A DNA stretch of 48,058 nt. It comes from Solirubrobacterales bacterium (lineage in GTDB: Bacteria > Actinomycetota > Thermoleophilia > Solirubrobacterales > Solirubrobacteraceae). Position 1 is the first letter of the stretch, and the number at the start of each line of letters is the position of its first letter. Shown here one piece after another: positions 1-48,058 of this stretch. The position numbers and the translations under genes were made by a program. The stretch is taken from NCBI GenBank assembly GCA_019240115.1, contig JAFAYV010000032.1:1-48058 (forward strand). The letters run 5' to 3'. The notes under the pieces are model-generated. The model did no database searches and was not told where the DNA came from. It saw nothing but the letters and a program-made list of their open reading frames with translations.

Positions 1-416
1 TCGTGTTGGGCGCCCGCCCAGATGGCGCGGCCGGCTTTGTGGTGAGCGGGATGGTCTGAGTCGAGCAGCTGCGCGGCGGTGCGCAAGCGAGCGTCTGCGT
101 CCAGTCGAAAGCGCAGGCGGGCGTTGACCTGCTCGGCGAGCGCCCGGGCGGCGTCGCGGCGCCGGGCCCGGCTCGTGGCCCGGGTCGCGTTGTCGGGATG
201 GGTGATGTGGGCGTAGGCGCTCATCTGCCGCGTCAGCTCGTTGAAGCGCTGCACGTCATAGGCCATCCCGTGCTCGGGTCCGTCCAGTCCGGACACGCAG
301 TCGGTGACAAACCGCGCGAACGCCGCGACCGGCACCGCGGGCCAGTCCGGGGGGCGCGCCTGGGCGTAGCGGCCGTAGCGGTCCAGCGCGGTCCAGCCAC
401 GGGCCGTGATGAGCAT
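1..416 (-). CDS. Hypothetical protein, partial at left edge
   Basis: An open minus-strand frame runs from an ATG at 414-416 off the left edge (about 138 residues visible). It has protein-like composition: a Trp/Arg/Tyr-rich start (MLITARGWTALDRYGRY) and a later Arg/Ala-rich helical stretch. I do not recognise the family. The frame is also open upstream of the ATG, and the next minus-strand frame (256-831) overlaps it by about 160 nt. The two may therefore be pieces of one gene broken by a frameshift near 415-430 rather than two genes. A clear Shine-Dalgarno is not visible. No function is proposed. Confidence 0.4.
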   Translation of the reverse strand, partial: MLITARGWTALDRYGRYAQARPPDWPAVPVAAFARFVTDCVSGLDGPEHGMAYDVQRFNELTRQMSAYAHITHPDNATRATSRARRRDAARALAEQVNARLRFRLDADARLRTAAQLLDSDHPAHHKAGRAIWAGAQH

Positions 417-831
417 GGTCCTCGCGCCACAGCGCGAGCCGTCCGGCGCCCGCGGCGGCCATCGCCGGTCCGTGCGCCCCCAGCGCCCAGGCTTCGATCA
501 GCCGCCACCGCGGACAGCGGTGCTCCTCAAGCCAGTCGTCAAGTCGGCCAACGCGATCGACCAGCGCTCCGACGTGGGGCTGCCATGCCTCGGTACTGCG
601 GCTGACCCACAGCCCGTGGACCTGGTGGTAGATCGCCCAGCGGATGTCCTCGGCGTCGCCGCCGACCGCTGTCTCGGTGCTGATGTTGTCAGTGTGTGCC
701 TCGGTGGCGCGCGGCGGTAGCGCAATGCGCGCGCCCGCGACTCCTCTGGACCACGGTGATTGGTCATTTGTCTCTCTCGGAGTTTGGCAATGCCGAGTCC
801 GGCGGTCCAGCGGCGAGGGAGAGAGGGACAT
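256..831 (-). pseudogene. Hypothetical protein fragment, probably the frameshifted N-terminal part of the preceding gene
   Basis: Between about 690 and 415 this minus-strand frame reads like real protein (AEDIRWAIYHQVHG, then a Trp-rich helix ending RLALWRE). After that point it becomes a Pro/Arg/Gly-rich string typical of a wrong frame, while the neighbouring frame (1-416) becomes protein-like. The simplest reading is one gene with a one-base frameshift near 415-430. No convincing start codon lies just upstream of the good segment; the first in-frame ATG (about 831) would add low-complexity sequence. The family is not recognised. It could instead be two overlapping short genes. Confidence 0.3.
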
Positions 832-924
832 GTCGTCGCCCATCGTGTGACCGGCGCCGAACGGCGCGTATGACCGGCCGGGTTGGAAATCGACGTGTGC
901 CGCCACGGTCGATCTGGATGAGCT

Positions 925-1275
925 TTGCCGGCGGCGTTCCCGGTGCAGATCGACTCGCCCGCGCGGGCGATCGAGCTCGGGGCCGGCATGGTCCATCTAC
1001 GGCCTCGCCGTCGATCCCGACGCGCGGATCGATGCGAGGGCACGACGTCGGCGCGATCGAGCTCGTCCATCGTCGGCTCGTCGCCGAAAGCGACGGGCGG
1101 TCCTGCTGGTCTCGCTCGAGTTCGAGGCGGTGCACGCGCCCGCCGACCGCATCCTCGTCATCTACGAGGACGCATCCGCGGCGAGTTCGGACCCGAGATG
1201 ACCGAGGAGACGCTCGGGGTCGCGATGACGGGCGGGCGCGCAACCGCGAACACGGCGGGGGCGGCGGGCGTATAA
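925..1275 (+). pseudogene. Decayed sugar/nucleoside ABC transporter ATPase (NupO/YufO-like), internally deleted and frameshifted
   Basis: Pieces of one ABC ATPase can be read across three frames. First comes a segment matching the region after Walker A of BMP-family nucleoside importers (QIDSPARAIELGAGMVH, from 949). Then come ALAVDPD-like and PTRG...DVGAIELVHRRLVAE segments (about 1015-1090), then AVLLVSLEFEAV...ADRILVIYED (about 1100-1170), then GEFGPEMTEETLGVAMTGG ending at a TAA at 1273-1275. Walker A, signature and Walker B regions are missing, and at least two frame changes occur, so it cannot be functional. In related clusters such an ATPase feeds nucleosides to cytidine and adenosine deaminases like those downstream here. 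Family assignment rests on motif recall, not on a search. Confidence 0.7.
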
Positions 1276-1287
1276 CTGAGCGGGCGT

Positions 1288-1416
1288 ATGAATGAGCTGC
1301 CGGATTTCGCCGAAAACGGCACGTTCGCCGGCGAGGAGGAGAACGTCGAGGCGGCGGTCAGCTTCGGGCGCTCGCGCCCCCCGGCGGCGAGCGGCATCCC
1401 CTACGTCAAGGATTGA
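1288..1416 (+). CDS. Possible 42-residue small protein
   Basis: A short acidic reading frame (start MNELPDFAENG, end SGIPYVKD) lies between the decayed ABC ATPase and the large gene at 1423, 6 nt before its GTG. The amino-acid composition is less Arg/Pro-skewed than the shadow frames around it. That favours either a real small protein or the remnant of a longer one. There is no strong ribosome-binding site and no recognised domain. It may be translationally coupled to the next gene. Confidence 0.3.
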   Translation: MNELPDFAENGTFAGEEENVEAAVSFGRSRPPAASGIPYVKD

Positions 1417-1422
1417 GCAGCC

Positions 1423-3189
1423 GTGGCCGTCGCCCGCCTCGCCGTCGCCAGCATGCCCGAGGGGACGGTCCGCCTGAGCGACGAGATCGAGCTCTATCAG
1501 CGGACCTACACGACGCTGCTGCGCTCCAGCGGGGAGACGCACCTGCGGGTGCTCGAGCCCTCGCACCGGGCGATCGGCTCGAGCCTGCACCCGCTGGCGG
1601 CCAGCGACGAGATCGATCTCGGGGCCTTTATCTACGCCATCCGCCGGCTGCCCGACGGGATCATCGGCGCGCGCCTGGTCGTCATGGCCCAGGAGGTCGA
1701 GGCGCTGCTGCGGGCCGGGATGCCGGTGCAGTCCTGGCAGGAGGCCGAGGCCCCGGCCCGGCGGCGGCGGTGGTACGACGACGACGCGGGCACGCTGGCC
1801 GTCCTGCTCGCCTCGGCGTCCGACGTCGACGACCTCGTCCCGACCCTCGTCGCCTTCCAGATCGAATGGAACAAGATCCGGGTCCGCCAGCGCGCCGCCG
1901 GCTGGAGCGAGACCGTGGGCGACGACGACCCGTCGGCGGCGGAGTGCCACCGGCTGCTGGGCGGCAGCGGCGAGGACTGGGGACGTCTGCGCGAGGCGTG
2001 GGGCGATCGCTTCGCCGCGCACCTGCGGCTCATCTCGGCGCAGCGGATGTCGCTGCGCCTGCGGATGTTCGGCGGGTCGCACGCCGGCTATGCGCGCCTG
2101 ACCCGCCGCTGGTGGACGCCGGTCTCGGAGGAGCTCGGCCGGGCCGAGCGCCCGCTGTACTTCGTCAGCTCCAACTCGCACAGCCTCGTCAACATCGCCA
2201 CCTCGGTCGCTCGCGACCGCGAGTCAGAGCTCGTCGCCTTCGTCGAGACGACGGACCCGGACGACATCCTGCGCCACGAGCTCGCCGCCTTCCGGGAGGG
2301 ACGCGCCGAGGGCTCGTGGGAGAACTTCCTGTACTTCGTCGCCCGGATCTACTTCTCGGCCCGCGGCGCGGCCGGCGCGGCCGAGCGCCGCGCCGCCGAG
2401 CTGGCCAACGGCGTCACCCACATGCGCAGCACCACCGCCCTGCGCGTCCCGGCCCAGATCCTCCCCCTGGCGGCGCTGCAGTGCGAAGGCCTCGACCCGC
2501 GCGTGGGCGACGTCGACGCCGACGCGCTGGCATCGAGCGACGCGGTGATCGTCAACATCGACTATCCGCTGGGCGCGGCGGCGTACAACATCCTGCGCGA
2601 AGTCGCCGTCGACCGGGCCGCACTGCGCGGGGTCTACGTGCTCGGCACGGCGGCGACGCTGAACGCCGACGTCGGCGACGTGATGATCTCGAGCGTCGTC
2701 CACGACGAGCACTCGAGCTCGACCTACTGGCTCGACAACGCGTTCGACGTCGGCGACCTCGCCGCTGACCTGAGGTTCGGGACCGGGCTGGACAACCAGC
2801 GCGCGGTGACGGTCAAGAGCACGTTCCTGCAGAACCGCTCCTATCTCGACTTCTACTACCGCGAGGCCTACACGGTCGTCGAGATGGAGGCGGGCCCGTT
2901 CTGCAACGCGGTCTACGAGATGGCCGACCCCGACCGCCACCCGGTCGGCGAGGCGGTCAGCTTCTCGCGACTGCCGATCGACCTCGGGATCATCCACTAC
3001 GCCTCCGACACGCCCTACACCCAGGCGCGCACCCTCGGCGCGCGCGGGCTCAGCTACTACGGGATGGACTCGACCTACGCCGGGTCGCTGGCGATCCTGC
3101 GGCGCGTCCTGCTGCTCGAGGACGTGCTTCGCGCGCCGGTCCCGTCGGGCGGCGAGGCTAGGCCCCGACGGGATGCCATGCGGTCGTGA
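1423..3189 (+). CDS. DUF6909-type protein with nucleoside-phosphorylase-like C-terminal domain
   Basis: This is a 588-residue soluble protein. The N-terminal ~350 residues are largely helical and of unknown role. The C-terminal ~210 residues resemble the PNP/UDP phosphorylase fold: an alternating beta/alpha layout, VYVLGTAATLNADVGDVMI, and VVEMEAGPF, which matches the purine/uridine phosphorylase and MTA/SAH nucleosidase family signature containing the ribose-binding Glu. The gene sits with LOG, upp, cytidine deaminase and adenosine deaminase, which supports a role in nucleoside or nucleotide metabolism. The substrate cannot be told. The annotated start is GTG; an ATG 30 nt downstream (MPEGTVRLSDE) is an equally good candidate. 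The DUF number is from memory. The PNP-like reading is inference from motifs. Confidence 0.7.
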   Translation: MAVARLAVASMPEGTVRLSDEIELYQRTYTTLLRSSGETHLRVLEPSHRAIGSSLHPLAASDEIDLGAFIYAIRRLPDGIIGARLVVMAQEVEALLRAGMPVQSWQEAEAPARRRRWYDDDAGTLAVLLASASDVDDLVPTLVAFQIEWNKIRVRQRAAGWSETVGDDDPSAAECHRLLGGSGEDWGRLREAWGDRFAAHLRLISAQRMSLRLRMFGGSHAGYARLTRRWWTPVSEELGRAERPLYFVSSNSHSLVNIATSVARDRESELVAFVETTDPDDILRHELAAFREGRAEGSWENFLYFVARIYFSARGAAGAAERRAAELANGVTHMRSTTALRVPAQILPLAALQCEGLDPRVGDVDADALASSDAVIVNIDYPLGAAAYNILREVAVDRAALRGVYVLGTAATLNADVGDVMISSVVHDEHSSSTYWLDNAFDVGDLAADLRFGTGLDNQRAVTVKSTFLQNRSYLDFYYREAYTVVEMEAGPFCNAVYEMADPDRHPVGEAVSFSRLPIDLGIIHYASDTPYTQARTLGARGLSYYGMDSTYAGSLAILRRVLLLEDVLRAPVPSGGEARPRRDAMRS

Positions 3190-3303
3190 GCGCAGGCTGA
3201 CAACCCGCGCGGGGATGTCGGCGACGCCGAGCACCTCGAGGTCGAGGCCGGCGAGCGGCGCGTCTCAGCCGCAACCGGGGCCGGCTCTATGCTGGACGCA
3301 GCG

Positions 3304-3930
3304 ATGCAGCGGGTTCTGGTCTTCTGTGGCTCGAGCCCCGGGAGCCGGCCCGAGTACGCCGCCGCGGCGGCCGAGCTCGGCCGCGTGCTGGCGGCCCGTG
3401 GCCTCGGGCTCGTCTACGGCGGCGCGAGCGTCGGGCTGATGGGCACGATCGCCGACGCCGCGCTCGGCGGCGGAGCGCAGGTCATCGGGGTCATCCCCGA
3501 GCGCCTGATGGAGGTCCGGGAGGTGCCCCACCGCGGGCTGACCGAGCTGCGCGTCGTGGCCACGATGCACGAGCGCAAGGCGCTGATGGCCGAGCTCTCC
3601 GACGCAGTGGCCGTCCTGCCCGGCGGCGCGGGGACGCTCGAGGAGCTGTTCGAGATGTACACCTGGAGCCAGCTCGGCCTCCACGACAAGGCGATCGGCC
3701 TGCTCAACGTCGCCGGCTACTGGGACGGGCTGCTGACGATGCTCGACCGGATGGTCGCCGAGCGGTTCCTGCGCGCCGAGCACCGCCACGCCCTGCTCGT
3801 CGAGCGCGATCCCGAGGCGCTGCTGCAGCGCCTGGCCGCCCAGCGCCACCGGGCCCCCGACACGTGGCTGGACCCTCAGAGCGTGCCGAAGACGCGGTCG
3901 CCGGCATCGCCCAGGCCGGGGCGGATGTAG
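3304..3930 (+). CDS. LOG family protein (nucleoside 5'-monophosphate phosphoribohydrolase-like)
   Basis: The protein is about 208 residues. It begins with a Rossmann-like strand and loop (VLVFCGSSPGS), has the glycine-rich segment VYGGASVGLMG, and carries the family signature PGGAGTLEE, whose Glu is catalytic in LOG/TIGR00730 enzymes. These enzymes cleave cytokinin riboside monophosphates or, in many bacteria, purine/pyrimidine NMPs to base plus ribose 5-phosphate. The ATG at 3304 is preferred over the upstream in-frame start at 3289, which adds a non-conserved MLDAA. The gene is convergent with upp and overlaps its 3' end by about 55 nt; the last ~20 residues are an unconserved basic tail. 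The context is base salvage: the base released here could be re-used by upp. Confidence 0.85.
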   Translation: MQRVLVFCGSSPGSRPEYAAAAAELGRVLAARGLGLVYGGASVGLMGTIADAALGGGAQVIGVIPERLMEVREVPHRGLTELRVVATMHERKALMAELSDAVAVLPGGAGTLEELFEMYTWSQLGLHDKAIGLLNVAGYWDGLLTMLDRMVAERFLRAEHRHALLVERDPEALLQRLAAQRHRAPDTWLDPQSVPKTRSPASPRPGRM

Positions 3931-4505
3931 GCGTTCTCGTCGAGCTCGCGGTCGATCGCCGCGGTCCAGATGACGACGTCGGGATGCTCGGCCTCCAGCG
4001 CCCGCAGCCCCTCGGGTGCCGCGACGAGGCACACGAGCTGCAGCTGGCGCGCGCCGGCGCGCTTGAGGTGGTGCAGCGCCCGAACCGCGCTGCCCCCGGT
4101 GGCCAGCATCGGGTCCAGCACGTAGACGCGGGTCTCGCCCAGCCCCGGCGGCAACCGCTCGAAGTAGTCGATCGGCTCGTGGTCGGTGTGATCGCGCTGG
4201 ATGCCGAGGTGCCCGACGCGCGCGTCGGGCAACAGCCGCAGGAAGCCCTCGACCATCCCCAGCCCGGCCCGCAGGACGGGCACGACCGCGACCTCGTCGC
4301 GGATCCGCTGCCCGCGCGTCGGCTCCAGCGGCGTCTCGATCTCGACCTCGAGCGCCGGCAGGTCGCGGGCGACCTCGACGGCCATGATCGCCGAGGCCTC
4401 GTACACGGCCTGCCGGAAGATCCCGTGCGGGGTCGCGCGATCGCGCATGAGCGTCAGGCGGTCGGCGAGGACCGTGTGCTGGACGGTGATGATGCGTTGC
4501 CCCAC
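3876..4505 (-). CDS. upp: Uracil phosphoribosyltransferase
   Basis: At 209 residues it has the normal family length. It catalyses uracil + PRPP to UMP + PPi in pyrimidine salvage. The PRPP-binding loop VYVLDPMLATGGSA is near residues 125-140, and the start VQHTVLADRLTLMRD and the C-terminal uracil-binding region GDAGDRVFGTL are canonical. The start is GTG at 4505. The gene is divergent from the CYTH-cytidine deaminase gene, with only 45 nt between the starts, so promoters must overlap. Its 3' end overlaps the LOG gene on the opposite strand. It is intact and should be functional. Confidence 0.95.
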   Translation of the reverse strand: MGQRIITVQHTVLADRLTLMRDRATPHGIFRQAVYEASAIMAVEVARDLPALEVEIETPLEPTRGQRIRDEVAVVPVLRAGLGMVEGFLRLLPDARVGHLGIQRDHTDHEPIDYFERLPPGLGETRVYVLDPMLATGGSAVRALHHLKRAGARQLQLVCLVAAPEGLRALEAEHPDVVIWTAAIDRELDENAYIRPGLGDAGDRVFGTL

Positions 4506-4550
4506 GCGGCGATGCTACCGGGGGCCGGGACGGTAGCCTCGCCCCCGCCG

Positions 4551-5459
4551 ATGGCCTCCGTCAACGTCGAGCTGAAGGCTCGCGACGCCGACCCCAGGAC
4601 GACCGCCGCCCGCTGCCGCGCGCTCGGAGCCCGCGACCACGGCGTGCTCGAGCAGCGCGACACCTACTTCCACGGCCGCGTCGGCCGGCTCAAGCTCCGC
4701 CAGACGGCCGACGGCCCCGCCGAGCTGATCGCCTACCGCCGTCCCGACGGCGCCGAGCCCGGAGCCAGCGGGTACGTCCGCGCGCCGGCCGGCGATCCGG
4801 CGGCGCTGCGCGAGGCGCTCGTCGCCGCGCTCGGTCCCGCGATCGTCGTCGTCGACAAGCGTCGGCGGCTGTTCACCTGGGAGAGCGTGCGCATCCATCT
4901 CGACGAGGTGGAGGGGCTCGGCACGTTCGTCGAGCTCGAGTCGATCGTCGGCGGCGACGCCGGCGAGGCGCGGGCGCGGGCCGCGCTCGCCCGCCTGCGC
5001 GCCGAGCTCGCGATCGCCGACGACGCGCTCGTCGCGGTCAGCTACTGCGACCTGCTGCTCGACGCGCCCGCGGCGCTGCTCGCGGCCGCCGAGGCCGCGA
5101 TGCGCCGCGCCTACGCCCCCTACTCGCAGTTCAAGGTCGGCGCCGCCGTCCGCGGCGCCACCGGCGCGATCTACGCGGGGGCCAACGTCGAGAACGTCGC
5201 CTTCCCGCAGGGCCAGTGCGCCGAGGCCTCGGCGATCGGGGCGCTCGTGACCGCGGGCGAGTCCGCGCTCACCGAGGTCGCGGTCGTCGCCGAGCGCCTG
5301 GAGCACTGTCCGCCGTGCGGTGGGTGCCGTCAACGGCTCGTCGAGTTCGGGTCGGCGTCGACGCCCGTCCATCTCGGCCGACCCGGTGCCGCGCCGCGGA
5401 CGACGACGCTCGGCGAGCTGCTGCCGGGGTCGTTTCACCGCGCCGCGCTGCGGTCCTGA
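4551..5459 (+). CDS. CYTH domain - cytidine deaminase fusion protein
   Basis: This is a 302-residue two-domain protein. Residues 1 to about 165 are a CYTH (class IV adenylate cyclase / thiamine-triphosphatase-type) tunnel-fold domain: NVELKARD at the start, RDTYF then GRLKLR, and HLDEVEGLGTFVELE. Residues 170-302 are a zinc-dependent cytidine deaminase: YSQFKVGAAV, NVENVAFPQGQCAEASAIG (Cys-Ala-Glu with the catalytic Glu) and CPPCGGCRQ (two zinc Cys). The deaminase should convert cytidine or deoxycytidine to uridine. The role of the CYTH part is unknown; it may bind or hydrolyse a triphosphate. The ATG at 4551 is chosen because the frame upstream has no CYTH-like sequence and is antisense to upp. 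Both halves keep their signature residues, so a true fusion is more likely than a frame artefact. Confidence 0.85.
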   Translation: MASVNVELKARDADPRTTAARCRALGARDHGVLEQRDTYFHGRVGRLKLRQTADGPAELIAYRRPDGAEPGASGYVRAPAGDPAALREALVAALGPAIVVVDKRRRLFTWESVRIHLDEVEGLGTFVELESIVGGDAGEARARAALARLRAELAIADDALVAVSYCDLLLDAPAALLAAAEAAMRRAYAPYSQFKVGAAVRGATGAIYAGANVENVAFPQGQCAEASAIGALVTAGESALTEVAVVAERLEHCPPCGGCRQRLVEFGSASTPVHLGRPGAAPRTTTLGELLPGSFHRAALRS

Positions 5460-5542
5460 ACCCGAACGCGCCCCGCGCGTCGCGCAGCGTCTCACCCGGC
5501 TGCTGCCGGGCTTCGTCCCGCCTGCGCTAGACCTCGGGTCGC

Positions 5543-6523
5543 ATGACCCTCCCAAAGGTCGAGCTTCACGTCCATCTCGAGGGCACCGCGACTCCGGAGC
5601 TCGTGCGCCGGCTGGCCGACCGCAACCGCGTCGCCCTCCCCGATCGCCTCCTCGACGCCGACGGGCGCTTTGCCTACGGCGACTTCCTGCACTTCCTGCG
5701 GACCTATGACCTGGCGGCGAGCGTCATCCGCACACCCCGGGACTACCGCGACATCACCTACGAGTACCTCTCAGCGTGCGCGCGCGAGGGCGCCATCTAC
5801 GTCGAGCTGACCGCCTCGCCCGATCACGCCGCGGTCGTCGGGCTGACCGACGGCGAGGAGCTCGACGGGATCGCCCAGGGGATCGAAGACGCTCGGCGCG
5901 ACCACGAGATCGAGGCGCGGATCCTCGTCGTCGCCATCCGCGACCTCGGACCCGCGCGGGCGGCACGCATCGCGCGCCTGGCCGCGGCGCGAGCCCACCC
6001 CCACGTCGTCGGCTTCTCGATGGCGGGCGACGAGGCCGGTTACCCCGCCGAGCAGTTCGCCGACGCCTATGCGATCGCCGCCGCCGCCGGGCTCGGGTGC
6101 ACGATGCACGCCGGCGAGTGGGCCGGCGCCGACAGCGTCCGCGGCACGCTCACGCTGCCGGTGACCCGGATCGCCCACGGGGTGCGCGCGATCGAGGATC
6201 CCGGCCTCGTCGCCGAGCTCGCCCGCCGTGGGATCGTGCTCGACACCTGCCCGACGAGCAACGTCGTCCTCGGCGTGTTTCGCTCCTACGAGGAGCATCC
6301 CCTCCCCCGCCTGCGCGATGCCGGTGTCCGGCTCACCCTCGGCTCCGACGACCCACCGTACTTCGGCGCGACGATCGGCGGCGAGTACCGCGCGTGCGCC
6401 GAGCGAATGGGGTTCAGCGAGACGCAGCTGCGCGCCATCACCGACACCGCGGTTGACGCCGCCTTCTGCGACGACGATCTCAAGCGCGATCTCCGCGCGC
6501 GCCTTCGCCCGGTCGGCGGCTAG
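5543..6523 (+). CDS. add: Adenosine deaminase
   Basis: The protein has 326 residues, the usual length. It should deaminate adenosine (or adenine/N6-modified adenine) to inosine. Metal and catalytic motifs are in order: HVHLEG (His9/His11), CTMHAGE with the zinc His and catalytic Glu region, the proton-shuttle His in RIAHGVRAIED, and the zinc Asp in GSDDPPYFG. It lies 83 nt after the deaminase fusion on the same strand and is probably co-transcribed, completing a purine plus pyrimidine deamination pair. Some family members act on adenine or on aminodeoxyfutalosine; the motifs alone do not exclude these. The gene is convergent with the UvrA2-like gene. Confidence 0.9.
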   Translation: MTLPKVELHVHLEGTATPELVRRLADRNRVALPDRLLDADGRFAYGDFLHFLRTYDLAASVIRTPRDYRDITYEYLSACAREGAIYVELTASPDHAAVVGLTDGEELDGIAQGIEDARRDHEIEARILVVAIRDLGPARAARIARLAAARAHPHVVGFSMAGDEAGYPAEQFADAYAIAAAAGLGCTMHAGEWAGADSVRGTLTLPVTRIAHGVRAIEDPGLVAELARRGIVLDTCPTSNVVLGVFRSYEEHPLPRLRDAGVRLTLGSDDPPYFGATIGGEYRACAERMGFSETQLRAITDTAVDAAFCDDDLKRDLRARLRPVGG

Positions 6524-6548
6524 GCGACACAGCACTGCTTGCAGGTAA

Positions 6549-6567
6549 CGGCGGTCGAGATCCGCCG
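6549..6567. terminator. Small hairpin between convergent genes
   Basis: CGGCGG (6549-6554) pairs with CCGCCG (6562-6567) across a 7-nt loop in the 62-nt gap between add and the UvrA2-like gene. It could act as a bidirectional terminator. There is no T-run, so support is weak. Confidence 0.3.
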
Positions 6568-6585
6568 CTCGCCTCCGCGGCCCGC

Positions 6586-8946
6586 TCAGGCGCCCACGTA
6601 CTCCGCGAGGTGCTCGCCGGTGAGCGTGGCGCCGTCGGCGATGAGGTCGGCAGGGGTGCCGGCGAAGACGATCCGGCCGCCGTCGTGGCCCGCGCCGGGA
6701 CCGAGGTCGATGATCCAGTCGGCGTGCGCTATGACCGTCCGGTGGTGCTCGATGACGATGACCGACTTGCCGGAGTCGACGAGCTGGTCGAGCAGGCCGA
6801 GCAGCTGCTCGACGTCGGCGAGGTGCAGGCCCGAGGTCGGCTCGTCGAGGACGTAGACGTCGCCGGCCTGCCCCATCCGAGCGGCCAGCTTCAGGCGCTG
6901 ACGCTCGCCCCCGGACAGCGCCGTGAGCGGTTGGCCGAGGGTGATGTAGCCGAGCCCGACGTCGGCGAGCCGCTCGAGGATCCTCTGCGCGGCGGGCGTC
7001 TGCGCCGTGGAGAAGAACTCCGCGGCCTCGGTCACCGACATCGCCAGCACCTCGGAGATGTCGCGGCGGCTGAGCTTGTACTCGAGCACCGAGGCCCCGA
7101 AGCGCTTGCCGTCGCACTCTTCGCACGTGGTGGCGACGCCCGCCATGATCGCCAGGTCGGTGTAGATGACGCCGGCGCCGTTGCAGGCGGGGCAGGCGCC
7201 GTCGGAGTTCGCGCTGAACAGGCCCGGCTTGACGTCGTTGGCCTTGGCGAACGCCTTGCGGATCGGGTCGAGCAGTCCGGTGTAGGTCGCCGGGTTGCTC
7301 CGGCGCGAGCCGCGGATCGGGGCTTGGTCGATCGACACGACCCCATCGCGCCCGGACACCGAGCCTCCGATCAGCGAGCTCTTGCCCGAGCCCGCCACCC
7401 CGGTGACGACGACGAGGACGCCGAGCGGGATGTCGACGTCGATGTCCCGCAGATTGTGGGCGGTGGCGCCCCGGATCTCCATCCGCTCGGTGGCGGTCCG
7501 GACCCCGGTCTTGAGCACGGGCCGGTCGTCGAGATGGCGACCGGTCGACGTGCCCGAGGCGCGGAGCCGCTCGACGGTCCCCTCGAAGCAGAGCGTGCCG
7601 CCGTCGGCGCCGGCGCCGGGGCCGAGGTCGACGACGTGGTCGGCGATCGCGATCGTCTGTGGCTTGTGCTCGACGACGAGGACCGTATTGCCCTTGTCGC
7701 GCAGCCGCAGCAGAAGATCGTTCATCCGCTGGATGTCGTGCGGGTGCAGGCCGATCGTCGGCTCGTCGAACACGTAGGTGACGTCGGTCAGCGAGGAGCC
7801 GAGATGGCCGACCATCTTGACGCGCTGTGCCTCGCCGCCCGACAGCGTGCTCGACGGCCGGTCGAGCGACAGATAGCCCAGCCCGATCTCGACGAACGAG
7901 CTCAGCGTCCGCGTGAGCGCCTCGAGCAGCGGTGCCATGGCCTTGCTGCCGATGCCGTCGACCCATCCGGCCAGGTCTGAGATCTGCATCGCGCAGGCGT
8001 CGGCGATGTTCAGCCCTCCGATCTTCGACGACCGCGCCTCCGCGCTGAGCCGGGTGCCGTCACACTTCGGGCACTCGGTGAAGGTGACGGCACGGTCGAC
8101 GAACTCGCGCACGTGCGGCTGCAGCGACTCGACGTCCTTGGACAGGATCGATCGCTGCACCCGCGGGATCAGACCCTCGTAGGTCATGTTGATCCCCGCG
8201 ATCTTCATCCGCTCGGCCTCGTGGTGCAGGAAGTCGTGGCGCTGCTGCTTGGTGTACCTGCTGATCGGCTTGTCGGGGTCGACGAAGCCCGACTCGCTGT
8301 ACAGCCGGGCGTTCCAGCCGCCCGTGTAGCCGGGAACGAGGATCGCGCCCTCCGAGAGCGACCGAGAGGCGTCGAAGAGCTGGGTGAGATCGATGTCGGA
8401 AACCGTGCCCCGGCCCTCGCAATGCGGACACATCCCGCCGGTGCGGGTGAACGTCCGGTTCACCGTCCTGCCGTCGCCGACGGTGATCTTGCCGATCGCC
8501 TTCACCGAGGGAACGTTGAAGGAGAACGCGTTCGGCGAGCCGATCCGCGGCTTGCCGATCCGGCTGAACAGGATGCGCAGCATCGCGCCCGAGTCGGTGG
8601 TGGTGCCGACGGTGGAGCGAGCGTCGCCGCCCATCCGCTGCTGGTCGACGAGGATCGCGGTCGTCAGCCCGTCGAGGACGTCGACGTCGGGGCGCGCCAT
8701 CGTCGGCATGAAGCCCTGCACGAACGCACTGTAGGTCTCGTTGATGAGCCGCTGCGACTCCGCGGCGATCGTGCCGAACACGAGCGAGCTCTTGCCCGAC
8801 CCCGAAACGCCGGTGAACACCGTCAGTCGGCGCTTTGGGATCTCGACGCTGATGTCCCGCAGGTTGTTCACGCGCGCGCCGTGCACGCGGATCAGGTCGT
8901 GGACGTCAGCCTGCGCCTTGGCTGACTGCTTCGTCCTCGTGGCCAT
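6586..8946 (-). CDS. UvrA2/DrrC-type excinuclease-like ATPase
   Basis: This is a 786-residue protein with two ABC ATPase modules. Walker A motifs are GVSGSGKSS (46-54) and GVAGSGKSS in the second half, and two ABC signatures (LSGGEAQR, LSGGERQR) are present. Two zinc-finger Cys pair sets (CPHCEGRG/CPKCDGTRL and CPACNG/CEECDG) are seen. Housekeeping UvrA is about 950 residues; the shorter length suggests loss of the UvrB-binding region, as in the UvrA2/DrrC group. That group is linked to tolerance of DNA-binding drugs such as daunorubicin. The gene is downstream of, and probably co-transcribed with, a VOC-family protein (12-nt gap). Together they could form a small resistance unit. The substrate is unknown. 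Confidence 0.9.
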   Translation of the reverse strand: MATRTKQSAKAQADVHDLIRVHGARVNNLRDISVEIPKRRLTVFTGVSGSGKSSLVFGTIAAESQRLINETYSAFVQGFMPTMARPDVDVLDGLTTAILVDQQRMGGDARSTVGTTTDSGAMLRILFSRIGKPRIGSPNAFSFNVPSVKAIGKITVGDGRTVNRTFTRTGGMCPHCEGRGTVSDIDLTQLFDASRSLSEGAILVPGYTGGWNARLYSESGFVDPDKPISRYTKQQRHDFLHHEAERMKIAGINMTYEGLIPRVQRSILSKDVESLQPHVREFVDRAVTFTECPKCDGTRLSAEARSSKIGGLNIADACAMQISDLAGWVDGIGSKAMAPLLEALTRTLSSFVEIGLGYLSLDRPSSTLSGGEAQRVKMVGHLGSSLTDVTYVFDEPTIGLHPHDIQRMNDLLLRLRDKGNTVLVVEHKPQTIAIADHVVDLGPGAGADGGTLCFEGTVERLRASGTSTGRHLDDRPVLKTGVRTATERMEIRGATAHNLRDIDVDIPLGVLVVVTGVAGSGKSSLIGGSVSGRDGVVSIDQAPIRGSRRSNPATYTGLLDPIRKAFAKANDVKPGLFSANSDGACPACNGAGVIYTDLAIMAGVATTCEECDGKRFGASVLEYKLSRRDISEVLAMSVTEAAEFFSTAQTPAAQRILERLADVGLGYITLGQPLTALSGGERQRLKLAARMGQAGDVYVLDEPTSGLHLADVEQLLGLLDQLVDSGKSVIVIEHHRTVIAHADWIIDLGPGAGHDGGRIVFAGTPADLIADGATLTGEHLAEYVGA

Positions 8947-8958
8947 GCCCGTCGGTGG

Positions 8959-9315
8959 TCAGCCGTCCTGAACGAGCCCGAGGACGTTGCCATCCGGGTC
9001 GGTGAAGGACGCCACCCGGCGACCGCCCCCGACGTCCTGCACCGCGTCCTTGACGGTGGCGCCCGCAGCGGTCACCTCGGCCAGCTTGGCCTCGATGTCC
9101 GACACGTGCCAGTAGGCCACCGGGGAGGTCAGGCCCTGCGGGCCGCCGCCCGGCACCAGGCCGATGTGCTGGCCCTCGGCGTCGAAGCCGACGTAGTACT
9201 CCGAGTCGGTCTGGGGGGCGATGCCGAGCAGCGCGGCGTACACGGGCTTGGCCGCCGCCACGTCGGACACCGGGTGCAGAACGATCTTGATTCCCTGGGT
9301 GGACGAGCCGGTCAT
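8959..9315 (-). CDS. VOC (glyoxalase/bleomycin-resistance) family protein
   Basis: A 118-residue single-module beta-alpha-beta-beta-beta protein. It has the family pattern: IKIVLHPVSDVAAAK near the start, YWHVSDIEAKLAEV mid-way, and a closing FTDPDGNVLGLVQDG. An ATG at 9315 is preceded by AGGAG at 5-nt spacing; the GTG 6 nt further upstream abuts the AGGAG and is a worse start. VOC proteins sequester drugs, or carry out metal-dependent isomerisation, epimerisation or dioxygenation. With the UvrA2-like gene 12 nt downstream, a drug-binding or protective role is plausible but unproven. Confidence 0.85.
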   Translation of the reverse strand: MTGSSTQGIKIVLHPVSDVAAAKPVYAALLGIAPQTDSEYYVGFDAEGQHIGLVPGGGPQGLTSPVAYWHVSDIEAKLAEVTAAGATVKDAVQDVGGGRRVASFTDPDGNVLGLVQDG

Positions 9316-9582
9316 GGTCACTCCTGAGTTCGTGGGTCAGTGTGCCTCATCGGGCCTGGGGACGAACGGGACGGCCGAGACCGACCCCCGTACGCGATGC
9401 ATCGGCATCCTAGGTCCGGCTGGCCACCGGCGCTTCTCGATTCCGATCGCTGGGTCGGCCGCGACGCGCGTCGGCGAACGACCGCCGGACCATCGCGATC
9501 GTCGACGCCGGCAACAACCTGACGACGTTCGTGCGGCCAGGACGGAACCCTGGCTTGGCTCGGGCGTGACCCTTCGCAAGCT

Positions 9583-9622
9583 GGGGCGGCGAGTCCTGAG
9601 GAGGAGGGTGACTCGCCGCCCC
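9583..9622. other. Perfect 13-bp stem-loop with purine-rich loop
   Basis: GGGGCGGCGAGTC (9583-9595) is the exact reverse complement of GACTCGCCGCCCC (9610-9622). The 14-nt loop reads CTGAGGAGGAGGGT on the plus strand, so a Shine-Dalgarno-like GGAGGAGG is displayed in the loop. No T-run follows on either strand. It could be a factor-dependent terminator, a small RNA element or a protein-binding site. Confidence 0.6.
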
Positions 9623-9687
9623 GCCTGCTCGGCGGAGAGGCCGGGGGCGCATTCTGAGGCGCCGGGAACCGGCGGAATGCGAGCTCA

Positions 9688-9730
9688 GTTGGAAACCAAC
9701 CGCCGAGCGCGGCGGGAGTTGGTAAGCAAC
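9688..9730. promoter_or_regulatory. Tandem GTTG-N5-CAAC palindromes (candidate operators)
   Basis: GTTGGAAACCAAC (9688-9700, perfect dyad) and GTTGGTAAGCAAC (9718-9730, near-perfect) are spaced 30 bp centre to centre, about three helical turns. The size and symmetry suit a dimeric helix-turn-helix regulator. A broken Crp/Fnr gene lies next to them, which makes that family the natural candidate. Confidence 0.5.
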
Positions 9731-9946
9731 CGCACGTCTGCGTGCTCGCCGGCGTCGCCTGAACCGGGCCGTACTGCCTCACGCGGGGAGATCCGCTACG
9801 AAGGGAGCGCTCCGCCGCCGACCGCGCTGACGTGGGGGCGACGAATGGCACGGCCGACGGAGAGCGCGAACCGCGGGTCAGAGATCATCCCCGACAGTTG
9901 CGATGCGCGCAGCCTACGGCTCCGTCCGGCCGTCCGCCCGTGTCCG

Positions 9947-9959
9947 GTTGCAAACCAAC
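9947..9959. promoter_or_regulatory. Third GTTG-N5-CAAC palindrome
   Basis: GTTGCAAACCAAC lies 40 nt downstream of the stop codon of the leftward Crp/Fnr-like pseudogene. It shares both arms with the tandem pair at 9688-9730. Confidence 0.45.
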
Positions 9960-9999
9960 GCCAGCGCCGGCCGTCGCGTGGCTTTTCAACGTCTCCCCG

Positions 10000-10726
10000 T
10001 CAGCCGGAGAGCCGCCGAGGGAGGAGCACGCGGGCGCCGGGGTCCGCGAAGCGGTCCAGCGAGCTGCGGTCGATCAGCCAGCCGTGCCCCTCGGGGGTCA
10101 GCAGACCCGCGCCGGCCAGCTCGGCGAGCCCGAGGCTGACGGTCGGGCGGCGCGCGCCGATCATCTGCGCCAGCGCGTCGTGGGTGACCGGGAGACGCAC
10201 CCAGATGCCGTCCCCGCGGACGACGCCCTGGCGATCGGCGATCGACCACATCAACGCCAGGAGTCGGTCCTCGACGTGCGGGAGCTGTGAGATCGCCTGC
10301 TGGAGCAGGGCGTGGCGCAGCTGCTGGGCGCCGCGCCTGAGGATCGCGGCCATCAGCGTCGGCCAGCGACGGCCGATCGCCGCAGCCGATCGTCGAGCAC
10401 CGCGACCGTGGCCGGCTCGAGCACCGACCAGCCCCAGCGCAGCGGGATCGAGTCGGTCTCGCGGCCGTCGAGCAGGACGAGCTCGCCGGGAGTCATCAGG
10501 CGCGTGCACGACCGGCCCATCATCGACACGTCGATCGTCACCGCTCCGGTGAGCAGCAGGAAGCCGCGGGCATCGCCACGGACGACACGAGCGTCGGAGA
10601 GCCGCTCGCGGGCCAGGGGGCCCGCTCGAAGACCAGCTTGGGCAGGATCGCGTGCTCACGCGCATGGGCGAGCTCCTCTCCGTCGAGCCCTGCGGCCAGG
10701 TCCGGGTCGACGTCGAGCAACCGCAC
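10000..10726 (-). pseudogene. Crp/Fnr family transcriptional regulator, two frameshifts
   Basis: Read leftward, a regulator of about 240 residues can be stitched from three frames. The segments are VRLLDVDPDLAAGL...LPKLVFERAP (from the GTG at 10726), then LARERLSDARVVRGDARGF...GAVTIDV and GELVLLDG (cyclic-nucleotide-binding-like barrel), then RRWPTLMAAILRRGAQQLRH, VEDRLLALMWSIADR and the winged helix VTHDALAQMIGARRPTVSL. The frame changes fall at a five-G run (10616-10620) and near 10375-10395. Either the gene is dead or two sequencing indels are present. The recognition helix (GARRPTVS) is intact. Related proteins sense redox, NO or small effectors; no Fe-S or haem ligand can be assigned. 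Confidence 0.75.
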
Positions 10727-10885
10727 GCCACGGCGCACCCACCGGCGCCCAGAACCGTCCTGAGCGGCAGGCGTCGGCTCGGACACACGAGCAGCCTGAC
10801 AAGAACTCGATGACGTCGCCGCCCCGAAAACGAAGCCGCAGACCCTCTGAACGAAGCCAGCCATCGGGAGACGGCCGGCGCCGAG

Positions 10886-10898
10886 GTTGGTTCACAAC
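10886..10898. promoter_or_regulatory. Fourth GTTG-N5-CAAC palindrome
   Basis: GTTGGTTCACAAC lies 160 nt upstream of the Crp/Fnr-like pseudogene start and just beyond the 3' end of the molybdopterin oxidoreductase gene. It fits the same dyad as the other three sites, so the pseudogene is bracketed by sites. Autoregulation is an inference. Confidence 0.45.
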
Positions 10899-10936
10899 CC
10901 CGGCTGGACCTGATCAGCGCGGCCGCGGACGACCCC

Positions 10937-13093
10937 TCATGGCGCGACGGTCTCCGCGCGCTCGACCTCGACCAGCGTGTCGGAGAAGGTCGGCGCGTTG
11001 CCGAGGTCGGCGAACCGCGTCGAGTTGACCGCCGCCAGGGTCGCGGCGGCCTGGGAGTGCTTGCGCCATCCGCCCAGACTCGACACCACGACCCCGGGCA
11101 GCACGGCCGCATCGATCCTCGCGAGCACCGTGAACTCGCCCCGATCGTTGAAGACGCGGGCCGACTCGCCGTCGCTGAGGCCGCGCTCGGCGGCGTCGTC
11201 GGGGTGGATCACGACGGTGGGCTCGTCCTGCACCTGGCGATGGTGGGCATGGTTGGCGTAGCTGGAATTGATGTACGCGTGCGACTTGGGGCTGAGCAGA
11301 TTGAGCGGATAGCGCGCGGCCATCTCGGGGTTCGTGTGCGGGGACTCTCGGGGTGGGATGTAGTGCGGGAGCGGGTCGACCTCCTGGCCGGGCTGGTAGT
11401 CGTTCGACCCTTGGCGAAACAGCGGCACCACGAAGTTGCCGGCCGCCGCCGCGGCGGCGACGAACTCCGTCTTGCCCGAGGGGGTGCGGAAGTTGCCCTC
11501 CGCGTGCGGCGCGTAGGCGTCGGCGGGTGGGACGTTCAGTCGCTGCCAGCCCCGTTGCTTGAGCGACTCGACGGTGATCCCCTCCATGTGAGGATGCGAC
11601 CAGTCAAACGCCTCGGCGATCATCTCCTCATCGGTGCGCCGGAACACCGGATCGTCGAAGCCCATCCGAGCGGCGAGCCGCCTGAACATCTCCGTGTTGG
11701 GCACCGCCTCTCCGAGTGGCTCGATCGCCCGCTGGTTGTAGGTGATGTAGAGATGACCCCAGGAGAACATGATGTCGTCCTGTTCGATCTGGGTGGTGGC
11801 GGGCAGCACGATGTCGGCGTACTCCGCGGTGTCGGTCATGAACTGCTCGCTCACCACGGTGAACAGGTCCTCTCGCTGGAGTCCCTCGATCACCTTCGCC
11901 TGGTCGGGGCAGACCACCACCGGGTTTGAGTTGTAGACCATCAGGCCCCGCAGTGGCGGGTCCAGCCCCAGACCGCCGGTGAGGGCTTCGCCCAGCAGGA
12001 ACTGATTGACCACCCGCTTGCCCGGGGTGAGCAGCTCCGGATGCATGAACGCGCCCCAGTTGACCGGAAACGCCCACAGCGGCAACTGCAGGATCCCACC
12101 GCCGGGCTTGCGCCACGCGCCGACCAGGGCGGGCAGCAGCGACAGCGCGCGCACGGTCTGCCCGCCTCCGGCGTGGCGCTCCACCGCGACCCCGATGCGG
12201 ATCACCGACGGCTGACCGGCCGCGTACTCGCGAGCCAGCTCGCGGATCGTCGGCGCCGGGACGCCGGTCTCGGCCTCCGCCCACTCCGGGGTGTACTGCT
12301 CGACCCGCTCGGCGAATTCGGCGTAGCCGACGCAGTGGTCGTCCACGTAGTCCTGGTCGGTGAGCCCCTCGACGATGATCACGTGCGCCATGGCCAGCGC
12401 GAGGGCGGCGTCGGTTCCGGGCCGGATGGGGATGTGCTGGTCGGCGGCGGCAGCCGTGCGGGTGCGCACCGGGTCGACGACGACGACCTTGGCGCCTCGC
12501 TTGCGCGCCTCGGTGACGTAGGGCCACAGGTGCAGATTCGTGCTGACGATGTTGCACGCCCACACGAGGATGAACTTCGAGTGCACGAGGCTCTCCGGAT
12601 CGACCCCCGCGGTGTCGCCGATCGTCATCGTGTACGCGGTGCACGAACCGGAGTCGCAGTACGTCCGCTCCGCAATGGTGCCGCCGAGCCTGGCGAAGAA
12701 CGGGTCCCCCACGTTGAGCCCGTTGAGAATCCCCTCGGTTCCCAGGTAGCTCACCGGCATGATCGCCTCGCCACCGTACTCGTCGCTGATCGAGGTAAAC
12801 CGCGAGGCGATCTCCTCCACCGCCTCCTCCCACGAGATCCGCTCGAACCGCCCGCTGCCCTTCGGTCCGGTCCGTCGCAGCGGGTGAAGGACGCGATCGG
12901 GATCGTACACTCGATCGAGGTAACGACTGACCTTGACGCAGAGCCCGCCGTTGGTGTAGGGGTGATCGGGGTCGCCGCGGAGGTTCACGGCCTTCCCGTC
13001 CTCGACGGTCACGAGCATCGCGCACGTGTCAGGGCAGTCGTGGGGACATGCGGCGTGGACCGTGGTGCTGGCAGGTGTGCTGACTGTGGTCAT
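10937..13093 (-). CDS. Molybdopterin-dependent oxidoreductase (DMSO reductase / formate dehydrogenase superfamily)
   Basis: The protein has 718 residues. An N-terminal [4Fe-4S] motif (Cys16, Cys20, Cys24, Cys52; CPHDCPDTC...GGLC) is followed by molybdopterin-binding domains (ERTYCDSGSC, VWACNIVSTN, VVVVDPVRTRT, IRPGTDAALALAMAH) and a C-terminal molydopterin dinucleotide-binding domain (NLLSPKSHAYINSSYANHAHH, VFNDRGEF). There is no Tat signal, so it is cytoplasmic. The ATG at 13093 follows GAGGAGAG and begins just before the iron-sulfur motif; the longer frame to 13159 adds an unconserved leader. No partner small or membrane subunit is adjacent. The substrate cannot be deduced: formate, S- or N-oxides and hydroxylated aromatics are all possible for this family. 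Confidence 0.9.
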   Translation of the reverse strand: MTTVSTPASTTVHAACPHDCPDTCAMLVTVEDGKAVNLRGDPDHPYTNGGLCVKVSRYLDRVYDPDRVLHPLRRTGPKGSGRFERISWEEAVEEIASRFTSISDEYGGEAIMPVSYLGTEGILNGLNVGDPFFARLGGTIAERTYCDSGSCTAYTMTIGDTAGVDPESLVHSKFILVWACNIVSTNLHLWPYVTEARKRGAKVVVVDPVRTRTAAAADQHIPIRPGTDAALALAMAHVIIVEGLTDQDYVDDHCVGYAEFAERVEQYTPEWAEAETGVPAPTIRELAREYAAGQPSVIRIGVAVERHAGGGQTVRALSLLPALVGAWRKPGGGILQLPLWAFPVNWGAFMHPELLTPGKRVVNQFLLGEALTGGLGLDPPLRGLMVYNSNPVVVCPDQAKVIEGLQREDLFTVVSEQFMTDTAEYADIVLPATTQIEQDDIMFSWGHLYITYNQRAIEPLGEAVPNTEMFRRLAARMGFDDPVFRRTDEEMIAEAFDWSHPHMEGITVESLKQRGWQRLNVPPADAYAPHAEGNFRTPSGKTEFVAAAAAAGNFVVPLFRQGSNDYQPGQEVDPLPHYIPPRESPHTNPEMAARYPLNLLSPKSHAYINSSYANHAHHRQVQDEPTVVIHPDDAAERGLSDGESARVFNDRGEFTVLARIDAAVLPGVVVSSLGGWRKHSQAAATLAAVNSTRFADLGNAPTFSDTLVEVERAETVAP

Positions 13094-13457
13094 CTCTCCT
13101 CGCAGCCGTCGCCGGCTCGTCAAGCCTTCAGACAATCGTCCCGCCACGATCCAGGACACGGATCGCAGCGCACTTTCATTGTTGCCCTGAAGTCAAGACG
13201 GGCGCTCGACGGAGAGACTTCTTCATGCCACCCTGCCGTGGCACCGACAGCCCCGAGTGCCGGTCCGAGCAGGCGTCGCCTAGGCACGGCTCGCCGGAGG
13301 CCGAGCCGAGACCGATCGCGAGAGCACCACCCGCCGCCCGGGAGGGCCGTCGAGGTCGTCCCGGTCGCCCGCTGACTCGGCCGTCGTGCTCGTCCCGCGC
13401 CCCCTACGGTCTAGGATCCGTCCGTCCGGTCGGTTCAAAGCGGGAGAGAACGCCGCA
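13094..13457. other. Divergent intergenic region, no gene seen
   Basis: These 364 bases separate the leftward molybdopterin oxidoreductase from the rightward acyl-CoA dehydrogenase operon. They must carry both promoters. A TAGGAT hexamer (about 13411) resembles a -10 element for the rightward operon, but no matching -35 is clear. No coding frame is convincing. Confidence 0.5.
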
Positions 13458-14633
13458 GTGACGGTCACCGCCACCCACACGCCAGCGTCGAGCTTCGAGC
13501 TCGACGACGACCACCGCGAGCTGAGCGAGGTGTGCCGGGCGTTCGTCGAGCGCGAGGTGATGCCGCTCGTCCCGGCCGCCGAGCGCGAGGGTACCTTCCC
13601 AGTCGAGCTGTGGCCCAAGCTCGCTGCCGCCGGACTGCTCGGCCTGGGCCATCCCGAGGAGCACGGCGGCACCGGCGGCGGCGTCCTCGCCCTCGCGATC
13701 CTCTCGGAGGCGCTCGCCCACGCGTCCGGCGGCGTCGCGATCACGCCGCTGGTCAGCGCGTACATGGCCGCTCCGCATCTCGCGAGCTTCGGCACTCCCG
13801 AGCAGCGCCGGCGCTTCCTGGAGCCTGTCCTGCGCGGCGAGGCGGTCGCGGCGATCGCCGTCACCGAGTCCGGCGCGGGGTCCGACGTGGCCGGCCTGCG
13901 GACCCGCGCTGCACCGGATGGCGAGGACTGGCTGCTGAGCGGGGCGAAGATGTTCATCACCAACGCGGGCCTCGCCGACGTGCTCGTCGTCGCGGCCCGC
14001 ACCGAGGACGGCGCCGACCGACATCGGGGCATCACCACGTTCATCGTCGACGGCGGGGCGCCGGGCCTGTCGCTGGGGGCTCCGCTCCAGAAGATGGGCT
14101 GGCACGCGTCCGACACCCGGGAGATCGTCCTCGACGAGGTCAGGGTCGGCTCCGATCGGATCCTCGGAGAGCCGGGGCGGGCCTTCCAACAGATCATGCA
14201 GTGCTTCGAAGCCGAGCGGGTGTCGCTGGCCGGGATGGGAGTCGGACTGGCCCAAGCGGCGCTCGACGATGCAGTGCGGTACGCCCGGGATCGGAACGCC
14301 TTCGGCGCGCCGATCAGCCGTCGGCAGGCGATCAGCCACCGGCTGGGCGAGATGGCCACCGAGGTCGCCGCGGCCCGCCTGCTGACCTATCAGGCCGCCG
14401 AGCGCTGCGATTCCGGGCATCCTGAGGCCGCGACGACCGTCGCGATGGCCAAGCTGCTGGCGTCGCGGGTGGCCAACACGGTCGTCGACGGCGCGGTCCA
14501 GATCTTCGGCGGTATGGGCTTCATGGAGGAGACGCGGGTGGCGATGCACTATCGCGACGCCCGGATCCTGCGCATCGGCGGCGGGACCGACGAGGTGCAG
14601 CTCGAGATCCTTGCCAAGCGGATGGGGCTGTGA
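13458..14633 (+). CDS. Acyl-CoA dehydrogenase (isovaleryl-CoA dehydrogenase-like by context)
   Basis: The protein has 391 residues, the usual family size, with FAD bound in the mid-domain. Motifs include AIAVTESGAGSD, WLLSGAKMFITNAGLADV, GWHASDTREIVLDEVRV, a helical FAD-contact region (AERVSLAGMGVGLAQAALD) and the C-terminal QIFGGMGFMEE with a nearby RIGGGTDEVQ. The catalytic base position is not assigned with certainty. GTG at 13458 is chosen because homologous sequence begins at FELDDDHRELSE and a GGGAGAG lies upstream. The next gene overlaps by 4 nt. Together with carboxyltransferase, MaoC hydratase and CitE lyase this fits step one of leucine catabolism, isovaleryl-CoA to 3-methylcrotonyl-CoA. 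Confidence 0.92.
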   Translation: MTVTATHTPASSFELDDDHRELSEVCRAFVEREVMPLVPAAEREGTFPVELWPKLAAAGLLGLGHPEEHGGTGGGVLALAILSEALAHASGGVAITPLVSAYMAAPHLASFGTPEQRRRFLEPVLRGEAVAAIAVTESGAGSDVAGLRTRAAPDGEDWLLSGAKMFITNAGLADVLVVAARTEDGADRHRGITTFIVDGGAPGLSLGAPLQKMGWHASDTREIVLDEVRVGSDRILGEPGRAFQQIMQCFEAERVSLAGMGVGLAQAALDDAVRYARDRNAFGAPISRRQAISHRLGEMATEVAAARLLTYQAAERCDSGHPEAATTVAMAKLLASRVANTVVDGAVQIFGGMGFMEETRVAMHYRDARILRIGGGTDEVQLEILAKRMGL

Positions 14634-16165
14634 GCAGCACGTCCGCATCCGCCTCGGACGAGCGCGAGCGCCTCGTCGCCGAGCTGCAGGCGGCCCGCGC
14701 CCCCGGCGACCCGGCGCGTCTCGGAACCAAGCTGCCGGTCCGCGAGCGCCTCGCCCTCCTGCTCGACCCCGACTCGTTCCGTGAGGACGGCGTCCTGGCC
14801 AGCGCCTGCGACGAGCGGCTCCGCGCCGACGGCGTGCTGACCGGAACGGGCACGATCGACGGCCGCTCGGTCGCGATCATCGCCCATGACCCGTCGGTCA
14901 AGGGCGGCTCCTGGGGACGCCGCACGGTCGAGAAGCAGATCCGCATCCTCGAGCTGGCCGACCGCGACCTGCTGCCGGTCGTGTTCCTGGTCGACTCGGC
15001 GGGCGGACGTCTGACCGACGCCTTGGGCTTTCACCCCGGACCGCGCGGAGCCGCCCGGATCTTCCACCTCCAGGTCCGCCTCTCCGGTCGCGTGCCGCAG
15101 GTGTGTTGCCTGTTCGGGCCCTCCGCCGCGGGCGGGGCCTACATGCCGGCGTTCTGCGACTGGGTGGGGATGGTGGAGGGCAACGCATCGATGTTCCTCG
15201 CCTCCCCGCGCATCGCGGCCAAGGCGACGGGCGAGACGGTCACCCTCGAGGAGATGGGTGGCGCTCGCATGCACTGCGAAGTCTCCGGGTCCGGCGACGC
15301 GCTCTTTGCCGACGACGCCGCCGCGATCGCCGGGGCCCGCGAGGTCCTCGGCTATCTGCCCGCGCACTACGATGAGCGGCCGCGGCGCACGGCGCCGGCG
15401 GCACCGCAGTCGACGGACTGGGAGGGTGTGCTGCCGGCCAGCCACCGCTCGGCCTACGACGTCCACGAGGTCATCCGCCGGATCGTCGACGCCGGCAGCC
15501 TGCTCGAGATCAAACCGCTGTGGGCGGCGGAGATGCTCGTCGGCTTCGCCCGCATCGACGGCCGTGCCGTCGGCCTGGTCGCCAACCAGCCCAAGGTCGG
15601 CTCCGGCGCGATCCACGTCAACTCCGCGGACAAGGCCGCCCGCTTCATCTCCCTGTGCGACGCGTTCAACGTCCCGCTCGTGTTCCTCGCCGACCTTCCC
15701 GGGTTCATGATCGGCTCACGGGTCGAACGGGCCGGCATGATCCGCCACGGGGCCAAGATGATCGCGGCGATGTCAAGTGCCGAGGTCCCGCGCTTCTGCG
15801 TGGTCCTGCGCAAGGCATATGCCGCCGGGTACTACGCGATGTCCTCTCCGGGTTTCGCGCCGCGGGCCACGATCGCCCTCGCCGGAGCCCGCATCGGGGC
15901 GATGGCCGCCGAGGCCGCGATCAACGCCGTATGGTCGAATCGGATCGAGGAGCTCGAGGACGAGCGCGAGCGAGAGGCGTTCATCGAGGAGCGTCGGGTC
16001 AAGATCGACGAGGAGCTCGACGCGATCCGCGTCGCCTCAGAGCTGATGATCGAGGCGGTCGTGGATCCCGCCGACCTGCGCGCCGAGCTGTGCGCTCGCC
16101 TCGCGGCTGCCGACGGCTGGCGGCGCGCGACGCCCGGCCGCCACCACGGGGCTTTCCCGGTATGA
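14630..16165 (+). CDS. Acyl-CoA carboxylase beta (carboxyltransferase) subunit, methylcrotonyl-CoA-type by context
   Basis: The 511-residue biotin-dependent carboxyltransferase has two crotonase-fold halves. The N-half contains [12 protein letters not shown] and [17 protein letters not shown] (acyl-CoA oxyanion loop); the C-half contains [36 protein letters not shown] and [11 protein letters not shown]. It carboxylates an acyl-CoA using carboxybiotin made by a separate alpha subunit. GTG overlaps the dehydrogenase stop (GTGA), indicating coupling. By comparison with the mycobacterial accA1/accD1 leucine operon it is most likely 3-methylcrotonyl-CoA carboxylase beta. No biotin carboxylase/BCCP gene is in the window, so the alpha subunit must be encoded elsewhere. 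Geranyl- or other acyl-CoA specificity cannot be excluded. Confidence 0.9.
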
Positions 16166-16629
16166 CCGAGCGCCCGGTCACCGGGCGATGGCTGGAGGAC
16201 CTCCCGGAGGGCCTCGTCGTCCGCCACGCGGTGACGCGGACGATCACCGAGGGCGACAACACCCTGTTCTCGACGCTGACGATGAATCCGCAGCCGCTGC
16301 ACCTCGACGCCCACTTCGCGGCCGAGAGCGAGTTCGGCCAGCGACTGGTCAACAGCATGATGACCCTCGCCATGCTCGTCGGCCTCAGCGTCTACGAGCT
16401 CACGCTCGGCACGACGGTGGCGAATCTCGGGTTCGGCGCGATCGCCTTTCCGACGCCGATGTTCCACGGCGACACGCTGCGCGTCGAGAGCACCGTGCTC
16501 TCGGCCCGGCCATCGAGTTCGCGGCCCGGGCAGGGGATCGTGACCTTCGAGCACCGGGGCTACAACCAGCGGGACGAGCTCACCGCCCGCTGTGAGCGCA
16601 CCGCCCTCATGCGTCGTCGTCCCCAGTGA
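16162..16629 (+). CDS. MaoC-like (hot-dog) acyl-CoA hydratase
   Basis: A 155-residue single hot-dog domain. [17 protein letters not shown] is the MaoC hydratase pattern with the catalytic Asp near residue 32, followed by PLHLDAHFA, whose His is the second catalytic residue, and [21 protein letters not shown]. It should hydrate an enoyl-CoA. In the mycobacterial leucine operon the homologous protein sits beside a CitE-like lyase, and 3-methylglutaconyl-CoA hydration to HMG-CoA is the proposed step. ATG overlaps the previous stop by 4 nt, and its own stop overlaps the next start, so translation is tightly coupled. Confidence 0.88.
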
Positions 16630-17468
16630 TGCGCAGCCTCCTGTTTGCTCCGGCGGGCCGCGCCGACCTGGTGGCCAAGCTCCCGCGCAGCCGTCCGGAC
16701 GCCGCGATCATCGACCTCGAGGACGCCGTCCCGCCAGCGCACAAGGAGGACGCTCGGTCGGCGCTCGCGTCGCTCGTCGGCGACCTTCTCGCCGATGCAC
16801 CGGGGCTCGCGACCTACGTGCGGGTCAACGCCCCCGGCACCTCGTGGTTTCCCGACGACGTCGAGGCGCTGCCCGCGGGGTTGGCGGGGATCGTCGTCCC
16901 CAAGCTGGAGCATCCCGAGCAGCTCACCGAGGTGTCCGACGCGCTCGTCGGCGCCGGTCGCGACGGCCTGGCGGTGATCGCGGGGCTGGAGACCGCTCGC
17001 GGGATCCTCGACGTCCGCGACCTGCTCGGCGGGCCGGTCACCGCCGCGTACTTCGGCGCCGAGGACTACATCGCCGATCTCGGTGGAGTGCGCAGCGCCG
17101 GTGCGCAGGAGGTCCTCTACGCCCGCTCGCGCGTCGCGCTGGCCTGTCGGGTGGCCGGCGTGCTGGCCCTCGATCAGGTCGTGGTGGACATCCACGACGC
17201 GGATGCGTTCCGCGCCGATGCCGCCCGAGGCCGAGCGCTGGGCTATCGGGGCAAGCTGTGCATCCATCCCTCCCAGGTGGCGCTCGCCCGGGAGGCGTTC
17301 ACGCCGTCGCACGAGGAGGTCGCCGCCGCGCGCGAGCTGCTCGCCGAGGCCGAAGGGGCCGCTGCGGACGGGCGCGGCGCGATCGTCGTGGCCGGTGCGA
17401 TGGTGGACGAGCCGATGCTGCGGACGGCCCGTGACGTCGTTGCCCGCGCGGGGGACGGATCGACCTGA
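16629..17468 (+). CDS. HpcH/HpaI (CitE-like) beta-hydroxyacyl-CoA lyase
   Basis: The protein has 279-280 residues and is a TIM barrel of the citrate lyase beta family. It has RSLLFAPAGR at the start, AIIDLEDAVPPAHKEDAR with the Mg-ligand Asp region, YVRVNAPGTSWFPDD, VPKLEHPEQL, AGLETARGILDVRDL, YFGAEDYIADLGG and GKLCIHPSQV. It cleaves a beta-hydroxyacyl-CoA to acetyl-CoA or acetoacetate. The mycobacterial CitE-like lyase in the same neighbourhood was reported to act on (R)-HMG-CoA in leucine degradation, which would replace a conventional HMG-CoA lyase here. Start is ATG at 16629 (TGATG overlap); a GTG 3 nt upstream is possible. Malyl- or citramalyl-CoA lyase activity is the main alternative. 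Confidence 0.88.
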   Translation: MRSLLFAPAGRADLVAKLPRSRPDAAIIDLEDAVPPAHKEDARSALASLVGDLLADAPGLATYVRVNAPGTSWFPDDVEALPAGLAGIVVPKLEHPEQLTEVSDALVGAGRDGLAVIAGLETARGILDVRDLLGGPVTAAYFGAEDYIADLGGVRSAGAQEVLYARSRVALACRVAGVLALDQVVVDIHDADAFRADAARGRALGYRGKLCIHPSQVALAREAFTPSHEEVAAARELLAEAEGAAADGRGAIVVAGAMVDEPMLRTARDVVARAGDGST

Positions 17469-17502
17469 CTGACACCCTGCCGCACCTCCGAAGGAGCACG
17501 CC

Positions 17503-19455
17503 GTGTCCGACAGCCTCACCGAGTTCATCTCCGCGCCGATCTCGCCCCTGCCCGAACGGTGGAGGTCCGCCGTGCACACGGAGGCGGCGACGGCGGCGCG
17601 GGCCCTGCACGCCCAGGATCCGGACGAGTACTGGGCGTGGGCGGCCGGCCAGCAGCGGTGGATCCGCCCCTGGCAGACGCTGCGGACCGGCGAGCTCGGC
17701 GACTGCCGGTACTTCGAGGGCGGTCAGATCAACGTCGCCGACAACTGCGTGGATCGCTGGGCCGAGGATCCGGCGAGCGCGGGCCGGACCGCGGTCATCT
17801 GGGAGGGCGAGCCGGGCGAGATCCGTACCGTCACCTACTCCGAGCTCGCGCACGAGGTCGGGCGGCTGGCCGCGGGCCTGCGGCAGCTCGGCATCGCGAG
17901 GGGCGACGTGGTCGGCATCTACATGCCCAACCTCGTCGAGGCCATCGCCTCCATCCAGGCGTGCAACCGGATCGGGGCGATCTACACGGTGCTGTTCTCC
18001 GGATTCGGCGAGGATGCCGTCGCCTCCCGCCTGAGCCTGGCCGATGCCAAGGCGGTGATCGTCGCGGATGCCAGCTACCGGCGCGAGCGGCCGGTGGAGC
18101 TGCTCGAGATCCTGCGCGCGGCGCGTCGCCGCGCGCCGACCGTCGAGCACGTGATCGTCGTCGACCGGACGGGTCGGGGCGTCGCGTTGCGTCAGGACGA
18201 ATCGTCCTATCGCGAGCTGGTCGACGCGCAGGGGCGCAGCGCTCCGCTCGAGCCGCTGGCCTCGAGCGATCCCGCGTTCCTCATCTTCACGAGCGGCACC
18301 GAGTCCCAGCCCAAGGGCGTCGTGCACAGCGTCGGCGGCTTCCTCGTGGGAACCTGGGCGAACGTGCGCTGGCAGGTCGGTCCGGAGCCCGGCGACGTGT
18401 ACTGGGTGGCGGCCGATGTCGGCTGGCTGACCTTCCCGATCCAGGCGGCGGTGGGCGGGCTCGCGCAGGGCATGACGCTCGTCTGCTACGAGGGTGCCCT
18501 GAACGTCCCGAGCCCGGCGCGGTTCTACGAGATCTGCGCGCGGCACCGGGCGACCAAGGTGCTCGCCGCGCCGACCGTCCTGCGGATGCTGCGCGGCTTC
18601 GGCGATGATCTCGCCGCCGCCCACCCGCTCCCCGACCTGCGCCTGGTGACCGTGCAGGGCGAGCCGCTGGACGGCGAGACGTTCACGTGGGCGACCGAGC
18701 ACCTCGGCGGCGGGGTTCCGGTGGTCAACGCCTATGGACAGACCGAGACGGGGTCGACGTGGACCTATCCGATCTATGGAGTCGACGATCTGAAGGCCGG
18801 GTCGGTCGGCACCCCGGTCCCCGGTCACGAATACGCGGTCCTCAGCGACGCCGGTGAGCCGGTGGCACCCGGGGTCAAGGGCAACCTGGTCCTGACCCGG
18901 CCGTTCCCGACGCTTGCCTACACCGTCTGGCGCGACCACCAGCGCTATCTGAGCACGTACTTCGAGCGCTTCCCGGGTTGCTATGCGACCTGGGATGAGG
19001 CGGTGGTCGACGTCGATGGCCACCTCTGGGTCCTCGGCCGCGCCGACGACGTGATCAACATCGCCGCGCACCGGATCTCGACGATGGAGATCGAGGCGTC
19101 GGTCGCGTCTCACGCGGATGTCACCGAGGCCGCCGTGGTCGGGGTCCCCCACCCCACGAAGGGCACCGTGCCCGTTGCTTTCATCACCGTGCGAGCCTCG
19201 GCCGACGCCGACACGGTGAGCGCGGAGGCCCGACGCACGGTCGCGGCTCAGATCGGCGGGTACGCGCAGCTCGAGGCGGTCTACGTCACCCCGGCGATGC
19301 CCAAGACGCGGACGGGCAAGATCATGCGCCGCCTGCTGCGCGACATCGTGGTGCGGGGAGCTCCCGTGGGCGACATCAGCGCGATGGACGATGCGTCCGC
19401 CCTCGAGGCGGTGACGATCGTCGTCCAGGCCGGCCGGGCCTCATCCGGCGCCTGA
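17503..19455 (+). CDS. AMP-forming acyl-CoA synthetase (acetyl-CoA synthetase-like)
   Basis: The protein has 650 residues with the acetyl-CoA synthetase N-terminal cap (DPDEYWAW...NVADNCVDRWAE), the AMP-binding P-loop LIFTSGTESQPKGVVHS, VNAYGQTETGSTW (adenine-binding region), and the hinge and C-terminal domain GRADDVINIAAHRIST. The catalytic Lys in KTRTGKIMRR is present, so the enzyme should be active and may be regulated by lysine acylation as in Acs. It lies 34 nt after the CitE-like gene with GAAGGAG upstream of its GTG. In the leucine route it could activate acetoacetate, isovalerate or acetate. Mycobacteria use a CoA-transferase pair in that position, so acetoacetyl-CoA formation is an attractive but unproven role. 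Confidence 0.9.
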   Translation: MSDSLTEFISAPISPLPERWRSAVHTEAATAARALHAQDPDEYWAWAAGQQRWIRPWQTLRTGELGDCRYFEGGQINVADNCVDRWAEDPASAGRTAVIWEGEPGEIRTVTYSELAHEVGRLAAGLRQLGIARGDVVGIYMPNLVEAIASIQACNRIGAIYTVLFSGFGEDAVASRLSLADAKAVIVADASYRRERPVELLEILRAARRRAPTVEHVIVVDRTGRGVALRQDESSYRELVDAQGRSAPLEPLASSDPAFLIFTSGTESQPKGVVHSVGGFLVGTWANVRWQVGPEPGDVYWVAADVGWLTFPIQAAVGGLAQGMTLVCYEGALNVPSPARFYEICARHRATKVLAAPTVLRMLRGFGDDLAAAHPLPDLRLVTVQGEPLDGETFTWATEHLGGGVPVVNAYGQTETGSTWTYPIYGVDDLKAGSVGTPVPGHEYAVLSDAGEPVAPGVKGNLVLTRPFPTLAYTVWRDHQRYLSTYFERFPGCYATWDEAVVDVDGHLWVLGRADDVINIAAHRISTMEIEASVASHADVTEAAVVGVPHPTKGTVPVAFITVRASADADTVSAEARRTVAAQIGGYAQLEAVYVTPAMPKTRTGKIMRRLLRDIVVRGAPVGDISAMDDASALEAVTIVVQAGRASSGA

Positions 19456-19547
19456 CGAGCGCTTCGTGGTCGACGTGAGCGCGACGCTTGATCCCGTTCG
19501 CGGCCTCTCGTAACCAGTCAAACGACCCGATCGGAGGCGCCGGCGCG

Positions 19548-20420
19548 TCAGGCCGTCGCGAGGTCCCATCGGCGAGCGAGTGCGGCTACCCACGCCTCGA
19601 CCGAGCGCGGATCCTCGGGTGGCGCCTGCGCCACAACGAGCTCGCGGACGCCGAGGTGGGCCAGCGCAGCCAGGTCACCGGGGCGAGGGTCCTGGAGTGC
19701 GACCGCGATGTCGAGCTCGCCGAACTCTCGACTCGCCTGCTCGCACAGTTCCCGCAGTCGCACCAACCGCTCGCGCACCGCGTCAAGGCCGACGAGATTG
19801 AAGCCATACCAGCCATCTCCCAGTCGGGCCACCCGCCGAAGCGCGGCATCGCTGTTGCCGCCGATGACGATCGGAACCCGCCGACCGTGAACTGGCTTGG
19901 GGTTGAGACGGACACCGGAGAACGCGACGAACTCGCCGGCGAAGGACGCGACATCCTCGCGCCACAGCACGCGCATCGCCTGCAGGTACTCGTCGATACG
20001 TGCCCCGCGCCCGGCGAACGGGACGCCAAGCGCATCGAACTCTTCGCGCGACCACCCTACGCCGACCCCAAGGGTCAGCCGTCCATCACTGAGAGCGTCG
20101 AGGCTGGCGGCCTGCTTGGCGACGATCACCGGGTTGTGCTCGGCCAGCAGCAACACCCCGGTAGCGACGCGTATCCGCTGGGTGGCCGCGGCCGCGAAGC
20201 TGAGCGCCACGAATGGATCAAGCCAATCGGCGGTGGCCGGCACCGCGATCTGCCCATCACGCGAGTATGGATATCGCGACTGCGGCTGATCCACCATCAC
20301 CACGTGCTCGCCCGCCCAGAGCGTCGTGAAACCGCATGTCTCGGCGGTTCTCGCCACCACTTCGATCGTCGCGCGGCGCGCGCCGGCACCGATACCGATC
20401 GCATGCAGACCGAGTCGCAT
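19548..20420 (-). CDS. LLM-class (probable F420-dependent) oxidoreductase
   Basis: A 290-residue TIM barrel of the bacterial luciferase-like superfamily. Features are GFTTLWAGEHVV near the start, RIRVATGVLLLAEHNP, LDALSDGRLTLGVGVGWSREEFDALG (cofactor-binding signature), VPIVIGGNSDAALRRVARLGDGW, and a C-terminal helical cap. Actinobacterial members of this subgroup (TIGR03619-like) generally use F420 rather than FMN; the substrate is unknown. The ATG at 20420 (MRLGLHAIG) is favoured because conserved sequence begins there and a GAGG lies 8-9 nt upstream; in-frame starts at 20429 and 20453 exist. The gene is convergent with the leucine-type operon and shows no operon partner. Confidence 0.88.
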   Translation of the reverse strand: MRLGLHAIGIGAGARRATIEVVARTAETCGFTTLWAGEHVVMVDQPQSRYPYSRDGQIAVPATADWLDPFVALSFAAAATQRIRVATGVLLLAEHNPVIVAKQAASLDALSDGRLTLGVGVGWSREEFDALGVPFAGRGARIDEYLQAMRVLWREDVASFAGEFVAFSGVRLNPKPVHGRRVPIVIGGNSDAALRRVARLGDGWYGFNLVGLDAVRERLVRLRELCEQASREFGELDIAVALQDPRPGDLAALAHLGVRELVVAQAPPEDPRSVEAWVAALARRWDLATA

Positions 20421-20578
20421 CGCGAACATCCTCGCATCCATCAGCGGGAGCAACGATTCACCAACGCCCCTTGAGGCGTCCGAGTCCCACGGGCCCTCGA
20501 CCCGTTCGCGCCCAACCTCTCCCGGCCCCGACGCCGCCGTCGACCACTACCAGGCGCGGCGGCTCGCCCCGCGGCGGC

Positions 20579-20710
20579 GAATCGGTCGCGGCGCTGGACG
20601 AGAAGCTCTTCCAGCGGCTCGCGCGATCCGCAACCGCATTTGACGAACGCCTCCGCGGAGGCATCGATGAGACCGACGTCGCCGCGCTCGAGCGGTTGCT
20701 CGCTCAGCTA
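20579..20710 (+). pseudogene. C-terminal remnant of a MarR-type regulator
   Basis: A 44-residue stretch (ALDEKLFQRLARSATAFDERL...DVAALERLLAQL) reads as the last helices of a MarR-family regulator, while the sequence before and after in the same frame is low-complexity Pro/Arg/Thr. No winged-helix part is found upstream, so this is a 5'-deleted remnant in the ~550-base gap before the phospholipase-D-like gene. The rest of that gap shows no gene. The identification is by motif feel only. Confidence 0.45.
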
Positions 20711-21007
20711 CCGCAGACGTCACGGCCGACGAGCACGACCTACCCGCTCCCTGGGCGGGCACACTCGAGACAGGTCGCCGAGCCCTGTGACAGCGCCCGC
20801 TGCCCTGCCTGCTTTGGCCGTCGAACGGGCATCTCTCGTGGACCGCGCCGCGGTCCCGCAATGCGCGTGCGGCAAACACGCTCAAGTCGCGGCCGAACCG
20901 CGCCGAAGACGATACCGGCGCTACGGGCCGAGGCCCATCGGTGGCGCCGGGCTCGTCGTCAGACTCGGTCAGAGTCCCATCCCGCACCTGCCCTCATCGT
21001 GACCCCC

Positions 21008-22342
21008 ATGCCCAGCCGATCGCTCTTCGCCGTGTGCGCCGCTGCCCTGGCCCTCATCGGGTGCGCCGCCACCACCACCTCGTCTCAGAGCTCCGCCGCG
21101 GCTTCGCACACCACGAAGGCCGCCTCCGTACACCACGCCCGGCGCGCCCGCCGCGCGCATCGCACGCCGACCGCCTCAGACGGAGCGTTGTCGCTCATCA
21201 CCGAACCGCACGACGGCATCACCCCGGTCCTGACGGCGGTCCAGCGCGCCCGCCGTCAGGTCGACATGGTCATGTACGAGGACTCAGACACGCAGGTGAA
21301 CGCCGCCCTGGCCGCCGCCGTGCATCGCGGCGTCCGTGTCCGAGTCCTGCTCAATGGCGGCTACTACGGCCAGGGGTCCCCGCAAAACCAGGCCGCCTAC
21401 ACCTACCTCAAAGGTCAAGGCGTACCGGTCCGCTTCACCCCGCATGCCTTTGCGCTCACCCATCAGAAAACCCTGGTGGTGGACGGTCGCGCCTACATCC
21501 TGACGTTCAACCTGACCCCGCAGTACTATGCGACAAGCCGCGACTTCGGAATCATCGACACCCGGCCCGCTGACGACGCCGCCATTCAGAGAACGTTCGA
21601 CGCCGACTGGGCGGACCAGCGCATCGACCCCCCAGCCGGCGCTGATCTGGTGTGGAGCCCCGGCTCCGAGGCCGCGCTGGTCTACCTCCTCTCAAAAGCG
21701 ACCGGTCGGCTGGATATCTACAACGAGGAGATGGACTCCACGGCCGTTGAGCAGGCGCTGGAGGCAGACGCGCGCCGCGGCGTCGACGTGCGCGTCACGA
21801 TGACCGCCGACAGCTCATGGGACAGCGCGTTCGCCGCTCTCGCCGCCGCCGGCGTGCACGTCCGCACCTACCCCGCCGACGCCTCCCTGTACATCCACGC
21901 CAAGATGATTCTCACCCCGGCCAGGGCGTTTGTGGGGTCCGAGAACTTCTCCACCGTGTCGATGAACGACAACCGCGAGCTCGGGCTCATCACCAACGAC
22001 GCGCCCATCCGCACGTCGCTGGCGCGCACCTTTGACGACGACTACGCCCACGCCACCCCCTACAGTCACCGTCGCCACGACCCAGGCGGTGGGGCGGGCG
22101 GACGATCGCCGTCCTGCTCGGTCAGCGCGTCGCATTCGAGCCGCTATGACGACTGGGATGTGTACGTGCGCTCCGGCGAGGGCGACACGACGGCGACCGT
22201 CAGCGACAGCGCCGGGACCACTGCCAGCTATCACACCGACTCTGACGGCTACGCCGACATCTATCTGAAGGCGCCGGCCTCAGCCGCCGGGCAGACCATC
22301 ACCGTCCATGTCGGACAGGCGACCTGCAGCGGTACCCTCTGA
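21008..22342 (+). CDS. Phospholipase D-like lipoprotein with one degenerate HKD motif
   Basis: The protein has 444 residues. A lipoprotein signal (MPSRSLFAVCAAALALIGCA, lipobox LIGC, lipid Cys at about 19) precedes a Ser/Thr/His linker and a two-lobed PLD domain. Lobe one has a canonical HxKx4D (HQKTLVVD) followed by FN. Lobe two reads HAKMILTP, so the Asp is replaced by Pro, then FVGSENFS is normal. A C-terminal Ser/Thr/Asp-rich beta domain (about 80 residues, two Cys) follows. It should be anchored outside the cytoplasmic membrane. Activity on phospholipid or nucleic acid phosphodiesters is typical of the family; the altered second motif may lower or change it. The start is the first ATG before a good signal peptide. 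Confidence 0.85.
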   Translation: MPSRSLFAVCAAALALIGCAATTTSSQSSAAASHTTKAASVHHARRARRAHRTPTASDGALSLITEPHDGITPVLTAVQRARRQVDMVMYEDSDTQVNAALAAAVHRGVRVRVLLNGGYYGQGSPQNQAAYTYLKGQGVPVRFTPHAFALTHQKTLVVDGRAYILTFNLTPQYYATSRDFGIIDTRPADDAAIQRTFDADWADQRIDPPAGADLVWSPGSEAALVYLLSKATGRLDIYNEEMDSTAVEQALEADARRGVDVRVTMTADSSWDSAFAALAAAGVHVRTYPADASLYIHAKMILTPARAFVGSENFSTVSMNDNRELGLITNDAPIRTSLARTFDDDYAHATPYSHRRHDPGGGAGGRSPSCSVSASHSSRYDDWDVYVRSGEGDTTATVSDSAGTTASYHTDSDGYADIYLKAPASAAGQTITVHVGQATCSGTL

Positions 22343-22821
22343 CACGCCGCCTCAGGCTCCCCTGACCGGCCGGGGTCTGATCGCCACGAAACCTGCTCGC
22401 TGGGCTCGCCGCTCGGACACTCCCGAAGCCTCGGCGGGCGTGCCGCCTCGACGACCCACCACAGGCCCGAGCATGGGCTACTCGGGAAGCATTCACCTGC
22501 TCGTGACGCTCGGCCGTACGCGGTCCGAGACCCCGGAGGCTGGCGCGCTGGAACGGCATCCACGGGTGGCGCAGGGTCATCGTCCGCATGCCGCGAGCGA
22601 AGGAGCCCAGGTCCTCGCGATCGTCTTCGCGCTCGTGTTCCGGCTGCCGATGCACGCACGAGCGCAAGCCGCGCAGGTGCGAGGCGTGGCTATGCCCGCA
22701 GGTGTGGGGCGTCGCTATGAGCTCGCGCGGACCGCGGCGGCGCGTCTCGTCGGTGAGGCTCTCGTGGCGCAGCGGCACACGAAGCCCAGGATCGGCTACC
22801 TGGGCAGCGATACCCCTCTGA
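22343..22821. other. Gap without a supported gene
   Basis: These ~480 bases between the phospholipase-D-like gene and the MarR gene contain open frames on both strands, but all look like shadows (Arg/Ser/His-rich, no motif). I see no RNA gene or clear repeat. Confidence 0.5.
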
Positions 22822-23316
22822 TCACCGGGCCGCATCTCTGCGAGCACGCCCGGCGAGTTCGGCTTCGAGTTCGGCGGCTCTGCGCTCGTTGAGCTCGCGG
22901 CCGCGCGAGACGAACTCGAGCAGGAGCTGGACCTGCTCTTCGGTGTAGCGGTGGTAGAGCGCTTCTCCCATCTCGGCGTGTTCTGAGTAGAAGTCGCCTG
23001 CGGCGGACAGCGCTGCGTGATCGAGCTCGACGTAGACGCGGCGGCGGTCGTCAAGGTCGCGGACGCGATGAGCGAAGCCGGCGCGTTCGAGGCGATCGAT
23101 GGCCGTCGTGATCGCCCCGGTGGTGAGTCCCGTCCTCTGGGCCAGCTCACCGGCGGTGAGGCGCCCTTCGCGTTCGAGGTGATCGACCAGGCGCATGTCC
23201 GTGCGGTTCATCCCCATCGCGTCCGAGACCGCCTGGTCGAAGCGGTCGGTCGCGTTCTGCGAGGCGCGAACCTCGTTCAGCAGCCGTTCCCACAGCTGGC
23301 GTTTGCGTCTTGACAC
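22822..23316 (-). CDS. MarR family transcriptional regulator
   Basis: The protein has 164 residues. The winged helix-turn-helix is plain: MNRTDMRLVDHLEREGRLTA, then GELAQRTGLTTGAITTAIDRLERAGF (recognition helix) and the wing RDLDDRRRVYVEL, followed by the dimerisation helices HAEMGEALYHRYTEEQVQLLLEFV. It is divergent from a DrrAB-type exporter with 67 nt between starts, the classic layout for a drug-responsive repressor of an efflux pump. A TTGGCcGCCAA dyad in the gap is a good operator candidate. The ligand is unknown. Confidence 0.92.
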   Translation of the reverse strand: MSRRKRQLWERLLNEVRASQNATDRFDQAVSDAMGMNRTDMRLVDHLEREGRLTAGELAQRTGLTTGAITTAIDRLERAGFAHRVRDLDDRRRVYVELDHAALSAAGDFYSEHAEMGEALYHRYTEEQVQLLLEFVSRGRELNERRAAELEAELAGRARRDAAR

Positions 23317-23335
23317 TCTGATCTCTCAACGCCTA

Positions 23336-23361
23336 AGATGCTTGGCCGCCAAACCTCATCT
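23336..23361. promoter_or_regulatory. Candidate MarR operator between marR-type gene and exporter
   Basis: A perfect dyad TTGGC-C-GCCAA (23342-23352) is flanked by AGATG (23336-23340) and its complement CATCT (23357-23361). It lies in the 67-nt divergent promoter region, where a MarR dimer could block both genes. Confidence 0.5.
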
Positions 23362-23383
23362 CCGTTGAAGGGTATCTCCCCCC

Positions 23384-24346
23384 ATGACGCAAGCGATCAT
23401 CGCGCACGAGCTGGTCAAGACCTATCCCGGAGAAGTGCGCGCGCTTGACGGATTGAGCCTGAGCGCCGATTCGGGAATGATCTTCGCGCTGGCTGGCCCC
23501 AACGGGGCCGGGAAGTCGACCACGTTCAAGATCCTGACCACGCTGAGCCGACCGGACACCGGCAGCGCGCGGGTGGCCGGAATCGATGTCCTGCGCCAGC
23601 CCGAGCGAGTACGGCAGGCGATCGGCGTGGTCGGTCAGAAGACGGGCGCCACGCCTGAGGCCACGGGTTCCGAGAACCTCGTGATGCAGGGTGAGATCTA
23701 CGGACTGAGCGGCCGCGCGCTGCGCCAGCGGGTCAACCAGCTGCTCGATCGGTTCGACCTCCGCGAAGCGGCCGATCGTCCGACGAAGACGTTTTCCGGA
23801 GGGATGCGCCGACGCCTCGACGTCGCACTCGGTCTGGTCCATCGGCCCCAGGTGCTGTTCCTCGATGAGCCCACCACCGGCCTGGACCCAGACGCTCGCG
23901 CGTCGCTGTGGCTCGAGATCGAGCGGCTCGCAGGCGACGGGGCGATGACGATCCTCTTGACGACGCACTACCTCGACGAGGCCGATCGTCTCGCAGATCA
24001 CCTGGCGATCGTCGATCGCGGGCGGATCGTCACGCAGGGGCCGCCGGAGACGCTCAAGCGCGAGCTGCGCGGCGACGCGATCCAGCTCGAGCTGGAGGCC
24101 GCTCCGAGCGACGGGCGCGTCACCGCGGCGCTGCTCGCCCTGCCGGGTCTGAGCGAGATCCTCGCCGACGGACGGATCGTCCGAGCGCGCGCTGAGCATG
24201 GCGCCTCCGCGATCCCTGGGCTTCTTGGCGCGCTCGAGCGCGAAGGCTTCGCGGTCTCCTCGGTGACCCTCGCCCGTCCTTCACTCGACGACGTCTACCT
24301 GCGCCACACCGGCCATCTCTACACCAAGCACGACGAGCGCGAATAA
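23384..24346 (+). CDS. DrrA-type ABC exporter ATP-binding protein
   Basis: The protein has 320 residues. Walker A GPNGAGKST is near residue 40, Q-loop region VVGQKTGA, signature FSGGMRRRLD, Walker B VLFLDEPTTGLDP and the switch His in LLTTHYLDEADRL are all present. A C-terminal extension with LARPSLDDVYLRHTGH is typical of the daunorubicin-resistance (DrrA) subfamily. It energises export by the permease encoded 9 nt downstream. The gene is divergent from a MarR regulator that probably represses it. The transported drug or lipid is not predictable. Confidence 0.93.
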   Translation: MTQAIIAHELVKTYPGEVRALDGLSLSADSGMIFALAGPNGAGKSTTFKILTTLSRPDTGSARVAGIDVLRQPERVRQAIGVVGQKTGATPEATGSENLVMQGEIYGLSGRALRQRVNQLLDRFDLREAADRPTKTFSGGMRRRLDVALGLVHRPQVLFLDEPTTGLDPDARASLWLEIERLAGDGAMTILLTTHYLDEADRLADHLAIVDRGRIVTQGPPETLKRELRGDAIQLELEAAPSDGRVTAALLALPGLSEILADGRIVRARAEHGASAIPGLLGALEREGFAVSSVTLARPSLDDVYLRHTGHLYTKHDERE

Positions 24347-24355
24347 GGAGGCTGC

Positions 24356-25129
24356 GTGACACCGCTTCGCCACACCTGGCAGGTCACCCTGCGCTACCTG
24401 CGAGCTCTGTTTCGCCAACCCGCCTGGATCGGGATCACCCTCGTGCAGCCGATGATCTGGCTGCTGCTGTTCGGCGCGCTGTTCAAGAGCATCGCCAGGA
24501 TCCCCGGATTTCACGGCGGCTCCTACATCGAGTTCCTGACCCCGGGCCTGATCGTGATGCTGGCCATCTCCTCCGCCGGCTGGAGCGGCATGGCCTACAT
24601 CGAGGACATGAACCTCGGGGTCATGGACCGCTTCCTGGTCTCCCCGATCTGGCGCGGCGCCCTCAACGCCGGCAGCGTCACCCAGCAGATCATCATCATC
24701 GCCCTGCAGTCACTCATCGTAGCCGGGCTCTCGCTGACCGTCGGCGGGCGTTTCCCCAACGGGGTCGGCGGCGTGGCCATCCTCATCGGCGTCGCCACGC
24801 TGCTGGGCGCCAGCTTCGCGTCCTTGTCCAACGCGCTGGCGCTCGTCGTTCGCCAACGCGAGAGCCTGATCGGCGCCGTCACCTCGGTGACGCTCCCGCT
24901 CACCTTCCTCTCGACCGCGTTCATGCAGCAAACCCTGGTCCCGCACTGGATCCGTGTGATCGCGAGGTTCAACCCCGTCAACTGGGCCGTCCAAGCCGGA
25001 CGCTCAGCCGCCACCCAGCACACCGACTGGAACCTCGTCGCCACCCGAACCGCATGTCTCCTCGCACTCCTGCTCACCAGCGCCTGGCTGGCCACCCGCT
25101 CCTTCCGCGCCTACCAACGCTCGATCTAG
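24356..25129 (+). CDS. DrrB-type ABC-2 exporter permease
   Basis: The protein has 257 residues and about six membrane segments of the ABC-2 type. An N-terminal amphipathic part (RYLRALFRQPAW) is followed by WIGITLVQPMIWLLLFGALF, a GLIVMLAISSAGWSGMAYIEDMNLGVMDRFLVSP motif region typical of DrrB permeases, and a late FNPVNWAVQAGR segment. GTG start is preceded by AAGGAGG at good spacing. Its TAG stop is shared with the TAG of the convergent MFS gene in the palindrome CTAG, giving a 4-nt end overlap. It pairs with the upstream ATPase. Confidence 0.92.
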   Translation: MTPLRHTWQVTLRYLRALFRQPAWIGITLVQPMIWLLLFGALFKSIARIPGFHGGSYIEFLTPGLIVMLAISSAGWSGMAYIEDMNLGVMDRFLVSPIWRGALNAGSVTQQIIIIALQSLIVAGLSLTVGGRFPNGVGGVAILIGVATLLGASFASLSNALALVVRQRESLIGAVTSVTLPLTFLSTAFMQQTLVPHWIRVIARFNPVNWAVQAGRSAATQHTDWNLVATRTACLLALLLTSAWLATRSFRAYQRSI

Positions 25130-26550
25130 GCGGGACGCGTGGAGCGCTGCGGCCCGGTCGGCTGAACCCGGCGTCCCTCGATCTGGGCGCTGATGTCCTC
25201 GAGGCGCATCCCCTTGGTCTCCGGCACTCGAGCCGTGAAGTAGGCCACCGCCACCACGGTCAAGAAGCCGAACAAGAAGAACGTTCCGGTGTTGGTGATC
25301 GCGTGCAGCAGGGTCAGGAAGGAGATCGTGACCACGAAGTTGGCCGCCCAGTTGGCGAACGTGGCCACGCTCATCGCCGGACCCCGGACCCGCACGGGGT
25401 AGATCTCTGAGATCAACAGCCAGAACACGGGCCCCAGGCCGATCGCGAACGAGCCCGTGTAGAAGAAGAGCGCGACGATGACCACGTAGGCGGCGGCGCC
25501 GGTGAGGTGCGAGCCCTCGAGCGCGAAGATCGCCCCGATCAGCACCAGGGCGGTGGCCATGCCACAGGTGCCGGGAATCAACAGGCGCCGGCGACCGACG
25601 CGATCCAGCAGCCAGATGGCCACGCAGGTCATCCCCACGTTGACGACCCCGTTGATGACGTTGGCCAGAAGCGAGGCTGACGAGCCGAACCCGGTGGTCT
25701 TCAGCAAGGTGGGGGCGTAGTAGATGACCGTATTGATGCCGGTGATCTGTTGAAAGACGGCCAGCAGCACCCCGACGGTGACCACTCCGCGCAGGCGAGG
25801 GCCGAACAGCTCGCGAGCGCTGACCTCCTGGCGCTTGGCTCCCTCCTTGATGCTGTCGATCTCGGGCTCGACGTCGTCCGCGTGGCGCAGGCGGTGAAGC
25901 ACGCGTCGAGCATCATCCTCACGACCGTGCGTGACCAGCCACGCCGGGGTCTCGGCCTGGGTCAGCATGCCGACGAACAACAAGATGGCCGGGAGGGCGG
26001 CCAGCCCGAACATGAGCCGCCAGTCCCGGGAGGAGGACAGGCCGTAGTCGACCAGATACGAGACCAGGATGCCCGAGGTGATCGCCAGTTGGTTAAAGCT
26101 CACCAGGGCTCCGCGGTACCGGGGGGGCGCCGCCTCCCCGATGTACATGGGCACGGTCATCGATGCCGAGCCCACCGCCAGCCCGATGACCACCCGCGCG
26201 CCCAGCAGCACGCCGAACACCGGCGCAAACGCCGCCAGCAGCACGCCCACAACGAAGATGGCCGCCGTGATCAGGATCGTCAGCCGTCGCCCGATGCGCT
26301 CGGCCACCCGGCCGGCGCCGATCGCGCCCACCGCCGCTCCGACCAGCAGCAAGCTCGTCACCAGCTCCTTCTGAAACGACGAAAGATGGTGGAAGGTGTC
26401 GCTGAGGAACAGCAGCGCCCCTGACACCACCCCCGTGTCATAGCCGAACAGCAGTCCGCCCAGGGCCGTGATCGCCGCCGTGACCACCATCGCCCGCCCC
26501 GGTCCCGAGCCCCGCACACTTCCACCGTCGGCGTTGCTCGAGTCGCCCAT
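25126..26550 (-). CDS. Sugar porter-type MFS transporter
   Basis: The 474-residue protein has 12 predicted membrane segments. Family motifs: GYDTGVVSGALLF in TM1, GRRLTIL after TM2, PMYIGEAAPPRYRGALVS, QQITGINTVIYYAPT in TM7, DRVGRRRLL, and the sugar porter end motif VPETKGMRLED. It is likely a proton symporter in the cytoplasmic membrane. It is divergent from the aromatic catabolic operon and shares its promoter region, so it may import that pathway's substrate (sugar porters sometimes carry cyclic polyols or aromatic glycosides); this is inference. The start ATG at 26550 lies 60 nt from a candidate GntR operator. Confidence 0.92.
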   Translation of the reverse strand: MGDSSNADGGSVRGSGPGRAMVVTAAITALGGLLFGYDTGVVSGALLFLSDTFHHLSSFQKELVTSLLLVGAAVGAIGAGRVAERIGRRLTILITAAIFVVGVLLAAFAPVFGVLLGARVVIGLAVGSASMTVPMYIGEAAPPRYRGALVSFNQLAITSGILVSYLVDYGLSSSRDWRLMFGLAALPAILLFVGMLTQAETPAWLVTHGREDDARRVLHRLRHADDVEPEIDSIKEGAKRQEVSARELFGPRLRGVVTVGVLLAVFQQITGINTVIYYAPTLLKTTGFGSSASLLANVINGVVNVGMTCVAIWLLDRVGRRRLLIPGTCGMATALVLIGAIFALEGSHLTGAAAYVVIVALFFYTGSFAIGLGPVFWLLISEIYPVRVRGPAMSVATFANWAANFVVTISFLTLLHAITNTGTFFLFGFLTVVAVAYFTARVPETKGMRLEDISAQIEGRRVQPTGPQRSTRPA

Positions 26551-26609
26551 TACGCCACCCCTACCCGATCACGAATCACCGCTAACCGTGGCGGCCCGCC
26601 GTTTCGCAT

Positions 26610-26653
26610 CTGTATGCAGAATGCTTGACGACTCCCCTGGTTCTGTGTACAGT
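26610..26653 (+). promoter_or_regulatory. Promoter of the catabolic operon with two candidate GntR operators
   Basis: TTGACG (26625-26630) and TACAGT (26648-26653), 17 nt apart, form a good sigma70-type promoter. CTGTATGCAG (26610-26619) lies just upstream of the -35 and CTGTGTACAG (26643-26652) overlaps the -10. Both follow CTGTnTnCAG and their centres are 33 bp apart, about three turns. FadR-subfamily GntR proteins bind short dyads of the TnGTnnnACnA kind, which these resemble. The GntR gene at 26843 is the obvious ligand. Binding here would repress by covering both promoter elements. Confidence 0.65.
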
Positions 26654-26675
26654 CTCCGCATGGAGGAGGTCTCTG

Positions 26676-26852
26676 GTGCCCACGATGCTTGTTCACGACT
26701 TCATTCCGGCCTGTGCGACGACAGAGCTCACGCTCGGGGGCCACAGGTCCGCTTTGCAGTCCATTGAGATGGCTCAGGAGGGCAACCGACTTGGCCATAC
26801 CTGCACGCAGTCACGCGGTCGCCGCGGTCGATTGGCGGGGCCGTGGAGCTGA
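26676..26852 (+). CDS. Possible 58-residue leader ORF upstream of the GntR gene
   Basis: GTG at 26676 is preceded by GGAGGAGG at ideal spacing, directly behind the strong promoter. The frame runs to a TGA at 26850-26852, overlapping the GntR gene's GTG start (26843) by 10 nt. It starts VPTMLVHDFIPA and its C-terminal third is Arg/Gly-rich. No family is recognised. It may be a coupled small protein whose translation sets GntR level, or merely an untranslated leader with a fortuitous SD. Confidence 0.35.
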   Translation: MPTMLVHDFIPACATTELTLGGHRSALQSIEMAQEGNRLGHTCTQSRGRRGRLAGPWS

Positions 26853-27625
26853 GTCCGGTTGACATGTCTGCGGATGGCGGCCCCATCGGCACCGGAGCGG
26901 ATCTGGTCTACGCGCGCCTGCGTGAAGCGATCCTCCACAACCACCTCGCTCCCGGGTCGGTGGTCTCGCAGGTTCAGCTCGCCTTGCAGCTGGGCGTGAG
27001 CCGGACCCCGCTGCGCGAGGCGGTGCGCATGCTCCAGCGAGAGGGATTGGTCACCGGGGAGGCCAACCGGATGGTGCGCGTGGCTCCGTTCTCCACCGAG
27101 GACGTGGAAGAGCTCTACGCCGTGCGGATCACCAACGAGGCGTTGGCCATCCGCCTGACGGTCCCCGGGATGATCTCCGAGGACGACGCGATCCTCGAGG
27201 ACGGTCTGCGCCAGATGGCCGGCCACGCGGCCGAGCGTGATATCGATGCCTGGGAGCGGCATCACCGTGCCTTCCACGCGCACCTGGTGCGGGGCGGTGG
27301 AGCGCGGCTGTGTCGGATGCTCGCCGAGTTCTCCGATCACGCCGAGCGCTACCGCCGGCTGTATGTGACGAGCGAGCCGCGGGCGATGTCGATCGGCGCG
27401 GCCGAGCACGAGGCGATCGTGGAAGCGTGCCATGCGCGGGACGCCGCGCGCGCGGCCGCGGAGCTGGCGCGGCACCTGTCGCGCACCGCGTTGACCTCGC
27501 TGACGCAGATCGCCCCCGAGCACGAGCCGGCGATGATCCGTGGCGCGCTGCGCGCCGTGCTCGCCGGCAGCGAGGCAACCGTCACCGCCCCGGGATCAAG
27601 GAGGTCTGATCATGCCCGTCGCTGA
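26843..27625 (+). CDS. GntR family (FadR/FCD) transcriptional regulator
   Basis: The 260-residue regulator has a winged helix at about residues 20-90 (LVYARLREAILHNHLAPGS, VSRTPLREAVRMLQREGLV) followed by an all-helical FCD ligand domain. That domain contains the metal-binding type residues in HHRAFHAHLVRGGG, FSDHAERYRRL and EHEAIVEACHARD. It is first in the operon behind the promoter with two CTGTnTnCAG sites, so autoregulation and repression of the pathway until an aromatic or acid effector binds are likely. The start is GTG 26843 or ATG 26864; the latter loses seven unconserved residues. It overlaps the RibB-like gene by 14 nt. Confidence 0.92.
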   Translation: MELSPVDMSADGGPIGTGADLVYARLREAILHNHLAPGSVVSQVQLALQLGVSRTPLREAVRMLQREGLVTGEANRMVRVAPFSTEDVEELYAVRITNEALAIRLTVPGMISEDDAILEDGLRQMAGHAAERDIDAWERHHRAFHAHLVRGGGARLCRMLAEFSDHAERYRRLYVTSEPRAMSIGAAEHEAIVEACHARDAARAAAELARHLSRTALTSLTQIAPEHEPAMIRGALRAVLAGSEATVTAPGSRRSDHARR

Positions 27626-28421
27626 GTGCAGGCTCGACCGTCATCGGCTCGCGAGTCTGGTGTGGGATGGCGAGGAGGTCGGCGGTGAGAGGCGTGCCGG
27701 CCTGGCCCACCGTGCGACGCGCTGGACCCGTGACACGACGGTCGACCTGCGGGGCCTGAGCTCGACCTGGCAGGTCGACGCCGCCGAACGCAAGCTGACG
27801 GGCGCGGTCCGAGACGCGCTGGGACAGCTGCGCGATGGTGGGCTGGTGGCTCTCTACGACGACGAGCGAGACGAGGGGGATCTGATCGCCGCGGCGCGGC
27901 TGACGACTCCCGCGATCGTCAACACGATGGTCCGCCGCGCAGGAGGCTTGGTGTCGGTGGCGCTGACGCCGGAGCGGGCTGGGCAGCTGGCCCTGCAGAC
28001 GCTTCCCGTGCGCCGCAGCGGCGGACGCCGACTGTGCGAGCGGACACCGACGATGGTTTCGGTCGAAGCCCGCCGCGGGGTGTCGACCGGAATCTCGGCT
28101 GCCGACCGAGCCCGCACGATCTCGATCCTGGCCGAGCCGGCGAACCGAGCCGACGAGCTCGTCAGCCCTGGACACGTCTTCCCGCTGCTCGCCGCCGCGG
28201 GCGGGCTGCACGAGCGCTGCGGCCGATTGGAGGCGGCCGTCGATGTCATGCGTCTGGCCGGGCTGGAGCCCGCCGCGGCGATGTGCGACGTTCTCGACCG
28301 CGAGGGAGAGCTGGCAAACGGCACCGAGCTGCTCGCGGCGGCCGAGCAGCTGCAGATCCCGCTCGTCGCGATCAGCCAGATCGCCCAGACGCGCCGCGAA
28401 GAAGCATGGAGCAGGTGCTGA
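27612..28421 (+). CDS. RibB-like (DHBP synthase family) protein with altered active site
   Basis: The 269-residue protein has a ~60-residue unconserved N-terminus and then a 3,4-dihydroxy-2-butanone-4-phosphate synthase fold. Aligned by eye with E. coli RibB, GVSTGISAADRARTI, SPGHVFPLLAAAGG and EAAVDVMRLAGLEPAA are conserved. The acidic loop RENEGD reads ERDEGD (85-90). The catalytic/metal motif HTE reads RLE (205-207, His153 to Arg). The position of Cys66 is Ser115, and ELTNDDG reads DVLDREG. Normal ribulose-5-phosphate chemistry is therefore doubtful. AAGGAGG precedes its ATG, which overlaps the GntR stop. Its place beside an FMN/FAD monooxygenase and flavin reductase suggests a flavin- or substrate-related role, but it may have a new function. 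Confidence 0.8.
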   Translation: MPVAECRLDRHRLASLVWDGEEVGGERRAGLAHRATRWTRDTTVDLRGLSSTWQVDAAERKLTGAVRDALGQLRDGGLVALYDDERDEGDLIAAARLTTPAIVNTMVRRAGGLVSVALTPERAGQLALQTLPVRRSGGRRLCERTPTMVSVEARRGVSTGISAADRARTISILAEPANRADELVSPGHVFPLLAAAGGLHERCGRLEAAVDVMRLAGLEPAAAMCDVLDREGELANGTELLAAAEQLQIPLVAISQIAQTRREEAWSRC

Positions 28422-28601
28422 GATGCATACGGCTTCTCCTTCGAGAACGCGGCGGGTTTCGAGGCGTTCGCCAATCATCCGGCGCACGGCGACTTCGTCG
28501 AGCGCCACGTACACCCATACGCCGACACGGTGATCTCCGTCGACTACGACGACGTGGCGACCGCGGTGCCGGCGTCCCCCGAGCAGAGGAGTGCATCATG
28601 A
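28422..28601 (+). pseudogene. C-terminal remnant of a Dabb (stress-responsive A/B barrel) protein
   Basis: Directly after the RibB-like TGA, and in the same frame, 59 codons read as the end of a Dabb-domain protein: YGFSFENAAGFEAFANHPAH, then FVERHVHPYADTVISVDYDD. There is no start codon in the stretch, and the N-terminal half of the domain is absent. Its TGA overlaps the ATG of the monooxygenase (ATGA), as expected if an intact Dabb gene once preceded it. A deletion fusing the RibB-like end to a truncated Dabb gene is likely. A once-continuous fusion interrupted by TGA is the alternative. Confidence 0.7.
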
Positions 28602-29803
28602 CCACCACCGCGACCACCGCAGCGGTGCCCACCCTGCAGGAGCTGCTGGCCCGGATCGATGAGACGCGACCGATCCTGGAGCGCAACGTCGACCAGACCG
28701 AGGCGGAGCGTCGGATCCCGCAGGAGAACATCGACGCCTTGAGCGCCGCGGGCGCGTTCCGGGTGATGACCCCGCGTCGCTTCGGCGGCTATGAGATGAC
28801 GATCCGCGAGAAGCTCGAGGTCTCGGCGGCAGTGGCCGAATCGTGCGGGTCGACGGCCTGGGTGGTGGCCTTGACCAACGTGTGCAACTGGATGGCGGGC
28901 ACGCTTGCCGACCAAGCGCAACAGGACATCTGGGGCGCCAATCCCGACGCGAGGGTCGCCGGCGTGCTCAACCCATCCTCCGATGTCCGGAAGGTCGACG
29001 GGGGGTATGAGATCACCGGCAAATGGCCGTGGGCGTCGGGCAGCCTGCACGCCGACTGGGCCCTGGTGGGGATCGTCGTGCCCGACGAGTCCGGCCGCGA
29101 GGTCGATCAGGCGCTGGCGTTCCTGCCCAAGAGCGACTACGCCATCGAGGACACGTGGTTCGTGGCCGGGATGAAGGGCACCGGCTCGAACACGATCGTG
29201 GTCGAGAACGTGTTCGTGCCCGAGTATCGGTTGGCGTCCACCCCGCGGGCGATCGACAACGAGTACCCCACCGAGCACACCGACGAGGCGCTGTACCGCT
29301 CGTCGTTCATCCCGGTGCTGACGCTGATCCTGGCCGGGGCGCAACTCGGGCTCGGTCGCGCCGCGCTGAACTTCGTCAAGGAGAAGGCCCCCCGCCGAGG
29401 GATCAGCTACACGAAGTTCGAGCATCAGGTCGACTCCACGGCGTTCCAGCTGCAGGTCGCGCAGGCCTCGATGCTGATCGACACCGCGCACCTGCACGCG
29501 TTCCGGGCCGCCGCCGACATCGACGATGCCGCCGCCCGCGGCGAGAAGCTCACCTATGTCCAGCGAGCGCGCGTCAGGGCCGACACCGCCTACACGATCA
29601 CCAAGATCCGTGAGGCGATCGACCTGCTGCTCTCGGCCCACGGCGCTTCGAGCTTTGCGCTCATCAGCCCGCTGCAGCGGATCTGGCGCGACTCGAGCAC
29701 CGCCGGGCGACACGCGGTCGCCGACCCGCTGGTCAACCAGGAGGTCTACGGCAAGGCACTGCTTGGCATCCCCTACGAGGAGAACATCACCCCGCTGATC
29801 TGA
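28598..29803 (+). CDS. Group D flavin-dependent monooxygenase (HpaB/HsaA-like, acyl-CoA dehydrogenase fold)
   Basis: The protein has 401 residues. The acyl-CoA-dehydrogenase-like fold shows an N-terminal helical domain (RIPQENIDALSAAGAFRVMTPRRFGGYE), SCGSTAWVVALTNVCNWMAG, the middle barrel (GYEITGKWPWASGSLHADWALVG, WFVAGMKGTGSNTIVVENVFVPEY) and a C-terminal four-helix bundle ending ISPLQRIWRDSSTAGRHA. The signatures match two-component aromatic hydroxylases that use FADH2/FMNH2 and O2 to ortho-hydroxylate phenols. The partner reductase is encoded 74 nt downstream. It likely creates the catechol-type product needed by the extradiol dioxygenase later in the operon. The exact phenolic substrate is not known. 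Confidence 0.9.
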   Translation: MTTTATTAAVPTLQELLARIDETRPILERNVDQTEAERRIPQENIDALSAAGAFRVMTPRRFGGYEMTIREKLEVSAAVAESCGSTAWVVALTNVCNWMAGTLADQAQQDIWGANPDARVAGVLNPSSDVRKVDGGYEITGKWPWASGSLHADWALVGIVVPDESGREVDQALAFLPKSDYAIEDTWFVAGMKGTGSNTIVVENVFVPEYRLASTPRAIDNEYPTEHTDEALYRSSFIPVLTLILAGAQLGLGRAALNFVKEKAPRRGISYTKFEHQVDSTAFQLQVAQASMLIDTAHLHAFRAAADIDDAAARGEKLTYVQRARVRADTAYTITKIREAIDLLLSAHGASSFALISPLQRIWRDSSTAGRHAVADPLVNQEVYGKALLGIPYEENITPLI

Positions 29804-29877
29804 CAGCGATCCACGCCCGCCGCCAGGGCTGAGAGGCTCTCGGCGGTGGGCGCCGATCCCGCCCCTGAGGTACAGCC

Positions 29878-31023
29878 ATGACCGAATCAGCCTCGGCGCC
29901 CGGAGCCATCACACCACAGCAGTTCCGCGACGTGATCGGCCGCTTCGCGACGGGGGTCACCGTGATCACCACGAGCGATGAGCGACAGCGATACGGCACC
30001 ACCGCCAGCGCCGTGAGCTCGCTGTCGCTCGAGCCGCCGATGCTCTTGATTTGCATGAACCGGGAGTCGAGCACCGGGCAGGCGATCGCTCGGGTCGGCC
30101 GGTTTGTCGTCAACATCCTGGCCGAGGACCAGGACCATCTTGCCGTGCGGTTCGCGCGCAAGGATCCCGATAAGTTCGACGGGATCACCCTGACCCCGGG
30201 ACAGCACGGGGAGCCGTTGCTCGAGGGCGCCCTTGCCCATCTCGAGTGCCGGGTGACCGAGCAGGTGCTGGGGGGCACGCACACCGTGTACATCGGCGAA
30301 GTCGACCGCGCGTCGGGACAGGCCGGCACTCCGCTGGCGTACTTCCGTGGCCAGTTCGGTCGCCTGCAGATCCAACAGGACGAGCATGCCCACGCGGCGC
30401 TGCGCAGCGCGATCATCGACCGATCGATCGCGATCGGGGAGCCACTGCACCTGGAGGCAGTCGCACAGCGACTCGGCGTGTCGGACCGCTCGGTCCAGCA
30501 GGGTCTCGTCCGGTTGTGCGATGAGGGCCTGGTGTCCCAGCAGGACGATGGCTCGTTCCTCGTCGTGCCGCTGACTTTCGAGACGATCGAGGATGCGTTC
30601 CGAGCGCGCACGTCGCTGCAGCTCGGGGCGGCGGTGATGACGGTGGGAGGACTGAACGCCGAGCAGCTCACCTCGCTGCGCCGCGAGATGGAGAAGACGC
30701 TGCCGGTTCGCGGCGATGGCACGCGGATGAGTCCCGATGAGTGGTTCGAGGCGAACGCGGCCTTCCATGAGCACATGCTTCGCGCGGCCGGTAGCCAGGT
30801 GCTGATCGCGGCACACCGGCGCTTGACCGTGCCCGGCCTGATGACCCGCGCGCTTGGACCTGACGACGAGCTCGGCGACGACGTCGCGACCGACCACGTC
30901 AGGATCGTCGAGGCCTATGAGGCCGGCGATCTGACCGCGGCGTGCGAGGCGATCCGAAGCGACAACGAGCGGGGCATCGACCTGCACCGCGAGCGCATGC
31001 GGCGTGCCGGAGGGCTCGTATGA
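29878..31023 (+). CDS. Flavin reductase fused to a complete GntR/FCD regulator
   Basis: The 381-residue protein has two parts. Residues ~15-165 are a HpaC/HsaB-type flavin reductase: FRDVIGRFATGVTVITT, GTTASAVSSLSLEPPMLLICMN, GRFVVNILAEDQ, and HTVYIGEVDRA. Residues ~172-381 are a full GntR regulator, with a winged helix LEAVAQRLGVSDRSVQQGLVRLCDEGLV and an FCD domain (FEANAAFHEHMLRAAGS, DHVRIVEAYEAGDLTAACEAI) with its metal-type His/Asp. It would supply reduced flavin to the upstream monooxygenase. By analogy with the Acinetobacter HPA hydroxylase reductase, whose C-terminal MarR-like domain senses substrate, the FCD part may gate reductase activity or bind DNA. The frame is continuous with no indel sign. 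Confidence 0.88.
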   Translation: MTESASAPGAITPQQFRDVIGRFATGVTVITTSDERQRYGTTASAVSSLSLEPPMLLICMNRESSTGQAIARVGRFVVNILAEDQDHLAVRFARKDPDKFDGITLTPGQHGEPLLEGALAHLECRVTEQVLGGTHTVYIGEVDRASGQAGTPLAYFRGQFGRLQIQQDEHAHAALRSAIIDRSIAIGEPLHLEAVAQRLGVSDRSVQQGLVRLCDEGLVSQQDDGSFLVVPLTFETIEDAFRARTSLQLGAAVMTVGGLNAEQLTSLRREMEKTLPVRGDGTRMSPDEWFEANAAFHEHMLRAAGSQVLIAAHRRLTVPGLMTRALGPDDELGDDVATDHVRIVEAYEAGDLTAACEAIRSDNERGIDLHRERMRRAGGLV

Positions 31024-31051
31024 GAACCCCCGACCGAGGAGCCGAGCAGCG

Positions 31052-31966
31052 ATGAGACTGGTGAGCTTCAGCGCCGACGACGCTGGCCCGCGGCGCTCAG
31101 GGTTGGTGACGGCGGCTGGGATCGCCGACGTCGAGGCCATCGCGTCCGTGGCCGGACTCGACGGCGCGGGCCGCGACGCCTTGACGAGCACGCGCCAGCT
31201 GCTCGCCCTCCCGGCCACGGACCTCGCTGAGCTGGCGCAGGCCGCGGAAGGCCACGCGGCGCAGCTGCGTGAGCGTGGTGCGCTTCACGATCCCGGCGAG
31301 GTCCGCCTCGGCCCGCCGGTCCCCGACCCGCAGAAGATCATCTGCCTGGGCCTGAACTATCGCGACCACGCCCGCGAGGCGGGTCTGAGCGAGCCGGCGG
31401 CGCCGATGTTCTTCGCCAAGTTCGCCAACTCGCTGATCGGCCCCACCGACCCGATCGTGCCGCCTCGGGATGGCGCTGCGCAGGTGGACTACGAAGCCGA
31501 ACTGGCCGTCGTGATCGCCGCCCGCGCACGCAACGTCGAGGCTGCCGGCGCGCTGGAGCATGTGGCGGGAGCGATGGCGTTCAACGACGTCAGTGCGCGC
31601 GATCTGCAGATGGCCAACAGTCTGTGGACCGGCGGCAAGGCGATCGACACCTTCGGGCCCTGCGGGCCGGCGCTGGTGACGATCGACGAGATCCCCGACC
31701 TGCAGGCGCTGCGCGTCCGCACGCGCGTCAACGGCGAGACCGTCCAGGACGGCAACACCGCCGAGATGATCTTCAGCGTCGCGGAGACGATCGCGTTCCT
31801 GTCGCGGATCATGACGCTCGAGCCCGGCGACATCATCGCGACGGGGACGCCGGCGGGGATCGGCAACGCCCGAGACCCGAAGCTGTTCCTGAACGCCGGC
31901 GACGTCGTCGAGGTCGAGCTCGAGGACGTCGGCACCCTGCGCAACCCCGTCACCGCGGCGGCCTGA
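31052..31966 (+). CDS. Fumarylacetoacetate hydrolase (FAH) family protein
   Basis: The protein has 304 residues. The N-terminal part is variable; the FAH core begins at KIICLGLNYRDHAREAG and carries the metal-binding acids in DYEAELAVVI, NDVSARDLQ, GGKAIDTFGPCGPALV and ATGTPAGIG. The family covers 2-oxohept-3-ene-1,7-dioate isomerase/hydratases, acylpyruvate hydrolases and oxaloacetate decarboxylases. After extradiol cleavage it would hydrolyse or tautomerise the ring-opened product. ATG at 31052 is preferred over an in-frame upstream start because MRLVSFS is the usual family start. The upstream ribosome site GAGGAG is about 11 nt away. Confidence 0.92.
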   Translation: MRLVSFSADDAGPRRSGLVTAAGIADVEAIASVAGLDGAGRDALTSTRQLLALPATDLAELAQAAEGHAAQLRERGALHDPGEVRLGPPVPDPQKIICLGLNYRDHAREAGLSEPAAPMFFAKFANSLIGPTDPIVPPRDGAAQVDYEAELAVVIAARARNVEAAGALEHVAGAMAFNDVSARDLQMANSLWTGGKAIDTFGPCGPALVTIDEIPDLQALRVRTRVNGETVQDGNTAEMIFSVAETIAFLSRIMTLEPGDIIATGTPAGIGNARDPKLFLNAGDVVEVELEDVGTLRNPVTAAA

Positions 31967-31991
31967 CTGACAACGCACGAGGAGAGCAACC

Positions 31992-32600
31992 ATGTCCACA
32001 ACGAGCACCCCCAACCCGACGCTGCATCACGTCAACTTCAAGACGACGCGCATGCAGGAGATGATCGACTGGTACGGCGTGGTGATCGGCCTTGAGGTCA
32101 CCCACCAGTTCGAGGGCGGGGCGTGGCTGTCCAACGATGCCGCCAACCACCGCATCGCGCTGCTGACCGGCCCCGGCGTCGAGGACGATTCCGAGAAGAT
32201 CAAGCACGCCGGGCTGCACCACACCGCCTACGAGTACCCGTCGATGGACGACCTGCTCGACACCTACGTGCGCCTCAAGCAGCACGGCATCGTCCCACAC
32301 GCCTGCCTGGACCACGGGATGACGATGTCCTTCTACTACGTCGACCCGGACGAGAACTCGGTCGAGCTGCAATGCGACGAGTTCGGCGACTGGAGCCAGT
32401 CCAAGCAGTGGATGCGCACGTCATCGCAGTTCGCGGCCAACCCGATCGGCGTCAGCCTCGACCCCGACAAGGTGGTCGCCGCACGCGATGCCGACGCGAC
32501 GCCGCAGGACCTGCACCGACGCGCGTATGAGGGCGAGTTCTCGCCGGCGACCCCGCTTGACCTGCGGCTGCCGGTGGCGGCCGGCGATGAGGCCGTCTAG
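31992..32600 (+). CDS. VOC-family extradiol (2,3-dihydroxybiphenyl / catechol type) ring-cleavage dioxygenase
   Basis: The 202-residue protein has a compact single-domain vicinal-oxygen-chelate layout. Probable Fe(II) ligands are His13 (TLHHVNF), His76 or 77 (GLHHTAYEY) and Glu125 (NSVELQCDE). A catalytic His/Tyr pair may be His108 and Tyr115/116 (DHGMTMSFYYVDPDEN). The ~50-residue C-terminal tail is acidic and unconserved. It should open a catechol made by the operon's hydroxylase(s). GAGGAGAGC precedes ATG at good spacing, 25 nt after the FAH gene. The preferred ring substituent cannot be inferred. Confidence 0.9.
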   Translation: MSTTSTPNPTLHHVNFKTTRMQEMIDWYGVVIGLEVTHQFEGGAWLSNDAANHRIALLTGPGVEDDSEKIKHAGLHHTAYEYPSMDDLLDTYVRLKQHGIVPHACLDHGMTMSFYYVDPDENSVELQCDEFGDWSQSKQWMRTSSQFAANPIGVSLDPDKVVAARDADATPQDLHRRAYEGEFSPATPLDLRLPVAAGDEAV

Positions 32601-32656
32601 GAAGCATCGGTGACGCTCGATGACGTCCCGGGCTGCTGGTGGAGGCCGGGGTTCCG

Positions 32657-33637
32657 ATGAGTACGCACGGCCACGACGCGCTGCTGATCGACGTGCATTC
32701 GCACTTCGTCACCGACGGATACGTTGAGGCGGCCAAGGCCGCCGGGCACACCCATCCCGACGGCATGCCCGGCTACCCCGCCTGGGATGCGGAACGTCAC
32801 CTTGCGCTGATGGATCAGTGGGGAGTCCGGACGTCGGTGCTGTCGATCTCCTCCCCCGGCGTGCACTTCGGCGATGACCAGGCGGCTCGTGCGCTGGCAC
32901 GGGAGGTCAACGAGTTCGGGGCGCGGATCGCTCGGGGGCATCGCGGACGCTTCGGCCATTTCGCGTCGCTGCCGCTGCCCGACGTCGCCGGCTCGATCGA
33001 GGAGGCCGGCTATGCGCTGGAGGAGCTGGGCAGCCGGGGGCTGGCGATCGAGACCAATGCCGAGGGCAGCTATCTCGGCGACGAGCGCTACGAGCCGCTG
33101 TGGACCGAACTCGATGCCCGCCGGGCCGTCGTGTTCGTGCACCCGACATCTCCATGCTGCTGGGAGGCGGTGTCGCTGGGGCGGCCCCGCCCGATGCTCG
33201 AGTTCATCTTCGATTCCACCCGGACCGTCAGCGATCTGGTGTTCAGCGGGGTGCTCAGACGCCATCCCGACATCGAGTGGATCTTCACCCACGGTGGAGG
33301 CACGCTGCCGCTGCTCGCTGACCGCATCGAGCTGTTCCGGTCCGTGTTCATGGCCGCCGATCCCGATGAGCCCAGCGCGCCCGAGCAGATCCGCCGGCTG
33401 TGGTTCGACATGGCCGGCACGCCGTTTCCCAACCAGATCCCGGCGCTGGTCAAGGCGTTCGGCGCAGAGCGCCTGCTGTATGGCAGCGACTACTGCTGGA
33501 CGCCGGACGCCGGCACCACGGCCCAGGTCAAGTCAGTCGACGATGCCCCGCAGCCCGCGGGCGATACCTGGCGTGAGCTGACCACTCGGAACGCGCTGAG
33601 GCTCCTACCGGGTCTCGATCGCCCACACGCCGGCTAG
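32657..33637 (+). CDS. Amidohydrolase-2 family protein (ACMSD-like decarboxylase/hydrolase)
   Basis: The protein has 326 residues. Metal-ligand motifs are DVHSH (HxH), FVHPTSPCC, FTHGGGTLPLLADR and the Asp in LYGSDYCW; this is the full ACMSD set. Members decarboxylate substituted benzoates and muconate semialdehydes, or hydrolyse ring-cleavage products. The ATG at 32657 is chosen since conserved sequence starts at DALLIDVHSH. It is the first of three tandem but clearly different family members in the operon. It has the HxH start, whereas the next two have ExH. Confidence 0.9.
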   Translation: MSTHGHDALLIDVHSHFVTDGYVEAAKAAGHTHPDGMPGYPAWDAERHLALMDQWGVRTSVLSISSPGVHFGDDQAARALAREVNEFGARIARGHRGRFGHFASLPLPDVAGSIEEAGYALEELGSRGLAIETNAEGSYLGDERYEPLWTELDARRAVVFVHPTSPCCWEAVSLGRPRPMLEFIFDSTRTVSDLVFSGVLRRHPDIEWIFTHGGGTLPLLADRIELFRSVFMAADPDEPSAPEQIRRLWFDMAGTPFPNQIPALVKAFGAERLLYGSDYCWTPDAGTTAQVKSVDDAPQPAGDTWRELTTRNALRLLPGLDRPHAG

Positions 33638-33662
33638 TGGCCACAGCGAGGGAGGGACGCAG

Positions 33663-34610
33663 ATGAGGATGATCGCCCTGGAGGAGCACTTCCTCCCGCA
33701 GGATGTCGCAACCGCTGCCGGTATCGATCCCGCCAGCGTGTGGGGTCTGTTCGACGCGCTGGGCGACACCGGCGACAAGCGACTGGAGGTGATGGACAAG
33801 GCGGGAATCGACGTCCAGATCCTGTCGGTGCCCAATGCGGGCATCCAGAAGCTCGGCGCCGAGAGGGCCACAGCGCTGTCGCGTGAGCTCAACGACCGGA
33901 TGGCGGCCGTCATCGCCGCCCACCCCGGGCGCTTCCGGGCCTTCGCGTCGCTGCCCATGTGCGCCCCGGACGCGGCCGCCGATGAACTCGCGCGGGCCGT
34001 ACAGGAGCTCGGATTCGTCGGCGTGCTGGTCGCCGGTCAGACCAACGGCGCGTTCCTCGACGATCCCTCGATGCGACCCGTGCTTCAGGCGGCCGAACGT
34101 CTGGACGTGCCCGTCTACCTGCATCCGGCGGCCCCACCGCAAACGGTGTTCGACGCCTACTTCTCCGGTCTTGACCCAGGTGTCGCGGCACGGCTGTCGA
34201 CCTCGGGCTGGGGCTGGCATGTTGAAACCGGCATGCACGTCCTGCGGATGGCCGCCACCGGGACCTTCGAGCGCTTCCCCGGCCTGCAGGTCATCGTCGG
34301 ACACATGGGGGAGAACCTGCCCTTCTCGCTGGCCCGCGCTGACGAACAGCTGGGTCCAGTCGTCAACCTCTCGACCTCCGTGGCCGAAACCCTGCAACAG
34401 CACCTCTGGATCACCACCTGCGGATACACGACCACCCCCCCGCTGCTGTGCGCGCTGACCGTCTTTGGCGCCGACCGGATGATGTTCTCGGTCGACTACC
34501 CATTCTCCGACGGCAACGAGGCCACCGAGTTCCTCACCGACGCCCCGCTGGGACCCGGCGACCGGGCACGGATCGCCCACCTCAACGCCGAAGCGCTGCT
34601 GAAGATATGA
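33663..34610 (+). CDS. Amidohydrolase-2 family decarboxylase, gamma-resorcylate decarboxylase-like
   Basis: The protein has 315 residues. The start MRMIALEEHFL places Glu7 and His9 as the ExH metal pair, as in gamma-resorcylate/2,3-dihydroxybenzoate decarboxylases. Later ligands are seen in VYLHPAAP, VGHMGENLPF and VDYPFS. It probably removes a carboxylate ortho to a phenolic hydroxyl, non-oxidatively and reversibly. GAGGGAGGG lies before its ATG. It is about as similar to the third paralogue as motifs can show, suggesting a tandem duplication that has diverged, or different substrates or subunits. Confidence 0.88.
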   Translation: MRMIALEEHFLPQDVATAAGIDPASVWGLFDALGDTGDKRLEVMDKAGIDVQILSVPNAGIQKLGAERATALSRELNDRMAAVIAAHPGRFRAFASLPMCAPDAAADELARAVQELGFVGVLVAGQTNGAFLDDPSMRPVLQAAERLDVPVYLHPAAPPQTVFDAYFSGLDPGVAARLSTSGWGWHVETGMHVLRMAATGTFERFPGLQVIVGHMGENLPFSLARADEQLGPVVNLSTSVAETLQQHLWITTCGYTTTPPLLCALTVFGADRMMFSVDYPFSDGNEATEFLTDAPLGPGDRARIAHLNAEALLKI

Positions 34611-34656
34611 GCGGCAAGGCAACGTCTCAAGACCCGACGACTGGAGGGGAGCTCGC

Positions 34657-35682
34657 ATGCAGGGAAAGATCGCGATCGAGGAGCATTTCGTGACTGCGGG
34701 GCTCGAGCACACGCTGTTTCCGACGATCGGATGGGATCCGGACGAGTGGGCTGACGTGCAGCGCCGCCTTGGTGAGGCGGGCTCGCTCCGCCTGGAGGAG
34801 ATGGACCGCCACGGGGTCGAGATCGCGGTCCTCTCGCTCGCCGCGCCGTGCATCCAGCTGATCGCCGACCCATACGAAGCGGTCGTTCAGGCCCGGGCGT
34901 CGAACGACGCCCTGGCCGGCGTCGTCGAGTCCCATCCGGATCGGTTCGCCGGCTTCGCGGCGCTGCCGATGCAGGACCCGAAGGCGGCCGCGAACGAGCT
35001 CGCGCGCTCGGTCGAGGAGCTCGGCTTCAGGGGCGCGCTCGTCAACGGCTACAGCAACCTCGGCGACGGGATCGCCTACTACGACGAGCCGCAGTTCCTG
35101 CCGGTGTGGGAGCGGCTCGCCGAGCTCGGCGTACCGCTGTACCTCCATCCCCGCAACCCGTGGGAGAGCCAGATGCGGATCTATGAGGATCGCGGCGAAC
35201 TGCTCGGACCGGCGTGGGCGTTTGCGGTCGAGACGGCCACCCACGCCCTGCGCCTGATCACGAGCGGGCTGTTCGATCGATTCCCGGACCTCACCGTGAT
35301 CCTCGGACACCTCGGCGAGATGCTCCCGTTCGCCGTCGATCGTCTGCAGCAGCGCCTCTCGCACGTGCCCGCGTTCAGCCTGCAGCGATCCGCCCCCGCC
35401 TACCTGCGGGAGAACTTCTACGTCACCACCAGCGGGAACTTCCACACCCAGTCGCTGATCGGCGCGCTGCTGCAGGTCGGCGCTGACCGGATCATGTTCG
35501 CCGTCGACTATCCGTTCGAGAGCCACGCGGACGCGGCGGCCTGGTTCGACACGGTGGCGATCAGCGAGCCCGACCGGCTGAAGATCGGGCGCACGAACGC
35601 GCAGCGGCTGCTCGGGCTGAGTCCGACCGAGACCACCGGCGACATGCGCGCCCGCGCTGCCGCTCCGGGATCGATGCGCTGA
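34657..35682 (+). CDS. Amidohydrolase-2 family decarboxylase, gamma-resorcylate decarboxylase-like (third paralogue)
   Basis: The protein has 341 residues. It starts MQGKIAIEEHF, nearly the textbook N-terminus of gamma-resorcylate decarboxylase, with Glu/His of the ExH motif at 9 and 11. Further metal ligands lie in LYLHPRNPWES, LGHLGEMLPF and AVDYPFES, and an Arg-rich end. It has a longer C-terminus than the second paralogue. It is expected to decarboxylate a hydroxybenzoate-like acid. The TGA overlaps the ATG of the MhpA-like gene (TGATG), so it is translationally coupled to it. Confidence 0.9.
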   Translation: MQGKIAIEEHFVTAGLEHTLFPTIGWDPDEWADVQRRLGEAGSLRLEEMDRHGVEIAVLSLAAPCIQLIADPYEAVVQARASNDALAGVVESHPDRFAGFAALPMQDPKAAANELARSVEELGFRGALVNGYSNLGDGIAYYDEPQFLPVWERLAELGVPLYLHPRNPWESQMRIYEDRGELLGPAWAFAVETATHALRLITSGLFDRFPDLTVILGHLGEMLPFAVDRLQQRLSHVPAFSLQRSAPAYLRENFYVTTSGNFHTQSLIGALLQVGADRIMFAVDYPFESHADAAAWFDTVAISEPDRLKIGRTNAQRLLGLSPTETTGDMRARAAAPGSMR

Positions 35683-37274
35683 TGGCCTCGAGCATCCGAC
35701 CGGCCGAGCCTCGCGACGTCGTGATCGTCGGCTACGGCCCGACCGGCATGATGCTCGGCCTGCTGCTCGGCCAGCGCGGGCACCGCGTCACGATCGTCGA
35801 AGCGCACAGGGGCCTCTACAACCAGCCGCGCGCGGCGACGTTCGACGACGAGGTGATGCGCACCTTTCAGAAGCTCGGCCTCGCCTCCGCCGTCGCGGAG
35901 GGGACGATGCGACAGCTCAACTACGAGTGGCAGAACGCCGACGGCCAGCTCCTGATCGAGCACACGTTCGACCAGCGCGGGCGGGCCGGCTGGGCCGAGT
36001 GGTACATGATGTACCAGCCCCACCTCGAGGACGTGCTCGACGCCGCCTGCCGGGGGCTCGCGAACGTCGAGATCCTCCGCGGTCATCGGGTCACCGAGGT
36101 CACCGACTGCGCCGACGTCGCGTCCGTCGTGGCGGTCAGCGCCGACGGCGACGCGACCGTCGTCCCCGGGCGGTACGTCGTCGGCTGCGACGGCGGCAAC
36201 AGCTTCGTCCGCCCGGCGCTCGGCATCGAGCTCGACGACTACGGCTTTGAGGCTCCGTGGCTGGTCACCGACTTCCGGATCCGCCGCCCCCTCGGCCTCC
36301 CGGCCGCCCTGCAGGTCTGCGATCCCGAGCAGCCGACGGCGATCATCCGGATCGGGCCCAACCACCAGCGCTTCTCCTTCATGCTCCACGACGGCGAGAC
36401 GGTCGAGCACGCGACCGATCCGGACAACGTCTGGAGGCGCGTGGCCCGCTGGGTGGGTCCCGACGACGTGGAGATGCAGCGCGTGGCCCACTACACGTTC
36501 TGCTCGCTGATCGCCAAGACCTGGTCCCGCGGCCGCGTCCTGCTCGCCGGCGACGCCGCCCATCAGATGCCGCCGTTTCTCGGCCAGGGCATGTGCTCGG
36601 GGATCCGCGACGCCCACAACCTGGCCTGGAAGCTCGACCTGATCCTGTCCGGCACCGCCGATGCATCGCTGCTCGACACCTACCAGCCCGAGCGCGACCC
36701 CCACGTCCGGGCGATCACCGAAATGGCGATCGCCCTCGGGAAGATCCAGACGCTGCGCGATCCCGAGGCCGTCCGCGAACGCGACGAGCGCTGGCTTGCG
36801 CTGCGCGCGCAGCACGCCGAGCCCGAGCGCCTGCGCTTCCCGGGGCTCACCGGCGGGCTCGTCGCCGCCGCGGCCCAGCCCGAGGACGCCGAGACCGGAG
36901 CCGGGGAACTGTTCATCCAGGGCCTGGTCGAGGTCGCCGGCCGGCGCGGGCTGTTCGACGACCGCATCGGCCAGGGGTTCACGCTCATCTCTCGCGCCAC
37001 CGACCCGCTTGCGACTCTCGACGCCGAGCAGGCACGCCGTTGGTCACGCATCGGTGGGCGGATGGCCTGGTTCGCATCCGACGGCGCCATCACGGAGACC
37101 GCCGGCGACGGCGCGACCCGGTTCGTCGATCTCGACGGCGACTACGCCCGCTGGTTCGACGCCCACGGCTGCGCCGCCGTCGTCGTGCGTCCCGATTGGT
37201 ACGTGTACGGAATCGCGCACGATGCGAGCGCGCTGTCCCGCCTGCTGAGTCGATTGGATACGGCCCTCGGCTGA
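35682..37274 (+). CDS. FAD-dependent aromatic hydroxylase, MhpA/PHBH family
   Basis: The 530-residue protein has an N-terminal FAD-binding GYGPTGMMLGLLLGQRG (GxGxxG), the DG motif region VVGCDGGNSFVR, and the FAD ribityl motif LAGDAAHQMPPFLGQGMCSGIRDAHNLAWKL. A C-terminal thioredoxin-like domain (about 400-530) is as in MhpA and phenol hydroxylases. It would hydroxylate a phenolic ring using NAD(P)H, O2 and FAD as a single component, so the operon holds two independent hydroxylases. It is the last gene; a hairpin 70 nt downstream may terminate the operon. Confidence 0.92.
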   Translation: MASSIRPAEPRDVVIVGYGPTGMMLGLLLGQRGHRVTIVEAHRGLYNQPRAATFDDEVMRTFQKLGLASAVAEGTMRQLNYEWQNADGQLLIEHTFDQRGRAGWAEWYMMYQPHLEDVLDAACRGLANVEILRGHRVTEVTDCADVASVVAVSADGDATVVPGRYVVGCDGGNSFVRPALGIELDDYGFEAPWLVTDFRIRRPLGLPAALQVCDPEQPTAIIRIGPNHQRFSFMLHDGETVEHATDPDNVWRRVARWVGPDDVEMQRVAHYTFCSLIAKTWSRGRVLLAGDAAHQMPPFLGQGMCSGIRDAHNLAWKLDLILSGTADASLLDTYQPERDPHVRAITEMAIALGKIQTLRDPEAVRERDERWLALRAQHAEPERLRFPGLTGGLVAAAAQPEDAETGAGELFIQGLVEVAGRRGLFDDRIGQGFTLISRATDPLATLDAEQARRWSRIGGRMAWFASDGAITETAGDGATRFVDLDGDYARWFDAHGCAAVVVRPDWYVYGIAHDASALSRLLSRLDTALG

Positions 37275-37342
37275 GCCACCGGCGCGCTCCAGCCGCCAAG
37301 ACCGACGGTCAGCGGGCCGCACGGTGCGCGGTGGCAAGCCGC

Positions 37343-37373
37343 CCGCGAGCACCCCGGGGACGGTGGCTCGCGG
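37343..37373 (+). terminator. Candidate terminator hairpin after the catabolic operon
   Basis: CCGCGAGC (37343-37350) pairs exactly with GCTCGCGG (37366-37373); the loop contains CCCCGGGG, which can fold further. It lies 69 nt past the stop of the last operon gene. No T-run, which is common in high-GC actinobacterial terminators. Confidence 0.4.
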
Positions 37374-37418
37374 CTCGCTCGTGAACCCAGCTTGCCCGGG
37401 GCGCTAAGCTGTCGAGCG

Positions 37419-37566
37419 ATGCTGCCGTCGCACCAGACCTGCCTGGCCGTCCCGGGCCTGTCGCTGCGCAGCATCGCCGTCATTACCAGCTAGATCCGCC
37501 GCTCGTCGTGGGCCGCGGATCAGACCGGTTCTCTGGAACCGAGCTGGTAGGACGCATGGCTCGGTT
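37419..37566 (+). promoter_or_regulatory. Possible leader peptide with mutually exclusive hairpins before the ACT-domain gene
   Basis: A 24-codon frame (37419-37493) ends in LRSIAVITS and is relatively rich in Leu/Ile/Val. It is followed by a stem GATCCGC/GCGGATC (37493-37499/37515-37521) and then two stems sharing bases: CGGTTC/GAACCG (37526-37531/37536-37541) and AACCGAGC/GCTCGGTT (37537-37544/37559-37566). The last two cannot form together, which is the architecture of an attenuator. The downstream gene resembles an acetolactate synthase small subunit, whose relatives are controlled by branched-chain amino acid leaders. No strong SD precedes the leader and no T-run follows, so support is moderate. 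Confidence 0.4.
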
Positions 37567-37591
37567 TCTCAGATCCAGAAGGAGAGACCGC

Positions 37592-37933
37592 ATGACATCG
37601 AAGTCCCCCAGCGCAGGCCCTCGCATCGTCGGCGCCGCAGAGCTCGCCCTCACGATGACGCTGCGGGCCGAGAGCCCGACCGCTCTGGCGAGAGCGATCG
37701 CCGTCCTGCAGCGTCGATGCTGTCGAATCACTCGGATCGACTACCGAGCCGGAGTCGGCGGGCATGACCGCCTGGCGTTGCGTGTTCAGGCGCCGCCCGC
37801 TCACGCTCACTGCGTACCGTCGTGGCTGTCGGCGCTCGTCGATGTGCAGCAGGTGACCAGTCGCGATTGCGGTGCCGGCCTTGACCGCACGCGACCCCGT
37901 CAGCAATCCCCGATGGCACGGGCCTGTTTATGA
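37592..37933 (+). CDS. Small ACT-domain protein, IlvM-like acetolactate synthase regulatory subunit
   Basis: The 113-residue protein has an ACT-type beta-alpha-beta layout at ~18-85: LTMTLRAESPTALARAIAVLQRR, then CRITRIDYRAG, then DRLALRVQAP and LSALVDVQQV. This is closest to E. coli IlvM/IlvH (valine-binding small subunits). AAGGAGAG precedes the ATG at 37592. The last ~25 residues are unconserved. No catalytic ilv gene is adjacent, so it is an orphan that could regulate an acetolactate synthase encoded elsewhere, or a different thiamine-diphosphate enzyme. It could also be a stand-alone ligand sensor. Confidence 0.6.
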   Translation: MTSKSPSAGPRIVGAAELALTMTLRAESPTALARAIAVLQRRCCRITRIDYRAGVGGHDRLALRVQAPPAHAHCVPSWLSALVDVQQVTSRDCGAGLDRTRPRQQSPMARACL

Positions 37934-38092
37934 TGGCCACGACGCTCCTTCGGAATCTTCGGGAGGCCGGTCACGCGACGGTTGTCAGCCTGACGATCAC
38001 GTCGTCCCCGCGACGATCGATGCCCGATCTCCACGGCGTCCGACGGCCGCCGGCGACCCGGTCCGGCGACGAGCAGCGCACCGGGCCATTAT

Positions 38093-38126
38093 CCGTCGGA
38101 CCGACGGCAAACGTGGACCGTCGGTC
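38093..38126. promoter_or_regulatory. Overlapping inverted repeats upstream of the SDR gene
   Basis: CCGTCGG-A-CCGACGG (38093-38107) is a 15-bp palindrome, and its right arm GACCGACGG (38099-38107) also pairs with CCGTCGGTC (38118-38126). The three arms lie 30-65 nt before the SDR start, suiting an operator or a switchable leader hairpin. The 224-base gap before the SDR holds no gene I can support. Confidence 0.45.
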
Positions 38127-38157
38127 ACCGTGTCGTCGATAGAGAGGAGAGGCTGAC

Positions 38158-38916
38158 GTGGCTCTGCCGCAAGACAAGGTCGCGCTGATCACCGGTGGAG
38201 AGAGTGGCATCGGCCTGGCGACCGCCAAGCTGTTCGTCGCCGAAGGCGCACGCGTTCATCTCGTCGGTATCGACGAGGACAAGCTGAAGGCCGCCGCCGA
38301 CGAGATCGGGGCCGACAGGGCACTCGCCTCGACCGCCGACGTCACGGACGAGGAAGCGGTCAAGGCCGCGTTCGCCGCCGGCGCAGAGCGCTTCGGCACG
38401 TATGACGTGCTGTTCAGCAACGCCGGCGTCTCCGGCGCCATCAGCAAGATCGTGGACTTCCCCTCGGAGGACTTCCTGCGGACGATCAGCGTGCACATGC
38501 TCGGCGCGTTCCACATCCTCAAGCACGGCACGCCGCTGCTGGCGGACGGCGGCAGCGTCACGATCACGTCCAGCGTGGTTGGCCTCGTGGGTTTCGGCGA
38601 CCTGTCCGCGTATGTCGCCGCCAAGCACGGCCAGGTCGGCCTCATGCGGTCGGCCGCCAAGGAGCTGGCGCCGCGCCGGATCCGCGTCAACACGCTTCAC
38701 CCCAGACCCACGTCGACCGCGTTCCAGGACGCGATCGAGATGACCGCGACCGGTCAGAGCCAGGAAGAGGCGGCCAGGGCATTTGACGAGATGATCCCGC
38801 TCGGCCGTCACACGACCCCCGAGGAGATCGCTCAGGCCGTCCTGTACCTGTCATCCGACGCCGGGGCGATGGTCACCTCGCACACCCTGTCCATCGACGG
38901 CGGCATGAGCGGCTGA
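38158..38916 (+). CDS. Short-chain dehydrogenase/reductase (SDR)
   Basis: A 252-residue classical SDR. The cofactor motif TGGESGIG is near residue 12, LFSNAGVSG (NAG) and the catalytic Ser in TSSVVG, and YVAAK (Tyr-x3-Lys) are all present. The C-terminus LYLSSDAGAMVTSHTLSIDGGMSG is typical. The Gly-Ile-Asp region after strand two (VGIDEDKL) suggests NAD(H) preference. The GTG start follows GAGAGGAGAGG. The substrate is unknown; a 3-oxoacyl or hydroxysteroid/cyclic alcohol role is possible. A decayed second SDR lies immediately downstream. Confidence 0.92.
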   Translation: MALPQDKVALITGGESGIGLATAKLFVAEGARVHLVGIDEDKLKAAADEIGADRALASTADVTDEEAVKAAFAAGAERFGTYDVLFSNAGVSGAISKIVDFPSEDFLRTISVHMLGAFHILKHGTPLLADGGSVTITSSVVGLVGFGDLSAYVAAKHGQVGLMRSAAKELAPRRIRVNTLHPRPTSTAFQDAIEMTATGQSQEEAARAFDEMIPLGRHTTPEEIAQAVLYLSSDAGAMVTSHTLSIDGGMSG

Positions 38917-38949
38917 TGCCGCCATCGTCATCGACGTCGGTCGCCCCGT

Positions 38950-39147
38950 TGGATCGACACGCCGTCGCTCGCGCCGTTCAAGAACGATCCGGACGCCGCC
39001 GATCCCATCATCGCCCGTACGCCGTTGGGCCGCTTCGGCAAGCCGTCCGAGATCGCGTCGGTGATCGCGTTCCTGTGCAGCGACGCTGCGTCGTGGGTGA
39101 CGGGTCAGACCCTGCCGGTGGACGGCGGCTTCTTGTGCAGCCCGTGA
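38950..39147 (+). pseudogene. C-terminal remnant of a second SDR
   Basis: Sixty-five codons starting [13 protein letters not shown] and continuing [22 protein letters not shown] and [12 protein letters not shown] read as the last quarter of an SDR. This is different in sequence from the intact one 33 nt upstream. There is no start and no Rossmann part. Together the two look like the outcome of recombination or deletion between tandem SDR genes. It is followed by ~225 bases with no gene. Confidence 0.8.
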
Positions 39148-39373
39148 GCTGACCCCCGCGGACGCCGGGCGCCCGCAGGCTGCCGCACGACCGTCTCAGG
39201 CGCCGACGCCCTCAGCCGCGATCGACCTCGCGTTTCGGTGGGCGGCCATCGCGCGATTGCCTCCGCGACCACGCGCTCGTGGCGAATGCTGTGGGCATCG
39301 TGCCACCAGTGCCCCAAGCAAGCGCGGCGGCGGTTGATGGACAGTCTGCGACGGACCGGTCAGACTGGTCGAT

Positions 39374-40390
39374 GTGATCTCGAGGCCGAGCCCGCCTGAC
39401 CGGCGCGAAAGGTGGAGCAGACGCGGTGCTCGGGGAGTGGGTACGGCGGTCCTCGGCGCGTTGTCGATCGGCGTGCTGCTGTGGGTGGCCCCGCCGCGGC
39501 AGGTGATCGATTCGATCGCCGGCATGGATCCCGTCTGGCTTCTCGCGGCCGTCGGTTTGGAGGTGTCCTCGTGCCTGAGCTACGTGGTGGTGTTCCGGCG
39601 GTTCTTTCCGGAGGCGTCACGTCCCGACGGCCGGCGCGTGGCATGGATCGCCATGGGTGCCGGGGCGGTGCTTCCGGGCGGGAACTTCTCGTCGGCGGCG
39701 GCGACGGGCTTGCTGCTGCGCCACCATCGCATCGGAGCGCGTTGTCTGGTGCAGCGGTGCGGGGCGCTGCTGTGTTTGCTCACCCTGTTCGGCTTTGTCG
39801 TCAATGGACTGGCCGGAGCGCTTCTCCTCGTGGGGATCGGAGATGGTCCACACGACGGTGCGCACGCCGGGATCCCAATCCTGGTCTCGCTGTTGGTGAT
39901 CAGCACAGCCACGATCGCCATGCTCCTGGGCCGCCGCTGGGGAGCACGCGCTCCGACACCGGTACGGGCTCTGACAGAGTCGCTTGAAGCTGCGCGCGAC
40001 TCGCTCTTGGCGCCGCATTGGCGCATGCTCGGCGCCGGTGGGTTTCTGTTGTTCGATATCGCCGCGCTCTGGGCCGCGTGCCGCGCGACCGGCCATCCCA
40101 TCGGCGGGCTGGCGCTGGCACTGGCGTACTTCATCGGCTACCTGGCCACGATGCTCCCGATGCCGGCGGGCATCGGCGTGCTGGACTCCGGCCTCGCCGG
40201 CGCGCTCGTCCTGTACCGATTCCCGCCGGCTGCCGCCGTCGGAGCCGTGCTCCTCTACCACGCCATCTCGATCTGGGTGCCCAGCATCGGCGGACTTGCC
40301 CACTGGCTGCCTGCACGCTGGCGGCTGCGCGCGAGCACCACCGCCCCCTCCGTCAAGCCACCCGCGAGCACACCCGCGGTCGGCGGCTAA
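39374..40390 (+). CDS. YbhN/lysylphosphatidylglycerol synthase-TM family membrane protein
   Basis: The 338-residue protein has about eight membrane segments, with no catalytic LPG synthase domain. Features are an Arg-rich N-terminus, MDPVWLLAAVGLEVSSCLSYVVVFRRFFPE, a conserved PGGNFSSAAATGLLLRH (the family's polar loop), and LPMPAGIGVLDSGLAGALVLY near the end, matching the UPF0104 flippase-like family. It may flip a lipid or glycolipid. GTG start. The gene is 226 nt from the SDR remnant and 52 nt before the asparaginase; co-transcription with the latter is possible. Confidence 0.85.
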   Translation: MISRPSPPDRRERWSRRGARGVGTAVLGALSIGVLLWVAPPRQVIDSIAGMDPVWLLAAVGLEVSSCLSYVVVFRRFFPEASRPDGRRVAWIAMGAGAVLPGGNFSSAAATGLLLRHHRIGARCLVQRCGALLCLLTLFGFVVNGLAGALLLVGIGDGPHDGAHAGIPILVSLLVISTATIAMLLGRRWGARAPTPVRALTESLEAARDSLLAPHWRMLGAGGFLLFDIAALWAACRATGHPIGGLALALAYFIGYLATMLPMPAGIGVLDSGLAGALVLYRFPPAAAVGAVLLYHAISIWVPSIGGLAHWLPARWRLRASTTAPSVKPPASTPAVGG

Positions 40391-40442
40391 TGGCCGTCCT
40401 CGGCGCTCGCCACGCTCGTGGCGCGAACTCGATGGGCGCGCC

Positions 40443-41417
40443 ATGATCGTGGTGATCGCCACCGGCGGGACGATCGCCTCGCGGCCCGGCCGCGAGGGCG
40501 TGGTGGCGAGCATGAGCGGAGATGATCTGATCGCGGCCGTTCCCGAGCTCAGCGAGGAGGGACCGCTCGAGGTGGTTGATCTCATGCGCGTCAACGCGTT
40601 CGCGCTGAGCGTCGAGCAGGTGTTTGAGATCGCCGGCGCGGCGCGCGACGCGGCCGCGCGACCGGAGGTGGCGGGGGTCGTGGTCACCCACGGCACCGAC
40701 ACCATGGAGGAGTCGGCCTACCTCACCGACCTGCTGCACGCTGGCCCTGAGCCGATCGTGTTCACCGGCGCGCAGCGCCACGCCGGCATGACCGGCGGCG
40801 ACGGGCCGGCCAACCTGCTCAACGCCGTCCGCATCGCCCGGGCGCCGGAGTCTCGTGACCTCGGCGCCGTGATCGCGCTCGAGGGAACGATCGAGGCCGC
40901 ACGGGAGGCGACCAAGGTCGACAGCTGGGCGCTGCGCGCGTTCGGCTCCCCCGGCGCCGGCCCGCTGGGCGACATCGGCGCCGACGGCGTACGGGTCCGG
41001 CGTCGGCGGTCGCGGCCGGCGGGCTTCCCTGACTTGGACACGCTGGAGCCGAGCGTCGCCTTGATCAGGCTCGTGGTCGGCATCGGCGGGGAGCTCATCC
41101 GCTCGGCGATGAGCGCCGGAGCCCGCGGCCTGGTGCTGGAGGCCTTCGGCGTGGGTAACGCCAACCCGGACGTGGTGGCGGCGGTCGCCGAGGCGGTCGA
41201 GGCCGGCGTCGTCGTGCTGGTCACCTCACGGTGTCATGCCGGCGCGGTGGCGCCGCTCTACGGCAACGGCGGCGGGCATGATCTCGCGCTGGCCGGCGCC
41301 GTGCCCGCGGGCGATCTGCGAGGTCCCAAAGCACGGATGCTGCTGATGGCTGCGCTGGGAGCCGCCCGGGGACGTCCCGGGCGGGCGGTCGAGCTCGCGC
41401 GTCTGCACTTCACGTGA
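40443..41417 (+). CDS. L-asparaginase (type I/II family)
   Basis: The protein has 324 residues. Catalytic triad regions are clear: ATGGTIAS with the nucleophile Thr near residue 9, and VTHGTDTMEESAY with the second Thr, Asp; a Lys in EATKVDSWALRAF completes it. The C-terminal domain has GARGLVLEAFGVGNANP and VVLVTSRCHAGAVAPLYG. No signal peptide, so it is cytoplasmic. It converts Asn (perhaps Gln or another amide) to the acid and ammonia. ATG at 40443 is chosen from a very long upstream-open frame because MIVVIATGGTIA is the family start. It precedes a deacetylase and a CobW GTPase on the same strand. Confidence 0.9.
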   Translation: MIVVIATGGTIASRPGREGVVASMSGDDLIAAVPELSEEGPLEVVDLMRVNAFALSVEQVFEIAGAARDAAARPEVAGVVVTHGTDTMEESAYLTDLLHAGPEPIVFTGAQRHAGMTGGDGPANLLNAVRIARAPESRDLGAVIALEGTIEAAREATKVDSWALRAFGSPGAGPLGDIGADGVRVRRRRSRPAGFPDLDTLEPSVALIRLVVGIGGELIRSAMSAGARGLVLEAFGVGNANPDVVAAVAEAVEAGVVVLVTSRCHAGAVAPLYGNGGGHDLALAGAVPAGDLRGPKARMLLMAALGAARGRPGRAVELARLHFT

Positions 41418-41504
41418 GCGACCTGGCTCGATCGCGCAGAGGCAGGCTTGGCCGGCCGCCGCCACGGGTAGACGAATGTAGGTCGGCGAGCGAGAGGGGA
41501 GAAC

Positions 41505-42389
41505 ATGCCTGAAAAGGACATCGTGGTGGCCTACGGGGTCGACGTCGACGCGGTCGCCGGCTGGCTGGGCTCCTATGGCGGTGAGGACTCTCCCGATGAC
41601 ATCTCCCGCGGCCTGTTCGCCGGCGAGGTCGGGGCTCCCCGCCTGCTGCGCCTGTTTGAGCGCTACGGGCTGCGCACGACGTGGTTCATCCCCGGACATT
41701 CGGTGGAGACCTTCCCTGACCAGATGCGTGCCGTCGTCGACGCGGGCCACGAGATCGGGGTCCACGGCTACTCGCACGAGAACCCGATCGCGATGACCGA
41801 GGCCCAGGAGGAGGAGGTCCTGCTGCACTGCATCGACCTGGTGAGCGAGCTGGGGGGCCGGCGGCCCACCGGCTACGTCGCACCGTGGTGGGAGTTCTCC
41901 ACCATCACCAACGAGCTTCTGCTGCGCAACGGCATCAAGTACGACCATTCGCTGATGCACAACGACTTCCATCCCTACCGCGTGCGGGTCGGCGATCACT
42001 GGACGAAGATCGACTACTCCAAGCCGGCATCGGAATGGATGAAGCCGCTGCAGCGTGGCGAGGAGACCGATCTGATCGAGATCCCAGCCAACTGGTTCCT
42101 GGACGATCTGCCGCCGATGATGTTCATCAAGGGCTCGCCCAACAGCCACGGGTTCGTCAACCCGCGCGACATCGAGGAGATGTGGCGCGACCAGTTCGAC
42201 TGGGTCTATCGCGAGCACGACTACGCGGCGTTCACGATGACCGTCCACCCCGACGTCAGCGGCCGCCCGCAGGTCCTGCTCGCCCACGAGCGGCTGATCG
42301 AGCACATCAGCGCCAAGCCCGGGGTCCGCTGGGTCACCTTCGACGAGATCGCCGACGACTTCGACCGCCGCCACCCGCGCGGCGGCTGA
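41505..42389 (+). CDS. Polysaccharide deacetylase family protein (possible cyclic-imide/amide hydrolase)
   Basis: A 294-residue NodB-type barrel: [15 protein letters not shown] supplies the motif-1 Asp (residue 13-15), [25 protein letters not shown] (zinc His pair), and [13 protein letters not shown]. The TM-free sequence resembles HP0310/PuuE-like members that act on cyclic imides or allantoin, not cell-wall sugars, since there is no signal peptide. GAGAGGGGAG precedes ATG. It is followed within 30 nt by the CxxC protein and a CobW GTPase, a combination that suggests metal delivery to this zinc enzyme (inference). Confidence 0.85.
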
Positions 42390-42417
42390 CGCGACGATCG
42401 CCTGAGGCCCGAGCGCG

Positions 42418-42750
42418 ATGTGCGTCCTGTGCGGGGAGCCGCTCAGCGACGTGCACTGGGCCGACCGCGAAGCCGACCCGGCGCCCATCGGGGTCGCGCT
42501 CGCCGGCGAGGACCGCGACGGCGACCGCCGGCGGGCATGGCTGCGCCGGCTGGCCGTCCTGCGCCCCGTGCTCGGCGCCTACGGCCTCACCGTCCGCGAC
42601 TGGAACGGCCGCCGGCTCGTCCTCGCTGACGGCAAGGGCGCCTCGGCGCTGGCTCGCGACCTCGCTGAGGTCTGGTCGAGCGCCGCGCGGCTGTCGGTCC
42701 GGATGCCCGACCCGCTCGACCCCGAGCTCCTGCGCCGCCTCAAGCCATGA
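42418..42750 (+). CDS. Small CxxC protein encoded with a CobW GTPase
   Basis: The 110-residue protein has an N-terminal CVLCGEPLSDVHW (CxxC, likely zinc site) and is then highly charged and helical (DRRRAWLRRLAVLRPVL, GLTVRDWNGRRLVLADGKG). I recognise no named domain, but proteins of this type occur beside CobW/COG0523 GTPases. Its stop overlaps the CobW start by 4 nt (ATGA). It may be a metal-binding partner or client of the GTPase. It is not a shadow, as both neighbours are in different, clearly coding frames. Confidence 0.7.
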   Translation: MCVLCGEPLSDVHWADREADPAPIGVALAGEDRDGDRRRAWLRRLAVLRPVLGAYGLTVRDWNGRRLVLADGKGASALARDLAEVWSSAARLSVRMPDPLDPELLRRLKP

Positions 42751-43730
42751 CTCCCCGGCCGGTCACCGTCATCACCGGCTTTCTCGGGAGCGGCAAGACG
42801 ACCTTGATCGCGCGGATGCTGGGCGAGCCCGAGCTCGACGAGGCAGCGGTCATCGTCAACGAGCTGGGCGAGGTGGCGCTCGATCACGACCTCGTGCGTC
42901 CGATGGGCGAGCGCGCGATCGCGGTCGCCGGAGGGTGTGCCTGCTGCGCTCGACGAGCCGACCTCGTGGACGCGCTGCGCGACCTGGGCGAGCTCGACGA
43001 CCGGGGACGGCGGCCGGTGCGCCGGGTGGTGATCGAGACCAGCGGCCTCGCCGACCCCGCCCCGATCCTGGCCACGATCGCCTCCGATCCCGTCTTGCGC
43101 CACCAGTACTCCGTGCAGACGGTCATCGCAGTGGTGGACGCGATCGATGGCGCGGCGCAGCTCGAGCTCCGACCCGAGGCGCGGGCCCAGGCCGCGGCCG
43201 CCGACTGGCTGGTCATCAGCAAAGGCGACCTCGCCGGCGCCGACCGCGTCGACGCGCTGCGCCGGCGGCTGATCGCGCTCAACCCCGCCGCCCGCGTCGT
43301 CGAGGCGACCCGGGGACAGATGGATGTGGTGCCGCTGTTGGAAAGCCACAGCCCCTCGCGGACGGCCGATCCCTGCGTGCCGGCCCGCCACGGCGCGGGC
43401 GCGGTGCGCACGGTCGCGCTGAACCTGGACCACCCGCTCGACTGGACGGTCTTCGGCGTATGGCTGAGCATGCTCGTCCATGCCCACGGCGAGCGGATGC
43501 TGCGCTTCAAGGCGCTGGTCGACGCCGGCGGCACAGGACCGGTGGAGCTCGACGGCGTGCGCCATATCATCCACCCCCCCATCCACCACGACCGCTGGCG
43601 CGACGGCGTCCGCGACTCGCGGCTGGTCTTCATCGTCGACGGCCTGGACTCCGACGACCTGCTGGCGTCTCTGCACGCCTTCCAGCGCCACCTGACACCG
43701 GACGCCGACGAAGCCGCCACGCCGTGGTGA
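42747..43730 (+). CDS. CobW/COG0523-family GTPase (metallochaperone)
   Basis: The protein has 327 residues. P-loop GFLGSGKTTL at about 9-18, VIVNELGEVALDHDL (switch), the metal motif GGCACC (CxCC), ETSGLADPAPI and the guanine-specificity loop SKGD in place of NKxD are present. The C-terminal CobW domain includes FGVWLSMLVHAHGERMLRFKALVD and VRHIIHPPIHHDRW. Family members load Zn, Co or Fe into target metalloenzymes using GTP. The nearby deacetylase is the most likely client. Overlap with the CxxC gene indicates coupling. Confidence 0.9.
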   Translation: MTPRPVTVITGFLGSGKTTLIARMLGEPELDEAAVIVNELGEVALDHDLVRPMGERAIAVAGGCACCARRADLVDALRDLGELDDRGRRPVRRVVIETSGLADPAPILATIASDPVLRHQYSVQTVIAVVDAIDGAAQLELRPEARAQAAAADWLVISKGDLAGADRVDALRRRLIALNPAARVVEATRGQMDVVPLLESHSPSRTADPCVPARHGAGAVRTVALNLDHPLDWTVFGVWLSMLVHAHGERMLRFKALVDAGGTGPVELDGVRHIIHPPIHHDRWRDGVRDSRLVFIVDGLDSDDLLASLHAFQRHLTPDADEAATPW

Positions 43731-43838
43731 CGCGCTCGCGGGCGGGCGCGATGACCTGCTGCCCGGGTGCCGCGACGCCCTCGGAGTCCTGCTTTCGACT
43801 CGGCGACGAGCATCCCGACCGGATTTGCGAGAACCCTC

Positions 43839-43854
43839 CCTTGCGCGCGCAAGG
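43839..43854. promoter_or_regulatory. Perfect 16-bp palindrome
   Basis: CCTTGCGCGCGCAAGG is fully self-complementary and lies in the 284-base gap between the CobW gene and the SnoaL-like gene. It is 160 nt before the next start, where an operator would fit. No protein can be assigned. Confidence 0.4.
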
Positions 43855-44014
43855 CGGGGCGCTGCTCGCGTCGGCAGAAAGCTCGCGACATCCCGTCCTT
43901 GACTTGGCCCGGGGTTCGCGGAGCTAACGAAGACTTCTTCCTCAGACATCTCGGTCTCTCATTCCGCGATCAGGCGACCGCGACGGCTCTCCCGTCCAAG
44001 GCATAATCACGGTC

Positions 44015-44368
44015 ATGCCTCTGTACGCATCGATGTTCGAAGACATCGACCGCATGGACGCGGTCGCGTGGGCCAACTGGCTCACGGACGACGCGCGGTT
44101 TCGCTTCGGGAACGGCGCGGAGACCACAACGCGCGACGCGGCGCGCCAGGGCCTGGCCGACTTCTACGGCCTGATCGACGGGGTCAGTCACCGAATGCTC
44201 GACCACTGGGAGAGCGGCCCTACCACGATCGTGCGATCCGACGTCACCTACATCCGCAAAGACGGGGCCACCGTCACGGTCCCGATCGTGACCATCTACC
44301 ACGAGCGTGACGACGGCAAGATCGACGACTACCGCGTCTACGGGGACGTCGCCCCCGTGTTCGCCTGA
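44015..44368 (+). CDS. SnoaL-like / NTF2-fold protein
   Basis: The protein has 117 residues with a cone-shaped NTF2 fold: DAVAWANWLTDDARFRFGN early, ARQGLADFYGLIDGVSHRMLDHWE, then strands TTIVRSDVTYIRKDG, VPIVTIYHERDDGKIDDYRVYGD. Such proteins are isomerases, cyclases, dehydratases or binding proteins in aromatic and polyketide pathways. It is 18 nt before a ring-cleaving dioxygenase, probably in one operon. The start may be ATG 44015 or 44033. Confidence 0.8.
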   Translation: MPLYASMFEDIDRMDAVAWANWLTDDARFRFGNGAETTTRDAARQGLADFYGLIDGVSHRMLDHWESGPTTIVRSDVTYIRKDGATVTVPIVTIYHERDDGKIDDYRVYGDVAPVFA

Positions 44369-44386
44369 GCCGCGGAGGAGAACGCG

Positions 44387-45343
44387 ATGAGCAGCAGGAT
44401 CGTCGGCAACCACCACATCACGCTGTCGACTGGCGGCGCCCAGGAGGACTGGGACTTTCACACGCAGGCGCTCGGACTGCGGCCGGTCAAGAAGACGATG
44501 CTCTACGACGGCGCCGAGCCGGTCTACCACCTGTACTACGCCAACGCCGACATCGACGCGGGGTCGATCCTGACGTCGTTCCCGATGCGCCAGCAGGGCA
44601 AGATGGGCCGCCGGGGCTCCAACCAGATCAAGGAGATCGGCCTCTCGATCGACGTCGGTTCGATCGACTACTGGGCCAACCGGCTCGATCAGCTGCGCTT
44701 CGCGACCGAGCACACCGAGGCGCTTGGCACCAAGCGCCTGCGCTTCGCCCACCCGTGCGGGATTCCGTACACGCTGGTTGGCACGAGCGGCGATAACCGC
44801 CGCGGCTACGGCGAGGGCGGCGTCCCATCCGAGCACGGGATCAAGGGTGCCTACGCGTCCGTGATCTCTGTCATCGACCCCGACGAGATGGTCATGTACC
44901 TCGAGACGGGTCTCGAAGCCAAGAAGGTCGACGAGGACGGCCCGCAACAGGCGTTCGAGGTGGCCGGCGGGTTCGGCGGCCGCGTGGAGATCGTCCACGA
45001 GCCCGAACTGCGGCCGGGGACGTGGCACTTCGCCGAGGGCACGCCGCACCACTGGGCGTGGGACGTCACCGACGAGGACAACCAGATGGGGCTCAAGGGC
45101 TTCATCGAGGGGCTCGGCTACACCGACGTGACCGAGCAGAAGGACCGCGGCTACTTTCTGTCGTGCTACAACCGCACGCCCGGGGGCGCGCTGTTCGAGT
45201 ACGCGTTCACGCCCGCCGATCGCGGCTTCCTGATCGACGAGCCCGAGGACCAGCTCGGCACGACGGTCCAGATCCCGCCGCCGTTCGCGCACCTGGCGCA
45301 AGAGATGCTCGACTACCTCGAGCCCATCGAAGACCACCGCTGA
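44387..45343 (+). CDS. VOC ring-cleaving dioxygenase, PcpA/LinE (hydroquinone 1,2-dioxygenase)-like
   Basis: The 318-residue protein has two VOC modules. Fe(II) ligands are likely the His in GNHHITLS (~10-11), the His in TPHHWAWDV (~223) and the Glu in ALFEYAF (~272). Length and layout match the PcpA/LinE/MhqO group, which cleaves hydroquinones rather than catechols. GCGGAGGAGAACG precedes its ATG. A hydroquinone dioxygenase here would be distinct from the operon at 27-37 kb and could relate to the right-edge flavoprotein's aromatic substrate. The exact ring substituents are unknown. Confidence 0.88.
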   Translation: MSSRIVGNHHITLSTGGAQEDWDFHTQALGLRPVKKTMLYDGAEPVYHLYYANADIDAGSILTSFPMRQQGKMGRRGSNQIKEIGLSIDVGSIDYWANRLDQLRFATEHTEALGTKRLRFAHPCGIPYTLVGTSGDNRRGYGEGGVPSEHGIKGAYASVISVIDPDEMVMYLETGLEAKKVDEDGPQQAFEVAGGFGGRVEIVHEPELRPGTWHFAEGTPHHWAWDVTDEDNQMGLKGFIEGLGYTDVTEQKDRGYFLSCYNRTPGGALFEYAFTPADRGFLIDEPEDQLGTTVQIPPPFAHLAQEMLDYLEPIEDHR

Positions 45344-45433
45344 CGAGGCTGGCCACGTGTGTCGGCAGCCTCCCGCGGCCCCCGGAGTCATGTTGCGACG
45401 GACCCCAGCAGCGTCGAGTCGGGCGCCGGTGCA

Positions 45434-45783
45434 GCGGCGACCCTGAACGCCCAGCACCCGGTGCCCGGCGCCCTGGTGGATCCGACCGAGCTTCTTGACG
45501 TCGATGCGGATCAACTCGCCCGGCCGCTGTCGCTCATGGCGCTGAGCGGGCTCTAAGCCAAGCCGGCCTAGCTCGCCCATCGCGATCGGCGTCAGGAGAC
45601 CCGAGACGGTCGAGAGCGGCATCTCGAGCACCTCGGCGATCTCTGCCCCGGTCATCCGCAGCCGCCGGAGCGCCGCGATCACCTCGATGCGCCGCTCATC
45701 AGTTCGGTTCGCGACTGCGGCCGGGGCAGAGGAGCGATCCACCAGCCCCTCCAGACCCCCCTGACGGTGCCGTGCAGCTTCAT
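45434..45783 (-). mobile_element. IS481-family transposase remnant
   Basis: Reading leftward, MKLH at 45783 is followed, after a frameshift at a six-C/G run (45756-45761), by GGLEGLVDRSSAPAAVANRT, RLRMTGAEIAEVLEMPLSTVSGLL and RPGELIRIDVKKLGRI, ending near VLGVQGRR. These are the helix-turn-helix and the start of the catalytic domain of IS481 transposases. The N-terminal ~40 residues and the whole DDE domain beyond the first Asp region are absent. No terminal inverted repeats were identified. It is dead, and marks a former insertion next to the aromatic genes. Confidence 0.8.
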
Positions 45784-45884
45784 CCGGTGTCCTCCTTGGG
45801 ACGACGCCAGCGGTCGCCCGCCGTATTACCCGCACCATCGCTCCTAGCGGCAGTTCGTCTTGTCGAGTGACATTGCGTCCCGAA

Positions 45885-46327
45885 CTCCCTGTACCTGGCG
45901 GCGATCATTGCTCAGTTCCGGGAGCTGGAGCGCGAAGCGCTCTGGCCCGGCGGCCACGCGATCGGGGGGAGCGTTGTCGTTCGACCCAGCGCGCAGATGG
46001 CAAGAGAACGATCAACGGTGTGCGTCTTTCCATCCGGGTATGGGGGACCGGTTCGATCTGACGTTGGAGTGCATCCGCCGGCATTACCTGGAGGAGCCCA
46101 GTCCGCCGGCGATGTGCTCGCCCGGTACGAGGGCTTCTTCGGGCTATTCGGCGAGCTTCTCCGGCTGCGTTGAGTTCTCCCACCTACAGGATCTGGTCAC
46201 CGGACCCCTCCGCAGTGCGGTTCTTCATGCCGTTCGAGGACTTCCGCGGGTCGCCGCTGCCGGGACCCTCGACACGTACCTCTATCACCAACGCGCGACC
46301 GAGTTCATGGAAGCGCGTCAGCGGCGG
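45885..46327 (+). pseudogene. Decayed DUF6994-type hypothetical protein
   Basis: Across several frames, segments of one widespread actinobacterial hypothetical protein can be read: LAAIIAQFRELERE, GKRTINGVRL, GDRFDLTLECIRRHYLEEPS, DVLARYEGFFGLFGEL, EFSHLQDLV, SAVRFFMPFEDFRG, and TLDTYLYHQRATEFMEARQRR. Frame changes occur at least three times, so it cannot be translated. It lies directly beside the IS481 remnant. The DUF number is from memory; the function of the family is not known to me. The following ~275 bases to 46603 hold no gene. Confidence 0.65.
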
Positions 46328-46603
46328 AGCGCCGCTGACGTTTCGGAGAATCCGCCCGATGGCGTGGTCGACACGGGAGGCGGCGGCTGGCAAGACCGCG
46401 AGGATGACCTACGGCGACTCGTCGACCAAGTCACCGCCACGTACTATCCGCCACCTGACAGACTGCTCCGCACGGGATCTGCCTGGCTCCGCGCGCACGT
46501 GCACCCCCGGACATGCGGCCCTGCGCGCAATGGCTGGCTCGACTGCCGGGGCGGCGCTAGATTGCGCAACGCAAGCCGGTACCGCTCCGTCAGGAGGTCG
46601 TCA

Positions 46604-48058
46604 GATGGCCGTTTCGCCGCCCACCAGCGTCTCTGCTGCCGCGCTGCACGAGTTTGACTCGCTGCTTGGCTCAGAGAGGGTGATCAGCTCCGAGGAGGGG
46701 CTTGTCGAGTGGCGCGATCCGTTCCAGCACTCGAACTGGGACGAGTACACCGCCTCGGCGGTGGTGATGCCTGAGACGGTCGAGGAGATCCAGGAGATCG
46801 TCCGGATCGCGAGCCGTCGCGGAGTGCCGCTGTGGACTCTCGGGCAAGGGCGCAACAACGGGTACGGTGGTCCGGCGCCGCGGGTCAAGGGCTCGGTAAT
46901 CGTGTCGCTGCGCAACATGAACCGCGTGCTTGAGATGAACGAGGAGCTCGGGTACGCGGTGGTGGAGCCGGGGGTGCGCTGGTTCGACCTGTACGAGGCG
47001 ATCAAGACCGGCGGCCACCGCCTGATGCTGTCGATCGCGGACGTCGGATGGGGAAGCGTGATCGGCAACACGCTCGACCACGGCATCACCTACATGCCCT
47101 ACGGCGTGGATATGGGGATGCAGTGCGGGATGGAGGTCGTGCTGGCCAGCGGCGAGGTGATGCGCACCGGGATGGGGGCGATGCCCGGCAACCGCGCGTG
47201 GCATGTGTATAAGCGCGGCCTCGGGCCCACGCCCGACCAGCTGTTCATGCAGTCGAACTTCGGGATCGTCACCAAGATGGGCGTATGGCTGATGCCCTAT
47301 CCCGAGGTGTACATGCCGATCTGGGTGCGGGTGTGGAAAGACGACCACCTCGGGCCGGTGGTCGACACGCTGCGCCGGCTGATGCTGGAAGACACGATCC
47401 GGATGGTCCCGCAGGTGATGAACACGCTCCTGTATGGCTCGGTGTTCACTCGTCGCGAGCAGTGGTGGCAGGGCGCTGGGCCGATGCCCGACGAGACAAT
47501 CGACCACATGGGGCGCGAGCTGGACATCGGGCGCTGGCTGCTGCGGGCCGCGCTATACGGCGACGAGGCCGTCGTCGATTATCGCTTTGCCAAGGTACAA
47601 CGAGAGTTCGGGCGGATCCCGGGCTGCGACGTGTGGGGCTCCAAGTGTGCTCCCGACGAGATCCCCGCGCTCGAGAATCCGGCCGAGCGGGTGCAGGGCG
47701 GCGTTCCGAGCCTCGACCTGAACGCGATGACCGCCTGGTACGGCGGAGAGGAGGGCGGGCACATCGGCTTCTCGCCGATCGCCCCGCTTACCGGCCACGA
47801 CGCGAGCGCCCTGCGCGACCTGCTGCGGGGGATGATCGAGGACGCGGGACTGGACTACATCGCGGCGCTGCTGCCGATCAATGCGCGCAGCTTCGCCCAC
47901 ATCACGCTGGTCATCTTCGACACCAAGAACGAACCGCAGGCGCGCGCCGCCTACGACGTGGCCAAGCGCCTGGTACGTGATGCGGCCAAGCTCGGCTACG
48001 GGGAGTACCGCGCTCACCTGGACTTCATGGACCTGGCGCAGGAGCAGTACTCGTTCGG
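46604..48058 (+). CDS. 4-cresol dehydrogenase / vanillyl-alcohol oxidase-type flavoprotein, partial at right edge
   Basis: 485 residues are visible with no stop. A PCMH-type FAD domain (EEIQEIVRIASRRGVPLWTLG, GRNNGYGG, VVEPGVRW, GVIGNTLDHGITY-like region GSVIGNTLDHGIT) and a substrate domain (SNFGIVTKMGVWLMPYPEVY, GFSPIAPLTG) match p-cresol methylhydroxylase flavoprotein subunits and vanillyl/eugenol oxidases. The enzymes hydroxylate or oxidise para-alkyl phenols via a quinone methide. AGGAGG precedes ATG at 46604. The residue for covalent FAD attachment lies near the edge and is not assigned. Whether it needs a cytochrome subunit depends on sequence beyond the window. Confidence 0.9.

What the first reader, a model, noticed from the sequence alone, without database searches (positions are those of the whole stretch)
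4551..5459. CYTH triphosphate-tunnel domain fused to cytidine deaminase
Both halves keep their signature residues in a single frame. A class IV cyclase/triphosphatase-like fold joined to a pyrimidine deaminase could act on cytidine tri- or oligophosphates, or be regulated by a nucleotide. I do not know of a characterised protein of this type.
Basis: partly seen in the sequence, partly recalled or inferred. Interest (0 to 1): 0.65.

Follow-up and report, generated by a model that had tools for sequence, protein, structure and literature searches.

The report
Fused CYTH–cytidine deaminase salvage protein
This is a genuine two-part protein in which a phosphate-handling "tunnel" domain of an unstudied type is joined directly to an ordinary cytidine-recycling enzyme; it has been kept in at least 27 related bacteria and ties that unstudied tunnel family to nucleoside recycling, though what the tunnel half does is still unknown.

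Summary
ORF 4551-5459 (+) encodes 302 aa: a complete CYTH/TTM domain (res. ~4-170) joined by a 2-6 residue linker to a complete tetrameric-type zinc cytidine deaminase (CDA, res. ~171-300). It is no assembly artefact: the same single-frame fusion occurs in 27 genomes of one order (Solirubrobacterales-type Actinomycetota), at one locus: divergent upp, then the fusion, usually a pyrimidine-nucleoside phosphorylase, then add. Both halves are under purifying selection. In the CDA tree the fusion has one origin, and five relatives at the same locus have cleanly lost the CYTH half. No fusion was seen elsewhere in the sampled class or phylum. One correction: the CYTH half has NxExK, not the hallmark ExExK, as do all 97 relatives examined, a widespread subfamily with no solved structure found. 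It lacks the class IV cyclase marks and the ThTPase Trp. Most likely it is bifunctional: CDA deaminates (deoxy)cytidine, while the CYTH half hydrolyses a triphosphate independently, co-regulated with salvage. I found no paper describing this architecture. New architecture of two known folds; moderate interest, mainly as a clue to the NxExK CYTH subfamily.

The parts
4551..5459 (+). CYTH–cytidine deaminase fusion gene, 302 aa, ATG start, TGA stop
   Evidence: fused homologues in 26 other genomes
4560..5060 (+). N-terminal CYTH/TTM domain (residues ~4-170): eight strands plus C-terminal helices; NxExK, DTY, KLR, RIHLDEVEGLG, ELE
   Evidence: Pfam PF01928 50.9 bits; model strands E4-11, 28-41, 46-52, 57-63, 72-80, 99-110, 113-120, 124-133; Z 22.7 to 2dc4 over 162 residues
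4563..4577 (+). NVELK: the ExExK position with Asn for the first Glu
   Evidence: alignments; profile alignment to 2dc4 EIEVK
5061..5069 (+). direct joint between the domains: linker of 2-6 residues across the family
   Evidence: pLDDT dip to 64 at residues 161-170
5070..5456 (+). C-terminal tetrameric-type cytidine deaminase with CAE and PCGGC zinc motifs and NVEN
   Evidence: TIGR01354 124.2 bits, PRK05578 131.1 bits; Z 21.2 to 2d30, 40% identity
3876..4505 (-). upp, uracil phosphoribosyltransferase, divergent; start codon 45 nt from the fusion's start
   Evidence: conserved beside the fusion and beside the CYTH-less CDA
5543..6523 (+). add-type adenosine deaminase family gene, 83 nt downstream
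   Evidence: present downstream in most loci long enough to show it
4506..4550 (.). 45-nt divergent start region between upp and the fusion; in CYTH-less relatives the CDA starts beside the upp start instead

Best explanation
A bifunctional nucleoside-salvage protein. The C-terminal half is an ordinary zinc cytidine/deoxycytidine deaminase, likely tetrameric, converting (deoxy)cytidine to (deoxy)uridine, which neighbouring phosphorylase and upp products can recycle to UMP. The N-terminal half is a triphosphate-tunnel domain of the uncharacterised NxExK subfamily, most likely a TTM-type phosphohydrolase that cleaves a nucleoside or inorganic triphosphate on its own, with no substrate passed between the halves. 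The fusion most likely arose once in this lineage at the upp–cdd–add locus, so that both activities are made together and the CDA tetramer would carry four CYTH domains. Shown: the fusion, its conservation, locus, motifs, and (by prediction) the folds; the later loss of the CYTH half is read from the CDA tree. Inferred: CDA activity (strongly), CYTH hydrolase activity (moderately), functional independence (from the gene distribution).
For: CDA scores above curated cut-offs with intact zinc and catalytic motifs and a matching predicted fold, and is the only tetramer-type CDA match in its genome. Locus upp / fusion / PNP_UDP_1 or pyrimidine phosphorylase / add / Bmp-type transporter. CYTH fold Z 22.7; residues shared by all 26 CYTHs of alignment A2 include E7, K9, D37, R46, K48, R50, R64, K103, R105, D118, E121, E128, E130; dN/dS 0.08-0.54 in the CYTH half. 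No HF motif, ExE intact (97/97), which by the rule of PMC8233210 points to TTM-type rather than cyclase activity. Independence: in this family CYTH-only genomes lack a close CDA and CDA-only genomes lack CYTH, and the extra CYTH copies in fusion genomes are the ordinary ExERK type.
Against: The first Glu of ExExK, a ligand of the catalytic metal 2 whose mutation strongly reduces activity in AtTTM3 (PMC4641920), is Asn here, and the arginine whose loss inhibits AtTTM3/ygiF is Lys; so the CYTH half could be a binding module or do other chemistry. No activity data exist. A fusion kept in 27 species with a linker of a few residues also fits functional coupling. The CYTH tree rejects the fused CYTHs as one clade (p-AU 0.013), so the history is more complex than the CDA tree suggests.
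Confidence: 0.5

Rival explanations
1. Regulatory fusion: the CYTH tunnel binds a nucleoside triphosphate or polyphosphate and allosterically controls cytidine deaminase, as a feedback sensor of the pyrimidine pool.
For: Very short linker; metal-2 Glu replaced by Asn, which could favour binding over hydrolysis (PMC4641920).
Against: The same NxExK site is invariant in free-standing CYTH proteins of several phyla with no CDA in the fetched locus; five relatives run the same locus without the CYTH half.
Confidence: 0.2
2. Coupled catalysis: the CYTH half dephosphorylates CTP/dCTP or cytidine oligophosphates and feeds the CDA half.
For: Physical fusion; salvage locus.
Against: SaTTM hydrolyses NTPs to NDPs without base specificity (PMC8233210); a diphosphate is not a CDA substrate (established knowledge), so two phosphates would remain; CYTH also occurs without CDA.
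Confidence: 0.07
3. The CYTH half is a class IV adenylyl cyclase that makes cAMP as a nucleoside-availability signal.
For: Weak hit to TIGR00318 cyaB, below its cut-off (33 vs 57.95 bits); fold similarity to Yersinia CyaB (Z 19.5).
Against: No HFxxxxExExK; second Glu of ExE not Ala; basic Lys rather than a small residue at the gate position (rule in PMC8233210). SaTTM matches as well (Z 19.4) and makes no cyclic nucleotide.
Confidence: 0.05
4. Passenger fusion: two co-regulated genes joined in frame; both halves work but co-translation has no further meaning.
For: The CYTH half was lost without disturbing the locus in five relatives.
Against: Retained in 27 genomes over several genera and two families with the joint kept at 2-6 residues.
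Confidence: 0.18

Closest known systems
Tetrameric zinc cytidine deaminase (Cdd; TIGR01354, PRK05578; e.g. PDB 2d30, 1mq0, 1jtk)
   Same: Whole C-terminal half: CAE/PCGGC zinc site, NxEN, LLP-containing tail, fold (Z 21.2, 40% identity to 2d30)
   Different: Carries a 170-residue N-terminal CYTH domain; Ala/Thr/Val instead of Arg after CAE, a change also common in free-standing CDAs
Archaeal CYTH proteins and SaTTM (2dc4, 1yem, 2een, 7ns8-7nsf)
   Same: Closest solved folds of the N-terminal half (best Z 22.7); DxY, ExE, tunnel basic residues
   Different: NxExK instead of ExExK, KxR instead of RxR; about 20% identity; fused to CDA
Class IV adenylyl cyclase CyaB
   Same: CYTH fold (Z ~19.5); weak sub-cut-off profile hit
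   Different: No HF motif, ExE intact, basic gate residue
Plant TTM1/TTM2 (P-loop kinase PF00485 + CYTH) and YgiF (CYTH + CHAD)
   Same: CYTH fused to another domain (PMC8233210); in TTM1/2 the partner family includes uridine kinases (own knowledge), so a partial precedent for CYTH with pyrimidine-salvage-type folds
   Different: Different partner, different order in TTM1/2, different motif set
Free-standing NxExK CYTH proteins (Planctomycetota, Krumholzibacteriota, Chloroflexota, Pseudomonadota, other Actinomycetota)
   Same: Same subfamily, 37-55% identity, same invariant site
   Different: Single-domain; no recurrent salvage neighbours found

Membership tests
Tetrameric cytidine deaminase (T-CDA) | Score over curated family cut-off | tested here: met
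   TIGR01354 124.2 vs 113.65; PRK05578 131.1 vs 74
Tetrameric cytidine deaminase (T-CDA) | Zinc ligands and catalytic Glu: CAE and PCxxC | tested here: met
   CAE and PCGGC invariant in 27 fused proteins
Tetrameric cytidine deaminase (T-CDA) | Fold | tested here: met
   predicted model: Z 21.2, rmsd 1.8 over 124 residues to 2d30
Tetrameric cytidine deaminase (T-CDA) | Homotetramer and deaminase activity | not testable with these tools
   needs purified protein
CYTH/TTM superfamily (PF01928) | Curated profile score | tested here: met
   50.9 bits, cut-off 23.2
CYTH/TTM superfamily (PF01928) | Eight-stranded tunnel fold | tested here: met
   eight strands in the model; Z 22.7 to 2dc4
Canonical TTM triphosphatase | Hallmark ExExK (metal-2 ligands) | tested here: not met
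   NxExK in 97 of 97; so placed in the CYTH superfamily as a divergent subfamily, not filed as a canonical TTM
Canonical TTM triphosphatase | ExE on the last strand | tested here: met
   97 of 97
Canonical TTM triphosphatase | Triphosphatase activity | not testable with these tools
   needs assay
Class IV adenylyl cyclase | HFxxxxExExK | tested here: not met
   absent in all fused proteins
Class IV adenylyl cyclase | second Glu of ExE replaced by Ala | tested here: not met
   ExE in 97 of 97
Thiamine triphosphatase | W/YxRxR | tested here: not met
   GRLKLR in the window: no Trp/Tyr, Lys for the first Arg

The most novel reading that the evidence does not exclude
The NxExK CYTH domain is a new kind of tunnel enzyme or sensor acting on a salvage-related nucleotide, with one catalytic metal site altered, and its fusion to cytidine deaminase is a regulatory or metabolic coupling between the nucleotide pool and cytidine deamination that has not been described.
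Probability: 0.25. Interest if true: 0.65.

Novelty: new variant of a known kind. Interest (0 to 1): 0.42.

Why it matters
Many CYTH proteins are automatically labelled 'adenylate cyclase', and the large NxExK group has no function or solved structure that I could find. A conserved natural fusion to a known enzyme in a fixed nucleoside-salvage locus is the kind of clue that can direct the first assays. Relatives with the fusion, with CDA alone at the same locus, and with CYTH alone form a natural comparison series.

Tried and rejected
(1) Artefact or frame error: rejected, 27 genomes. (2) Separate adjacent genes in relatives: none found; apparent alignments running past a stop (e.g. G008, G017, G012) are end-of-gene spillover. 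(3) Fusion outside the order: none listed among 396 phylum and 399 class genomes sampled, nor among the best 80 of 228 hits in genome contigs; long open frames around class-level CDAs were checked in a few cases, and the one CDA frame printed had no recognisable CYTH upstream. (4) Functional neighbours of free-standing CYTH: none recurrent beyond close relatives (Lon, PriA, DinB-type polymerase, Tricorn protease and so on). (5) A CYTH remnant upstream of CYTH-less CDAs: none seen by eye. (6) Solved structure of an NxExK CYTH: none found. (7) Literature on CYTH–cytidine deaminase: none relevant in the open library. (8) Shared cleft: not judged; pTM 0.66 does not fix the domain orientation, and the tetramer was not modelled.

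Full report
What is there. The ORF 4551-5459 on the + strand encodes 302 residues. Pfam CYTH matches residues 5-162 and the cytidine deaminase families match from residue 173-176 to near the end, with two curated CDA cut-offs exceeded. An AlphaFold2 model on a 73-row alignment has mean pLDDT 89.2. It contains an eight-stranded domain whose best solved match is 2dc4 (Z 22.7, 162 residues), and a CDA domain whose best match is 2d30 (Z 21.2, 124 residues, 40% identity). The pTM of 0.66 means the mutual orientation is not fixed, so nothing is claimed about a shared cleft.

It is not an artefact. A search of the order (232 genomes) finds the same full-length, stop-free fusion in 27 genomes including the window's, the others at 50-71% identity, from several genera of the window's family and one genome of a second family. 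Three fused contigs carry public names, all 'Solirubrobacterales bacterium'. In the window's family, 31 of 146 genomes have a tetramer-type CDA over the cut-off: 26 are this fusion and 5 are CDA alone. The joint is tight: 2-6 residues separate the conserved end of CYTH from the first CDA helix. Pairwise dN/dS is 0.08-0.54 in the CYTH half and 0.06-0.41 in the CDA half, so both are under purifying selection.

Locus. The fusion is read divergently from upp; in the window the start codons are 45 nt apart. In relatives a pyrimidine-nucleoside phosphorylase, sometimes a PNP_UDP_1 phosphorylase, then add and in some a Bmp/PnrA-type binding protein with an ABC ATPase follow. In the window add follows directly, and its genome (95.6% complete) has no PYNP_C hit. 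The five CDA-only relatives keep the same locus, with CDA starting just beside the upp start.

History. In the CDA tree the fused proteins and the five CYTH-less ones form one group, with the CYTH-less ones nested inside. Holding all fused ones together as a clade is rejected (p-AU 0.02), which fits one fusion followed by one clean loss of the CYTH half. In the CYTH tree the fused domains are mixed with free-standing CYTHs of the same order, and one clade is rejected (p-AU 0.013). Later losses of the CDA half, transfer, or more than one joining could explain that; short sequences limit certainty.

What the CYTH half is. All 97 CYTH domains examined, fused or free, have NxExK where the superfamily hallmark is ExExK; all have ExE, and every fused one has DxY and KxR. 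Residues invariant in the 26-row cross-phylum set include E7, K9, D37, R46, K48, R50, R64, K103, R105, D118, E121, E128 and E130 (window numbering). By the motif rules of PMC8233210, absence of HFxxxxExExK together with an intact ExE argues against class IV cyclase, and absence of W/YxRxR argues against ThTPase; TTM is the default. But the first Glu of ExExK is a ligand of the catalytic metal in AtTTM3/YgiF, and its mutation in AtTTM3 strongly reduces activity (PMC4641920), so the NxExK group is non-canonical and its activity must be measured. Second CYTH copies in eight of the fusion genomes are the ordinary ExERK type, so in those genomes the fusion is the only NxExK member seen.

Interpretation. 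The distribution argues that the two halves can work separately: CYTH persists without a close CDA, CDA persists without CYTH, and the locus is kept either way. The most economical reading is a bifunctional salvage protein, with a normal CDA plus an independent tunnel phosphohydrolase made in fixed proportion and scaffolded by the CDA tetramer. A sensor role is the main rival; direct processing of cytidine phosphates is unlikely because TTM action leaves a diphosphate. CDA specificity for nucleosides and its tetrameric state are established knowledge of the family, not tested here.

Novelty. Two known folds in an architecture for which I found no description (open-access library only). The value lies in linking a widespread, unstudied CYTH subfamily to nucleoside salvage.

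Noticed in passing
window 3289-3930 (+) and 3876-4505 (-): A LOG-type (cytokinin riboside 5'-monophosphate phosphoribohydrolase family) gene converges on upp with a 55-nt overlap of the 3' ends; LOG-type genes also appear near the locus in several relatives.
   Followed up: partly
window 1423-3189 (+): A 588-aa DUF6909 protein (668 bits) lies upstream; it is also found near the fusion, the CDA alone, or a CYTH gene in a few relatives.
   Followed up: no
window 5460-5542: The pyrimidine-nucleoside phosphorylase gene usually found between the fusion and add is missing here, and no PYNP_C hit exists in the whole assembly.
   Followed up: partly
L122, L123, L124, L125, L126: Five same-genus genomes keep the locus but have lost just the CYTH half, with CDA beginning beside the divergent upp start.
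   Followed up: yes
window 5217-5228: The residue after CAE is Ala/Thr/Val in all fused proteins, where the B. subtilis enzyme has Arg56; the change is also common in free-standing CDAs.
   Followed up: partly
window 6586-8946 (-): A 786-aa ORF with two ATP-binding cassette-like halves, UvrA-like by eye; not searched against families.
   Followed up: no
L289, L290: Two genomes of another family in the same class carry a free NxExK CYTH 54% identical to the window's, closer than most free-standing ones, perhaps by transfer.
   Followed up: no

Follow-up and report, generated by a model that had tools for sequence, protein, structure and literature searches.

In C1-HPAH of Acinetobacter baumannii (PDB 5zc2 and 5zyr), a flavin reductase carries a C-terminal MarR domain, and binding of the ligand 4-hydroxyphenylacetate to this domain relieves self-inhibition. 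Being switched on by substrate, the enzyme is treated as an exception among flavin reductases (PMC10816480). Helix-turn-helix tails are also mentioned for the reductases of 4-chlorophenol, 4-fluorophenol and 4-nitrophenol monooxygenases, with substrate recognition as a guess at their role (PMC6205950). Because such tails are in print, the reductase with a GntR-FCD tail described here, P0001, is not unprecedented. Two further systems are close to it. CphB, the 4-chlorophenol monooxygenase reductase of Pseudarthrobacter chlorophenolicus A6, consists of a flavin reductase and a winged helix in 259 residues, and has an HpaB-type partner but no FCD domain; its identification with the pACHL02 gene is our inference from the position of that gene in the cluster. 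HsaB, of the actinobacterial two-component steroid monooxygenase HsaB/HsaA, lacks a regulator tail, its profile being 186 positions long.

P0001 is encoded on the forward strand at 29878..31023 of the window, which is the whole 48,058-nucleotide stretch of Solirubrobacterales DNA that was analyzed. The reading frame runs uninterrupted over 381 codons, from the ATG at 29878 to the stop codon at 31021-31023. Three domains follow one another on it, each above its Pfam gathering score. Residues 21-163 (29938..30366) match Flavin_Reduct (PF01613; E = 1.8e-44), and the 152 bits, against a cut-off of 27, place the domain in the short-chain flavin reductase family. Residues 169-229 (30382..30564) form a degenerate GntR winged helix (4.1e-8; 33.2 bits with a cut-off of 27), and residues 239-361 (30592..30960) form an FCD ligand domain (1.1e-12). 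A winged helix followed by FCD is the domain composition of FCD-type GntR transcription factors. The continuous 381-residue frame of the preliminary description is thus borne out by the open frame, the Pfam matches and the homologues.

An AlphaFold2 model of the single chain, built on an alignment of 25 sequences, has all three domains folded with a mean pLDDT of 86. Since its pTM is 0.54, the placement of the domains relative to one another is of low confidence and their mutual arrangement is unreliable. In model comparisons, residues 24-162 match solved flavin reductases with Z of about 22 (22.4 for the C1-HPAH reductase 5zc2, 22.9 for CtcQ), and residues 168-376 align with the FCD regulator TM0439 as a whole (Z of 19.4 over 199 residues). 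These latter residues therefore contain the whole fold of the FadR/VanR group of FCD-type GntR regulators (TM0439, Atu1419 VanR, PmiR), from which P0001 differs in being fused to an enzyme and in lacking the DNA-contact residues and the positive charge.

P0001 shares with C1-HPAH the reductase family (35% identity), a C-terminal winged-helix regulator domain and a group D oxygenase, the one in Acinetobacter being related to the neighbor of P0001. The tails differ, as that of C1-HPAH is MarR without FCD and that of P0001 is GntR with FCD. MarR_2 scores 17.2 bits on P0001, under its cut-off of 27, and the C1-HPAH reductase model NF045919 scores 112.7 bits against 340, covering profile positions 5-156 of 309. 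Because the domain families differ, the two tails would have separate origins. The proposed analogy with the Acinetobacter enzyme as an independently built counterpart is accordingly supported, all the more as the P0001 tail has its own single origin in an FCD subfamily (see below). P0001 resembles CphB in combining a flavin reductase with a winged helix of the same clade, but it has a full FCD domain in place of a short FCD-less tail. HsaB and HsaA are the best NCBIfam models for the P0001 reductase and the oxygenase upstream of it, although 142.3 bits for HsaB (NF045630) is below the equivalog cut-off of 230.

The operon, all on the forward strand where assigned, has upstream of P0001 a separate GntR/FCD regulator (26843..27625; Pfam GntR 53.8 bits, FCD 59.9 bits), so that the earlier claim of an operon with its own GntR holds. 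In the alignment, this regulator has the canonical recognition helix SRTPLREA. A RibB-like DHBP synthase of riboflavin synthesis follows (27612..28421; Pfam DHBP_synthase 1.7e-52), then the partner oxygenase of acyl-CoA dehydrogenase fold (28595..29803), which is HsaA/C2-HPAH-like by NCBIfam with both scores under the cut-off (302 bits for HsaA, cut-off 450; 239 bits for C2-HPAH). Downstream of P0001 are an HpaG-like FAH-family hydrolase (31052..31966; Pfam FAA_hydrolase 6.8e-76), a VOC/extradiol dioxygenase-like protein (31992..32600; Pfam Glyoxalase 1.4e-12), three consecutive Amidohydro_2 genes (32639-35679) and an MhpA-like hydroxylase. L154, a relative of the same family, has the order GntR, RibB, oxygenase, fusion, a trace of FAH, and VOC, with the RibB-like gene in the equivalent position, and L155 retains oxygenase, fusion, FAH and VOC. 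Incidentally, an FAD synthetase/FMN adenylyltransferase is found at reductase loci, fused or CphB-type, of Dietzia (L028) and Arthrobacter YC-RL1 (L030), and flavin supply genes seem to travel with such reductases.

The motif CTGTnTnCAG occurs only twice in the whole window, as CTGTATGCAG (26610..26619) and CTGTGTACAG (26643..26652), 33 bp apart and both in the promoter of the separate GntR, for which they are candidate operators. The second palindrome overlaps a possible -10 element. Similar copies lie at 4712, 4787 and 4808 of L154, upstream of the orthologous GntR, and none was found in L155. These sites had been suggested as targets of the fused protein; from their position and recurrence at the L154 orthologue, we reassign them to the separate GntR.

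The three-domain fusion is present at at least about 25 other sampled loci, mostly in Actinomycetota with two in Bacillota. The suggested search for the same domain order across actinobacteria found it in the class, in the phylum, in named species and on plasmids. In the class survey of 399 genomes, where fusion counts are lower bounds, full-length fusions were found in at least six genomes, one of them with two; other genomes of the class have a free reductase only, up to 65% identical to the P0001 reductase. The phylum survey added at least three genomes. Among the matches listed, carriers include Brevibacillus, Pseudogracilibacillus, Herbiconiux, Arthrobacter, Paeniglutamicibacter, Glutamicibacter, Leucobacter, Microbacterium, Nocardioides and a Mycobacteriaceae bin, with Dietzia lutea from the plasmid search; none was found in the viral contigs searched.

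Fused reductases often adjoin a flavin-dependent oxygenase, of one of three kinds. The HsaA type is found in the window operon, L154 and L155, the HpaB type at L036, L037, L040, L042, L043, L047, L156, L160 and L161, and a luciferase-like oxygenase at L041. The HpaB type also stands beside the CphB-type reductases (L029/L030). At several fusion loci, no neighboring oxygenase was recognized by the searches made.

The tail tree unites all 26 fused FCD tails in a single clade (SH-aLRT 100), whose sister is a group of free-standing FCD regulators from the same class of bacteria (L176-L191, here SA2). The CphB-type reductase from the chlorophenol cluster has its winged helix inside the fused clade (SH-aLRT 99); this reductase either lost its FCD domain or never had one. 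On the other hand, the reductase-domain tree does not group the fused proteins in one clade, as it has nine label changes between fused and unfused, at least three of them forced by strong branches. As the tails form a single clade in their own tree, this mixture is most simply explained by one fusion followed by several tail losses, and repeated domain exchange may also account for it.

A second natural variant, seen in two species, Nocardioides carbamazepini (L058) and Aeromicrobium Leaf350 (L074), has a reductase that ends with its catalytic domain; roughly 90-100 bases farther along comes a separate gene for FCD without a winged helix. At L058, a luciferase-like monooxygenase adjoins this pair. 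Between the two species, dN/dS is 0.07-0.08 for both the reductase and the FCD-only gene, indicating purifying selection. Without a winged helix, the FCD-only protein has no DNA-binding domain of its own to act through, and could act through some other partner. Unfused close relatives, with reductase domains 60-65% identical to P0001, evidently work, and the CphB type keeps the winged helix without FCD; FCD is thus dispensable in some pathways.

The SA2 regulators have a near-invariant helix-turn-helix, ELGVSRSPVHHALTRLVSEGLL, and a wing that ends in RRGY, apparently a DNA-binding surface in working order. We took the positions invariant in SA2 as reference columns for retention, and assigned the positions that touch DNA from what is established for FadR-type regulators. 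In the recognition helix of the fused proteins, S202 is retained in 12%, R203 in 23% and P205 in 0%, and the wing arginines R224 and R225 in 0% and 8%. The winged-helix core is kept (L213 100%, L218 92%, P231 96%), so that among the SA2-invariant columns of the winged helix only DNA-facing positions stand out as lost. P0001 itself has SDRSVQQ in place of SRTPxRE, and the RR of the wing is gone; intact contact residues and the basic recognition surface of FCD-type GntR factors are both absent from it. Among 35 further free-standing regulators, the recognition helix shows S in 33, P in 32, R in all 35 and E in 31 at the respective columns.

Charge changes as well. The mean net charge over residues 168-231 is -3.3 in the fused proteins versus +4.0 in SA2 (range +2 to +7), with -5 in P0001 and a mean of +1.4 in other GntR regulators; the difference over the helix-turn-helix and wing has p = 5e-10 by a statistic that ignores relatedness of the rows. 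Thus, the fused tail appears to bind DNA no longer, and such a tail is probably a small-molecule sensor that switches the reductase itself. R207 of the recognition helix was dropped as a hallmark of the fusion, because it is already H in the SA2 sisters and its loss predates the fusion; the losses of S202, R203, P205 and the wing arginines are fusion-specific. A lower conservation of the winged helix as a whole than of FCD was likewise unsupported (mean retention 0.39 and 0.44 versus 0.37).

Sequence comparison shows the fusion and its conservation, a single tail origin, a lost DNA face and pairing with oxygenases. On this basis, we give a probability of roughly 60% to P0001 being a reductase with a captured FCD sensor that gates the supply of reduced flavin to an aromatic hydroxylase. 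P0001 would be the reductase half of an aromatic hydroxylase of the two-component, flavin-dependent kind. Its N-terminal domain would reduce flavin with NAD(P)H and so supply the oxygenase whose gene lies immediately upstream. The C-terminal part would be a captured FCD-family transcription factor that has lost DNA binding and is retained as a sensor. We infer that the FCD domain binds a ligand (substrate, product or another organic acid or phenol of the pathway), whose presence would be relayed by the degenerate winged helix to the reductase, releasing it from inhibition or activating it. Reduced flavin, and the peroxide it can form, would then be produced only with substrate present; without substrate, no NADH would be burnt and no peroxide formed. 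Transcription of the operon would be left to the separate GntR at 26843. Putative ligand gating of the reductase, on the pattern of Acinetobacter C1-HPAH, is the best explanation.

The main rival, which we consider rather unlikely, is that the tail senses nothing and serves in dimerization, stability or docking, as a tether to the oxygenase or a means to the right oligomer. In known FadR/VanR-type regulators, the helical FCD domains contribute to dimerization, and the separate FCD gene of L058 and L074 could encode a docking subunit. The metal-ligand columns of the fused FCD, which are N293, H297, H340 and D362 in P0001 at the positions usual in relatives, are partly eroded: H340 is retained in 54% of the fused family and H362 in 69%, with D at 362 in P0001. 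However, the N293/H297 pair is retained in 92% of fused proteins, the FCD core is folded in the model, and the FCD-only gene is constrained as strongly as the reductase. A single conserved docking surface is also less natural because the partner oxygenases differ in fold.

A bifunctional enzyme-regulator, in which the reductase can still bind DNA and, depending on the state of flavin or substrate, acts as repressor or activator of the operon that encodes it, is far less probable than a docking tail. The GntR domain still scores over its Pfam cut-off, and the tail shares its fold with FCD regulators that bind DNA, TM0439 among them, but the five contact residues are lost, the winged helix is acidic, and the candidate operators lie only at the promoter of the separate GntR, where they are conserved. 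With the DNA face lost and two species having the FCD gene without a winged helix, a DNA-binding role is unlikely, and the idea of a DNA-binding reductase in the preliminary description is disfavored. Finally, an assembly or frameshift artefact, or a functionless one-off gene fusion, deserves almost no weight: the unusual domain order is all that was found in its favor, and stop-free homologues of the same domain order across many species, at 43-54% full-length identity within the class, exclude the frameshift that had been named as a refutation, while dN/dS between L043 and L047 is far below 1 in the reductase, winged-helix and FCD domains alike.

Extending the gated-reductase reading from P0001 to its relatives, we consider it about an even bet that they form a widespread and so far undescribed class of flavin reductases under allosteric control. 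A complete FCD transcription factor, captured once, would have given up DNA binding to serve as a ligand switch, and the class would serve three unrelated oxygenase families. Variants would have arisen where FCD was lost (CphB type), where it split off as a free subunit with no winged helix (Nocardioides, Aeromicrobium) or where the whole tail disappeared. In the open-access literature, nothing was found on the GntR-FCD fusion, its single origin, the lost DNA binding or the split form. If the reading is true, putting the supply of reduced flavin under a captured ligand sensor arose on at least two occasions and is a common feature of aromatic catabolism in actinobacteria. The FCD-less, split-FCD and tail-less natural versions offer ready material for working out how a transcription factor turns into a switch on an enzyme.

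In genome G384, the HsaA-type oxygenase with fused reductase (L154) exists in parallel with a second system (L167), in which a similar oxygenase goes with an unfused reductase and a GntR of its own lies close by. At 8047-9350 of L169 and 7596-8932 of L170, the reductase is likewise unfused, and GntR is encoded next to it on the opposite strand. Incidentally, the reductase of L090, titled a Klebsiella pneumoniae MAG, groups with an alphaproteobacterial one, and this bin is probably misnamed.
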